The position numbers and the translations under genes are program-made. Positions 1 through 48,903 of a stretch of 48,903 nt of DNA are shown piece by piece. Numbering within the stretch: position 1 is the stretch's first letter; each line of letters starts with the position of its first letter. Where the stretch lies: NCBI GenBank assembly GCA_022791355.1, contig JAAVYX010000098.1:1-48903 (forward strand), written 5' to 3'. Source of the DNA: Clostridiales bacterium. GTDB taxonomy: Bacteria > Bacillota > Clostridia > Oscillospirales > Acutalibacteraceae. The notes under the pieces were generated by a model. It made no database searches, had not been told where the DNA came from, and saw nothing but the letters and a program-made list of their open reading frames with translations.

Positions 1-1861
1 GGCCGTGCGCAAGCGGCCGGGCATGTATATCGGCTCCACCGGCGAGAAGGGCCTGCACCATCTGGTCTACGAAATCGTGGACAACGCCATTGACGAGACC
101 CTGGCCGGCTACTGCGACAATATCGTGGTGGAAATTCTGGAGGGCAACGTCATCCGGGTGGACGATAACGGCCGGGGCATCCCGGTGGGGATTCATCCCA
201 AGCTGGGCATTCCCGCCGTCACGGTGGTGCTGACCGTACTCCACGCCGGCGGCAAGTTCGGCGGCTCGGGCTACAAGGTGTCCGGCGGTCTGCACGGGGT
301 GGGCTCCTCGGTAGTCAACGCCCTGTCCACCTGGCTGGAGGTGGAGGTAAGGGACGGGCAGCATATTTACCGGCAGAGGTTCGAAAGGGGTAAGCCGGTC
401 TATGATTTGAAGGTGGTTGGGGACACGGATAAGACCGGCACCACCATCACCTTCCAAGCCGACCCGGAGGTTTTTACCGACACCACCGTTTACGATTACG
501 AGGTGCTTTTAAACCGTCTGCGGGAGCAGGCCTTTTTAAACGCCGGGGTGCGGATTCATCTGTCGGATCAGCGGCCCGATTCCGAGGGGCGCAGCGACCT
601 GCTCCACTACGAGGGCGGCATCCGGTCCTACTGCGACTTTCTGATGGAGAAGTCCAAGCGGGAGAAGCTCAACGACCAGCCTATTTACCTGTCGGGGGTC
701 AAGGGAACCAGTACGGCCGAAATCGCCCTGCTCTTTAACGACGGATACGATACCAACATCATCTCCTTCGCCAACAACATTCACACCATCGACGGCGGCA
801 CCCACGAGACGGCCTTTAAAAACGCTCTGACCCGGGTGGTCAACAACTACGGCCGCCGCTTCAAAATTTTAAAGGACAACGACCCCAAGCTCAGGGGAGA
901 CGATATTCAGGAGGGCCTGGTGGCCGTGATCAGCGTCAAGCTGACCGACGCCCAGTTTGAGGGACAGACCAAGGGAAAGCTGGGCAACACCTCCATGGGA
1001 ACCATGGTCAACAATCTGGTAAGCGAGCAGCTTTCGGCCTTTTTGGAGGATAATCCCCCCATCGCCAAGCTGATTCTGGAAAAGGCCATGGCCGCCTCCA
1101 ACGCCAGAGAGGCCGCCCAGAAGGCCAGGGACTTACAGCGCAGCAAAACAGGGATGACCAAGGTTCGTATGCCCGAAAAGCTGGCCGACTGTATTTCGGA
1201 CGACATGAAGCTCACCGAGCTTTACATCGTGGAGGGAGATTCGGCCGGCGGCTCGGCCGTCAAGGGTCGGGACCGAAATTATCAGGCCATCCTGCCTCTG
1301 TGGGGTAAGATGCTCAACGTGGAGAAGGCCCGGGTGGATAAGGTTTACGGCAACGAAAAACTGGCCCCGGTGGTCATCGCCCTGGGCACCGGCATCGGGG
1401 AGGATTTCGATATTTCCAAGCTTCGCTACGGCAAGGTTGTAATCATGGCCGACGCCGACGTGGACGGCTCGCACATCCGCACCCTGCTGCTGACCTTCTT
1501 CTTCCGGTACATGCCCGAGCTGATCGAGCATGGACACGTCTTTTTGGCCCAGCCGCCCCTGTTCAAGGTGGAAAAGGGCAAGAAGCATTTTTACGCCTTT
1601 TCAAACGAGGAACGGGACAAATATATCGCCGAATTGGGCGGCGGCGCAAACGTTCAGCGGTACAAGGGTCTTGGCGAGATGGACGCCGAGCAGCTTTGGG
1701 AGACCACCATGGACCCTGAGTTCCGCACCATGCTCAAGGTGGAAATGGACGACGCAGAAAAGGCCGACGCGACCTTCACCATGCTCATGGGAGACGAGGT
1801 GGAGCCCCGCCGGCAGTTTATCGAGGAAAACGCCCTGCGGGTGGAAAATCTGGATATCTAA
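1..1861 (+). CDS. gyrB: DNA gyrase subunit B (5' truncated by window)
   Basis: RKRPGMYIGSTGEKGLHHLVYEIVDNAIDE ATPase motif, EGDSAGGSAVKGRDR and DADVDGSHIRTLLLTF TOPRIM motifs. Confidence 0.98.
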   Translation, partial: AVRKRPGMYIGSTGEKGLHHLVYEIVDNAIDETLAGYCDNIVVEILEGNVIRVDDNGRGIPVGIHPKLGIPAVTVVLTVLHAGGKFGGSGYKVSGGLHGVGSSVVNALSTWLEVEVRDGQHIYRQRFERGKPVYDLKVVGDTDKTGTTITFQADPEVFTDTTVYDYEVLLNRLREQAFLNAGVRIHLSDQRPDSEGRSDLLHYEGGIRSYCDFLMEKSKREKLNDQPIYLSGVKGTSTAEIALLFNDGYDTNIISFANNIHTIDGGTHETAFKNALTRVVNNYGRRFKILKDNDPKLRGDDIQEGLVAVISVKLTDAQFEGQTKGKLGNTSMGTMVNNLVSEQLSAFLEDNPPIAKLILEKAMAASNAREAAQKARDLQRSKTGMTKVRMPEKLADCISDDMKLTELYIVEGDSAGGSAVKGRDRNYQAILPLWGKMLNVEKARVDKVYGNEKLAPVVIALGTGIGEDFDISKLRYGKVVIMADADVDGSHIRTLLLTFFFRYMPELIEHGHVFLAQPPLFKVEKGKKHFYAFSNEERDKYIAELGGGANVQRYKGLGEMDAEQLWETTMDPEFRTMLKVEMDDAEKADATFTMLMGDEVEPRRQFIEENALRVENLDI

Positions 1862-2150
1862 GCGTTCAGGATCATCTCTGCTTACCTTACTATCGATTTC
1901 CAAGGGATCATACGGTAAACAGCCGCATGCCGTACGGTCTGCGGCGGCGGCCGAGGGGCGGGCCGTAAAACGGCTACCAGCCGGCCGGTTTGACGCGGGG
2001 GTCTTACAGCCGTACAAACCGGCGGTCTGCCGGCGGGCCGCGCCCCAGGGCGGCCGCATCCGCTATGCCTGCATAGGAGTTGCCGCCCGAAAAACGCCGC
2101 TGGGCGTATGGGCCCAAGGAGATAAACGGTAGATTGACTAGGAGGGCTTT

Positions 2151-2840
2151 ATGGACGATTCAAAGGAAATTTTCAGCGGCCCCATCCACGCGGAATACGC
2201 TTTGGAGCGGTCGGACGTAAAGGACGCGCTGCGCCTGAGCGGCCGGATGAAAAGCCGGCTGGGCCTGCATATATTCCAGTCCCTTTTGGCGGTATTCGGC
2301 ATAGTGGTTTTTCTTTCCAGTATCATGGTCAATCCGTCCAACCTGCTGCATTACTTTTTGGTGCTTCTCTGTCTGCTGATTTTGGGACTGATCTGGATTT
2401 ATCCCTTTGTATCCCAGAGGCAGGCCGTCCGCAAGACGGTGGACGGCAGGCGCATCGAGATCAAGCTTACGGCGGAACACCTATGGGTATCCATTCCCCA
2501 AAGCGGTATGGACGAGTTTTTTCAGCTTTCGGACATAGCGCCCGTCAGACAGAACGACCGGATATTTCTTTTGAACCTGCCCGGCGAGGTCATGCTGGTC
2601 ATACCCAAACGGGCCCTGCCGTCCGGCAGCGAGGCGGCGGCGGCCGCCATCCTGGAAGGGACGGGCGCGGCCTTTAAACAGCCGGACGGAGAAGAAAGGC
2701 CGGCGGCGGAAGAACCGTCCGGCGTGCGGGAACCGTCGGAGGCTGCGACGGAGGACGCAACCGAGGAATCGTTGGAGAACGCGCTGGGGGAATCGTCGGG
2801 GGAACCGGCCGAGCAGACGGCGGAAGAGGACGATTTCTAA
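2151..2840 (+). CDS. YcxB-like membrane protein with Glu/Ala-rich acidic C-terminal tail
   Basis: Two predicted TM segments followed by a YcxB-like domain (ERIEIKLTAEHLWVSIP...RQNDRIFLLN...MLVIPKRAL pattern); RBS GGAGG upstream. Confidence 0.7.
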   Translation: MDDSKEIFSGPIHAEYALERSDVKDALRLSGRMKSRLGLHIFQSLLAVFGIVVFLSSIMVNPSNLLHYFLVLLCLLILGLIWIYPFVSQRQAVRKTVDGRRIEIKLTAEHLWVSIPQSGMDEFFQLSDIAPVRQNDRIFLLNLPGEVMLVIPKRALPSGSEAAAAAILEGTGAAFKQPDGEERPAAEEPSGVREPSEAATEDATEESLENALGESSGEPAEQTAEEDDF

Positions 2841-2907
2841 GGAACCTATCTTTTGTATGATTGGACTGGAGACGCACAAAAATTTTACTTTGCAAGGCAA
2901 AGCGTAG

Positions 2908-3102
2908 AAAATAAAGTTTTCGCCCGCCTTTTTTAAAAGGCGGTGGGGTCGAGGGGCAAGGCCCCCGTCGCGTCCCGCAGGACGCGAAATCCCTAAGGAA
3001 ATAGAGCGCAGGAAGGGAGACGTAAACCTTCCTGGGGAAGGTTTACGTCCGGGAAACCCTCGCCGGGGGTTTCCCGATGCGGCGCAAAGCGACGCATAAG
3101 AA
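2908..3102 (+). repeat. Repeat family A copy 1 (A1)
   Basis: aaataaagttttcgcccgccttttttaaaaggcggtggggtcgaggggcaaggccccc...gcgacgcataaga. Confidence 0.9.
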
Positions 3103-3398
3103 GCTATGCTTACGTACTTTCAGCCGACGCTTCTGTGCGAATGGCCCGAGGCTATTCTATATATCCCGGCGCTGAATTTCCGCTGGTTTGTTCCCGCCAG
3201 GTACGCAGAGGACTTGGCCAGACCGGTACGCTGGAAAGAGGTTTGACCAAAGCCCAAACAGAAAATGCCGGTGAGGACCGTTAGAATCCCCACGCATAAT
3301 GGCAAGCACAATCCATAACCGGCCTGGCCGGATTCCGTTTATTATCCGAACCCCGTCGAAACGCAGGGGGAACGGAGAAAGAAATTAGGTGAAATAAG

Positions 3399-6065
3399 TT
3401 GAGCGATTTCGCAAAGATTTCAGAGAATCAGAAGATTGTCCCGGTGGAGATCGTGGAGGAGATGGAGAAAAGCTTTTTGGAATACTCCATGTCGGTTATC
3501 GTCAGCCGGGCCCTGCCCGACGTGCGGGACGGTCTCAAGCCGGTGCACCGCCGCATACTCTACACCATGCACGAAAACGGTCTGACCCCCGACAAGGCCT
3601 ACCGCAAGTGCGCCGACACGGTGGGTTCGGTTCTGGGCCGCTACCATCCCCACGGCGACGCCAGCGTCTATGACGCGCTGGTCCGTATGGCTCAGGATTT
3701 CTCCCTGCGGTATATGCTGGTGGACGGCCACGGCAACTTCGGCTCGGTGGACGGCTACCCCGCCGCCGCCTATCGATACACCGAGGCCCGTATGAGCAAG
3801 ATCGCCCTGCATATGCTGGACGATATCGACAAGGAAACAGTGGACTTCGAGCCCAACTACGACGACCGTCTCAAGGAGCCCAAGGTGCTGCCCGCCCGTT
3901 TTCCCCAGCTGCTGGTCAACGGCTCCTCGGGTATCGCGGTGGGTATGGCCACCAACATCCCGCCCCACAATCTGGGCGAGGTCATCGACGGTATGTGCTG
4001 CCTTATCGACAATCCCGACGCCCAGCTGGAGGATATCTGCCAGCACATCAAGGGGCCGGACTTTCCAACCGGCGCGCTGATTATGGGTCACGCCGGCATC
4101 CGGTCGGCCTACGCCACCGGCAGGGGCAAGGTGATCGTGCGGGCCCGCACCGAAATCGAGGAGACCCGTAACGGCCGGTTCCAGATCATTGTGACCGAGA
4201 TCCCCTACATGGTCAACAAGCAGAATCTGGTGAAAAACATCCTGGATCTGATCACCGACAAGCGCATCGACGGCTTGGACGACGTGGTGGATTACTCCAA
4301 CCGGGAGGGCATCCGCATTGTCATCGACCTGAAAAAGGACGCCAATCCCCAGGTGGTTTTAAACCAGCTCTTCGCCTTTACCCAGCTGCAAACCACCTTT
4401 GGGGTCATCATGCTGGCTTTAGTGGACGGGCAGCCCAAGGTGCTGACCCTCAAGGAGATGCTCCAGGATTATATCGACTACCAGTGCGAGATCATCGAGC
4501 GGCGCACCCGGTACGATCTGCGCAAGGCCGAGGAACGGGCCCACATCCTGGAGGGCCTGAAAATCGCCTTGGATTTCATCGACGAGGTCATCGCCATGCT
4601 GCGGGCCTCCAAAACCATTCCCGAGGGCAAGGAAAAGCTGATGGAACGGTTTGGGCTGGATGATCCCCAGGCCACCGCCATCGTCCAGATGACCCTAGGC
4701 CGGCTGACCGGTCTGGAACGGGAGAAGATTGAGGAAGAGCTGGCCGCATTAGTGGAGAAAATCGCCGATTTCAGGGACATTCTCGCCAATCATACCCGGG
4801 TGCTGGACATTGTCAAGACCGAGGCTCTCAACCTGCGGGATAAGTTTGCCGACGAGCGGCGCACCGAGATCACCGCCGTATCCGGCGAGGTGGACGTGGA
4901 GGACCTGATTCCGGTTGAGGAATGCGTTTTGACCATGACCAAATCGGGTTATATCAAGCGCCTGCCGTCGGATACCTACGCGGCCCAGCACCGGGGCGGC
5001 CGGGGGATTCTGGGCATGTCCACAAGAGAAGACGATTTTGTGGAAAACATGTACGTCTGCTCCTCCCACGATTACGTTCTGCTCTTCAGCAATCTGGGCC
5101 GGGTCTACCGCATGAAGGCCTATGAGATTCCCGAGGGCAGCCGGACGGCCAAGGGCATGAATATCATCAACCTTCTGCCCCTCCAGCCCGAGGAAAAAAT
5201 TACGAACATTCTGCCCGTTTCGGAATTTGACGACGAGCGGTACGTTTGTATGGTGACCAAACAGGGCTTTATCAAGCGTACCAAGCTCCAGGCCTACAAT
5301 ACCGCCCGCAAGGGCGGGGTCATCGCCATTACCCTGGGCGAGGGCGACGAGCTCTGTTGGGTGCGCATTACGGGCGGCGGCGATCAGTTGATTGTGGCTA
5401 CTAAGAAGGGTATGTCCATTCGGTTCAAGGAGTCGGACGCGCGGCCCCTGGGCCGTACCGCCCGCGGCGTGCGGGCCATCCGGCTGCGGGGTCTCGCCCT
5501 TGCGGCCGAGGACGAGGGCGAGCCGATGGAGACCGAGAGCGAAGCCGAGGAGGAACTGCTGCCCGCCGGCGAGGCCGACGAGGTGGTGGGTATGTCGGTC
5601 ATCCGGGAGGGGGCTACCCTTCTGACCGTCACCGAGACCGGCTACGGCCGCCGCAGTCCCCTGACCGACTATCGGATCCAGTCCCGTGGCGGCAAGGGTC
5701 TGATGAATTACCGTACCGCCCTCTACGGCGACGTGGCCGCCATCAAGGTGGTGGACGAGGAGGACGACGTGATCTTCATCTCCTCCGACGGGGTTATCAT
5801 CCGTATTCCCGTGCATGAAATCAGCATGTTCGCCCGTCCCGCCAAGGGAGTCCGGGTCATGCGGGTGCAGGAGGGCGAACGGCTGCTGACCGTCGCCAGG
5901 TCCTCCCACGACGAGGAGGAGGCGGGCGAGCTGCCCGAAGAAGCCGACGGCGGGCAGAACGCCGATAACGGCCAAGCCGCCAATGATGGGGACGGTCAAA
6001 GCGACGTAGCGGAACCGGTTCAAGCCCCGGAAGGACAGGAGTCGGACCATATGGATAATGCCTAA
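3399..6065 (+). CDS. gyrA: DNA gyrase subunit A, TTG start
   Basis: [50 protein letters not shown], GyrA-box QHRGGRGI; acidic C-terminus. Confidence 0.97.
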
Positions 6066-6095
6066 GGAAACAAAGGTATAATGTGATTTTTAATC

Positions 6096-6131
6096 AAGGG
6101 AAAGGCACGAGCTTTTCCCTTGGTTTTTTGT
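6096..6131 (+). terminator. Rho-independent terminator after gyrA
   Basis: AAGGGAAAggcacgagcTTTTCCCTTggttttttgttttt. Confidence 0.85.
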
Positions 6132-6160
6132 TTTTATGCTGTTTTAATCGACAATTATAG

Positions 6161-6196
6161 TTGAGTTTCGATAAAAAATGTGGTATCATGCCACAT
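6161..6196 (+). promoter_or_regulatory. Putative promoter (TTGAGT-17-TATCAT) overlapped by palindromic operator ATGTGGTATCATGCCACAT
   Basis: -35/-10 spacing 17; near-palindrome 6178-6196 centred on the -10, just upstream of the XRE gene. Confidence 0.55.
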
Positions 6197-6265
6197 ATAA
6201 ACGAATGATTTTCTTCTATTTTATCCACTATATTCGTTTGATTCAATCCATCATCTCTATCCGCG

Positions 6266-6592
6266 GTGATTGAAAATAATGTGCAAAGGATGATGACAAT
6301 GGGGTGTATCAAACGTCCGTATGCAGAGCAGTATCAGCAGTTAGGAAGAAACCTTGCGTATTACAGACGGCTCAGAGGCTATTCTCAGGCGCAGCTTGCG
6401 GAAGCCTTAAATTTGAGCGAGGGCTACATGGGACATATCGAGGCGCAGAATGTGGATAAGGAACCGTCTTTGCACGTGCTCTTTCATATTTCTGAGGTGC
6501 TGGACGTACCCATATATAAGTTTTTTATGGATGCGAAGATGCCCCAGGTTCTGAAAAGAAATCGCAAGGGTACGGAACAAGAGGAAAAGTAA
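6266..6592 (+). CDS. XRE-family HTH transcriptional regulator (start may be 6299)
   Basis: LGRNLAYYRRLRGYSQAQLAEALNLSEGYMGHIEAQN helix-turn-helix. Confidence 0.85.
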   Translation: MIENNVQRMMTMGCIKRPYAEQYQQLGRNLAYYRRLRGYSQAQLAEALNLSEGYMGHIEAQNVDKEPSLHVLFHISEVLDVPIYKFFMDAKMPQVLKRNRKGTEQEEK

Positions 6593-6599
6593 AAAAATA

Positions 6600-6640
6600 G
6601 AGGGGACAGGTGGGATGGCCTGTCCCTTCTGTTTTTCTAG
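6600..6640 (+). terminator. Rho-independent terminator after XRE gene
   Basis: GGGGACAGGtgggatggCCTGTCCCtt followed by ctgttttt. Confidence 0.75.
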
Positions 6641-6755
6641 AAACGGATTTTTACCGCCATAAAGAAACAACGGGCTTTTAGCAAGCTTTATTTACAAAAA
6701 AGTTCTTTTCTACAGAGAATAAAAGTGGTATGATGAAGACTAACATAAATCATAA

Positions 6756-8474
6756 ATGAAACGCGATGGGAGAGGAGGGACCCGTTTGCTGCCGGATACC
6801 GTCTATTCCTACTTTTTGGCTATATCCCGCTGGGCGCTGGCCATTCTGGCCATCCTCTTTATTTTGCAGTGGGTCCGCTGCTTTCTCTGTCTGAGACGGC
6901 GGACGGCCGTGCTGGCCACCCTGGTCACCGAGGACGGGGACCGGCTGCCCATAACCTCCTACGAGGCCTCCATAGGGCGCAGAGGGGTCAGCGACATTGT
7001 TTTAAACCTTCCCAACATCTCCCGCAAGCACGCCGTACTGACCTGCACCCCCGAGGGCTGGCGGGTCAGCGACGCCGGCTCTCAGGGGGGCGTAATGGTA
7101 AAGGGGAAAAAAATCAACCGTCCCACCCCGGTGCAGGGCGGGGATAAGATCGCCCTGTCGGGCTATACCCTGTATTTGGACGCGCCCCGGCAGCAGGACG
7201 TGGAGCTGCTAGGGAAGAGAAAGAAAAGGAAGAAGGGACGGCGGGCGGCCTCCTACGGTCTGCTTTCGGCCCTCCTTGGATTTTTCCAGGCCGTCATGTG
7301 TTTGCAGCTGCTCCTTCGTTTTCGGGAGGACCTTCCCCTATTTCTGCCCGTCGCCTTCGGACTGCTCCTTTTGGGTCAGGTTCTTTATACGGCTGTCAAT
7401 CGCCGGATGAAGGGGCCGCCGCCTCTGGCCGAGCAGCTGGTTTTCTTTTTGTCCACCCTGGGTATGGCCGTCTGCGCCACCCTGCGCAGCAGTAGGGGGG
7501 CGGCCGGTATATCTTCCATCATGGCAAAGCAGATGGCCGCCGCCCTTGTGGGCTTCGTTCTTTTCCTGGTCCTGTATAAAATTCTGCAAAACGTCAATCT
7601 GACCATGCGGCTGCGGTACGCGGCGGGTATCGCCGCTCTGGTTCTGCTTGGGGTCAATCTGATTTTCGGCCTGGCTAAGTACGGAGCCAAAAACTGGATT
7701 GAGATCGGCCCAGTTTCCTTCCAGCCCTCGGAGTTTGTGAAAATCGCCTTTATTTTCGCCGGCGCCGCTACCTTGGAACGATTGCTCACCACCCATAATC
7801 TGCTCTTTTTCCTGGGCTTTTCGGGGGCCTGTATCGGGGTGCTGGGTCTGATTCGGGACTTTGGCACGGCTTCCATCTTTTTTGTCACCATGCTCATCAT
7901 CATCTTTATCCGTTCGGGGGACTGGAAGGTCATCGCCGGTATATCGGCCCTGGCGGCCGCGGGGGCCACGGCGGTGGTCTTCATCATGCCCCATGTGGCC
8001 AAAAGGTTCGAGGCTTGGCGGCATGTCTGGCAGTACGCCTCCACCTCTGGATATCAGCAGACCCGAACCATGGTTGCCATCGGCAGCGGGGGACTCTTGG
8101 GCGTGGGGGGCGGCAACGGGTATCTGGACGGGGTCAACGCCGCCAGCACCGACCTGGTTTTCGGCGTGGTTTTTGAGGAATGGGGCGGCGTTGTTGCTTT
8201 AGCGGCCCTGAGCTGCTTTGTCCTGCTGGCCCTTTACGCCTGGCGGCTGGCCAAGACCGCTCAGTCGGCCTACTATTCCATCGCCATATGCGCGGCGGCC
8301 GGGATGTTTTTGTTCCAGACCGCCCTCAACGCCTTCGGCGCAACCGACATTCTGCCCCTCACCGGCGTTACCATGCCCTTTGTCAGCGTGGGCGGCTCCA
8401 GTATATTGTCCAGTTGGTGTATCATGGCCTTCTTTAAGGCGGCGGCCAAAAAGCAGGCCGCGCCGCTCAACTAG
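6756..8474 (+). CDS. FHA domain fused to FtsW/RodA/SpoVE-family SEDS glycosyltransferase
   Basis: FHA signature IGRRGVSDIVLNLPNISRKHAVL followed by polytopic SEDS domain (NWIEIGPVSFQPSEFVKIAFI; GLLGVGGGNG; FEEWGG; TGVTMPFVSVGGSS). Confidence 0.9.
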   Translation: MKRDGRGGTRLLPDTVYSYFLAISRWALAILAILFILQWVRCFLCLRRRTAVLATLVTEDGDRLPITSYEASIGRRGVSDIVLNLPNISRKHAVLTCTPEGWRVSDAGSQGGVMVKGKKINRPTPVQGGDKIALSGYTLYLDAPRQQDVELLGKRKKRKKGRRAASYGLLSALLGFFQAVMCLQLLLRFREDLPLFLPVAFGLLLLGQVLYTAVNRRMKGPPPLAEQLVFFLSTLGMAVCATLRSSRGAAGISSIMAKQMAAALVGFVLFLVLYKILQNVNLTMRLRYAAGIAALVLLGVNLIFGLAKYGAKNWIEIGPVSFQPSEFVKIAFIFAGAATLERLLTTHNLLFFLGFSGACIGVLGLIRDFGTASIFFVTMLIIIFIRSGDWKVIAGISALAAAGATAVVFIMPHVAKRFEAWRHVWQYASTSGYQQTRTMVAIGSGGLLGVGGGNGYLDGVNAASTDLVFGVVFEEWGGVVALAALSCFVLLALYAWRLAKTAQSAYYSIAICAAAGMFLFQTALNAFGATDILPLTGVTMPFVSVGGSSILSSWCIMAFFKAAAKKQAAPLN

Positions 8475-8634
8475 CAGTCTGGCAATATCGAAACGACTGC
8501 ATGAGCCAGGAGAAGAATTTTAACGAGCATGTCGGTCTTCCTGTCGAGCGGCCGGTCGACGGCCGTCAAGCATGACAACGCCTCCGGCCCAAGCCAAATG
8601 TCGGCTTCTGACTTGACGGTTGACTAGATCGTTA

Positions 8635-8662
8635 TTTTATGCGTCGCATCGGGAAATCTCCG
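8635..8662 (-). repeat. Truncated end fragment of repeat family A
   Basis: ttttatgcgtcgcatcgggaaat matches the reverse complement of the A1 terminus tttcccgatgcg...gacgcataa. Confidence 0.55.
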
Positions 8663-8709
8663 GATGCTAAATTTTGGGATGGTTCTCTTTGATCTCCTGT
8701 ACGCATTTA

Positions 8710-8851
8710 TTCGCGAAGCGTAAATTTTTGCGAGGGGCTCGAACGCTCCTCACAGAGGATCCCATGCGGGAAACAATGTAGAGACGCTTTAGCGACGCGG
8801 CCGCCGGAACAACCCTAGGCTGTTCGCTTAGACGCCCCGCAGCGAAATCTA
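8710..8851 (+). repeat. Long repeat of family B (B1)
   Basis: Left end TTCGCGAAGCGTAAATTTTTGCGAGGGGCTCGA, right end GACGCCCCGCAGCGAAATCTA; 5' flank TTTA; interior matches B2 at 24572-24746 (inverted). Confidence 0.8.
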
Positions 8852-8928
8852 TACGTTTTTCGGCAGGGGCGGACTGGGTTTGTGGATAACTTGGTGGACA
8901 GAAGGGAAAAAAGCGTATGGGAAGGCTT

Positions 8929-9176
8929 TTTTATGCGTCGCTGCGCGCCCCATTGGAGAACCCCCGGCGAGGGTTCGGCCGAAATCTTCCAAAGGAAGAT
9001 TTCGGCTACCCGCGCCTTACGTTTCTATACGCGAAGCGTAAATTTTTGCAAGGCCCTCGATGTGCGGAACGAAAATCTAAGGATTTCGCGTCCTGCGGGC
9101 CGCGACGGGGCCTTGGCCCTCGACCCCACCGCCTTTTAAAAAAGGCGGGCGAAAACTTTTTTATTTGCTATCGCTT
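8929..9176 (-). repeat. Repeat family A copy 2 (A2), interrupted by a 52-bp B-short element
   Basis: Reverse complement closely matches A3 at 40335-40518 except for a 52-bp insertion. Confidence 0.9.
9028..9079 (+). mobile_element. 52-bp B-short element inserted in A2
   Basis: Empty site CGTTTCTAAGG (reverse complement of 40417-40427) versus CGTTTCTA[52 bp ending AAAATCTA]AGG. Confidence 0.85.
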
Positions 9177-9216
9177 TTTTATAATTAAATAGATTTTTTT
9201 TGGGAGGTGTAAGAAT

Positions 9217-10575
9217 ATGAAACAGATTGGCGGCCGCGCCATAGTCATGCTCATCCTGGCCCTATTTTTTACGGTGGGAGCCGCGGTCTTTCTCTTCGGC
9301 TTCGCCACAAAGGGGGAAAACTGGACGGCCTATCCCACCAACCGTCATATTTACAAGGACGGCAGCTTGGTAAGGGCCGGGGCCGTCACCGACCGAAACG
9401 GCGAGATTCTGGCCCAGACGGTGGACGGAACCCGCAGTTTTTCCGAAAATAAGGATATCCGTAAGGCCACCCTGCACGCGGTAGGGGACCTGGAGGGTAA
9501 AATCTCTACCGGCGTACACACAGCCTACTGGCAGCAGTTAGCCGGCTACGACCGGGTCAACGGGATATACAGCCGCAGCGGCCAGGGCAACGACATGCAG
9601 CTGACCTTGGACGCGGGACTCTGCGTCACAGCCGCCAAGGCTCTGGGCAGCCACGCGGGGGCGGTGGGAGTCTACAACTACAAAACGGGGGAAATGATTT
9701 GTATGACCTCCACCCCCTCCTACGATCCCAACAATCCTCCTGAGACCGCCGACGAGGCCGCCGGTCTGTACGTCAACCGGCTGCTGTCGGGCAAGTATAC
9801 GCCCGGCTCGATTTTTAAGCTGGTCACGGCCGCCGCCGCCATCGATCATATTTCGGAAATCGATTCCCGCACCTTCACCTGTAAACAGGGGGTGGATATC
9901 GATGGGGAGTGGGTCTCCTGTATGCACAATCATAAGGAGATTGATTTTGTAAACGGCTTGGCCAGGTCCTGCAATTCCACCTTTGCCCAGCTGGCCGTGG
10001 AGATGGGCAGGTCCTCCATGACCAAAACGGCCAATCAGTTGGGCTTTAACAAGTCCTTTTACATGGACGGTATCAAGTGCGCCGCCAGCTCCTACGAGGT
10101 GGGGTCGGCCCGGGATATCGAGCTGGCCTGGTCGGGGATGGGACAGTATAACGATCTGGTCAATCCCTTTCATTATCTGACCTTTATGGGGGCTGTCGCC
10201 AACCACGGCCAGCCCATGAAGCCCTATATGGTGGAGTCGGTGACCACGCCCGCCGGCCTGCCGGTGCATATGAAAGACGACGGCAAGGGCAGCCGGATGC
10301 TCAAGGCCGCCACGGCCGACAAGCTGGCCGAGATGATGCGTAACAACGTTCTCAAAAACTATGGGGACAGTAATTTCCCCGGCTTACAGCTCTGCGGCAA
10401 AACCGGAACCGCCGAGGTGGGAGACGTTACCCCTCATTCCTGGTTTGTAGGCTTTTGCCAGAACGAGGAAAAGCCTTACGCCTTTGTGGTTGTGGTGGAG
10501 AACGCCGGGGCGGGTATTTCGGTGGCCGCCAGAGTGGCGAATACGGTTTTGCAGGCCGCGCCGGCCGTATCGTAA
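9217..10575 (+). CDS. Penicillin-binding protein (PbpA-like transpeptidase)
   Basis: PGSIFKL (SxxK), SCN, KTGTAEV motifs; N-terminal TM. Confidence 0.92.
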   Translation: MKQIGGRAIVMLILALFFTVGAAVFLFGFATKGENWTAYPTNRHIYKDGSLVRAGAVTDRNGEILAQTVDGTRSFSENKDIRKATLHAVGDLEGKISTGVHTAYWQQLAGYDRVNGIYSRSGQGNDMQLTLDAGLCVTAAKALGSHAGAVGVYNYKTGEMICMTSTPSYDPNNPPETADEAAGLYVNRLLSGKYTPGSIFKLVTAAAAIDHISEIDSRTFTCKQGVDIDGEWVSCMHNHKEIDFVNGLARSCNSTFAQLAVEMGRSSMTKTANQLGFNKSFYMDGIKCAASSYEVGSARDIELAWSGMGQYNDLVNPFHYLTFMGAVANHGQPMKPYMVESVTTPAGLPVHMKDDGKGSRMLKAATADKLAEMMRNNVLKNYGDSNFPGLQLCGKTGTAEVGDVTPHSWFVGFCQNEEKPYAFVVVVENAGAGISVAARVANTVLQAAPAVS

Positions 10576-10708
10576 AGGAAGCGCTACGGTTATGTTTATG
10601 TAGCCGACAGAGAGGTTTTGCGGCATATCCCCTTTTTCTGAAGGGGGCCTGCGCGAGTCCGCAAAGATATTCTTTTATAGAAACGCCAACACTTGATCTT
10701 CAGCGCGG

Positions 10709-10871
10709 TAGTCCCGGCGACCTAAAAGTACCGCTACCCGGCATCCCGGCGTAAAGCGCAAACATCCGGCGGCCGGTGTCAAAAAAACTCTATCCGGCAG
10801 CTCGGCGTAAAGCGCAAATATCCGGCGACCGATGTTAGAGTACTTCTACTCGGCAGCCGGGCATAAAGCGC
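10709..10871. repeat. Three degenerate ~56-bp tandem repeats
   Basis: Units at about 10709-10762, 10763-10818 and 10819-10871 sharing (t/c)atccggcgaccgatgt...tatccggcagcccggcgtaaagcgcaaa. Confidence 0.75.
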
Positions 10872-11067
10872 CGTTACGCAGCGGCACGGCGCAGGCAAAA
10901 CCGGCCCCGCTGGCTCCCTTTTTTGTCGTGGGGAAAAGGGGGAGCCGTGCCTTACAATACGGGAATGGGACAAAACGCAGGTAGGCTTGACGCGAACCCT
11001 TCCGTTCCGTAAAAGAATGACCATTTCATAAAATTCGCAAACAAAAATGGAAAGAGGAGACCTTGGG

Positions 11068-12492
11068 ATGAAACTGGGAATGTCTGTAACGGCTGTGGCT
11101 ACAGCCGCCGCCCTTATGGCAGGCGCTTGCGCTCCGCCCTCGGCCGCGGCGGCCGGCGACGGGGACAAGCCTGTTCTGACCTGTACCGCCGCCCAGGAGT
11201 GGACCGCCCTGTTTGACCGGCGGGAGCAGTCCTCCCGGACCTGGCTTGGGGCCGACGGAATCTATACCGCCGCCCTAAACGGCAACGACGCCTTCTCCAG
11301 CGCGGACAGTCGGACAAAAACCTTTTTTATTTTCAGCGATACGCTCATGGGTACTTCCGACGGGACCGGCAAGGTTACCGGCGGCTACGCCATGCCCAGT
11401 CACACCTCCGCCCTGCTCGCCGGCAGCGCGCCGGACCCCGGCCGCCTGCGGTTCGTTTACGGAAAGGGCGGCGATATGACGGTTGGCAGCTCTCTCTTCG
11501 GCGAGAGAAAATGGATGCTGGATTGCTTTGTAACCGGCGGCGCTCTCTATATATTCGGCTTTACCCCCTCCGGGGACTGGAAGCCGGAAAATATCGATCT
11601 GTTTCGGATTCCCATACGGGACGGCGAACCGGATTACCCTTCCTATACCAAGACCGCCGATATCCGGCAGCTCTGGTACCGCACCCCCGACGACCGTTAT
11701 CTCTACGCCTACGGCATGGGCGCGACCCTGAACACGGCTGCGGCCGGCGCGCCCGATCCGGACGGGTATATCTATATTTACGGCTATCGGGACGCGATGA
11801 AAGAGTGGTCCCGCAAGGACCTGCTTGCAGCCAGGATCAAGGAAACCGATTTCCCGGATTTTTCCAAGCTCCGCTACTGGGACGGCGCGGGATGGAGCGA
11901 CGACATAGAGGATTCGGCGGTGCTGCTGTCCGCCGTATCCTGTGAAATGAGCGTAACGCCGGTCGCATCCGGCCCCTACAAGGGCAAGTATATCGCCGTG
12001 TATACCAACAATACCCAGGGTCCCGAAATGATGTACGCCATAGGGGATTCCCCTGTGGGACCCTTTGACACGCCGGTGCAGTTTTATGCCGCCCCCGAGC
12101 ACGATACCCCCAGCGCCGACGGGGCCGGCACCCGGTATACCTACAACGCCAAGGCCCATCCCCACCTGTCCGGCGACGGCAAGCTGCTGGTTTCCTATAA
12201 CTGTAATATGCGGGACGGCCAGCAGTATTCGACCGACTATCATCCCCGCTTTCTCTGGCTGGATTTAGACCCCGCTCAAGCCCCGCCGGAGGACCCCTGC
12301 CCGGGCGACCTGGACCAGGACGGAAAGACGACCATTTCGGACGTAATGGAAGCCTGCAAGATTTTGGCCCGACAGCCGGCGGGCGTGTTCCCTACCACGG
12401 AGGAGCTGGCCAGGGCCGACCTGAACGGCGACGGTAAGGTTACCATCGAGGATGTGATGGAAATCTGTAAGATTCTCGCCAGACAAGGATGA
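11068..12492 (+). CDS. Secreted protein (DUF4185-like) with C-terminal type I dockerin
   Basis: Signal peptide-like N-terminus; two Ca-binding repeats LDQDGKTTISDVMEACKILARQ and LNGDGKVTIEDVMEICKILARQ. Confidence 0.8.
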   Translation: MKLGMSVTAVATAAALMAGACAPPSAAAAGDGDKPVLTCTAAQEWTALFDRREQSSRTWLGADGIYTAALNGNDAFSSADSRTKTFFIFSDTLMGTSDGTGKVTGGYAMPSHTSALLAGSAPDPGRLRFVYGKGGDMTVGSSLFGERKWMLDCFVTGGALYIFGFTPSGDWKPENIDLFRIPIRDGEPDYPSYTKTADIRQLWYRTPDDRYLYAYGMGATLNTAAAGAPDPDGYIYIYGYRDAMKEWSRKDLLAARIKETDFPDFSKLRYWDGAGWSDDIEDSAVLLSAVSCEMSVTPVASGPYKGKYIAVYTNNTQGPEMMYAIGDSPVGPFDTPVQFYAAPEHDTPSADGAGTRYTYNAKAHPHLSGDGKLLVSYNCNMRDGQQYSTDYHPRFLWLDLDPAQAPPEDPCPGDLDQDGKTTISDVMEACKILARQPAGVFPTTEELARADLNGDGKVTIEDVMEICKILARQG

Positions 12493-12649
12493 GGGAACGG
12501 GAAAGCCGGATTTTTAATTAACAATTCATAATTATAGGCTGTAGAAAATATTGTACAAAAGGGTTTCGTCTTCCACAGAGGACGAAATATCTTTGTAAGG
12601 GAAAGCGCGGCAGCTAAAATCTTCCCTTGGAAATGGAGGAGGAAAAGTT

Positions 12650-12964
12650 TTGAAAATAGAAATAAGGGCCGATGGTGTTTGGTACCATGGTTCGAATGTA
12701 CTTTTTTCAGAGTTAAGAACCAACAGTACAATTACACAGTGGAAAGAACTTGCAGAGGCGTTTTCGCACCAACCGAGTGCTTTGGGATATAATGACGACG
12801 GTGTAATCAGCCATAACGGAGTGGAAAAAGGATATTTGTATATCATTGACGAACCTATAGATATGCAGAATGATATATACCAGCATCCTAGAACGACAAT
12901 GGATAAAAATGCTGAATTTTTGACAAAGCGTCCACTACAGGTAAAAATGATCTGTGATTTATAA
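12650..12964 (+). CDS. Small protein, possible Arr-like ADP-ribosyltransferase fold, TTG start
   Basis: GGAGGAGGA RBS; WYHGSN...WKELAEAFSH...KGYLYIIDEPI...IYQHPRTTMDKNAEFLTKRPLQV resembles the Arr-type HG[ST]...LAeaF...G.lY.ve...Np..lt..PL.V layout. Confidence 0.45.
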   Translation: MKIEIRADGVWYHGSNVLFSELRTNSTITQWKELAEAFSHQPSALGYNDDGVISHNGVEKGYLYIIDEPIDMQNDIYQHPRTTMDKNAEFLTKRPLQVKMICDL

Positions 12965-13070
12965 ATCGCAAGTAATGAGGCGGTCAAACCAGCAGGGAAC
13001 ACCTTTCCGAAAAGGGAGATTATGAATTATTAATGATGAATGATATATTTTATAAAGGAGCGATGCGTTT

Positions 13071-14057
13071 ATGACAATCCGAATTGGTATTTTAGGCTAT
13101 GGGAATCTGGGCCGGGGGGTGGAGGCGGCCGTCCGTCAGAACCCCGACGTCGAGCTGAAGGCCGTCTTTACCCGGCGGGACCCGGCTTCCCTTACCATCC
13201 AGACCCCCACGGCCAAGGTGCTGCACCAGGACCAGGCCGCCGGTATGCGGGATGAGATCGACGTGCTGATCCTCTGCGGCGGCTCGGCCACCGACCTGCC
13301 CCAGCAGACCCCGGCCTTTGCCTCCATCTTCAACGTGGTGGACAGCTTCGATACCCACGCCCGTATCCCCGAACACTTCGCCGCCGTGGACGCCGCCGCC
13401 AAAAAGGCCGGCAAGGTCGGCCTCATCTCCTGCGGCTGGGACCCCGGCATGTTCTCCTTAAACCGTCTCTATGCCGGTTGCATTCTGCCTCAGGGCCAGG
13501 ATTACACCTTCTGGGGCAAGGGGGTCAGCCAGGGTCATTCCGACGCCGTCCGCCGCATCGAGGGCGTGATAGACGCCAGACAGTATACCATCCCGGTGGA
13601 ACAGGCGCTGGAGGCCGTCCGCAGCGGGAAGGCCCCCGACCTTACCACCCGGGAAAAGCATACCCGCGAGGTTTTTGTGGTAGCCGAAGAGGGTGCGGAC
13701 AAGGCCCGTATCGAGAGGGAAATCAAAACCATGAAGAATTACTTTGACCAGTACGACACCACCGTCCATTTCATCTCGGAAGAGGAGATGAAGCGGAACC
13801 ACAGCGGTCTGCCCCACGGCGGCAGGGTGATCCGTACCGGCCAGACCGGCTTCAACGCCGAGCATACCCACGTGGTGGAATACAGCTTGAAGCTGGATTC
13901 TAACCCTGAATTTACCTCCTCTGTAATCGTGGCCTTTGCCCGGGCGGTTTACCGGCTGCACAAGGAAGGACAGACCGGCTGCAAGACCGTCTTTGACCTG
14001 CCGCCGGCTTATCTGTCCCCCAAAAGCGGGGAGGAACTGCGGGCCAGCCTGCTCTAA
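13071..14057 (+). CDS. ddh: meso-diaminopimelate D-dehydrogenase
   Basis: MTIRIGILGYGNLGRGVEAAVRQNPDVELKAVFTRR; SCGWDPGMFSLNR; GKGVSQGHSDAVRRI; NPEFTSSV. Confidence 0.92.
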   Translation: MTIRIGILGYGNLGRGVEAAVRQNPDVELKAVFTRRDPASLTIQTPTAKVLHQDQAAGMRDEIDVLILCGGSATDLPQQTPAFASIFNVVDSFDTHARIPEHFAAVDAAAKKAGKVGLISCGWDPGMFSLNRLYAGCILPQGQDYTFWGKGVSQGHSDAVRRIEGVIDARQYTIPVEQALEAVRSGKAPDLTTREKHTREVFVVAEEGADKARIEREIKTMKNYFDQYDTTVHFISEEEMKRNHSGLPHGGRVIRTGQTGFNAEHTHVVEYSLKLDSNPEFTSSVIVAFARAVYRLHKEGQTGCKTVFDLPPAYLSPKSGEELRASLL

Positions 14058-14417
14058 AGTCTGCCTTTTATCCAAAGAGGCTCTGGAACAAGGCCTACGT
14101 TCTTGACGCAGAGGTCTACGGTTTTATGGGACAAACCGGGCCCTCTTCCTTGCCGGCCATGAGGCCGGCTGGCGGAGGGCCGCTCCTTGGGACTTCCCTC
14201 AGGACCTCTCCCTTCAAAACCCGCTTGCTTTGGAGGCGTAAGCTCAAAGCGCTGCCCCAGGAAAGTATAAAGATCCTTTTGGAAGGGTAAGGACACGTTG
14301 AGAGAAAATTTATATGAATCGAGATCCTAATAAGCCGGCTTTGCAATTGACCAAGATCCTTTCCACAACATCTAGTTGAACCGGTGGAAAACCGATACAA
14401 CGCGAAAAAATTCTCTA

Positions 14418-14447
14418 TTGACAATTTCTATGGTCCTACAGTATAAT
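14418..14447 (+). promoter_or_regulatory. sigma-A-like promoter of the rpmH operon
   Basis: TTGACA-18-TATAAT. Confidence 0.75.
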
Positions 14448-14577
14448 TCTATATTGATAGGTTATGTCTACAAGGGAAGCTGTTTCCTTGTCATACCAGC
14501 GCCGGCCGCCTGTCCGCGCGGCGCCCGGCAGCCGGCGTCTTCCCGGAGATTGCGCGGAGGATGGAGGTAAAAGCGAG

Positions 14578-14712
14578 ATGAAGAGAACGTATCAGCCCAA
14601 GAAGCTGCATCGCAAGAAGGAGCACGGCTTCAGAAAGAGAATGGCCGACCGGAACGGCCGTAAGGTACTGGCCCGGAGAAGAGCCAAAGGCAGAAAGTCT
14701 CTGAGCTACTAA
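14578..14712 (+). CDS. rpmH: 50S ribosomal protein L34
   Basis: [44 protein letters not shown]. Confidence 0.98.
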
Positions 14713-14890
14713 AGGCCACCTCGGTGGTCTTTCCTTTTTTGCGCCGGCTGGCCGCTGGATCGTCCGGTTGGAAGGGATAGGGCTGCAAAGCAGCAGCCCT
14801 TCCGCCCTTTTTCGGACAAGCCGCCGGCTTCCGCTTCCGCGTAAAACCCCATACAGGCCTCGTACAAGCGGCTGCTCAGGGGGGATCTTT

Positions 14891-15331
14891 TTGCAGTACG
14901 ACACCCTTAAGCTGAATAAGGATTTTCGCCGTTTGTATGGACGGGGCAAATCCAGAGTTCACCCTGCGTTGGTCACCTATGTGATGAAAAATCGCGCGGG
15001 TTATTGCCGCATAGGCGTAACCACCAGCAAGAAAATTGGCTGCGCGGTCGAACGAAACCGGGCCAGACGGGTTATCACAGCGGCCTGGCGGGAGCTTTGC
15101 CCTCTGATATCGGGCGGTTACGATCTGGTATTTGTCGCCCGGGCCAGAACCCCCGGCGTGAAAAGCAGCGAGCTGGTAAGGGCTATGCGCAGGCAGTTTG
15201 AGGCCCTTGGTCTTTTGCAGGGGCAGGACGTCCCCCAGGAAAAGGGAGGCAAGCCGGCCGGCGGACATAAGGGATACGATTCCAAGCAGCGTCGGTCGGA
15301 CAAGCGGGATTCGGAAGGAATCCGGCCGTGA
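14891..15331 (+). CDS. rnpA: Ribonuclease P protein component (TTG start chosen over longer ORF)
   Basis: DTLKLNKDFRRLYGRGKS...RIGVTTSKKIGCAVERNRARRVITAAWREL. Confidence 0.92.
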   Translation: MQYDTLKLNKDFRRLYGRGKSRVHPALVTYVMKNRAGYCRIGVTTSKKIGCAVERNRARRVITAAWRELCPLISGGYDLVFVARARTPGVKSSELVRAMRRQFEALGLLQGQDVPQEKGGKPAGGHKGYDSKQRRSDKRDSEGIRP

Positions 15332-15642
15332 GACCTTTTCGATTGGGAAACCCTGTCAAGTGGCTTCTCAAAAAGGCCATTCGTATCTATCAGACGGGTA
15401 TTTCCTCTCAAACGGCCAGTCATTGCCGGTACGACCCCACCTGTTCTAATTACGCGCTGGAGGCCTTGGAAAAGCATGGGGTGCTCAAGGGATGCGGTTT
15501 GACGATTTGGCGGATTCTCCGTTGTAATCCCTTTGGCGGAAGCGGGTATGATCCGGTGCCCCCGCCGTCGGCGCGCAGAGCGGCGCGTATGGCTCGAAAG
15601 ACCGGCCTGGAACAGACGGCTCTAAATAAAAACGAAAAGTAA
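15328..15642 (+). CDS. yidD: Membrane protein insertion efficiency factor YidD
   Basis: KKAIRIYQTGISSQTASHCRYDPTCSNYALEALEKHGVLKG...RILRCNPFGGSGYDPVP. Confidence 0.96.
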   Translation: MRPFRLGNPVKWLLKKAIRIYQTGISSQTASHCRYDPTCSNYALEALEKHGVLKGCGLTIWRILRCNPFGGSGYDPVPPPSARRAARMARKTGLEQTALNKNEK

Positions 15643-15894
15643 AGGACTTTTTCCTTTTTTCATCATAATCATAACAAGCCGTGTTTATCCTATCAATTTT
15701 TGCTGGGCCTGGCTACTAGAAATCTTCTTTGTGTGTTCTGCCCTCCCGGCGTCAAGACGCTTCTGCACAGTTTGTCGCAAGGGATGGCTTATAAGGTCTG
15801 GCCAAAGGCCGGATCGGGACACCGAGAGCCAAGCGCATTGAGGGCCATGCAAAATTTTGAAAAAGCGCAGTTGCTTTTTGGTATGTAGGATAAA

Positions 15895-16857
15895 ATGCGG
15901 AGAATGGCGGGATGTATGCAGAACATTTTTGATTTTATCATCAATAAGCCTATGGGCTGGATTCTGGAGAAGCTGGGTATGCTCACCGGCGGGAACTTTG
16001 CCGCCTCTGTTTTCCTTTTTACCCTGCTCATCAACCTGATTCTGATTCCCCTAAGCGTGAAAACCCAGCGCAGCACCGCCAAGCAGGCCAAGCTGCGGCC
16101 CAAGCTGGACCTGCTCAAGCAGAGGTACGGCGATAATAAGGTGAAGTATAACGAGGAGATGTCCAAGCTTTACCAGGAGGAGAAAATCTCCATGACCGGC
16201 GGCTGTCTGCCGATGCTGATCCGCATGCCTTTCCTTTTCGGCGTTTATTACGCCGTCACCCGGCCGCTGACCTATCTGATGGGTATGTCGGCCGACCTGA
16301 TCAACCAGGCCCGGGAGGCTTACGGGGCTCTCAACAATATCGCGGCCGACAAACTGCAAACCATCACCGAGCTGAATATCGTCCATGACGCTTCCCAGCT
16401 TCAGTCCAGCGTTCCCCAATTGGCCGAAATCGGCGATACTTTGAACTTCAGCTTTTTCGGTCTGGACCTGACCCAATCTCCCCATTTCACCATCAATATT
16501 TTCGGGGGTTTCCAAGCTATCTGGATTATTCCCATCCTCTCTTTTGCTACCGCCATGCTGACCTCGGTGGTCTCCATGCGTATGCAAAAGAGAACCAATC
16601 CCGACGCGCCCAATATGGCCGGTATGATGCTGACTATGCCGCTCATCTCTCTCTTTATCGCTTTCACCGTGCCGGGCGCCGTGGGTTTCTATTGGACCTG
16701 CTCCAATCTGGTTTCCGGTACGATTCAGACCCTTCTATCTTATATTTACAGTCCAAATAAAATCATCGCTATGGATCAGGCCAAGCTGGCTCTCAAGCGG
16801 AAGGAGCACGAGGCCGAGCGTATGAATCAGCTTCCCAAAAAGCTGGAGGCTGAATAA
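15895..16857 (+). CDS. yidC: YidC/OxaA membrane insertase (start may be 15916)
   Basis: MQNIFDFIINKPMGWIL...KTQRSTAKQAKLRPKLDLLKQRYG...GGCLPMLIRMPFLFGVYY. Confidence 0.93.
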   Translation: MRRMAGCMQNIFDFIINKPMGWILEKLGMLTGGNFAASVFLFTLLINLILIPLSVKTQRSTAKQAKLRPKLDLLKQRYGDNKVKYNEEMSKLYQEEKISMTGGCLPMLIRMPFLFGVYYAVTRPLTYLMGMSADLINQAREAYGALNNIAADKLQTITELNIVHDASQLQSSVPQLAEIGDTLNFSFFGLDLTQSPHFTINIFGGFQAIWIIPILSFATAMLTSVVSMRMQKRTNPDAPNMAGMMLTMPLISLFIAFTVPGAVGFYWTCSNLVSGTIQTLLSYIYSPNKIIAMDQAKLALKRKEHEAERMNQLPKKLEAE

Positions 16858-16938
16858 TCCCCAAAAACGTCCTTCCCCCTTTCCGGCTGACCCAACGGCC
16901 GGCCGAAGGAGACGGATAACCTGAACAGGCAGCGCGTC

Positions 16939-18204
16939 TTGCGCGAGGAGGAGATTGCATTGATTAAAGAAGCGATTGGTACCGGCGCTACCATCGAGGA
17001 AGCCAAAGAGCAGGCTGTCGCGATTCTGGGCGCAGGCTTTGAAGACAATGTTGAAATTGAAGTGCTGTCCATGCCTAAGCGGAAAACGCTTGGCCTCTTC
17101 GGCGGTTCTCCCGCGAAGGTACGGGTGAGCATGGAGGTGCCTGATCCCAAGCCCGAGCCCAAGCCCCTTTCCAAAAGACCGTCTCCCGCGGCCGACCGAG
17201 ACAAGCCGGCCGATCGTCCGGTTCAAAGCGGCCAAAGAAAGCCGGTCGAGCGAAAGAACGACGCCGCCGCTCCAAGGAACAATAAGGCGGCGGGACCGGC
17301 GCAGAAAAAACAGCCGGCCGTTTCCGACCGTCTCCCGCGGCCCAGGAATGAGGAGGCCGATGCGAAACCGGCTCCCCGGACCGCCCCGTCTAGAGCGGCT
17401 GTGGGACCGGCTGTGCCTGCCGCCCAGGTGGATCCCAATACCCCGGCCGGCCGGGCAGCGGCTTACTTGCAGAAGATTTTTACCATTATGAAACTGGACG
17501 GAGTCGAGCTTTCGGTCAGTCCGGTGGAGGGCGGATCCCAAATCGACCTGACCGGCGAGGGATTGGGCGTTATTATCGGCCGCCGGGGCGAGACCTTGGA
17601 CGCTTTGCAGTATTTGGCTTCTCTGGCCGCCAACAGCGGCGAGGGCGGATTCTATCGCCTGGTGCTCAACACCGGCAACTATCGTCAAAAGCGGGAGCAG
17701 ACCCTGCAAAGCCTGGCTCGGCGAATGGCCGCTCAGGTTTTGCGCACTGGCCGCAACCGTACCTTGGAGCCCATGAATCCCTATGAGCGCCGTGTGATTC
17801 ACACCACCATTCAGTCAATGGAGGGCGTGGTATCCAATTCGGTGGGAGACGGAGCCGCCCGTAGGGTGGTTATCAGTCCCGACCGGACGGGCGGTTCCTT
17901 TGATAGACCCCGGAATTACGATTATAGCGGCGGTCCGCGTTCTCGGACCAGCCGGCCCGGTTTCCGGGACTATCGGGAGAAATCCCCAGCGGCCCAGCGG
18001 CCGGAGGGCCAGAAGGAACAGGTCCAGCGCAGCCGCTCAGAAATCGAGGCCTTTGAGGCCAAGGCGGCGGGTAAGTCGGTCATTCTTCCGGAAAATCCTG
18101 CTCCCGCCCCCGCGCGGCGGCCGGCGGAACCCGTCTCCGCTCCTGCGAAAAAGGATGTGGGAGACGCGCCCCTTTACGGCCGGATTGATAAGAAAAGCGA
18201 ATAA
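16939..18204 (+). CDS. jag: Jag/KhpB RNA-binding protein with long low-complexity linker
   Basis: Jag-N (IKEAIGTGATIEEAKEQAVAILG), KH (GVIIGRRGETLDALQYLASLAAN), R3H (ERRVIHTTIQSMEGVVSNSVGDGAARRVVI). Confidence 0.93.
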   Translation: MREEEIALIKEAIGTGATIEEAKEQAVAILGAGFEDNVEIEVLSMPKRKTLGLFGGSPAKVRVSMEVPDPKPEPKPLSKRPSPAADRDKPADRPVQSGQRKPVERKNDAAAPRNNKAAGPAQKKQPAVSDRLPRPRNEEADAKPAPRTAPSRAAVGPAVPAAQVDPNTPAGRAAAYLQKIFTIMKLDGVELSVSPVEGGSQIDLTGEGLGVIIGRRGETLDALQYLASLAANSGEGGFYRLVLNTGNYRQKREQTLQSLARRMAAQVLRTGRNRTLEPMNPYERRVIHTTIQSMEGVVSNSVGDGAARRVVISPDRTGGSFDRPRNYDYSGGPRSRTSRPGFRDYREKSPAAQRPEGQKEQVQRSRSEIEAFEAKAAGKSVILPENPAPAPARRPAEPVSAPAKKDVGDAPLYGRIDKKSE

Positions 18205-18237
18205 AGGTATTGCTTTCCATGCATGCAGGGTAAGGTA

Positions 18238-18264
18238 AAAAAAGGGCGGGTTCGCCCTTTTTTG
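18238..18264. terminator. Bidirectional-type terminator after jag
   Basis: AAAAAGGGCGggttCGCCCTTTTTT. Confidence 0.85.
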
Positions 18265-18280
18265 CTTGTAATGGGTATTA

Positions 18281-18436
18281 CACGCTTTGCGTGCATTTTT
18301 GCGAGGCCCTCGATGGGTCGAGCGAAAAACTACACGCTTTGCGTGCATTTTTGCGAGGCCCTCGATGGGTCGAGCGAAAAACTACACGCTTTGCGTGCAT
18401 TTTTGCGAGGCCCTCGACGAGCCGAGCGAAAACCTA
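18281..18436 (+). repeat. Head-to-tail array of three 52-bp B-short elements
   Basis: Period exactly 52: units at 18281-18332, 18333-18384, 18385-18436 (CACGCTTTGCGTGCATTTTTGCGAGGCCCTCGATGGGTCGAGCGAAAAACTA). Confidence 0.92.
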
Positions 18437-18490
18437 AACGTTTTGCGTGCATTTTTGCGATAGGCTCTAGCGCCTTGTATGCTTACGTCC
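18437..18490 (+). repeat. Left end of a fourth, diverged long B-type element
   Basis: AACGTTTTGCGTGCATTTTTGCGATAGGCTCTAGCG; right boundary not resolved. Confidence 0.6.
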
Positions 18491-18723
18491 CGTCCTGAGA
18501 AGTGACGGAATACAGGCTGTTTTCCCAGATGGATCAAATAAACGTCTATGGGCCGGGAGCGACCCAGTAGCATACCTTGGCTGACCAATTGCTGGAATAT
18601 CGCGGGGCGGCGAAGGATTTCTAGCGAATTGCGGCCTCTATGCTGTGAGGTCGTAGCCTTGCTTATAAAGGATTGCAAACGGTCTGTTTTGAGAAAGACA
18701 GAAAGACAGGAGGGGATCGGGGA

Positions 18724-20094
18724 ATGATGGGGGATACCATTGCCGCTATCTCTACGCCGCTGGGGGAAGGCGGCGTAGGGATGATCCGTATTTCGGGAGA
18801 GGAAGCCCGGGGAGTGGCGCATCGAATTTTCAGAAGCAGCCGGGGCGATCTTCGAATCTCTCCGGGATATAGGGCGTACTATGGACGGGTCGCCATGCCC
18901 GGCCGGAATGAAACGATTGACGAGGCGGTGGCGCTGGTCTTTGCCGCCCCGGCCAGTTATACGGGCGAGGACGTTGTGGAGCTGTCGGTACACGGGGGCG
19001 TTTATGTAGTACGGCAGGTTCTGCGGGCCGCCCTGGCCGCCGGCGCGCGGCTGGCCCAGCCGGGGGAGTTTACCCGACGGGCTTACCTCAACGGAAAGCT
19101 GGATTTGACCCAGGCCGAATCGGTCATGCATCTGATTTCGGCCCAGGGAGAGGACGCCCTGCGGGCCGCCCGGTCAGGCAGGGAGGGCGCGGTCTCCAGA
19201 CGGGTGACGGGTTTGAAGGAGCGGCTTTTGGCCTACTCGGCCGCCTTGGCCGCCTGGGCGGATTATCCCGACGAGGATATTCCCGCCCTGCAAAGCCGGA
19301 CCTTGATAGGAGAGCTGTCCGCTATATCGGCTGATTTGCAGGCGCTTTTGGCTACCTACGACGGGGGCAGGGTTCTGCGGGAGGGGGTGGAGACGGTTAT
19401 TGCCGGCCGCCCCAATGTGGGGAAGTCCACCCTAATGAATCTGCTGGCTGGCTGTCAGCGTTCCATCGTTACCCCGGTGGCCGGCACCACACGGGATGTG
19501 GTGGAGGAGACCGTTCTGCTGGGAGACCTGCGGCTGCGGCTGGCCGACACCGCCGGCCTGCGGCAGACCGAAGACCTGGTAGAGTCTATCGGCGTGGGCC
19601 GGACCCGGGAACGGCTGGCCGCCGCTGGCCTGATTCTGGCTGTCTTTGACGCCTCCCTGCCGCTGGAACAGGAGGACCGGGAGCTGCTGGACTTGCTGTC
19701 CGGCCGGCCAGCTGTTGCGGTGGTCAATAAAACCGATCTTTCTCCCCGCTTGAATTTGGAGGAGGTTGGACGGGCCGGTGCGCCGGTGGTGCAGATTGCG
19801 GCCGGCGCTGGCCGCGGTTTGGAGGAACTGAAGGCGGCAGTCGAGCAGGTGGCGGGCCTAAGTGGTTTGGATCCGGCGGCCGGTATACTGGCCAGCGAAC
19901 GGCAGCGGGACTGCGCCGTCCAAGCCCAGTCCGGCCTTGCTCAGGCCCTTGCGGCCCTGGAGCTGGGAGAAACCCTGGACGCTGTGAGCGTCTGTCTGGA
20001 CGACGCTTTGCAGGCCCTTTTGTCCCTGACAGGGGAAAGGGTTACGACTGCCGTAACCGATGAGGTTTTTAAACGGTTCTGTGTGGGAAAGTAG
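18724..20094 (+). CDS. mnmE: tRNA modification GTPase MnmE
   Basis: DTIAAISTPLGEGGVGMIRISG; GRPNVGKSTLMNLLAG; C-terminal FKRFCVGK. Confidence 0.97.
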   Translation: MMGDTIAAISTPLGEGGVGMIRISGEEARGVAHRIFRSSRGDLRISPGYRAYYGRVAMPGRNETIDEAVALVFAAPASYTGEDVVELSVHGGVYVVRQVLRAALAAGARLAQPGEFTRRAYLNGKLDLTQAESVMHLISAQGEDALRAARSGREGAVSRRVTGLKERLLAYSAALAAWADYPDEDIPALQSRTLIGELSAISADLQALLATYDGGRVLREGVETVIAGRPNVGKSTLMNLLAGCQRSIVTPVAGTTRDVVEETVLLGDLRLRLADTAGLRQTEDLVESIGVGRTRERLAAAGLILAVFDASLPLEQEDRELLDLLSGRPAVAVVNKTDLSPRLNLEEVGRAGAPVVQIAAGAGRGLEELKAAVEQVAGLSGLDPAAGILASERQRDCAVQAQSGLAQALAALELGETLDAVSVCLDDALQALLSLTGERVTTAVTDEVFKRFCVGK

Positions 20095-20340
20095 CCGACA
20101 TTGTCAGGAAGACCGCGGCTGTGGACGGTCCCGTGCGCTCTGCTGCTGTTTTACGGACAGGACGCTGGGAGGGGGTCGCCCGGCCTGTGCCGGAAAGGCC
20201 TTTTGATCCGCGGCCTCACATAGAAAAGGCGAACCTAAATTTTGTGCAAAGGACAGGCGGGGGGGACGATGGAGGGGTCTTATTCTATCGACCGGTAGTC
20301 TTATACAGGAGGCGCGGGACGCCGGATAATGCCTCTGCTG

Positions 20341-20423
20341 TATTTCCGTTTCCAGACAATAGCGCCTTCCCTATTCCTATAATGGATCATTCGCAAACCC
20401 GCTATTGTCTGGAAACTGAAATA
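20341..20423. promoter_or_regulatory. 24-bp inverted repeat (23/24 match, 35-nt spacer) upstream of mnmG
   Basis: TATTTCCGTTTCCAGACAATAGCG ... CGCTATTGTCTGGAAACTGAAATA. Confidence 0.8.
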
Positions 20424-20463
20424 TACTTATAGTATTTATATAATTACGAAGAATCAACTAGGT

Positions 20464-22410
20464 GTGATGAATATGAGCTATTTTGCGGGAATATACGATG
20501 TATTGGTGGTGGGAGCCGGACATGCGGGTATAGAAGCATCGTTGGCTGCGGCGCGGCTGGGCTGCCAAACGGCTATTTTTACCATCAATCTGGATTGGGT
20601 GGGTAATCTGCCCTGCAACCCTTCCATCGGCGGCACAGCCAAGGGACATCTGGTACGAGAGATCGACGCGCTGGGAGGCGAGATGGGCCGGGCGGCCGAC
20701 GCTACCTTTTTACAGAGCCGTATGCTCAATCGAGGAAAGGGTCCGGCCGTTCACAGTCTGCGGGCTCAGATCGACCGGCGGCGGTACAGCGACTATATGA
20801 AGCGGGCGCTGGAACGGCAGGAGAATTTGGAGCTCCGCCAGTCTGAAATTATTTCCCTTAGGCCCCTTTCGCCCTCTGAACGGGAAGGGGAGGCTGAACT
20901 GGCCGGCTGGCCCTCTGAACAGCCCTGTTGGCGGGCGGTCACCCGGCTGGGAGCGGTTTATTACAGCAAAACAGTCATTCTGGCCACCGGCACCTTTCTG
21001 GGCGGCCGGATTTATGTGGGCGACGTTTCCTACGAGGGCGGCCCGGACGGTACCTTTGCGGCCACCGCCTTGGCCGCTTCTCTCAAGAAGCTGCCTATTC
21101 CGCTCCGCCGCTTCAAAACCGGCACTCCCGCCCGGGTCCACCGCCGTTCCATCGATTTTTCCCAGTTGGAAGTCCAGCCGGGTGATGATCCGATAGTACC
21201 CTTCAGCTATGCTACGGAGGAGCCGGGGGAGAATCAGGTTCTCTGTCATATCGCCTACACCAATCGGAAGACCGAAGAGGTTATCCGGGCGAATCTGCAT
21301 CGCTCCCCGCTTTTTGCCGGGATAATAGAGGGGGTTGGGCCTCGATATTGTCCCAGTATTGAGGATAAGATCGTCCGTTTTCCGGACAAGGAACGGCATC
21401 AGCTCTTTATAGAGCCTTGCGGCTTGGATACCGAGGAAATGTATCTGCAAGGCATGTCCTCCTCTCTGCCGGAGGAGGTACAGCTGGCCTTTTACCGTAC
21501 CATTAAGGGCTTGGAGCAGGTGCAGATCATGCGCAACGCTTATGCTATCGAGTATGACTGCGTGGACCCTCTTGCCTTAGCGCCGACTCTGGCCTTCAAG
21601 GAGCTGCCGGGTCTCTACGGGGCCGGTCAGTTTAACGGCTCGTCCGGTTATGAGGAAGCCGCGGCCCAGGGCCTGGCGGCGGGAATCAACGCGGCCCGGC
21701 TGGTACAAGGCCGCTCCCCGGTTATCTTCCAACGCTCCAACTCCTATATCGGCACCCTGATAGACGATCTAGTGACCAAGGGCTGTTCCGACCCCTACCG
21801 CATGATGACCTCCCGGTCCGAGTACCGTCTGCTGCTCCGGCAGGATAATGCCGACGAGCGTTTGACCCCCCAGGGCCGGGAGATCGGATTGGTGGGGGAC
21901 GCGGACTGGGAGCGTTTCCAAAGACGGATGCGGCAAAAGGAGGAGGAGCTGGCCCGGCTGAAAAAGCTGACCCTCTCCCCTTCCGACCAGCTCAATCAAC
22001 TGCTTGTTTCACATGAAACATCCCCTATATCCACCGGCATACGTATGGAGGAGCTGCTTCGCCGCCCTCGTATCAGCTATGACGATTTGGCCCCCTTTGA
22101 CCCAGACCGCCCCCCGCTGCCTCGAGATATCCGGGAGAGGGTAGAAATCGAGATCAAGTATGCCGGTTACATCAAACGGCAGCTGGCCCAGGTGGAGGAA
22201 ATGGCGAGGCTGGAAAGCCGGAAGCTGCCCGGCGGGATCGATTATCTCTCCCTGGAAGGACTGCGCAGCGAAGCGCGGGAAAAGCTGCAAAGGGTGCAGC
22301 CACGAAGTATCGGGCAGGCGGCTCGGATTTCAGGCGTAAGCCCCGCAGATATATCGGTTTTGCTCATCTGGCTGGAAAAGCGGAAGACGGGTCCCATACA
22401 GGATTCTTAG
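20464..22410 (+). CDS. mnmG: tRNA uridine-5-carboxymethylaminomethyl(34) synthesis protein MnmG
   Basis: YDVLVVGAGHAGIEASLAAARLG; SIGGTAKGHLVREIDALGG; GQFNGSSGYEEAAAQGL. Confidence 0.97.
   Translation: MMNMSYFAGIYDVLVVGAGHAGIEASLAAARLGCQTAIFTINLDWVGNLPCNPSIGGTAKGHLVREIDALGGEMGRAADATFLQSRMLNRGKGPAVHSLRAQIDRRRYSDYMKRALERQENLELRQSEIISLRPLSPSEREGEAELAGWPSEQPCWRAVTRLGAVYYSKTVILATGTFLGGRIYVGDVSYEGGPDGTFAATALAASLKKLPIPLRRFKTGTPARVHRRSIDFSQLEVQPGDDPIVPFSYATEEPGENQVLCHIAYTNRKTEEVIRANLHRSPLFAGIIEGVGPRYCPSIEDKIVRFPDKERHQLFIEPCGLDTEEMYLQGMSSSLPEEVQLAFYRTIKGLEQVQIMRNAYAIEYDCVDPLALAPTLAFKELPGLYGAGQFNGSSGYEEAAAQGLAAGINAARLVQGRSPVIFQRSNSYIGTLIDDLVTKGCSDPYRMMTSRSEYRLLLRQDNADERLTPQGREIGLVGDADWERFQRRMRQKEEELARLKKLTLSPSDQLNQLLVSHETSPISTGIRMEELLRRPRISYDDLAPFDPDRPPLPRDIRERVEIEIKYAGYIKRQLAQVEEMARLESRKLPGGIDYLSLEGLRSEAREKLQRVQPRSIGQAARISGVSPADISVLLIWLEKRKTGPIQDS
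22005..22020. promoter_or_regulatory. parS-like site inside mnmG
   Basis: TGTTTCACATGAAACA; one change from canonical TGTTTCACGTGAAACA. Confidence 0.85.
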
Positions 22411-22451
22411 ATAGAACAAGGGCCGGAAAACCCGGCGGAGGAGGGTATTGT

Positions 22452-23174
22452 ATGGATTTTCCTATACATTTGGTGGAGCAGGGGTTTCGGGATTTAGAGC
22501 TTCCCATCCACATAGATGAGCAAGCAAAGCTGCGCCTGATCCAATATGCCGGTTTGTTGGTTGCGTGGAACGAAAAGATCAATCTGACCGCTATCACTCA
22601 GCCGGAGGAAATCGCGGTCAAACACTTCCTGGACTCGGCCGTCCTCTTGAAATACATGGAACTGCCGACCGCCGCCCGGGTCATAGACGTGGGCACCGGC
22701 GCGGGCTTTCCCGGCCTGGTGCTGAAAATACTTCGCCCGGACCTGCGGCTTACCCTGCTGGACAGTCTCCAAAAGCGGCTGCGGTTTTTGGAGAACGTAA
22801 CCGGCAGTCTGGGGCTATCCGCTGAACTGGTGCATGCCCGGGCGGAAGAGGGGGGGAGAAATCCCCTTTATCGGGAGGCTTTTGAACTGGCAACCGCCCG
22901 GGCCGTGGCCAGACTTCCCCTGCTGGCCGAATACTGTTTGCCTTTTGTAAAGGCTGGGGGTCTCTTTTGCGCGCTGAAGGGACCGGACGGAGAAAGGGAA
23001 TGCGGCGAAGCGGCGGCGGCCCTCGGTCTTTTGGGCGGCGGCAAGCCTTTCCTACGGTGCTATACCCTTCCCGGCGGCGATTCGCGCAGTATCATCGTCT
23101 GTGAAAAGACGTCGCAAACCCCGGCAAGATTCCCCAGAAATCCCGCCCAGATTGCAAAAAAGCCGCTGGGGTGA
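22452..23174 (+). CDS. rsmG: 16S rRNA (guanine527-N7)-methyltransferase
   Basis: NEKINLTAITQPEEIAVKHFLDSA; VIDVGTGAGFPGLVLKI. Confidence 0.95.
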   Translation: MDFPIHLVEQGFRDLELPIHIDEQAKLRLIQYAGLLVAWNEKINLTAITQPEEIAVKHFLDSAVLLKYMELPTAARVIDVGTGAGFPGLVLKILRPDLRLTLLDSLQKRLRFLENVTGSLGLSAELVHARAEEGGRNPLYREAFELATARAVARLPLLAEYCLPFVKAGGLFCALKGPDGERECGEAAAALGLLGGGKPFLRCYTLPGGDSRSIIVCEKTSQTPARFPRNPAQIAKKPLG

Positions 23175-23309
23175 GCAAACGGCGTAAGAACAGAGACGGA
23201 AATGCGCAAAATTTGAAAATAGAAATTTCTTGAAATTTGCTCTCAAAGAGCATATAATAGAACATGTAAGAATAAAAAACTTGGAAAGATATGCCAGGAG
23301 GGACAAGCT

Positions 23310-24146
23310 GTGTTTTCCTTACGAAATCGAGACAAGCGGCCGGAGGGTCAATTGATCATGCTGGCGACAAGTTCCATTCGCCCTAATCCTAATCAGCCCC
23401 GCCGCGATTTCGACGAGTACGAGCTTTCCGGCTTGGCCGAAAGCATTCGCTGCAACGGTATTTTGCAGCCTTTGGCCGTGAGAAAAGTCGACGGCAACAA
23501 TTTTGAGCTGATCGCCGGGGAGCGGCGTCTGCGGGCGGCCCGTATGGCGGGTATACAAATGGTGCCATGCATCGTTCATGAAGCGGACGATAAGCGTTCG
23601 GCTTTTCTTGCACTTTTGGAAAATCTCCAGCGGCGGGATTTATCCATGTTCGAGGAAGCGGACGGTATTGCCAGGCTAATCAATCACTATCATATCACCC
23701 AGCAGGAGGCGGCCGAACGGCTGGGCATGGCCCAGTCCACCCTGGCCAACAAGCTCCGTCTTTTAAAGTTGACCGACGATCAGCGGGAGCGAATTACCTC
23801 GGCCCGTCTGAGCGAACGGCATGCTCGGGCTATCCTGCGTCTGCCCGAGGAAAAACAGCGGGACAGCGTCATGGACGTAGTCATAGCCCAGCAGCTGACG
23901 GTCAGCGATACCAATAAGCTCATCGACCAAATGCTGGCCCCCCAGGAGGAACAGGTCGAAACGCCCCAGCCCAAGCGTATACCGGTTATCCGGGATGTGC
24001 GGCTTTTCTTCAACAGCATCACCAAGATGGTTTCTACCATGCGTCAATCCGGGGTGGACGCCAAGACCAGCCGCAGTGAAACCGAGGAGTATATCGAGTA
24101 TACTGTGATTATTCCCAAGAAGGCCGGCGGTAAAAAGGTCGGCTGA
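23310..24146 (+). CDS. noc: ParB-family nucleoid occlusion protein (Noc-like)
   Basis: ParB N-terminal motif PNPNQPRRDFDEYELSGLAESIRCNGILQPLAVR, GERRLRAARMAG; located directly after rsmG. Confidence 0.85.
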   Translation: MFSLRNRDKRPEGQLIMLATSSIRPNPNQPRRDFDEYELSGLAESIRCNGILQPLAVRKVDGNNFELIAGERRLRAARMAGIQMVPCIVHEADDKRSAFLALLENLQRRDLSMFEEADGIARLINHYHITQQEAAERLGMAQSTLANKLRLLKLTDDQRERITSARLSERHARAILRLPEEKQRDSVMDVVIAQQLTVSDTNKLIDQMLAPQEEQVETPQPKRIPVIRDVRLFFNSITKMVSTMRQSGVDAKTSRSETEEYIEYTVIIPKKAGGKKVG

Positions 24147-24181
24147 TTCCTTGTTTCGCCCACCCATATTCATTCCCATAC

Positions 24182-24225
24182 AGCAAGCGCCGTCCGGCTC
24201 CTAAGGGAGTTGGACGGCGCTTGCC
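24182..24225 (+). terminator. Strong hairpin after noc
   Basis: GCAAGCGCCGTCCggctcctaagggagttGGACGGCGCTTGC. Confidence 0.65.
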
Positions 24226-24231
24226 TTTGTC

Positions 24232-24272
24232 TGTTTCACATGAAACAAAAACGGAATGTTTCATGTGAAACG
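24232..24272. promoter_or_regulatory. Pair of inverted parS-like sites
   Basis: 24232-24247 TGTTTCACATGAAACA and 24257-24272 TGTTTCATGTGAAACG. Confidence 0.85.
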
Positions 24273-24512
24273 AGTAAAAGAAAAAACCGATTCTGGACGC
24301 TGAAAGAGGAAAGGGCGGGCGGCTTTTTCGGCAACAACCGTATAAAGCCTTTCAGACATTAGATATATTCTGCGATTTGCTCTTTTTCTTTTTGCATGAA
24401 TATGCTATAATAATCCAAAAGCGATTGTCTATCGTTTGAACCTGGCGGGCTGCCGGCGCGGGCCGCGGCCCAGCCGGCACAGCGACAGCGTATTGGCTGG
24501 GCCTGGATGCTA

Positions 24513-24571
24513 TGCTTTGTCTTGCAAAGCAAAATATTTGTGAGGCCCTCGATGGGCCGAATGAAAATCTA
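24513..24571 (+). repeat. B-short element (59 bp, extended terminal stem)
   Basis: TGCTTTGTCTTGCAAAGCA...TGAGGCCCTCGATGGGCCGAATGAAAATCTA; 5' flank GCTA. Confidence 0.85.
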
Positions 24572-24746
24572 TAGATTTCTCTGCGGGGTGTCTAAGCGAA
24601 CAGCCTTGGGCTGTTCTGGCGGCCACGGCGCAAAAGCGCCTCTGGTCGCTTCCCACAAGGGACGCCAGAAAGAGGTTTGGCTAAAGGCCAAACTGGGAAC
24701 CTCTGTGAGGAGCGCTGGAGCCCCTCGCAAAATTTATGCATAGCGT
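24572..24746 (-). repeat. Long B element (B2), right end joined to right end of the preceding B-short element
   Basis: TAGATTTCTCTGCGGGGTGTCTAAGCGAACAGCC...GAGCGCTGGAGCCCCTCGCAAAATTTATGCA; inverse of B1. Confidence 0.8.
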
Positions 24747-24829
24747 ATGATAAAGACAATCGCAGGGCGGAGGAGGCCAGCGGCTTTCTTCCCGCCAAAA
24801 AACAGCGCGCAGTATAGGGAGGGGCGGAT

Positions 24830-25600
24830 TTGGGAAAAATTATTGCAATCGTCAATCAGAAGGGCGGCGTAGGGAAAACGACTACGGCGGTCAACCTGTC
24901 TGCGGCCATCGGCGCGGCGGGGAAGAAAACCCTTTTGTGCGATATAGACCCCCAGGGCAACAGCACCAGCGGTTACGGCGTGAGTAAGCGGGAGGTAAAG
25001 AAGTCGTCCTACGAACTGCTCATCGGCGAGGCCGAAATCGGCCAGACGATTCTCAAAACCCACTTTAAAAACGTAGATCTGATCCCGGCCAATATGGAAC
25101 TGGCTGGCGCGGAGGTGGAGCTCATCGGCTTGGACAGGCGGGAGGCCCATCTGAAAACGGCCCTTTCCCAGGTGCGGGAGCGGTACGATTTTATTTTTCT
25201 GGACTGTCCGCCCTCGCTGGGACTAATTACCATCAACGCCCTCAACGCCAGCGACACCATCCTGGTACCGATCCAGTGCGAGTATTACGCTATGGAGGGC
25301 TTATCCCAGCTGATGGCCACCGTCCGGCAGATCAAAAGATTGTATAATCCCCAGCTGGATATGGAAGGGGTGCTCCTAACCATGTACGACGGCCGGCTGA
25401 ACCTGACCCAGCAGGTGGTCAACGAGGTGAAACGGTTCTTTCCCAAAAAGGTTTTTTCCACCGTGGTGCCCCGTTCGGTCCGGCTTTCCGAGGCCCCCAG
25501 CTTTGGGCAGCCTATCCAGTATTACGACGGACGCTCCAAGGGCGCGGAGGCCTATGACGCGCTGGCCAAGGAGCTGATCAAGCAGAATAAGAAGAGGTGA
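24830..25600 (+). CDS. parA: Chromosome partitioning ATPase ParA/Soj
   Basis: IIAIVNQKGGVGKTTTAVNLSAAI; DIDPQGNSTSG; FLDCPPSLGLITINAL. Confidence 0.96.
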   Translation: MGKIIAIVNQKGGVGKTTTAVNLSAAIGAAGKKTLLCDIDPQGNSTSGYGVSKREVKKSSYELLIGEAEIGQTILKTHFKNVDLIPANMELAGAEVELIGLDRREAHLKTALSQVRERYDFIFLDCPPSLGLITINALNASDTILVPIQCEYYAMEGLSQLMATVRQIKRLYNPQLDMEGVLLTMYDGRLNLTQQVVNEVKRFFPKKVFSTVVPRSVRLSEAPSFGQPIQYYDGRSKGAEAYDALAKELIKQNKKR

Positions 25601-25605
25601 CGAGG

Positions 25606-26478
25606 ATGGCCAAAAAAGGAGGACTGGGCAGGGGGCTGGACGCGCTGTTCAGTGAAAATTCCGGCGAAGAGCAGTCGGCCGTGGAGGTGCGCCTGTCCGA
25701 GATCGAGCCCAACCGGGAACAGCCCCGTAAGGATTTCGACCAGGAGGCCCTGGCCCAGCTGGCCGAAAGTATCCGGGAACATGGGCTGATCCAGCCCATC
25801 CTGGTGCGCCCTCTGCCGGGAGGGACCTATCAGATTGTGGCGGGCGAACGCCGGTGGCGGGCCAGCCGTCTGGCAGGCCTTACCGCCGTGCCGGTCATCA
25901 TCCGGGAGCTGGACGATACCGCCGCCATGGAGCTGGCCCTTATCGAAAACCTGCAGCGGGAGGATCTCAACCCCGTAGAGGAAGCCCTAGGCTATAAGAC
26001 CCTGATGGAAGACTATGGCATGACCCAGGAGCTGGCCGCCCAGCGGGTGGGAAAGTCTCGCCCGGCCGTGGCCAACGCCCTGCGATTGCTGAACCTGCCC
26101 GAAAAGGAATTGACCATGGTGCGTTCGGGCGAGATTTCCGCCGGACACGGCCGAGCCCTTTTGTCCATCTCTGAACCGGAGTTGTACGAAAAAGCAGTCA
26201 AAATGGCCAAGGCCGGTATGTCGGTGCGGGAAATCGAGAAGCTGTCTAAGGCCGAGAAAAAGGCGGGCGAGAAAAAAACGGCCGAAGGCGGCGTTAAAGA
26301 CAGTAAAAAGCCAACCGGCGACACCTTTTACAGCGAGCTGGAGCTGGCCCTCAAGGCCGAGCTGGGCCGGAAGGTGCGTATTCTGAAGAGCGGCCGGAAG
26401 GGAACCCTGGAAATCGAATTTTACGATAAAGAGGATTTGGCTTCCATCGCCTCTCGTCTGGCCGGGACCGAATGGTAA
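25606..26478 (+). CDS. parB: Chromosome partitioning protein ParB/Spo0J
   Basis: KKGGLGRGLDALFSEN; PNREQPRKDFDQEALAQLAESIREHGLIQPILVR; GERRWRASRLAG. Confidence 0.96.
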   Translation: MAKKGGLGRGLDALFSENSGEEQSAVEVRLSEIEPNREQPRKDFDQEALAQLAESIREHGLIQPILVRPLPGGTYQIVAGERRWRASRLAGLTAVPVIIRELDDTAAMELALIENLQREDLNPVEEALGYKTLMEDYGMTQELAAQRVGKSRPAVANALRLLNLPEKELTMVRSGEISAGHGRALLSISEPELYEKAVKMAKAGMSVREIEKLSKAEKKAGEKKTAEGGVKDSKKPTGDTFYSELELALKAELGRKVRILKSGRKGTLEIEFYDKEDLASIASRLAGTEW

Positions 26479-26592
26479 AATATCTGCTTTGCAGATATTT
26501 TACCCGACAGGACGGCCCTGCGCCTGTGCGCTCTGGTATGGAGCGTCCCGATTCGGGAAGCGGTTTGCTACCCCAAATCGCAAACACAGGAG
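26475..26592 (-). repeat. Repeat family C copy 1
   Basis: Terminal hairpin GTAAAATATCTGCtttGCAGATATTTTAC (26475-26503); remainder on reverse strand CTCCTGTGTTTGCGATTT...GGGCCGTCCTG matches C2. Confidence 0.75.
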
Positions 26593-26835
26593 CGCGGGGA
26601 TGCCAATGATAAAAAGAACTGGAGCTGTTACCAATATAAAGAGAAAATGGCGACGGGGATAGAATTTGCAGGACAAGACGGAGGATCTAACTGCTCAACA
26701 GAGCGGCTAAGTCCTCGCAGGGGAGAACAATCCAGTCCTGCACTTTCTGGATCGCTGATCTTTTCGTAGTATGCTGGGGCTGCTCCAGATATCCCTGTAG
26801 GGAATGGAAGGATAAAAAGAAAGAGGTTGTTTCAC

Positions 26836-28116
26836 ATGCTGGATATCAAACGCATCCGCAGCAATCCCCAAGAGGTGAAGGCTGCTATGAAAACCCGTAA
26901 CGCCGATATGGACGCCGTTATCGACGAGCTGCTGGCCATCGACGATAAACGCCGGGAGCTTATGGGCCAAACCGAAGGTATGAAGGCCGAGCAAAACGCC
27001 GCCTCCAAGGAGATCCCCCGAATCAAAAAGGAAGGGGGAGACGTGGCCCCCATCATGGAGCGTATGAAGGAGCTGGCCGCCCAGGTCAAGGAGCTGGGGG
27101 CCGAGCAGGCGGCGCTGGAGGAAAAACAGCGGGATCTGTTGCTGCGTATTCCCAATATGCCCCATGAAAGCGTACCTGTGGGCAAGGACGACAGTGAAAA
27201 CGCGGAGGTCCGCCGCTGGGGCGAGCCTACCGCCTTCGACTACGAGCCCAAGGCCCACTGGGATATCGGGGCTGATTTAGGGATTCTGGACCCCGAAACG
27301 GCCGCCAAAGTGACCGGCGCGCGGTTCCATTTCTATAAGGGGCTGGGGGCTCGTCTGGAGCGGGCGGTCATCAACTTCTATCTCAATACCCATACCGAGC
27401 GGGGCTATACCGAGGTTTTTCCTCCCTTTATGGCAAATCGGGCCTCTATGACCGGCACCGGCCAGCTTCCCAAGTTTGAGGAGGACGCCTTCAAGCTCCA
27501 GAACGCGGATTACTTCTTAATCCCCACAGCCGAGGTCCCGGTGACGAATATGCATCGGGACGAGATTTTAGACGGGCAGAAGCTTCCTTTAAAGTACTGC
27601 GCCTATTCGGCCTGCTTCCGGGCCGAGGCCGGATCGGCCGGCAGGGATACCCGGGGTCTTATCCGGCAGCATCAGTTCAATAAGGTGGAGCTGGTCAAGT
27701 TTGTCCGTCCCGAGGAGTCCTACGCCGAGCTGGAAAAGCTGACCAACGACGCCGAGCGAGTGCTGCAGCTTTTGGGGCTTCCCTATCGGGTGGTGACCCT
27801 GTCTACCGGCGACCTGGGTTTCTCCTCGGCCAAAACCTATGACATCGAGGTCTGGATGCCCTCCTACGGCCGGTATCTGGAGATTTCCAGCTGTTCCAAT
27901 TTCGAGGACTACCAGGCCCGCCGGGCCTCCATCCGCTTTAAGGACGGCCCCAAGGACAAGGCCCAGCTGGCGCATACCCTCAACGGCTCCGGCGTGGCCG
28001 TCGGCCGTACCGTGGCCGCTATCCTGGAAAACTTCCAGAACGGGGACGGTACGGTAACCGTACCCGAGGTCCTGCGTCCCTATATGGGCTGCGACGTCAT
28101 CGGCAGGCAAGCGTGA
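26836..28116 (+). CDS. serS: Seryl-tRNA synthetase
   Basis: [71 protein letters not shown]. Confidence 0.97.
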
Positions 28117-28198
28117 TTTGCCTGACAGCCGTACGCGCAGGCCGTACCTGCCATGATCCAGTAGGCGTACGTCTATTGGATCATGGGCCTCCTCGCCG

Positions 28199-28314
28199 TC
28201 CTGTGTTTGCGATTTTGCGTCGCAAACCGCTCTCCGGTTCGGAACGCTCTGTTGTGTAGAGCATATAGACGCGGGGCCGTCTCGGGATCATAACCGCTTT
28301 TCGGTTATGATCCC
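28199..28314 (+). repeat. Repeat family C copy 2
   Basis: TCCTGTGTTTGCGATTTTGCGTCGCAAACCGCTC...GGGGCCGTCTCGGGATCATAACCGcttttCGGTTATGATCCC; homologous to the reverse complement of C1. Confidence 0.75.
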
Positions 28315-28680
28315 TTGCGAATATAGAAGGCGGCCGGACTGTGAGAGCAGTTATGAAGATCAACCGAGGCCCACGCGCCGGGAACGGCCGGGCGCCGCGT
28401 ATATCAAAGACCAGACCTGCGGCATGTCGGTATAAAAAGGGGAGGAAAAATATCTGACCGCCTTGTTGTTTTGAGCGGCCGGCAGTTTATTTCTCCCCCT
28501 TGAATAACAGAGTAGTCGTTATGAAAGCCCCTCTCCAGGGGCAGTGCTGCACCGTAAGGAATGCTGTGTATGGGTGTTCTCCCCCTTTCCGGTTATTTGA
28601 TCGTACACCGCCGCCGAAAATAATGCATACTGCAAGGGCCCCGTCCGCCGCCGGGGCCCCTTTATAAAGGAGCTGATCGC

Positions 28681-29451
28681 GTGTCCCAGCAAAAGGAAAC
28701 CTGTCCCGCCATGCGGGGGGACTGTACCTGGGAATATACCGTCGCGTCCTACGACGTGGCCCCCAACCGAAGCCTGCGCTTATCCGCCCAGCTCAAGCTG
28801 CAGCAGGAGGTGGGGGAGAAGCACCTGGAGCAGGCTGGCTTCCCCTATACCTACCTCTACGACGAGCTGGGGCTGGTCTTTGTTCTCACCCGGGCGGCCA
28901 GCCGTATTTACCGGGCCCCCGTGTTCGAGGAGCCGGTGACCGTAACGACCTGGTGCAAGGGCCTGCAGGGGATCCAATACCTGCGCTGCTACCGCTTCTG
29001 CGATATGCAGGGCAATCTTCTTATAGACAGCGCCACAACCTTCGCTCTCATCAACGCGAGGGATCATCAGCTGGTGCGCCCTTCCACCGTCAAGGAGTTT
29101 GAACGCTTTGTCCACCTGCCCGACCGGGAGAATACCTGTAAAAAACCCGGCCGTATCCTCCTGCCCCCGGATTTGGAAAAGGCGGACGACCGCCGGCTCT
29201 ACCACTCGGATATGGATTACAACGGCCATCTGAACAATACGGTCTACGGCGATTTTATCACCGACTATTTACCGGCCGGCCTGGCGGACAAAGTTCCGTC
29301 CAGCTTCCAAATCCACTTTGCAGCAGAAGCGGGACTGGGGGAGACTCTGGCGATATACACCGCCCGGCAGGGCGATACGGCCTACTGTAAAGGCGAGCAT
29401 GCCCGGGGACTCTGCTTTGAGGCTTCCTGTACCTTTGGGGAAGACCAATAA
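28681..29451 (+). CDS. Acyl-ACP thioesterase
   Basis: ASYDVAPNRSLRLSAQLKLQQEVGEKHL; VTVTTWCKGLQGIQYLRCYRF; DMDYNGHLNNTVYGDFITD. Confidence 0.88.
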   Translation: MSQQKETCPAMRGDCTWEYTVASYDVAPNRSLRLSAQLKLQQEVGEKHLEQAGFPYTYLYDELGLVFVLTRAASRIYRAPVFEEPVTVTTWCKGLQGIQYLRCYRFCDMQGNLLIDSATTFALINARDHQLVRPSTVKEFERFVHLPDRENTCKKPGRILLPPDLEKADDRRLYHSDMDYNGHLNNTVYGDFITDYLPAGLADKVPSSFQIHFAAEAGLGETLAIYTARQGDTAYCKGEHARGLCFEASCTFGEDQ

Positions 29452-29553
29452 ATTGGCTATGGCCGGTCCCAAGAAAGCTTCTTCTGACCTTCATCCCAAG
29501 GCTTTCGTAGCAGACGGCGCGGAAAACGCTGACTCAAAAATTGTCAAAAGAAG

Positions 29554-29740
29554 AGCGGCGCGGCTTCATGCCGCGCCGCTTGAGCTTGTCGACAAGCTCT
29601 GGAAGGGGGTCAGACCCCCTTTCCAACTACCCCCTACAAATCCCATGGTCATGGGATTTGTAGTTGCCAAAACTGACGCATGTGTCACCAGGCACATGTC
29701 ATCCGTTTGCGCGGCTTTATGCCGCGCCGCTTGGCGTTTT
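29554..29740. repeat. Cluster of consecutive perfect or near-perfect stem-loops in a convergent intergenic region
   Basis: 29554-29580 AGCGGCGCGGCttcatGCCGCGCCGCT; 29582-29599 GAGCTTGTCGACAAGCTC; 29601-29624; 29635-29662 TACAAATCCCATGgtCATGGGATTTGTA; then a second GCGCGGCtttatGCCGCGC. Confidence 0.85.
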
Positions 29741-29814
29741 AAATATGCTCCTGCATAAAATATAGAGCGTCGCGGTTTTAGCTTCTTGACCTAACGCCGG
29801 CATCTGCGCTTTCG

Positions 29815-30444
29815 CTATAATTCCCGTCTCCGATAAAAGTAGACGGACAGCGCCCAGGACAGAACAAAGAGCAGAGCCGCCCCGGCTGCCAGGCAAAGCA
29901 AACCGGTCGAGACCGGCAGCCGAAGAGGCAGGCCGTCGTCGGAAAACAGGCCGAAGAGGCAGGCGAGGGCAATGTACATGAGGATAACCACCGCATAGTA
30001 GACGATCCGGCCCTTTTCCGCGCCGAATTTGAAGATGACGGGCAGCAGAATGGCCGGCGACAGGAGCCCTACGCTGAACAGGGTCCCGGTAAGCTGCAAA
30101 AGAGCGGCGGGGTCAAAGGCGTGCAGATACAGCCTGCCGACCAGCTGTACGCCGACGCACAGGACCAGACTCAGGACTAAAGACAGCAGCGCCATAACAT
30201 ATTTCACCGAAACCAGCAGCCTACGGGTATAGGGCAGGGCCTCGGCGTAGCCGTTCCATTTGCTCCGCTCGTCGTAGGAAATGAGGGTCACCGGAATCAT
30301 GCTGGCCAGCAGAACGGGATAGAAGGTGAAAAAGAGGTTCCCGTTTCCCGAAGCCGACACCGCCGCGAAAATCACAACGATCAGCAGATAGGCCTTGCAG
30401 TATTTGACCGTCATATAGAAATCCTTGCGCAGTAACCCCTTCAT
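29815..30444 (-). CDS. ABC-2 type transporter permease
   Basis: MKGLLRKDFYMTVKYCKAYLLIV; multiple TM segments; next to ABC ATPase. Confidence 0.8.
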   Translation of the reverse strand: MKGLLRKDFYMTVKYCKAYLLIVVIFAAVSASGNGNLFFTFYPVLLASMIPVTLISYDERSKWNGYAEALPYTRRLLVSVKYVMALLSLVLSLVLCVGVQLVGRLYLHAFDPAALLQLTGTLFSVGLLSPAILLPVIFKFGAEKGRIVYYAVVILMYIALACLFGLFSDDGLPLRLPVSTGLLCLAAGAALLFVLSWALSVYFYRRREL

Positions 30445-30445
30445 G

Positions 30446-31288
30446 TCAGTTTCCCTCCTTGACCATATAAACGAACAGGTCCTCAATACCCACCGGCCCC
30501 GCCTGTAAGCCCGTCGGCAGCAGATCCCGCCGTACCACGGCTTCCACCCCGTAGGCCGCGGTTCTTTTGCCCTTCACCGCCGCCCGATCCAGCGCGGCCA
30601 GCTGCTCTTGTGTACAATGGATCATACCATACTGCTCCAGCAGCCGGTCCTTCTCCTCGCACAGCAGCAGCTTACCCTTGTGCAGAAAAGCGATATAGTC
30701 GCAGAGCTTCTCCAAGTCGCTGACAATGTGGGAGGAAATGAGAACGGCGTGATTCGCCTCCCGGGTGAACTCGCTGAAAATCTCCAGCGCCTCGTCCCGC
30801 ACCACCGGGTCCAGACCGCTGGTGGCCTCGTCCAGAATAAGCAGCCTGGGATGATGGGAGAGGGCGGCGGCTATCCCCAGCTTCATCTTCATGCCCCGGG
30901 AAAAATCCTTGAAGGGCCGATTGTCCGGCAGACTAAACCGCCGCAGATAATCCCTGTAAAGCCGGTCGTCCCATCTTTTGTAGGTGTGACGCAGAATATT
31001 GCCTACTTGTAAGGCCGTCAGACAATCAGGCAGGCCGACCTCGTCCAGCACAACCCCCAGGTCCTCCTTGACGGCCCGAAAGTCGGCCCGTTCGTCCTGT
31101 CCCAAAATACGGATATCGCCGCCGTCCTTTCGAATCATGCGCAGAATCAGCTTGATAGCGGTGGTTTTGCCCGCCCCGTTTTCCCCGATAAGCCCCATGA
31201 TGCAGCCCTGGGGCAGGGTCAGGCTTACGTTGTCCAAGGTAAAGTCCTTGTAGTTTTTTCTGACATTTCGCAGCTCCAATGCGTTCAT
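30446..31288 (-). CDS. ABC transporter ATP-binding protein
   Basis: GLIGENGAGKTTAIKLILRMI (Walker A), FSRGMKMKLGIAAALSHHPRLLILDEATSGLDP. Confidence 0.96.
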   Translation of the reverse strand: MNALELRNVRKNYKDFTLDNVSLTLPQGCIMGLIGENGAGKTTAIKLILRMIRKDGGDIRILGQDERADFRAVKEDLGVVLDEVGLPDCLTALQVGNILRHTYKRWDDRLYRDYLRRFSLPDNRPFKDFSRGMKMKLGIAAALSHHPRLLILDEATSGLDPVVRDEALEIFSEFTREANHAVLISSHIVSDLEKLCDYIAFLHKGKLLLCEEKDRLLEQYGMIHCTQEQLAALDRAAVKGKRTAAYGVEAVVRRDLLPTGLQAGPVGIEDLFVYMVKEGN

Positions 31289-31665
31289 ATGTCCTCCTCC
31301 TCGCCAAGAATATAGAGCATGTCGGCCAGCTCCTGCCGGCTGAGATTGCAGGAGGCGGCCAGCCGGGCGATCTCCTGCAAATATTTTTCGATTTTTTTCA
31401 GGTTTTCCTCTCGCAGCAGCTCCACATTTTTTGGAGCCACAAAGCAGCCCTTACCCGCCACCGTGTAGATAAATCCCTCCTTTTCCAGCTCGTCGTAGGC
31501 CCTTTTGGTGGTGATGACGCTGATGCGTAAATCCTTGGCCAGATTGCGGATGGAGGGAAGGGGACTGTCCTCGGTCAGCTCGCCGCTGATAATCAGGTTT
31601 TTCATCTGGGCGTATATCTGATCGTAGATGGGCGCGCCGCTGCGGTTGTCGATAAAGATATGCAC
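31285..31665 (-). CDS. GntR-family (YtrA-type) transcriptional regulator
   Basis: PIYDQIYAQMKNLIISGELTEDSPLPSIRNLAKDLRISVITTKRAYDELEKEGFIYTVAGKGCFVA. Confidence 0.94.
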   Translation of the reverse strand: MHIFIDNRSGAPIYDQIYAQMKNLIISGELTEDSPLPSIRNLAKDLRISVITTKRAYDELEKEGFIYTVAGKGCFVAPKNVELLREENLKKIEKYLQEIARLAASCNLSRQELADMLYILGEEEDI

Positions 31666-31683
31666 AGCGATGCTCCTTTCTTA

Positions 31684-31714
31684 TATACTGTTCATATACA
31701 GTATATACAGTATA
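31684..31714 (-). promoter_or_regulatory. Repeated ACTGT/ACAGT operator-like sequence upstream of GntR operon
   Basis: TATACTGTTCATATACAGTATATACAGTATA contains inverted TACTGT...ACAGTA and a second ACAGTA. Confidence 0.6.
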
Positions 31715-31992
31715 CTCTAGCTTGTCAAGAAGGATTTTTTTGAATGCTTGATATATATGCTGTAGGCGGCGACTCCCGGGAAGCCGGTTAGACCGAAAAC
31801 GGTTGCCGATTTGGGCGGCCGGGGGGCTTTATAAAAATGAAACGGCCTCGGGCCGGGACTCTCGGACGGCTATGATTTGCGCATCTGCCCATTCCGGCGG
31901 ATAGACCCTTTCATTTTAAAAGACCCCGGGAAAGAGACACTCCGTAAGGAAGCTATCATAGACAAAGAGGCATAAGTTGTTTTTTTATTAAG

Positions 31993-33054
31993 ATGAATGA
32001 GGAGAATGATTTTATGAATGAAATCGATAAAAAAATTATTGATGCAATCATAAAAAAAGCAGAAGCGGCATGCCCAAATTCACTGGCACTCATAGGCTTG
32101 TACGGCTCGGTCGCTACAGGGGATACTCATGAAAAATCCGACCTTGATTTGATGATTTTAATCAATGACGAACATGGATGGCAACTGGCTGATACATTTA
32201 TTTTAAATGATGTCGAAATTGGATATGATATTTATTGTACCACTTGGGAGATGCTTGAAGAGGATGCGAAATGCAATCACGCACATCTGTCCAAATTGCT
32301 TGACTCACCATTGGTCTATATAAGAGAACAAAGTGCTGTCCAAAGACTCGAAGGATTGAGAAAAAAAGCATTAGCCCTTCTGTCATCAGATAAGCGGTAT
32401 AAAAAGGCGCAAGCGGCTTTTAACAATGCGAAAAAAATATATGCAGACTGCTTCCTGTCAGATTCAGTCTCACAGATTCGCACCGATGCTGGCGCAGTGA
32501 TTTATTTTCTGCTGGATGCAGCTATGCTCTATCACGGCAGATACTTCAGAAAAGGGGTGAAAAGAACATTTGAGGAGTTGGAATCACTGAACATACCCTT
32601 CAATGTGGAGGAAAAAGTCATGAACATTATCCGTGCAGAAACGAATACTGAAATCAGAAACGGACTGACGGATCTGATGAGAACGATGCAGGCGTATTTA
32701 TTGTTCCCTCATGAAAAAACTACACCCAATCAGGACAATATTTCCGGCACATATGAAGAAATGTTCTCCAACTGGCGGAACAAAATGCAGGAAGCCTCAG
32801 ATAGAAGAGATTTATTTTCTTCCTTTATGAACATGGCTTCATTCCAGTGTATGATTAATGAAATTGCGGAAAATGTCGCAGTGAATGAATTTGAGATTAT
32901 GAACAGTTTTGATCCTCACAATCCGGAAAAGAATTTAAAGATTTTTGATAATACCTTAGATAGATATCTGGAAGAGTATTGTAAAGCAGGAATTAGTCCA
33001 AAGTGTTTTGCAAATGTGAATGATTTTATTGTGAATTATTTAGAAATAGTATAG
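31993..33054 (+). CDS. Nucleotidyltransferase domain protein (start may be 32014)
   Basis: Pol-beta NTase motif IGLYGSVATGDTHEKSDLDLMI (GS..DxD). Confidence 0.85.
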   Translation: MNEENDFMNEIDKKIIDAIIKKAEAACPNSLALIGLYGSVATGDTHEKSDLDLMILINDEHGWQLADTFILNDVEIGYDIYCTTWEMLEEDAKCNHAHLSKLLDSPLVYIREQSAVQRLEGLRKKALALLSSDKRYKKAQAAFNNAKKIYADCFLSDSVSQIRTDAGAVIYFLLDAAMLYHGRYFRKGVKRTFEELESLNIPFNVEEKVMNIIRAETNTEIRNGLTDLMRTMQAYLLFPHEKTTPNQDNISGTYEEMFSNWRNKMQEASDRRDLFSSFMNMASFQCMINEIAENVAVNEFEIMNSFDPHNPEKNLKIFDNTLDRYLEEYCKAGISPKCFANVNDFIVNYLEIV

Positions 33055-33207
33055 ACGCTTTTTGACCTTACTATAGAATCAGAAACAGAAAGAAGCATAA
33101 TCTTATCAACTTTTAGTTTATCGAAGAACTCAACACATGATCTTACTTCCTAATGCGGTAGTGTCCACAGGTTTAGTTAGCGAGCATCTGATTTTGACAC
33201 CAAAATC

Positions 33208-33241
33208 CAAAGTCCGCACCCCCAAAAAGGCGCGGACTTTG
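33208..33241 (+). terminator. Terminator-like hairpin after nucleotidyltransferase gene
   Basis: CAAAGTCCGC...GCGGACTTTG. Confidence 0.6.
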
Positions 33242-33301
33242 TTTATACATTTACTATTGACATGACTTCCTTACGGAGGGGCCCCCGATAGGCCGGCCGT
33301 T

Positions 33302-33342
33302 TTTTATAGATTGCCTTTGGCAATCTATAAAAAATCCGTTCC
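33302..33342. repeat. Long perfect hairpin
   Basis: TTTTTTATAGATTGCCtttGGCAATCTATAAAAAA. Confidence 0.8.
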
Positions 33343-33527
33343 CGTATGGATACGGCCGCATCTTCCGCCTTAAACGCTTTTGAGCTGGCGGCCGTCATCT
33401 TCAAGAAGGATACCTTGCGTTTCGAAACCGGACATGGTAAAATCAGGATATCATAACCGCAAAGCGGTTACTGCATCGGACCCGCAGCCTTATATCTGCC
33501 AATTATGCCACGCGCCGATGAGGGGGA

Positions 33528-33848
33528 ATGGTTATGCTGCCGGTTATCCATGGGATTTTTGCTGGAATATTTATTATATTGGGCATTGTTTTCCTAAGCG
33601 GAAAGGGTTTGTTCTTGATTGCCGGATATAACACCGCCTCGAAAGCCGAAAAAGCGGAAATCGATGAGAAAAAATTATGCAAATACGTAGGAATACTAAC
33701 GCTTTTATTTGCAGGCTGTTTCTTGCTTCTGATGGCCAGCGATATATTCGATCAAATGTGGCTGTTGTGGTTTGGACTAGGGCTGTTTTTTGTCATAGCT
33801 ATTGGCGGCGCTATTTACATAAATACCGGAAACCGGTTGAAAAAGTAA
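33528..33848 (+). CDS. DUF3784-like small membrane protein
   Basis: LSGKGLFLIAGYNTASKAEKAEIDEKKLCKYVG. Confidence 0.8.
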   Translation: MVMLPVIHGIFAGIFIILGIVFLSGKGLFLIAGYNTASKAEKAEIDEKKLCKYVGILTLLFAGCFLLLMASDIFDQMWLLWFGLGLFFVIAIGGAIYINTGNRLKK

Positions 33849-33969
33849 AGCTGCCCGGATCGGGCGGCCCGCAAAAGGGGGAAACGCCTCCGCGGGTGTT
33901 TGGAATTAAATTTTTCGTGGAGCGGCGCAAGGGGTAAAAAGAGGCTACAGATTCGTAACTTTTGTTTTA

Positions 33970-33997
33970 TTGACAGCTGTGCTATACTATATATAAT
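33970..33997 (+). promoter_or_regulatory. Consensus sigma-A-like promoter for the PASTA/kinase-like gene
   Basis: TTGACA-16-TATAAT. Confidence 0.8.
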
Positions 33998-34047
33998 TGT
34001 GAGCAGAAACCGGACAAGGGTTCCAGGTTATTTCAATCAGGGAAAGG

Positions 34048-35841
34048 ATGTTACCTGTTATGCAAAATACCGACCGGCTCTGTATGGGCTGTATGAACGA
34101 CAACGGCGGCGAGCGGCTCTGTCCCATCTGCGGCTATGACGGGCAGAAGCCCCAGCCCGAAAACGCCCTGCCGACCCGTTCCTGGATCGGGGAAGGCCGA
34201 TATTTGATGGGTAAGGTCATGGAGCAGAACGGGGAGGGGATCACCTACCTGGGCTGGGATAACACCAGCGATACCATCGTCTGGATCCGGGAGTATTTCC
34301 CCGCCGGCCTGTGCGAGCGGCTGAACTCGGGCGGAGTGCGTCCCCTGCTGGGATCGGAGGAGGCCTTTCAGGAGGGAAAGGCCACTTTCTTAAAACTGAA
34401 CCAGGCTCTGTCCCGCCTGCGGGAGCTTCCCTGCCTGCTGCCGGTGACCGACCTGTTCGAGGGCTCCGGGACGGTTTATTGCGTCAAGCAGGCGGCTTCG
34501 GGTATCACTCTGCGGGAGTTTCTGCTGCGCAACGGCGGAACCCTTAAGTGGGAGCAGGCCCGTCCCCTTTTCCTGCCCCTGCTCTCGGCCCTCAAGGCCC
34601 TGCATAACGCCGGCGTAGTGCATCGCGGCATCTCGCCCGACACTTTGCTGGTAGGCCGGGACGGCAAAATCCGCTTAAAGGACTTTCTGATTCCCGCCGC
34701 CCGCACCGCCCGCAGCGATATGACCGCCCAGCTTTATCCGGGCTTCGCAGCCATCGAGCAGTACGGGTTCGACGGGCAGCCCGGCCCCTGGACCGACGTA
34801 TACGGCTTTGCCGCCACCCTCTTCCGGGTGCTGGTGGGCAATCCGCCCCCCGAGGCCACCGAGCGGGTTACCGACGACCATATGACCATCCCTGCCGCCG
34901 TGGCCCAAACCCTGCCCCGTCATGTTCTATCGGCCCTGGCCAACGCCCTGCAAATCCTGCCCGAGGACCGTACCCAGTCCATGGACGAGCTGCGGGAGGA
35001 CCTGGTCCCTTCCGCCGACGCGGGCCGGGATGGGAAAAAGAAAAAGCCGGGCGGCAAGCGGTACGGCCTGATCGCCGCCCTGACTACCGCCGGCGTAATC
35101 GTGGTGGTGCTCACCGTCCTGGCCATGACCGTTTTCCGGGACGACCTCTTCCCCACCCACGGTACGTCCAGCGGCCTCCAGCCCCCCTCCATGGGTTCGG
35201 CCGGAAACGCCATGCCGGACGAATCCAGCGAAAAGCTCTATTCGGTCCCCAACATCCTGGGCCAGACCTTCGCCCAGCTTACCGGCAACATAGAGTATCA
35301 GGATATTTACGAATTTGAAATCGTCTCGGAAAGCTATAACGATACCCAGCCCAGAGGCGCGGTTTACGAGCAGAGTCCCGCCGAGGGGACCACCGTTTCC
35401 AAGGGAACCAAGATTCAGGTTCGCATCAGCCTGGGCCCCTCTGTCGTCGCCCTGCCGCCGCTGGTCGGTCTGACCCGGGAGGCCGCCTATATCCAGCTGC
35501 TGGAAATGGGCTTTATGCCCGGCGCCGTCCAGTTTTATGAAAAGTACGACGCGTCCAAGCCGGCCAACACGGTGGTGGAGGTAGACCCCGGCGAGGGAAC
35601 CCAGCTCAACCCCGAGTCGGGTGTGAAGCTGTTTGTCAACTCCTTTGTCGCCCCGCCCTCCCAGCCCGAGACCACCACGACCAGCCGGTCCATTGTGGTG
35701 ACCGAGCCCCCGACCACCACCACCGAGCCGGCCACCACCACCAAACCTTCTACTACTACCACCAAGCCTTCTACCACCACCACTAAGCCCAGTACGACCA
35801 CTTCCCATTCCAGCTCCTCCAGCGAGCCGGAAGAGGAGTAA
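34048..35841 (+). CDS. Zinc-ribbon / protein kinase-like (probable pseudokinase) / TM / 2x PASTA protein with Thr-rich tail
   Basis: N-terminal CMGC...CPICGYD; kinase-like fold with VVHRGISPDTLL and LKDFLIP; TM VIVVVLTVLAMTVF; two PASTA domains; TTTTKPSTTTTKPSTTTTKPSTTTSHSSSSSEPEEE. Confidence 0.88.
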   Translation: MLPVMQNTDRLCMGCMNDNGGERLCPICGYDGQKPQPENALPTRSWIGEGRYLMGKVMEQNGEGITYLGWDNTSDTIVWIREYFPAGLCERLNSGGVRPLLGSEEAFQEGKATFLKLNQALSRLRELPCLLPVTDLFEGSGTVYCVKQAASGITLREFLLRNGGTLKWEQARPLFLPLLSALKALHNAGVVHRGISPDTLLVGRDGKIRLKDFLIPAARTARSDMTAQLYPGFAAIEQYGFDGQPGPWTDVYGFAATLFRVLVGNPPPEATERVTDDHMTIPAAVAQTLPRHVLSALANALQILPEDRTQSMDELREDLVPSADAGRDGKKKKPGGKRYGLIAALTTAGVIVVVLTVLAMTVFRDDLFPTHGTSSGLQPPSMGSAGNAMPDESSEKLYSVPNILGQTFAQLTGNIEYQDIYEFEIVSESYNDTQPRGAVYEQSPAEGTTVSKGTKIQVRISLGPSVVALPPLVGLTREAAYIQLLEMGFMPGAVQFYEKYDASKPANTVVEVDPGEGTQLNPESGVKLFVNSFVAPPSQPETTTTSRSIVVTEPPTTTTEPATTTKPSTTTTKPSTTTTKPSTTTSHSSSSSEPEEE

Positions 35842-35891
35842 GAAAATTTGCAGCCGCCCTGCCGTATTGTTTCGGCGGGGCGGCTTTTGTA

Positions 35892-36060
35892 TCCGCTTTG
35901 CGTGAATATTTAGGAAAGACTCTATACGCGCCGCGCTGTCGTCCAGATTGACCCTCAGGCCAACCTCTTTCCGGCGTTCCCGGCCGGCTTTGGCCAGAGC
36001 TCTACATCCCTTGCGGGAAGCGATGTTAGAGGCGCTTTAGCGCCGGAAGGTTAAAACGGT
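35892..36060 (+). repeat. Diverged long B-like element (B6)
   Basis: TCCGCTTTGCGTGAATATTTAGG left end; cttgcgggaagcgatgttagaggcgctttagcgccgg interior shared with B3/B5. Confidence 0.5.
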
Positions 36061-36244
36061 CAAAGGGCGTTCGACCATGCGCTTCGCTCTCCCGCCTTTC
36101 TTTGGGGAAGACAGATGGGATAGGCTGAGGGTCTAAGGAAGGTTCCTATAGATATCCTGCGACTACCATCTACCTCGGTGGACAAATACGCAAAGCGGCG
36201 GCCCAAAGGGCGGCCCTCACGGGCGGCCAAAAAGAGGGCCGTCG

Positions 36245-36321
36245 GGGAACTGGCAGGGAACTGGCAGGGAACTAGCAGGGAACTAGCAGGGAACTAGCAG
36301 GGAACTAGCAGGGAACTAGCA
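36245..36321. repeat. Seven perfect or near-perfect 11-bp tandem repeats
   Basis: (GGGAACTGGCA)x2 (GGGAACTAGCA)x5. Confidence 0.97.
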
Positions 36322-36650
36322 GCGTTCTCGGATGTAGGCGGGCGACAGATAGCCGCTCAAAGGGCGGCTAGAGAAGGCCGCTCAAAGAGCGGCCGTCAGT
36401 AGCCTTCCTTTAGGACGGCCGCCAGGTAGCCGCTCTGCCGAGCGGCCCGCGTACCCAGCCTCGCTCCGCTGCCTTTCCCACGGCTGCCAAGACAACGCGG
36501 CTTGCGGCAATTTTATCCCCGTAAAACCGTATGATACCTTGTCAATCGATGGAAGATACCCCGAACAAAAGACTTGTCAGCCGGAAAGCGCACCAAAGAA
36601 TGGATAAAATTTTGTGAATTATTGGGTAAAATTTAGACAAAGGAATGGTA

Positions 36651-36679
36651 TTGCAGGTGTATTTGTGCTATACTATAAG
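36651..36679 (+). promoter_or_regulatory. Putative promoter of ppk
   Basis: TTGCAG-17-TATAAG. Confidence 0.5.
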
Positions 36680-36893
36680 TATCATCTATCTTGGAGGCGG
36701 TACGGCCTTACAGGGCTGCCCATGCGTACCGCGCCGCACCCGTCTGCCGGCCCTCCGGCCGGCGAATCCGATAGAACCGATTCCCGCCGCCGGGCTGATA
36801 GACCCTAAGCGGGCCAATCGATATAGGCAAAAAGCCCTTCGGCTGTTTTTGTAAAATCCCAAAAAAGCGGTATGCAAAGGGGAGGTATTTTGT

Positions 36894-38987
36894 ATGGGGG
36901 AGAAGAGAAATCCCTTCACCAACCGGGAGCTCAGTTGGCTGGATTTTAACCTGCGGGTGCTGGAGGAGGCCGAAAAGCCCTGCAATCCCGTGCTGGAGCG
37001 TCTCAAATTTTTGAGTATTACGGCCTCGAATCTGGACGAGTTCTTTATGGTCCGGGTGGCTTCCTTGAAGGAAAAAATCCGGGAAAAGGATCCGCGGCCG
37101 GACGACTCGGGCCTCACCCCGGAGCAGGCCCTGCAAAAAATCCGCAAAAAGGCGGGCAGCCTGGTGGCCCGGCAGTACGCCTGCTATGAAAAGCACATCC
37201 TGCCCGACCTGGAGGAGGCCGGCGTACGCCTGCTGCGGCCCGACCAGCTGGACGAGACCCAGTACAAGGCCGCGTCGGATTACTTTTACAATATGGTTTT
37301 TCCCGTCCTCACCCCCATCGCCGTGGACAAAAGCCGCCCCATGCCCCTGCTGCTGAACAAGGCGGTTTACATCGCCGTCCGTCTGCGCAAGGATAATAAA
37401 TCCTACTTCGCCCTGGTGCAGGTCCCGACGGTTCTGCCCCGGCATTTCGAGCTGCCCTGTCAGGGCGGGCGGGCCTTCATACTGCTGGAGGAGATCATCA
37501 CCTACTTTCTATCCTCCCTGTTCGAGCTGCACATCATCGAGGCCCACGCCCTTTTCCGGGTCACCCGGGACGCCGACCTGGAGGTAAACGACGATACGGC
37601 CGAAAACCTGCTGACCGCCATGAAAAAGACCCTGGAAAAACGTAAGCGGGGCGCGCCGGTCCGTCTGGAGCTGCAAAAGGACTGCGACGAGCGGCTGCGG
37701 GAATTTCTGCTGGAGGACCTGCGGGTCAGCCGGAAGGACGTGGTGGAGATCCCCGGACCCCTGGACCTGGCCGCCTTTATGAAATTCGCCATGACGCCAG
37801 GCGGGGAAAAGCTGCGGCTGCCCCCCATCCTCCCGGTTCCCCCGGCCGACTTTGCCGGGGTGGAGGACTATTTCGCCGCCATCCGGGAGCGGGACCGGCT
37901 GGTCCATCACCCCTACGAAAGCTTCGACGTGGTGGTGGAGTTTCTCCGTCAGGCCGCCGAGGACCCGGACGTGCTGGCCATCAAGCAGACCCTATACCGG
38001 GTCAGCGGCCAGTCCCCGGTGATCGACAATCTGATAAAGGCCGCCCAAAACGGCAAGCAGGTCACCGTGCTGGTGGAGCTCAAGGCCCGGTTCGACGAGG
38101 CCAACAACATCGCCTGGGCCGCCAAGCTGGAAAAGGCCGGCTGTCATGTGCTCTACGGGGTGGAGGGCCTCAAAACCCATTGTAAAATCCTGCTGGCCGT
38201 CCGCCGGGAGAAGGAGGGCATCCGCCGTTACCTCCACCTGGCCACCGGCAACTATAACGATTCCACCGCCCGCCTGTATACCGACGTGGGGATGTTCACC
38301 TGCCGGGAGGACTTCGGCCGGGACGCAAGCGAGCTCTTCAACCGCCTCACCGGCTACTCCCGCTTCCCCGACTATCAGAAGCTGGTCCCGGCCCCCGAGT
38401 CCATGCGGACCTTCCTCTACGACCGGATCGACCGGGAAATCGAGCACAAGAAAAAGGGCCTGCCGGCCGGTATCTGTATCAAGATCAATTCCCTGCTGGA
38501 TAAGGGTATGATCGACCGGCTGTATAAGGCCTCCCAAGCCGGGGTCCGGGTAAAGCTCATCGTCCGGGGCATCTGCGCATTGGTGCCGGGGGTCAAGGAG
38601 GTCAGCGAAAATATAACGGTCATCAGTATCGTGGGCCAGCTGCTGGAGCACAGCCGCATTTTCCTATTCGAAAACGGCGGCCGCCGGGAGGTTTACCTGG
38701 GCAGCGCCGACCTGATGCCCCGCAACCTGAACCGCCGGGTGGAGCTGCTCTTCCCGGTGGAGGACAATGGCCTCAAGCGCCGCTTGGTCTCTATACTGGA
38801 GCTCATGCTCGCCGACAATCATAACGCCCGGTATCAGGATAAAAGCCGCCGGTACCGTCCGGTAACAGAGGGCGAGAAGACGGTCAACGCCCAGCTGGAG
38901 CTGGCCCACCGGGCCCACGCCGCCTGGGCGCGCAAAAAACGGGCGGCGGACAAATCCAAAACGGAAATCGAAACCGAACAAAAATAG
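36894..38987 (+). CDS. ppk: Polyphosphate kinase 1
   Basis: NRELSWLDFNLRVLEEA; LKFLSITASNLDEFFMVRVA; HLATGNYNDSTARLYTDVGMFT. Confidence 0.96.
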   Translation: MGEKRNPFTNRELSWLDFNLRVLEEAEKPCNPVLERLKFLSITASNLDEFFMVRVASLKEKIREKDPRPDDSGLTPEQALQKIRKKAGSLVARQYACYEKHILPDLEEAGVRLLRPDQLDETQYKAASDYFYNMVFPVLTPIAVDKSRPMPLLLNKAVYIAVRLRKDNKSYFALVQVPTVLPRHFELPCQGGRAFILLEEIITYFLSSLFELHIIEAHALFRVTRDADLEVNDDTAENLLTAMKKTLEKRKRGAPVRLELQKDCDERLREFLLEDLRVSRKDVVEIPGPLDLAAFMKFAMTPGGEKLRLPPILPVPPADFAGVEDYFAAIRERDRLVHHPYESFDVVVEFLRQAAEDPDVLAIKQTLYRVSGQSPVIDNLIKAAQNGKQVTVLVELKARFDEANNIAWAAKLEKAGCHVLYGVEGLKTHCKILLAVRREKEGIRRYLHLATGNYNDSTARLYTDVGMFTCREDFGRDASELFNRLTGYSRFPDYQKLVPAPESMRTFLYDRIDREIEHKKKGLPAGICIKINSLLDKGMIDRLYKASQAGVRVKLIVRGICALVPGVKEVSENITVISIVGQLLEHSRIFLFENGGRREVYLGSADLMPRNLNRRVELLFPVEDNGLKRRLVSILELMLADNHNARYQDKSRRYRPVTEGEKTVNAQLELAHRAHAAWARKKRAADKSKTEIETEQK

Positions 38988-39002
38988 ACTGGAGTGGAGA
39001 AA

Positions 39003-40088
39003 ATGGCGAAAAAGAAAAAGATCGGCCTGCTGACCAGCGGGGGAGACTGTCAGGGCCTGAACGCGGCCCTGCGGGGAGTGGCCAAGGGTCTGGCCAACGC
39101 CTACGAGGACGTGGATTTCTACGGCTTTACCGACGGTTACCGGGGCCTGATCGAATGCGACTATAAAATGTACGAGGCCGAGGACTTTTCCGGCATTTTG
39201 ACCTTGGGCGGCACCATCCTGGGCACCTCCCGCCAGCCCTATAAGCAGATGCGGGTGGTGGACGAAACCACCAGCGTAGACAAGGTTGCCGCCATGAAGC
39301 GGACCTATCAGAAGCTGGGGCTGGACTGTCTGGTCATCCTGGGCGGCAACGGCACCCATAAAACGGCCAACCTGCTGGCGGGAGAGGGACTGAACATCGT
39401 CACCCTGCCCAAGACCATCGACAACGACATCTACGGCACCGACCTGACCTTCGGCTTTTATTCGGCGGTGGATATCGCCACCCACGTCATCGAATGTATC
39501 CACACCACCGCCTTTTCCCACAGCCGGGTCTTTATCGTGGAGCTTATGGGCCATAAGGCCGGCTGGCTGACCCTGTACGCCGGTATCGGCGGCGGGGCCG
39601 ACGTGATCCTCCTGCCCGAGATTCCCTATGATATCGACAAAATCGCCAAGGCCATTTCCAAGCGCAACGATAACCGGGGTAAATTCGCCATTCTGGCCGT
39701 GGCCGAGGGGGCCGTCTCCAAGGAGGAGGCCAAAATGAGTAAAAAGGAATTTAAGGCCGCCCGGGCGGCTATGGAGTACCCGTCGGTTTCCTACCGTCTG
39801 GCCGCCGAGCTGGAGGCCAAAACCGGCAAGGAAACCCGGGTCACCGTCCCCGGCCACTTCCAGCGCGGCGGCAGCCCTAACGCCTACGACCGGGTGTTTT
39901 GCAGCCTGTTGGGGGCCGCCGCCGCCGACCTGATCGTCAAGGAGCAGTTCGGGTATATGGTGGGCTTTGTGAAAAACGAGTTTGTGCCGGTACCCCTGTC
40001 CGAGGTGGCCGGACGGCTCAAGCTGGTCCCGGCCGACAGTCAGGTGATCACCGAGGCCCGCCGTCTGGGCATCAGCTTCGGCGACTAG
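39003..40088 (+). CDS. pfkA: 6-phosphofructokinase, phosphodonor uncertain (PKTIDND motif)
   Basis: IGLLTSGGDCQGLNAALRG; LGGNGTHKTA; LPKTIDNDI; ELMGHKAGWL; GHFQRGGSPNAYDR. Confidence 0.93.
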   Translation: MAKKKKIGLLTSGGDCQGLNAALRGVAKGLANAYEDVDFYGFTDGYRGLIECDYKMYEAEDFSGILTLGGTILGTSRQPYKQMRVVDETTSVDKVAAMKRTYQKLGLDCLVILGGNGTHKTANLLAGEGLNIVTLPKTIDNDIYGTDLTFGFYSAVDIATHVIECIHTTAFSHSRVFIVELMGHKAGWLTLYAGIGGGADVILLPEIPYDIDKIAKAISKRNDNRGKFAILAVAEGAVSKEEAKMSKKEFKAARAAMEYPSVSYRLAAELEAKTGKETRVTVPGHFQRGGSPNAYDRVFCSLLGAAAADLIVKEQFGYMVGFVKNEFVPVPLSEVAGRLKLVPADSQVITEARRLGISFGD

Positions 40089-40163
40089 GCGTATGGAAAA
40101 ACCCGAAGCTGTAGTTGGAAGGTTCAGGCGCGGGAGCGGGAAAGGAAAACCCGCAGAAAGGTA

Positions 40164-40331
40164 TACTTTGCCGTGCAAAGCAAAATTATTGCGAGGGGCT
40201 CTAGCGGCGTGCTTTGCTGTGTCCCGGTCTGGCGTTCCTTGCGGGAAGCAATGTAGAGGCGATTTAGCACCGGGACGCCAGCCGTCAGAACGTCCTTTGG
40301 ACGTTCATATAGATGCGCCGAACAAAATCTA
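40164..40331 (+). repeat. Long B element (B3)
   Basis: TACTTTGCCGTGCAAAGCAAAATTATTGCGAGGGGCTCTAGCG...CAAAATCTA. Confidence 0.8.
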
Positions 40332-40334
40332 TTG

Positions 40335-40518
40335 AAATAAAGTTTTCGCCCGCCTTTTTTAAAAGGCGGTGGGGTCGAGGGGCAAGGCCCCCGTCGTGGC
40401 CCGCAGGACGCGAAATCCTTAGAAACGTAAGGCGCAGGTAGCCGAAATCTTCCAAAGGAAGATTTCGGCCGGACCCTCGCCGGGGGTTCCCCGATGGGGC
40501 GCGCAGCGACGCATAAGA
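40335..40518 (+). repeat. Repeat family A copy 3 (A3), uninterrupted
   Basis: aaataaagttttcgcccgccttttttaaaaggcggtggggtcgaggggcaaggccccc...gcagcgacgcataaga; same layout as A1 and A2. Confidence 0.9.
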
Positions 40519-40574
40519 TGTTATTGCTTACAGATTTTTGGTTGGAGCGGTCTATGCGAGCGGTCCAAGTCTGT

Positions 40575-40845
40575 CCTGGCATCCCGCCGCCGCGCCTCTA
40601 CCTGGAGGTCCGCGGCGCTAACGCGCCTCTACCTGGCGACCGCGGCGCTAAAGCGCCTCTGGCTGGAGGTCCGCGGCGCTAACGCGCCTCTACCTGGAGG
40701 TCCGCGGCGCTAAAGCGCCTCTGGCTGCTTCCCGCCAGGAACTTACATATCTGGCCAACGGCCGGAACGGGACGAGGGAAAGCGTTCGGCCAAAGGTCCA
40801 TACCAGAAGACCCTGGAGGGGCTCGACGCCCCGCAGAGAAATCTA
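40575..40845 (-). repeat. Long B element (B4) containing a 30-31-bp hairpin tandem array
   Basis: Units from 40601: cctggaggtccgcggcgctaa(c/a)gcgcctct(a/g) x4 plus one degenerate; distal end GAGGGGCTCGACGCCCCGCAGAGAAATCTA; left end of the element not clearly resolved. Confidence 0.7.
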
Positions 40846-41359
40846 TAGATATTCCATCCGGGCGTCTATATAAAGCTTCGAAAGAACGACACACGGCCAA
40901 TCAACCGCGGTTATCTCGTTCAAAAATCCGCGCGGAGCCCAGTTTAACCCATGCTTTAATAGAAAACCAATGCGATCTGACCCAACATCCGGTTTTCGCG
41001 GATAAAAACATACGCTGGCGGCGTTTCGTAGAAGTAAATGACGCCCAGGCTTGCCCAAATAAAAAAGCCCGGGTATGCGATTACATCCCGAGCCTTTTTA
41101 ACGCAGCGAACGCCTTGTCTCTCATGGAAAAATGCGGCGCTTTTGATTGTAAAAGCGGTCTCAAACATAACGCCTATAACATTCTTCAAAACAGATGAGA
41201 AAAGGGGGACTGCGCAGACAGCGCCAGGGCCGGGCGGAGGACCCGTCCGGCGGCAGCCAGTCTGGGACGGCGCCCCGGCTTGCGCGTCGTCTGTTCCCGC
41301 GGGCCCCGCGAACCTTTGTCAGGTGCTTTGAAGGCTGTTATAGAATAGGGAGGAGAGCT

Positions 41360-42097
41360 ATGCCCAGATTTTTTTCGGAAACCATCGCCGAACTGCCGGC
41401 GCTCGAGGGAGCGGACGCGGCCCATATTGTAAAGGCCCTGCGGATGCGTCCGGGCGAACGCCTGACCGTCTGCGACCTGAAGGGAACCGACTATTTCTGC
41501 GAAATCGCGGCGGCCGACCCCCAGCGGGTGGAGCTGACCGTTCTGGAAACCGCCCCCACCAAAAGCGAACCGAAGCTGGCCGTCACCCTCTACCAGTGCG
41601 TTCCAAAGGGGGACAAGCTGGACGGGGTGGTGCAAAAGGCGGTGGAGCTGGGGGTCAGCCGGATCGTGCCGGTGCTCTCCAGCCGCTGCGTCTCCCGGCC
41701 GGACCCAAAGTCCATGGGGAAAAAGACCGACCGTTGGCGGAAAATCGCCCGGGAGGCCGCCGGCCAAAGCGGACGGGGCGTGCTGCCCGCCGTAGACCCG
41801 GCCCTGGATTTTAACGCCTGCGCCGCCGCATTGAGCGGCTACGATCTGTCCCTGTTTTTCTACGAGGAGGGGGGAGAGCCCCTACGGACCCTGGTAAGCC
41901 GGACAGCCCTGCCCCCGTCCGGCGGCAGGGCCGCCGTCCTCATCGGCCCGGAGGGAGGCTTTACGCCGGAGGAAGCCCGGAAGGCCGCCAGCGCGGGAGC
42001 CGCAACCGTTACCCTGGGTCCCCGGATTCTGCGGACCGAAACCGCGCCTATCGCCGCTCTGACCGCCCTCATGCTGCTTACAGGTAATCTGGAGTAA
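41360..42097 (+). CDS. rsmE: 16S rRNA (uracil1498-N3)-methyltransferase
   Basis: AHIVKALRMRPGERLTVCDLKG; IVPVLSSRCV; IGPEGGFTPEEA; LGPRILRTETAPIAAL; RBS AGGGAGGAG. Confidence 0.94.
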   Translation: MPRFFSETIAELPALEGADAAHIVKALRMRPGERLTVCDLKGTDYFCEIAAADPQRVELTVLETAPTKSEPKLAVTLYQCVPKGDKLDGVVQKAVELGVSRIVPVLSSRCVSRPDPKSMGKKTDRWRKIAREAAGQSGRGVLPAVDPALDFNACAAALSGYDLSLFFYEEGGEPLRTLVSRTALPPSGGRAAVLIGPEGGFTPEEARKAASAGAATVTLGPRILRTETAPIAALTALMLLTGNLE

Positions 42098-42138
42098 AAA
42101 ACGGCCCTAGCGTCTGTTTTAACAGGTTAAAAGACGTA

Positions 42139-42392
42139 TAGATTTCTCTGCGGCCCATCTATAGGAACGTCCAAAGGACGTTCTGAGGTCTGGCGACCGC
42201 GGCGCTAAAGCGCCTCTACCTGGCGGTCCCGGTGCTAAAGCGCCTCTACCTGGCGGTCCCGGTGCTAAAGCACCTCTACCTGGCGGTCCCGGTGCTAAAG
42301 CACCTCTACATTGCTTCCCGCAAGGAACGCCAGACCGGGACACGGGAAAGCAAGGCGCTAGAGGGATTCGAAAAAATCTACGTCATTTTTCT
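42139..42392 (-). repeat. Long B element (B5) containing a four-unit 30-bp hairpin tandem array (42190-42308)
   Basis: TAGATTTCTCTGCGGCCC...(cctggcggtcccggtgctaaagcrcctcta)n...gcttcccgcaaggaacgccag; outer boundary approximate. Confidence 0.75.
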
Positions 42393-42519
42393 AAATAAAA
42401 ACAAACGCTAAGGCCTGAGATAACCAAATACGAGCGGGACCATATAGGCAGGATAACAAGGGCGCGGCGACGCCTGCTCGTCATACGCCATGCACAATTG
42501 CTCTCCCCCAAAACGCAGT

Positions 42520-43356
42520 TTATGATTTATTGTCCATTTCTTCCCCGCCCTGCGGCTTGTCCGGCAGGGCATGGCCGCTCTTATAGCCGCTGGGGGTAAC
42601 GCCGTAAACGGCCGAAAAGGCCCGGTTAAAGGTGCGGTAGTTGCTGAAACCAGATTGGAAGGCGATAACGGTAAGGGGCTGGTCGGTTTGCTCAATGAGC
42701 CGGGCGGCGTGCCGGGAGCGCAGCAGGTTGAGATACCGGTTGAAGCCGTAGCCCAAATAGGCGTTGAAAAAGCGGGATAAATAGTCCTTGTTATAGCCGA
42801 AGGCACGGGCCAGCCGCTCGATATTCAGATTCTCCAGATAATGCTGCTCTAGATAAACCAGAATCTCTCGGGCCAGGTCAGGCGTGCCGGTCTTGGTCTG
42901 GGGGATTAAGGTCAGCTCCCGGCAGAGGATACCCAGAATGGCGTAGGCGTACCCCTTGCTGACCAGAGGGTCGGGACGGGCGTTTTCCAAAAGGAGCATT
43001 TCGGCCGCCTCGCGAATCTGCCGGCCGGCCGGGCCGTCGGACAGAAAGTTGGCGGCAAAGCTTTTGCCTTTGGACATGGAGGCGAAGCTGGGCACCAGAC
43101 TCACCGGGGTAATCAGCAGAATGGCGCGGGCCCGCTCAGGGGTCACGTAGCGGTGCACGTCGTAGCTGCCGGCAATGGACAGGTCCCCCGTCCGCAGTAT
43201 ACGGGTGGCACCGTTGATAGTGGCCTCAGTTTCCCCCTCCAGCTGATAGATCAGCTCCAGGTTGGAATGAAAATGGGGCTCGCACTGGTTCTGTTCCAAT
43301 ATAAAGCAGTCGATCCGTTTGTCGTTTTCCCGGTCTATTTCAAAATAGGCGCTCAT
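42520..43356 (-). CDS. AraC-family transcriptional regulator
   Basis: Cupin N-terminus; AFGYNKDYLSRFFNAYLGYGFNRYLNLLRSRHAARLIEQTDQPLTVIAFQSGFSNYRTFNRAFSAVYGVTPSGYK. Confidence 0.93.
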   Translation of the reverse strand: MSAYFEIDRENDKRIDCFILEQNQCEPHFHSNLELIYQLEGETEATINGATRILRTGDLSIAGSYDVHRYVTPERARAILLITPVSLVPSFASMSKGKSFAANFLSDGPAGRQIREAAEMLLLENARPDPLVSKGYAYAILGILCRELTLIPQTKTGTPDLAREILVYLEQHYLENLNIERLARAFGYNKDYLSRFFNAYLGYGFNRYLNLLRSRHAARLIEQTDQPLTVIAFQSGFSNYRTFNRAFSAVYGVTPSGYKSGHALPDKPQGGEEMDNKS

Positions 43357-43432
43357 GCGGCACCCTCCTTATAGTTCGCTTATGAAGATTATAGTTAAGC
43401 GAGATTCAAAAGGCGCATTGCATTCTTTAAAA

Positions 43433-43568
43433 CCCTACGGCGATACTTCGCCGTAGGGGGGCTGCAAAGGCGGCCCTGACTTGCGCATCATAGCCGCCCA
43501 AAGGCGTGTAAATCACGTCGGCGGAGCTTGTTGGGCCGCTGGTTGAAATACCGCGTTTTACGGTATTT
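43433..43568. repeat. Two perfect hairpins upstream of the AraC gene
   Basis: CCCTACGGCGAtacTTCGCCGTAGGG and AAATACCGcgttttaCGGTATTT. Confidence 0.7.
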
Positions 43569-43868
43569 TGTCTTATTATAAGACCAAATCCCCATAAAGA
43601 CAAGACGGCATACAAGTCCTGCGCCGCGCATACATATAACTTGACCTGGCGGACAACCGTATTCATGACGGATTCGGACGCGTCTAAAGCTTAAAGAAGG
43701 AGGAAAATATTGATGTTTATGGGAATGGCATACCAAAATAAGGGGTTTACCATATCGTTTTATGGGTTAACCGGGTAAAAAACGGGCTTGAGAATTTGAA
43801 ATGTGAGAATACGTGATTTTGCACAAAGAAAATTTCGGAAAACGACAAAAAGGCCCTTTTTCAGGGTT

Positions 43869-43894
43869 GGTTACAGCCTTGTAACCATTGTAAC
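43869..43894 (+). promoter_or_regulatory. Three TGTAAC/GTTACA motifs upstream of the YabE-like gene
   Basis: GGTTACAgccTTGTAACCatTGTAAC. Confidence 0.5.
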
Positions 43895-44070
43895 AAGCTT
43901 GAAACTGACATGAAATTTATGAAATCTGCACAGTATAGGAAGCCCCGAAAAGGTTGACTTGCTGCGATTTTCTGCATATAATCTTAAAAGTGCTGGTAAA
44001 CTACAGCTGGGCGGAACGCGTTTTTCCGTGCGTTTTCAAATGCCCTATTTTACGGAGAAGGAGTTTTAGC

Positions 44071-45237
44071 ATGTTAAAAAAGATGAGATCCGTCGCCGCC
44101 GCTGTCGGGCGCGTCCTGCGCAGCCGTTCGGCCGTCGCCGCCGTGCTGGCCGTAGCTGGAACCGCCACTGTTGTGACGGTGAGCGCTTCGGCGCAGACCG
44201 TGGCTATATACGACGGGGAAGAGGTTCGCACCATTCGTACCTTCAGCAGCGACCCTGAAACCATCCTGCATCAGGCCGGCGTCAAATTTGCGGACGACGA
44301 CCTGATCGCCATGCGGACCGACGCCGGCTATCCCGCCGTGACCCTGACCAGGGCTTTCGACGTGACCGTTACCGCCGGCAATGAAACCTATGCCTACCGT
44401 ACCACCGGCGGCACCGTCGATCAGGCGTTGCAGGAGCTGGGATTACAGATTGGCGAGCACGACCTGGTCAGCGCTGAACTAAGCGACCGTCTCTCGCCCG
44501 ATATGTATATCGACGTCATTTCGGTCGACTATGAAATGATCACCCAAGAGGTCCCCATCAGCTATCAAGCTACTACCGAGTATACCGCCAGCCTGGCCGC
44601 CGGTCAGACTAAGGTGTCCGAGGGCGAGGAGGGGATCAAGCGCGTCACCTATCGCAATAAAATGGTCAACGGCCAGCTGGCCGAAAGCACCGCTGTGGAA
44701 GAAACGGTTATCAAGGAGCCTGTCCATCAGAAGACGCTGGTGGGCACCAAAACCGAAAAGCAGGCCGTCAAAACCACGACTGCGAAGAAACCTAGCAGCA
44801 GTTCATCCAGCAGCAAGTCAAGCAGTTCGTCCAGCAATAAATCCAGCGGTACGACCCAAACCAGCGCCGACGTTAAGACCGTTTCCACCCTCCAGCCCGA
44901 CGCGCCCATCGCCTTGGACTCGAAGGGCCGTCCGGTTAATTACTCCAAGCTGATTACCGGTAAGGCTACCGCCTACACCGCCCCCATCGGCTCGGCCACC
45001 TCTACCGGCCGGGGCGCTCGGACGGGGTATGTGGCGGTTAATCCCAAGCAGATTCCTTATGGAACCCGCCTGTTCATCCGCACCACCGACGGCAGCTATA
45101 TCTACGGTTACGCTGTGGCGGCCGATACCGGAGATTTTGTAAAGAAGGGCCGGATTACAGTGGACCTTTTCTTTAATTCCGAGGGCGAGTGCCGGACCTT
45201 TGGCGTTCGAAATGTGGAAATCTACGTACTGGACTAG
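44071..45237 (+). CDS. YabE-like cell-wall protein: ubiquitin-like DUF348 repeats, G5 domain, 3D (lytic transglycosylase-like) domain
   Basis: DGEEVRTIRTFSSDPETILHQAGV; VEETVIKEPVHQKTLVGTK (G5); GKATAYTAPIGSATSTGRGARTGYVAVNPKQIPYGTRLFI...AADTGDFVKKGRITVDLFF. Confidence 0.9.
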   Translation: MLKKMRSVAAAVGRVLRSRSAVAAVLAVAGTATVVTVSASAQTVAIYDGEEVRTIRTFSSDPETILHQAGVKFADDDLIAMRTDAGYPAVTLTRAFDVTVTAGNETYAYRTTGGTVDQALQELGLQIGEHDLVSAELSDRLSPDMYIDVISVDYEMITQEVPISYQATTEYTASLAAGQTKVSEGEEGIKRVTYRNKMVNGQLAESTAVEETVIKEPVHQKTLVGTKTEKQAVKTTTAKKPSSSSSSSKSSSSSSNKSSGTTQTSADVKTVSTLQPDAPIALDSKGRPVNYSKLITGKATAYTAPIGSATSTGRGARTGYVAVNPKQIPYGTRLFIRTTDGSYIYGYAVAADTGDFVKKGRITVDLFFNSEGECRTFGVRNVEIYVLD

Positions 45238-45267
45238 CTTTTATCGTTTCCAAATACAAATATGTTT

Positions 45268-45303
45268 AAGGGCGGGAAGATTTTTCTTTCCGCCCTTGTT
45301 TTT
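45268..45303 (+). terminator. Rho-independent terminator after YabE-like gene
   Basis: AAGGGCGGgaagatttttctttCCGCCCTTgtttttt. Confidence 0.85.
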
Positions 45304-45694
45304 TGCCTATACATGATGCGCCCCCTGATTCCGTTGGGCATAGGGCGGATACAGTCTTATTAAGTGGTATGGCAGGAAATGCAATCGTTGGGTTATCCGC
45401 CGGCAAGGCAGATGTTCCAACGGGCGGGGAGATCCGGACGGCCTGCGAATGCGCCTACCGACGGCCGTCCGGCAAGGCGGCTCAGACTGCAAAGAGAATT
45501 TTGATGCGGCATACCGCGCCGTATGGGGCCCCGACGAGGATTCCCGCGCAGGCGCCTTCCAGGGGAAGATCCGGCATGAGGCTTTCCGTCCATACGGAAG
45601 GCGAACGGAGGACCTTGCCTCTCGGCCCCGCGCCTTTTTCAAAAGAGGGGCAAAACCATTTTGAAATATTTTACAGAATAGCTTTTAACAAGCG

Positions 45695-45731
45695 AAAGGC
45701 CTGGGAAGCGTACGACTTCCCAGGCCTTTTT
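45695..45731. terminator. Terminator hairpin downstream of GH13 gene
   Basis: AAAGGCCTGGGAAGcgtacgaCTTCCCAGGCCTTTTT. Confidence 0.85.
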
Positions 45732-45758
45732 GCATATGGAGGACGTATACGCCCGGTT

Positions 45759-47678
45759 CTATTCGTCCAGAACTAGGACGGCGAAGCCCTGGGCGGGAAT
45801 TATAAGCTGCCCGCCTGAAGGGGAAGAGCCGGCCAGCGCCCGCGCGGACCCCCATTCGGGACCGGGAAGGGCCGTCGGTTCGGGGACGTCCATCCGGTTC
45901 ACGGCCACCAAAATCCGATTACCGTCCTTTTCCCGAATATACGCGATATGGCCGGTTCCGGCGCAGACCGGGGTAAACCCGCCCCCGTCAAAGGCCGGAT
46001 TGGCCAGACGGACCCGGGCCAGCGCCTTATAGAAGCTTAGAATATGCCCTTCGGCGGGAAGAGAACCGTCGGCCGGCGGGACGGATGAGGCCGGCAGGCT
46101 ATCCCAGGCAAAGCACCCGCGATTAAAGGGGTCGGCGTAACCCTCCATGCCGATTTCGTCCCCGTAGTAAACGCAGGGAACGCCGGGAAGGGTGAACTGG
46201 AGCAGGGCGGCCAGCCGCAGAAGACGCAGCCCCTTTTCCCGCTGTTCGGCCGTCATGGTCTGGCGGGACTGCCATTCCCGGTCCTTGTCCGCCATGGGCT
46301 CTCCGCCCAAAACGGTGAGGATACGGGGAGTGTCGTGGGTGCCGATGTGGTTCATCAGGGTTCGAAGAGCGGGGGCTGGATAGTTTTCCAAGATGGTCAT
46401 AACCGTTTCCAGGAGCCGGCCGGCCTCCCCGCCGGTCAAAAAAGCGATGATAGCGTCCCGGAAGGGATAGTTCATCACCGAATCAAGCTGCGCGCCCAGA
46501 AGGAAACGGCGGCGGATACCATAACTGATCTTATTGGAAGCGTCCTCCCAGACCTCTCCCAAAACCAATCCATCCGGCTTCTCGGCCTTGACCGCCGCCC
46601 GCACCTTGTCCAGAAAGCCGTCGGGCAGCTCGTCGGCCACGTCCAGCCGCCAGCCCGCCGCGCCCAGCCGCAGCCAGCGGCGCAGAACCCCGTCCCGGCC
46701 GGCGATAAAGTTGCCGAAGGCCGGGTTTTCCTCATTGGTTTCGGGCAGGGTGTCGATACCCCACCAGGAACTGTAGGAATCGGGCCAGCGGGTAAACTTG
46801 AACCAGGCGTAGTAAGGGGAATCGGCGCTGTTATAGGCCCCCTGCTCGGGGTAGCGGCCCTGCCGGTTGAAATAGCGGCTGTCGTCCCCGGTGTGGGAGA
46901 AAACCCCGTCCAGAATGATCCGGATTCCCAGTTCGGCCGCTTTGGCGCAGAGGCTTTGAAAGTCGGCCTCGCCGCCCAGCGCTGTGTCTATGGCCATATA
47001 GTCGGCCGTGTTGTACCGATGGTTGGAATGGGCCTCAAAGATGGGATTCAGGTAAAGACAGGTGACCCCCAGCTCCTTGAGATAGGGCAGCTTTTCCTCG
47101 ATTCCCTTCAAATCTCCCCCGAAATAGTCGTTGTTCAGACGGCGGGGGGAATCGTCCATACGAAATGCGGGCTGACCGCCCCAGTCGATACGCAGGCAGC
47201 GGTCCTCCGGCTGGGGGTGGGGAAGACCCGAAGCGTAAAAACGGTCGGGAAAAATCTGGTACATGATCCCGCCGGAAAACCATGCGGGGGTCGCGTAGGT
47301 TTTATCGTAAACCGTGAGCTGCCAGACCTGACCGATCTTTGGGGCCTGCGCGTCCGACAGGAAGCCCCGGCCGCCCTCCTCCCGGAGGACCAGATGCCGG
47401 CCGCGGCTGGTTTCCAGGACAAAATGATACCAATAGAGTCCCGGGCCGGGGGAGATGGCGCAGTGCCACCAGCGGCCCCCCTCCTCGATCTCGCCCGGCT
47501 GTAGGGGAATGCGGGCGGCCTGGGGCCGTCCATCCAGCAAAAGGTCCAGCCAGACGGCCCGAACCGGCGCGTCCGGCCGCTGCTCCAAAAAGAGCCGGAG
47601 GGTCAGCCGGTCGCCGGCGGCCAGAGAGCCAAAGGGGGATTTATACTGGACGTCTCGGGAGCAAAAGACAGGGGGCAT
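45759..47678 (-). CDS. GH13 alpha-amylase family glycosidase (neopullulanase/cyclomaltodextrinase-like)
   Basis: GGIMYQIFPDRFYASG; GVTCLYLNPIFEAHSNHRYNTADY; IILDGVFSHTGDDSRYFN; GWRLDVADEL; LVLGEVWEDAS; NHIGTHDTPRI. Confidence 0.92.
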   Translation of the reverse strand: MPPVFCSRDVQYKSPFGSLAAGDRLTLRLFLEQRPDAPVRAVWLDLLLDGRPQAARIPLQPGEIEEGGRWWHCAISPGPGLYWYHFVLETSRGRHLVLREEGGRGFLSDAQAPKIGQVWQLTVYDKTYATPAWFSGGIMYQIFPDRFYASGLPHPQPEDRCLRIDWGGQPAFRMDDSPRRLNNDYFGGDLKGIEEKLPYLKELGVTCLYLNPIFEAHSNHRYNTADYMAIDTALGGEADFQSLCAKAAELGIRIILDGVFSHTGDDSRYFNRQGRYPEQGAYNSADSPYYAWFKFTRWPDSYSSWWGIDTLPETNEENPAFGNFIAGRDGVLRRWLRLGAAGWRLDVADELPDGFLDKVRAAVKAEKPDGLVLGEVWEDASNKISYGIRRRFLLGAQLDSVMNYPFRDAIIAFLTGGEAGRLLETVMTILENYPAPALRTLMNHIGTHDTPRILTVLGGEPMADKDREWQSRQTMTAEQREKGLRLLRLAALLQFTLPGVPCVYYGDEIGMEGYADPFNRGCFAWDSLPASSVPPADGSLPAEGHILSFYKALARVRLANPAFDGGGFTPVCAGTGHIAYIREKDGNRILVAVNRMDVPEPTALPGPEWGSARALAGSSPSGGQLIIPAQGFAVLVLDE

Positions 47679-48405
47679 GATATGTTTCCTTTCTGGGCAG
47701 GACCCGTTATTATTCGTATAAGAAAAGCTGGCAACAAGCGATATGACGATTTTACAGATTGCTGAGAAGGGTTCCCGCGTCTTGCCAAGGGACGCGCCGG
47801 CAAATCCAAACGGCGGTTCCAGGCGTTACGCGCCCTGCTAGGGACCCGGCGAAGGGCCGGACCGGGAAACCGGATAGAGCTAAGACCAAGGTCCGAATCG
47901 GGCGACGGTTGGCAATGGCAGGCCGCATAGGTAGGGCACAGGGATGACGCTAAATTATAGTATGCGCCCGACGTGGTTTTTTATGAGACTCTCCGGCGGC
48001 TCTCACACACGGTCTGTCGGACCGGCGGCCAAAAGGGCGGAACTGTTTTGAGAAGGGGATGGACCCGCGGCGCTTTTCCATAACTTTGCTGCGGCGGCTC
48101 CAGCCAAAAAAAGACCTCCCGCCAACATACCACATCCTGCAGATGTTGTCGAAAAGTCTTGCAGCCGAAGCGTAAGGGCCGGTGCGCGATACCAGGCAAC
48201 AGGAACCATAGGTTTATAAAACGGCAAGACCGTTCGGGCCTCCGTCATGTTGACAGGATGACTTGTTTCATTTTTTTGGACTTAATATTATATCTGAATT
48301 TTACCCAATTGTCAATCGATCAGGGGATAAAACAGCAATATTTCCGCTGGCGCTGCAAGCAGGCGCGGCGAGGGCGGGGGAATGGGGAAAATCCTGCCAT
48401 ATCCA

Positions 48406-48903
<498 letters not shown>

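Follow-up and report, generated by a model that had tools for sequence, protein, structure and literature searches.

Known small palindromic repeats and the element B

Tiny palindromic repeats are common in bacteria, and the manner of their spread is mostly open. The SDR of cyanobacteria are very small mobile repeats without coding capacity, which are also found inside other repeats. The element described here, designated B, is tiny, noncoding, mobile and nested in other repeats like these SDR, and it differs from them in belonging to another phylum. Cyanobacterial small dispersed repeats are cited as SDR in a passage of PMC3116915. The closest described systems are the REP, BIME and REPIN sequences with their TnpA-REP (RAYT) enzymes, and the IS200/IS605 elements (PMC8266576, PMC6006769, PMC2817692, PMC3116915); REPs are described as high-copy, mostly intergenic, species-specific imperfect hairpins of 20–50 nt with a conserved internal mismatch, and the REPs of these papers are mostly proteobacterial.

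B is a unit in which a first hairpin (H1), one base, a second hairpin (H2) and the trinucleotide CTA follow one another. It resembles the REP/RAYT systems in being a high-copy and extragenic palindrome, imperfect and built of a basal stem, an internal mismatch, an upper stem and a short loop, in occurring as single copies and in tandem and inverted arrays, and in having no coding capacity; on its bottom strand, TAG lies directly before the H2 hairpin. In contrast to REPs, the tetranucleotide at this position is mostly ATAG or TTAG instead of GT[AG]G, the unit includes H1 as a second hairpin, the better-folding strand carries CTA at its 3' end, and the host is a Firmicute in whose genome no RAYT was found. 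The bottom strand reads NTAG, and among the 29 strictly single copies N is G in two (C at position +1 of the top strand); since the GT[AG]G test thus failed and no RAYT was found, B is not filed as a REP. With IS200/IS605 elements and PATEs it shares the absence of terminal inverted repeats and target duplication, hairpins at the ends, and insertion after a short motif resembling the last bases of the element, whereas it is only about 50 bp long with its hairpins back to back, differs at its ends, by eye, from the two resident IS200 elements, and possesses neither spacer nor guide tetranucleotide, H1 starting directly after the flank. DDE-type MITEs differ from B by having terminal inverted repeats and a target duplication of fixed length. 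B probably acts in the same way as a REP or a minimal IS200/IS605 element.

The 52-base insertion in repeat A

The window, that is, the whole stretch of 48,903 nucleotides that was analysed, comes from a gut bacterium akin to Candidatus Howiella and holds three copies of a repeat designated A, one of them with B inserted:

8929-9176, plus strand: host repeat A2, with B inserted after ...CGTTTCTA (genome search with A2, filled/empty comparison)
9028-9079, plus strand: B-short, the nested insertion of 52 bp, with H1 at 9028-9040, H2 at 9042-9076 and the terminal CTA at 9077-9079 (filled/empty comparison; match to structure model R1 at E 1.4e-11 in the whole genome, this copy being part of the training set)
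40335-40518, minus strand: repeat A3, B site empty (filled/empty comparison, A copies)
2899-3102, minus strand: repeat A1, B site empty (genome search with A2, filled/empty comparison)

The initial annotation had described A2 and A3 as near-identical save for 52 extra bases in A2, and this holds: read on the plus strand, A2 shows about 94% identity over the A sequence to the reverse complement of A3, with a single insertion at 9028-9079, such that the filled junction CGTTTCTA-(52 bases)-AGG corresponds to the empty site CGTTTCTAAGG. A search of the genome's own contigs with A2 (2.33 Mb, 271 contigs, 76% complete) gave about 30 A repeats. Eighteen copies are without insertion at the A2 point (on contigs C112, C142, C179, C18, C191 (twice), C194, C2, C20, C212, C214 (A1 and A3), C220, C227, C246, C264, C267 and C27), while a B element sits at the same site in A2 and on C185, C39 and C67, the latter three filled by longer B forms; on C90 and C196 only the 3' end of B is visible there. 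Repeat A, a hairpin chain of about 180 bp, is a genus-level family in two Howiella species, and was not found in 28 other relatives searched. In the sister species, Candidatus Howiella intestinavium (locus L145 is 78% identical to the MnmE of the window), genome G001, which we take to be of this species, gave 23 matches to A, and B was not found by the structure model.

The 18 empty copies, together with a B-free sister species that carries A, indicate that the empty state is ancestral and that the 52 bases were gained. The opposite course, foreseen in the initial annotation, by which the 52 bases were ancestral in A and were lost from A3, draws on nothing beyond the A2/A3 pair itself and has to contend with the same empty copies, with the sister and with B at many unrelated sites; a deletion in A3 was rejected, and an ancestral segment is barely credible. 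A lack of other mobile-looking copies, likewise foreseen, was not found either, as the genome contains at least 82. The mobile unit nested in A therefore stands, the more so because dozens of B copies have settled in unrelated places and repeat D provides another system of filled and empty sites. The nearest relatives of filled A copies, compared by their right halves, are mostly empty (C39/C194, C90/C18, C196/C227, A2/A3), which favours repeated insertion at one site; the H1 loop GAA is common to the B copies within A, so that some conversion or co-amplification is likely.

Repeat D (GGAAATCC..GGATTTCCGGGAGGCGCGTCTTTT..) is found on C14, C17, C33, C42, C44, C93, C111, C121, C187, C198, C211, C215 and C266, and has two sites, B-filled in some copies and empty in others. 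The join in D is a good palindrome, GGAAATCC-GTA-GGATTTCC or similar; this site is empty on C93, C198 and C33, filled on C44, C14 and C121, and holds an inverted B on C42 and C211. B copies in plus orientation at D site 1 have GCGTATATTTTT in common, and the left junction TTTTACT at site 2 is common to six D copies. Such common junction and loop features in A and D point to composites spreading as units, and the spread within both repeats may in part be due to A+B and D+B composites being co-amplified or passed on by gene conversion, not to fresh transposition.

Copy number, size classes and arrangement

A covariance model gave at least 97 matches in the genome at E ≤ 0.1, at least 82 of these at E ≤ 0.001, with 150 of 1800 candidates scored, and a motif scan gave 81 matches in the fetched stretches; more than 60 copies outside the R1 training set also match R1. 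The family comprises about 80–100 copies in this genome. Contigs that start or end in or near B were noted (C17, C42, C49, C94, C118, C147, C211, C247 and C266), and with so many such ends the count of copies is probably too low, and B probably causes breaks in the assembly. B is extragenic within the window, its position elsewhere being judged by crude ORF calls only. Besides the copy in A2, the window contains:

8710-8851, plus strand: B-long, with the same ends and extra hairpins in the H2 loop (motif scan; ends read off the sequence)
18281-18436, plus strand: three B units of 52 bp in tandem, 18281-18332, 18333-18384 and 18385-18436, each joined to the next at CTA (repeat analysis, model matches)
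24513-24571, plus strand: 59-bp form of B with a longer H1 (motif scan, model match)
24572-24747, minus strand: inverted B-long, tail to tail with the preceding copy at a CTA/TAG junction (motif scan, sequence)
40164-40331, plus strand: B-long immediately preceding A3 (motif scan, sequence)
42139-42385, minus strand: B-long whose interior contains 30-bp hairpins in tandem; the outer end has decayed and the right limit is approximate (repeat analysis, sequence)

B copies are found singly, in tandem arrays, as inverted pairs, and within repeats A and D. Head-to-tail copies sharing CTA occur at 18281 in the window and on C231, C193, C24 and C271, tail-to-tail copies at 24571/24572 and on C33, and head-to-head copies on C24, C89, C61 and C41. 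The recurrence of the 52-bp length at 18281-18436, pointed out at the outset, was borne out by an array at 18279-18460 of period 52 (3.5 copies, 95% matches) with three joined units, followed from 18437 by a fourth that is a longer, decayed B-long. The 52-mer represents only one of several size classes, as the family has forms of 52, 59 and 85–250 bp. In B-long both ends are kept, the extra hairpins lie between TC and GAT of the H2 loop, and the interiors show tandem expansion of 30–31 bp hairpin units. Tandem 30–31 bp hairpin units (GGCGCTAAAGCGCCTCTACC...) were seen at 40591-40727 and at 42200-42309, the latter inside B-long. No gene could fit in any B, the largest credible copy of the fetched stretches measuring about 250 bp, and an autonomous B with an internal gene was rejected. 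Elsewhere in the window, 36245-36322 is a near-perfect 11-bp tandem repeat, GGGAACTAGCA, in seven copies, and 45136-45307 weakly matches the leader of ribosomal protein L20 (31 bits, under the gathering score).

Fold of the element

H1 consists of a 5-bp stem and a 3-nt loop (TACGC-NNN-GCGTA) or, in the 59-bp form, of a 19-nt variant with a 7-bp stem and a 5-nt loop; H2 comprises 8 bp, a conserved tandem G.A/A.G mismatch, 5 bp and the loop TCGAT. This fold is supported by compensatory changes, with a covariation score of 0.290 compared to 0.170 ± 0.017 in shuffles (0/500) and seven pairs changed on both sides, and the consensus fold is reproduced by the energy model (z −4.8). Among 52 distinct copies, pairs 27-37 and 28-36 swap between C-G and G-C and pair 22-42 between T-A and C-G, and the T20-G44 wobble and the G.A/A.G mismatches of H2 are near-invariant. 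The copy at 9028-9079 has itself decayed, with poor pairing in the upper stem of H2. The top strand is better folded than the bottom strand in 48 of the 52 copies with RNA parameters and in 40 with DNA parameters; selection thus seems to act on one strand. A search of the window with Rfam 15 gave no match at A or B at E up to 5, and a known RNA family was rejected for B.

Target sites and junctions

The 5' flank of B is TA in 32 and YA in 40 of 48 distinct non-tandem copies (background 5% and 10%, respectively), and the distinct insertion places number a few dozen, counted from single sites and the two D sites. Where the left flank is not CTA, the 3' CTA is retained in 25 of 35 copies, and left and right trinucleotides agree in only two of the 35. 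The junctions are therefore independent and the 3' CTA is part of the element, which means that there is no target-site duplication; one of CTA, TA or TATA was rejected because the two junctions vary independently, as do the first bases of H1 and the right flank. The ends had been read as being without terminal inverted repeat, which is right, to which can be added that the element consists of two hairpins and a CTA end; with no inverted repeat in the sequence and no duplication on junction comparison, B is not an ordinary DDE MITE, as had been argued.

A weak symmetry (A-rich, TA^TA, T-rich) is visible in the 29 strictly single copies. Stems of at least 6 bp occur at the join at 4 of 35 sites, compared to 1.2% expected (0/1000, or 37/1000 without repeat D); palindromic joins outside D include GAAATGCTA^GCATTTC on C146 and GATGTA^CATC on C165. 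A first, wider-loop palindrome test at the joins was negative, and a palindrome centre as general target rule, being significant only with repeat D, was rejected.

Distribution

Gene order matches a contig of the sister species across window positions 1-29400. The ftsW-PBP gap measures 743 bp with B here and 41 bp without B in the sister, the parB-parA gap about 580 bp with B compared to 260 bp without, and the jag-mnmE gap contains the B array in this genome but, in the sister, an A copy with an empty site; since the intergenic DNA is too diverged for exact empty sites to be read, these orthologous gaps were compared by length and content. A gene for a DUF4185 and dockerin protein (window 11047-12492) occupies part of a gap of about 2.5 kb, which in the sister measures about 300 bp. 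The B model gave no match in 150 other genomes of the family and 396 of the order, searched with stricter filters and few candidates scored per genome, and the exact B pattern is absent from GTDB r220 contigs and from IMG/VR, where records very near this genome may be hidden. A wider distribution or carriage by phages has no support from these searches, and B appears private to this species, as judged from one genome of the species.

Proposed mechanism and alternatives

Because no gene fits inside even the longest B, movement in trans is indicated; the statement that B must be mobilised in trans stands as a fair inference, although no mobilising enzyme was identified. Six Y1 matches are present in the genome, two of them well preserved, on C35 (cut by the contig end) and C49, whose TnpAs stay under the RAYT cut-off and by score belong to the IS200/IS605 transposases. 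A RAYT, the gene of which usually lies beside REPs, did not turn up in the assembly, which is 76% complete. The end hairpins of the resident IS200 elements, compared by eye, are unlike B, and B as a piece of such an end was rejected; retrotransposition was rejected as well, no reverse transcriptase being found in the genome. With no RAYT found in this incomplete assembly and with resident IS200 ends unlike B, a Y1 mover is no more than a candidate.

What is observed for B is its anatomy, covariation, fold strand polarity, insertion polarity, target preference, lack of inverted repeats and target duplication, arrays and lineage-restricted distribution. The reading that we tentatively prefer, at somewhat short of an even chance, is that of a non-autonomous element of two hairpins and CTA, which a Y1 (HUH) transposase moves in trans in single-stranded form; we infer the single-stranded intermediate and the class and source of the enzyme. 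The folded top strand is what the enzyme would recognise; its cuts would follow the CTA of B and, in the target, a YA (TA or CTA being best), and the two would be joined without target duplication, in the manner of REP/RAYT or of minimal IS200/IS605 ends. A resident B would serve as a good target, as it ends in CTA, which would give head-to-tail arrays, and nesting in A and D would follow wherever these repeats offer a YA-type site. Reading of one folded strand would lead one to expect the top-strand bias, and IS200-type Y1 transposases are present in the genome. Against the Y1 model are the lack of space between left flank and H1 in which a guide tetranucleotide could lie, the absence of the REP signature GT[AG]G, the failure to find a RAYT, the occurrence of one IS200-type Y1 TnpA also in the B-free sister, and the weak two-sided symmetry at the target, for which we know of no need in Y1 enzymes.

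This symmetry in the 29 single copies, and the excess of stems at the join, would be more natural for another kind of enzyme (a DDE transposase, a recombinase of the serine or tyrosine type, or some unknown nuclease) whose target is a short and weakly palindromic A-rich-TA^TA-T-rich sequence, in some cases a palindrome centre; yet B has neither inverted repeats nor target duplication, and the palindrome effect is largely due to repeat D with a negative wider test, so that such an enzyme is possible but not probable. The loop GAA in A-nested copies and the shared D features, GCGTATATTTTT at site 1 and TTTTACT at site 2, could stem from gene conversion, slippage, which can enlarge tandem arrays, and co-amplification of intergenic repeats, with few or no transpositions. 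That B spread mostly in this way is unlikely, considering that dozens of copies in unrelated flanks obey one target rule and that filled A copies mostly have empty nearest relatives. Less likely still, B would be primarily a regulatory element or a functional RNA, such as an attenuator or a processed transcript, which has been copied around the genome and is mobile only incidentally. The strong top-strand fold with G.U and tandem G.A pairs would suit such a role, as would the mild excess of copies oriented with both flanking frames (22 vs 8 against, by crude ORF calls); on the other hand, B has no Rfam match and lacks the T-run of an intrinsic terminator, it is missing at the same gene pairs in the sister, and tandem, inverted and nested copies are atypical of a gene.

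Implications

A further view, which we consider improbable, sees B as the elementary unit of a so far unrecognised class of mobile DNA that lacks an enzyme of its own, targeted to TA at the centre of a small palindrome or in a hairpin loop by a non-Y1 process. If true, hairpins would land in the loops of others (B in A, B in D, hairpins in the B loop), and intergenic regions would grow in Russian-doll fashion. The B family as such offers dozens of target sites, two host repeats with filled and empty copies, and a B-free sister with conserved gene order. With these, tests of what transposes, of the rule for its targets and of what moves it become possible beyond the well-studied REP systems of proteobacteria.
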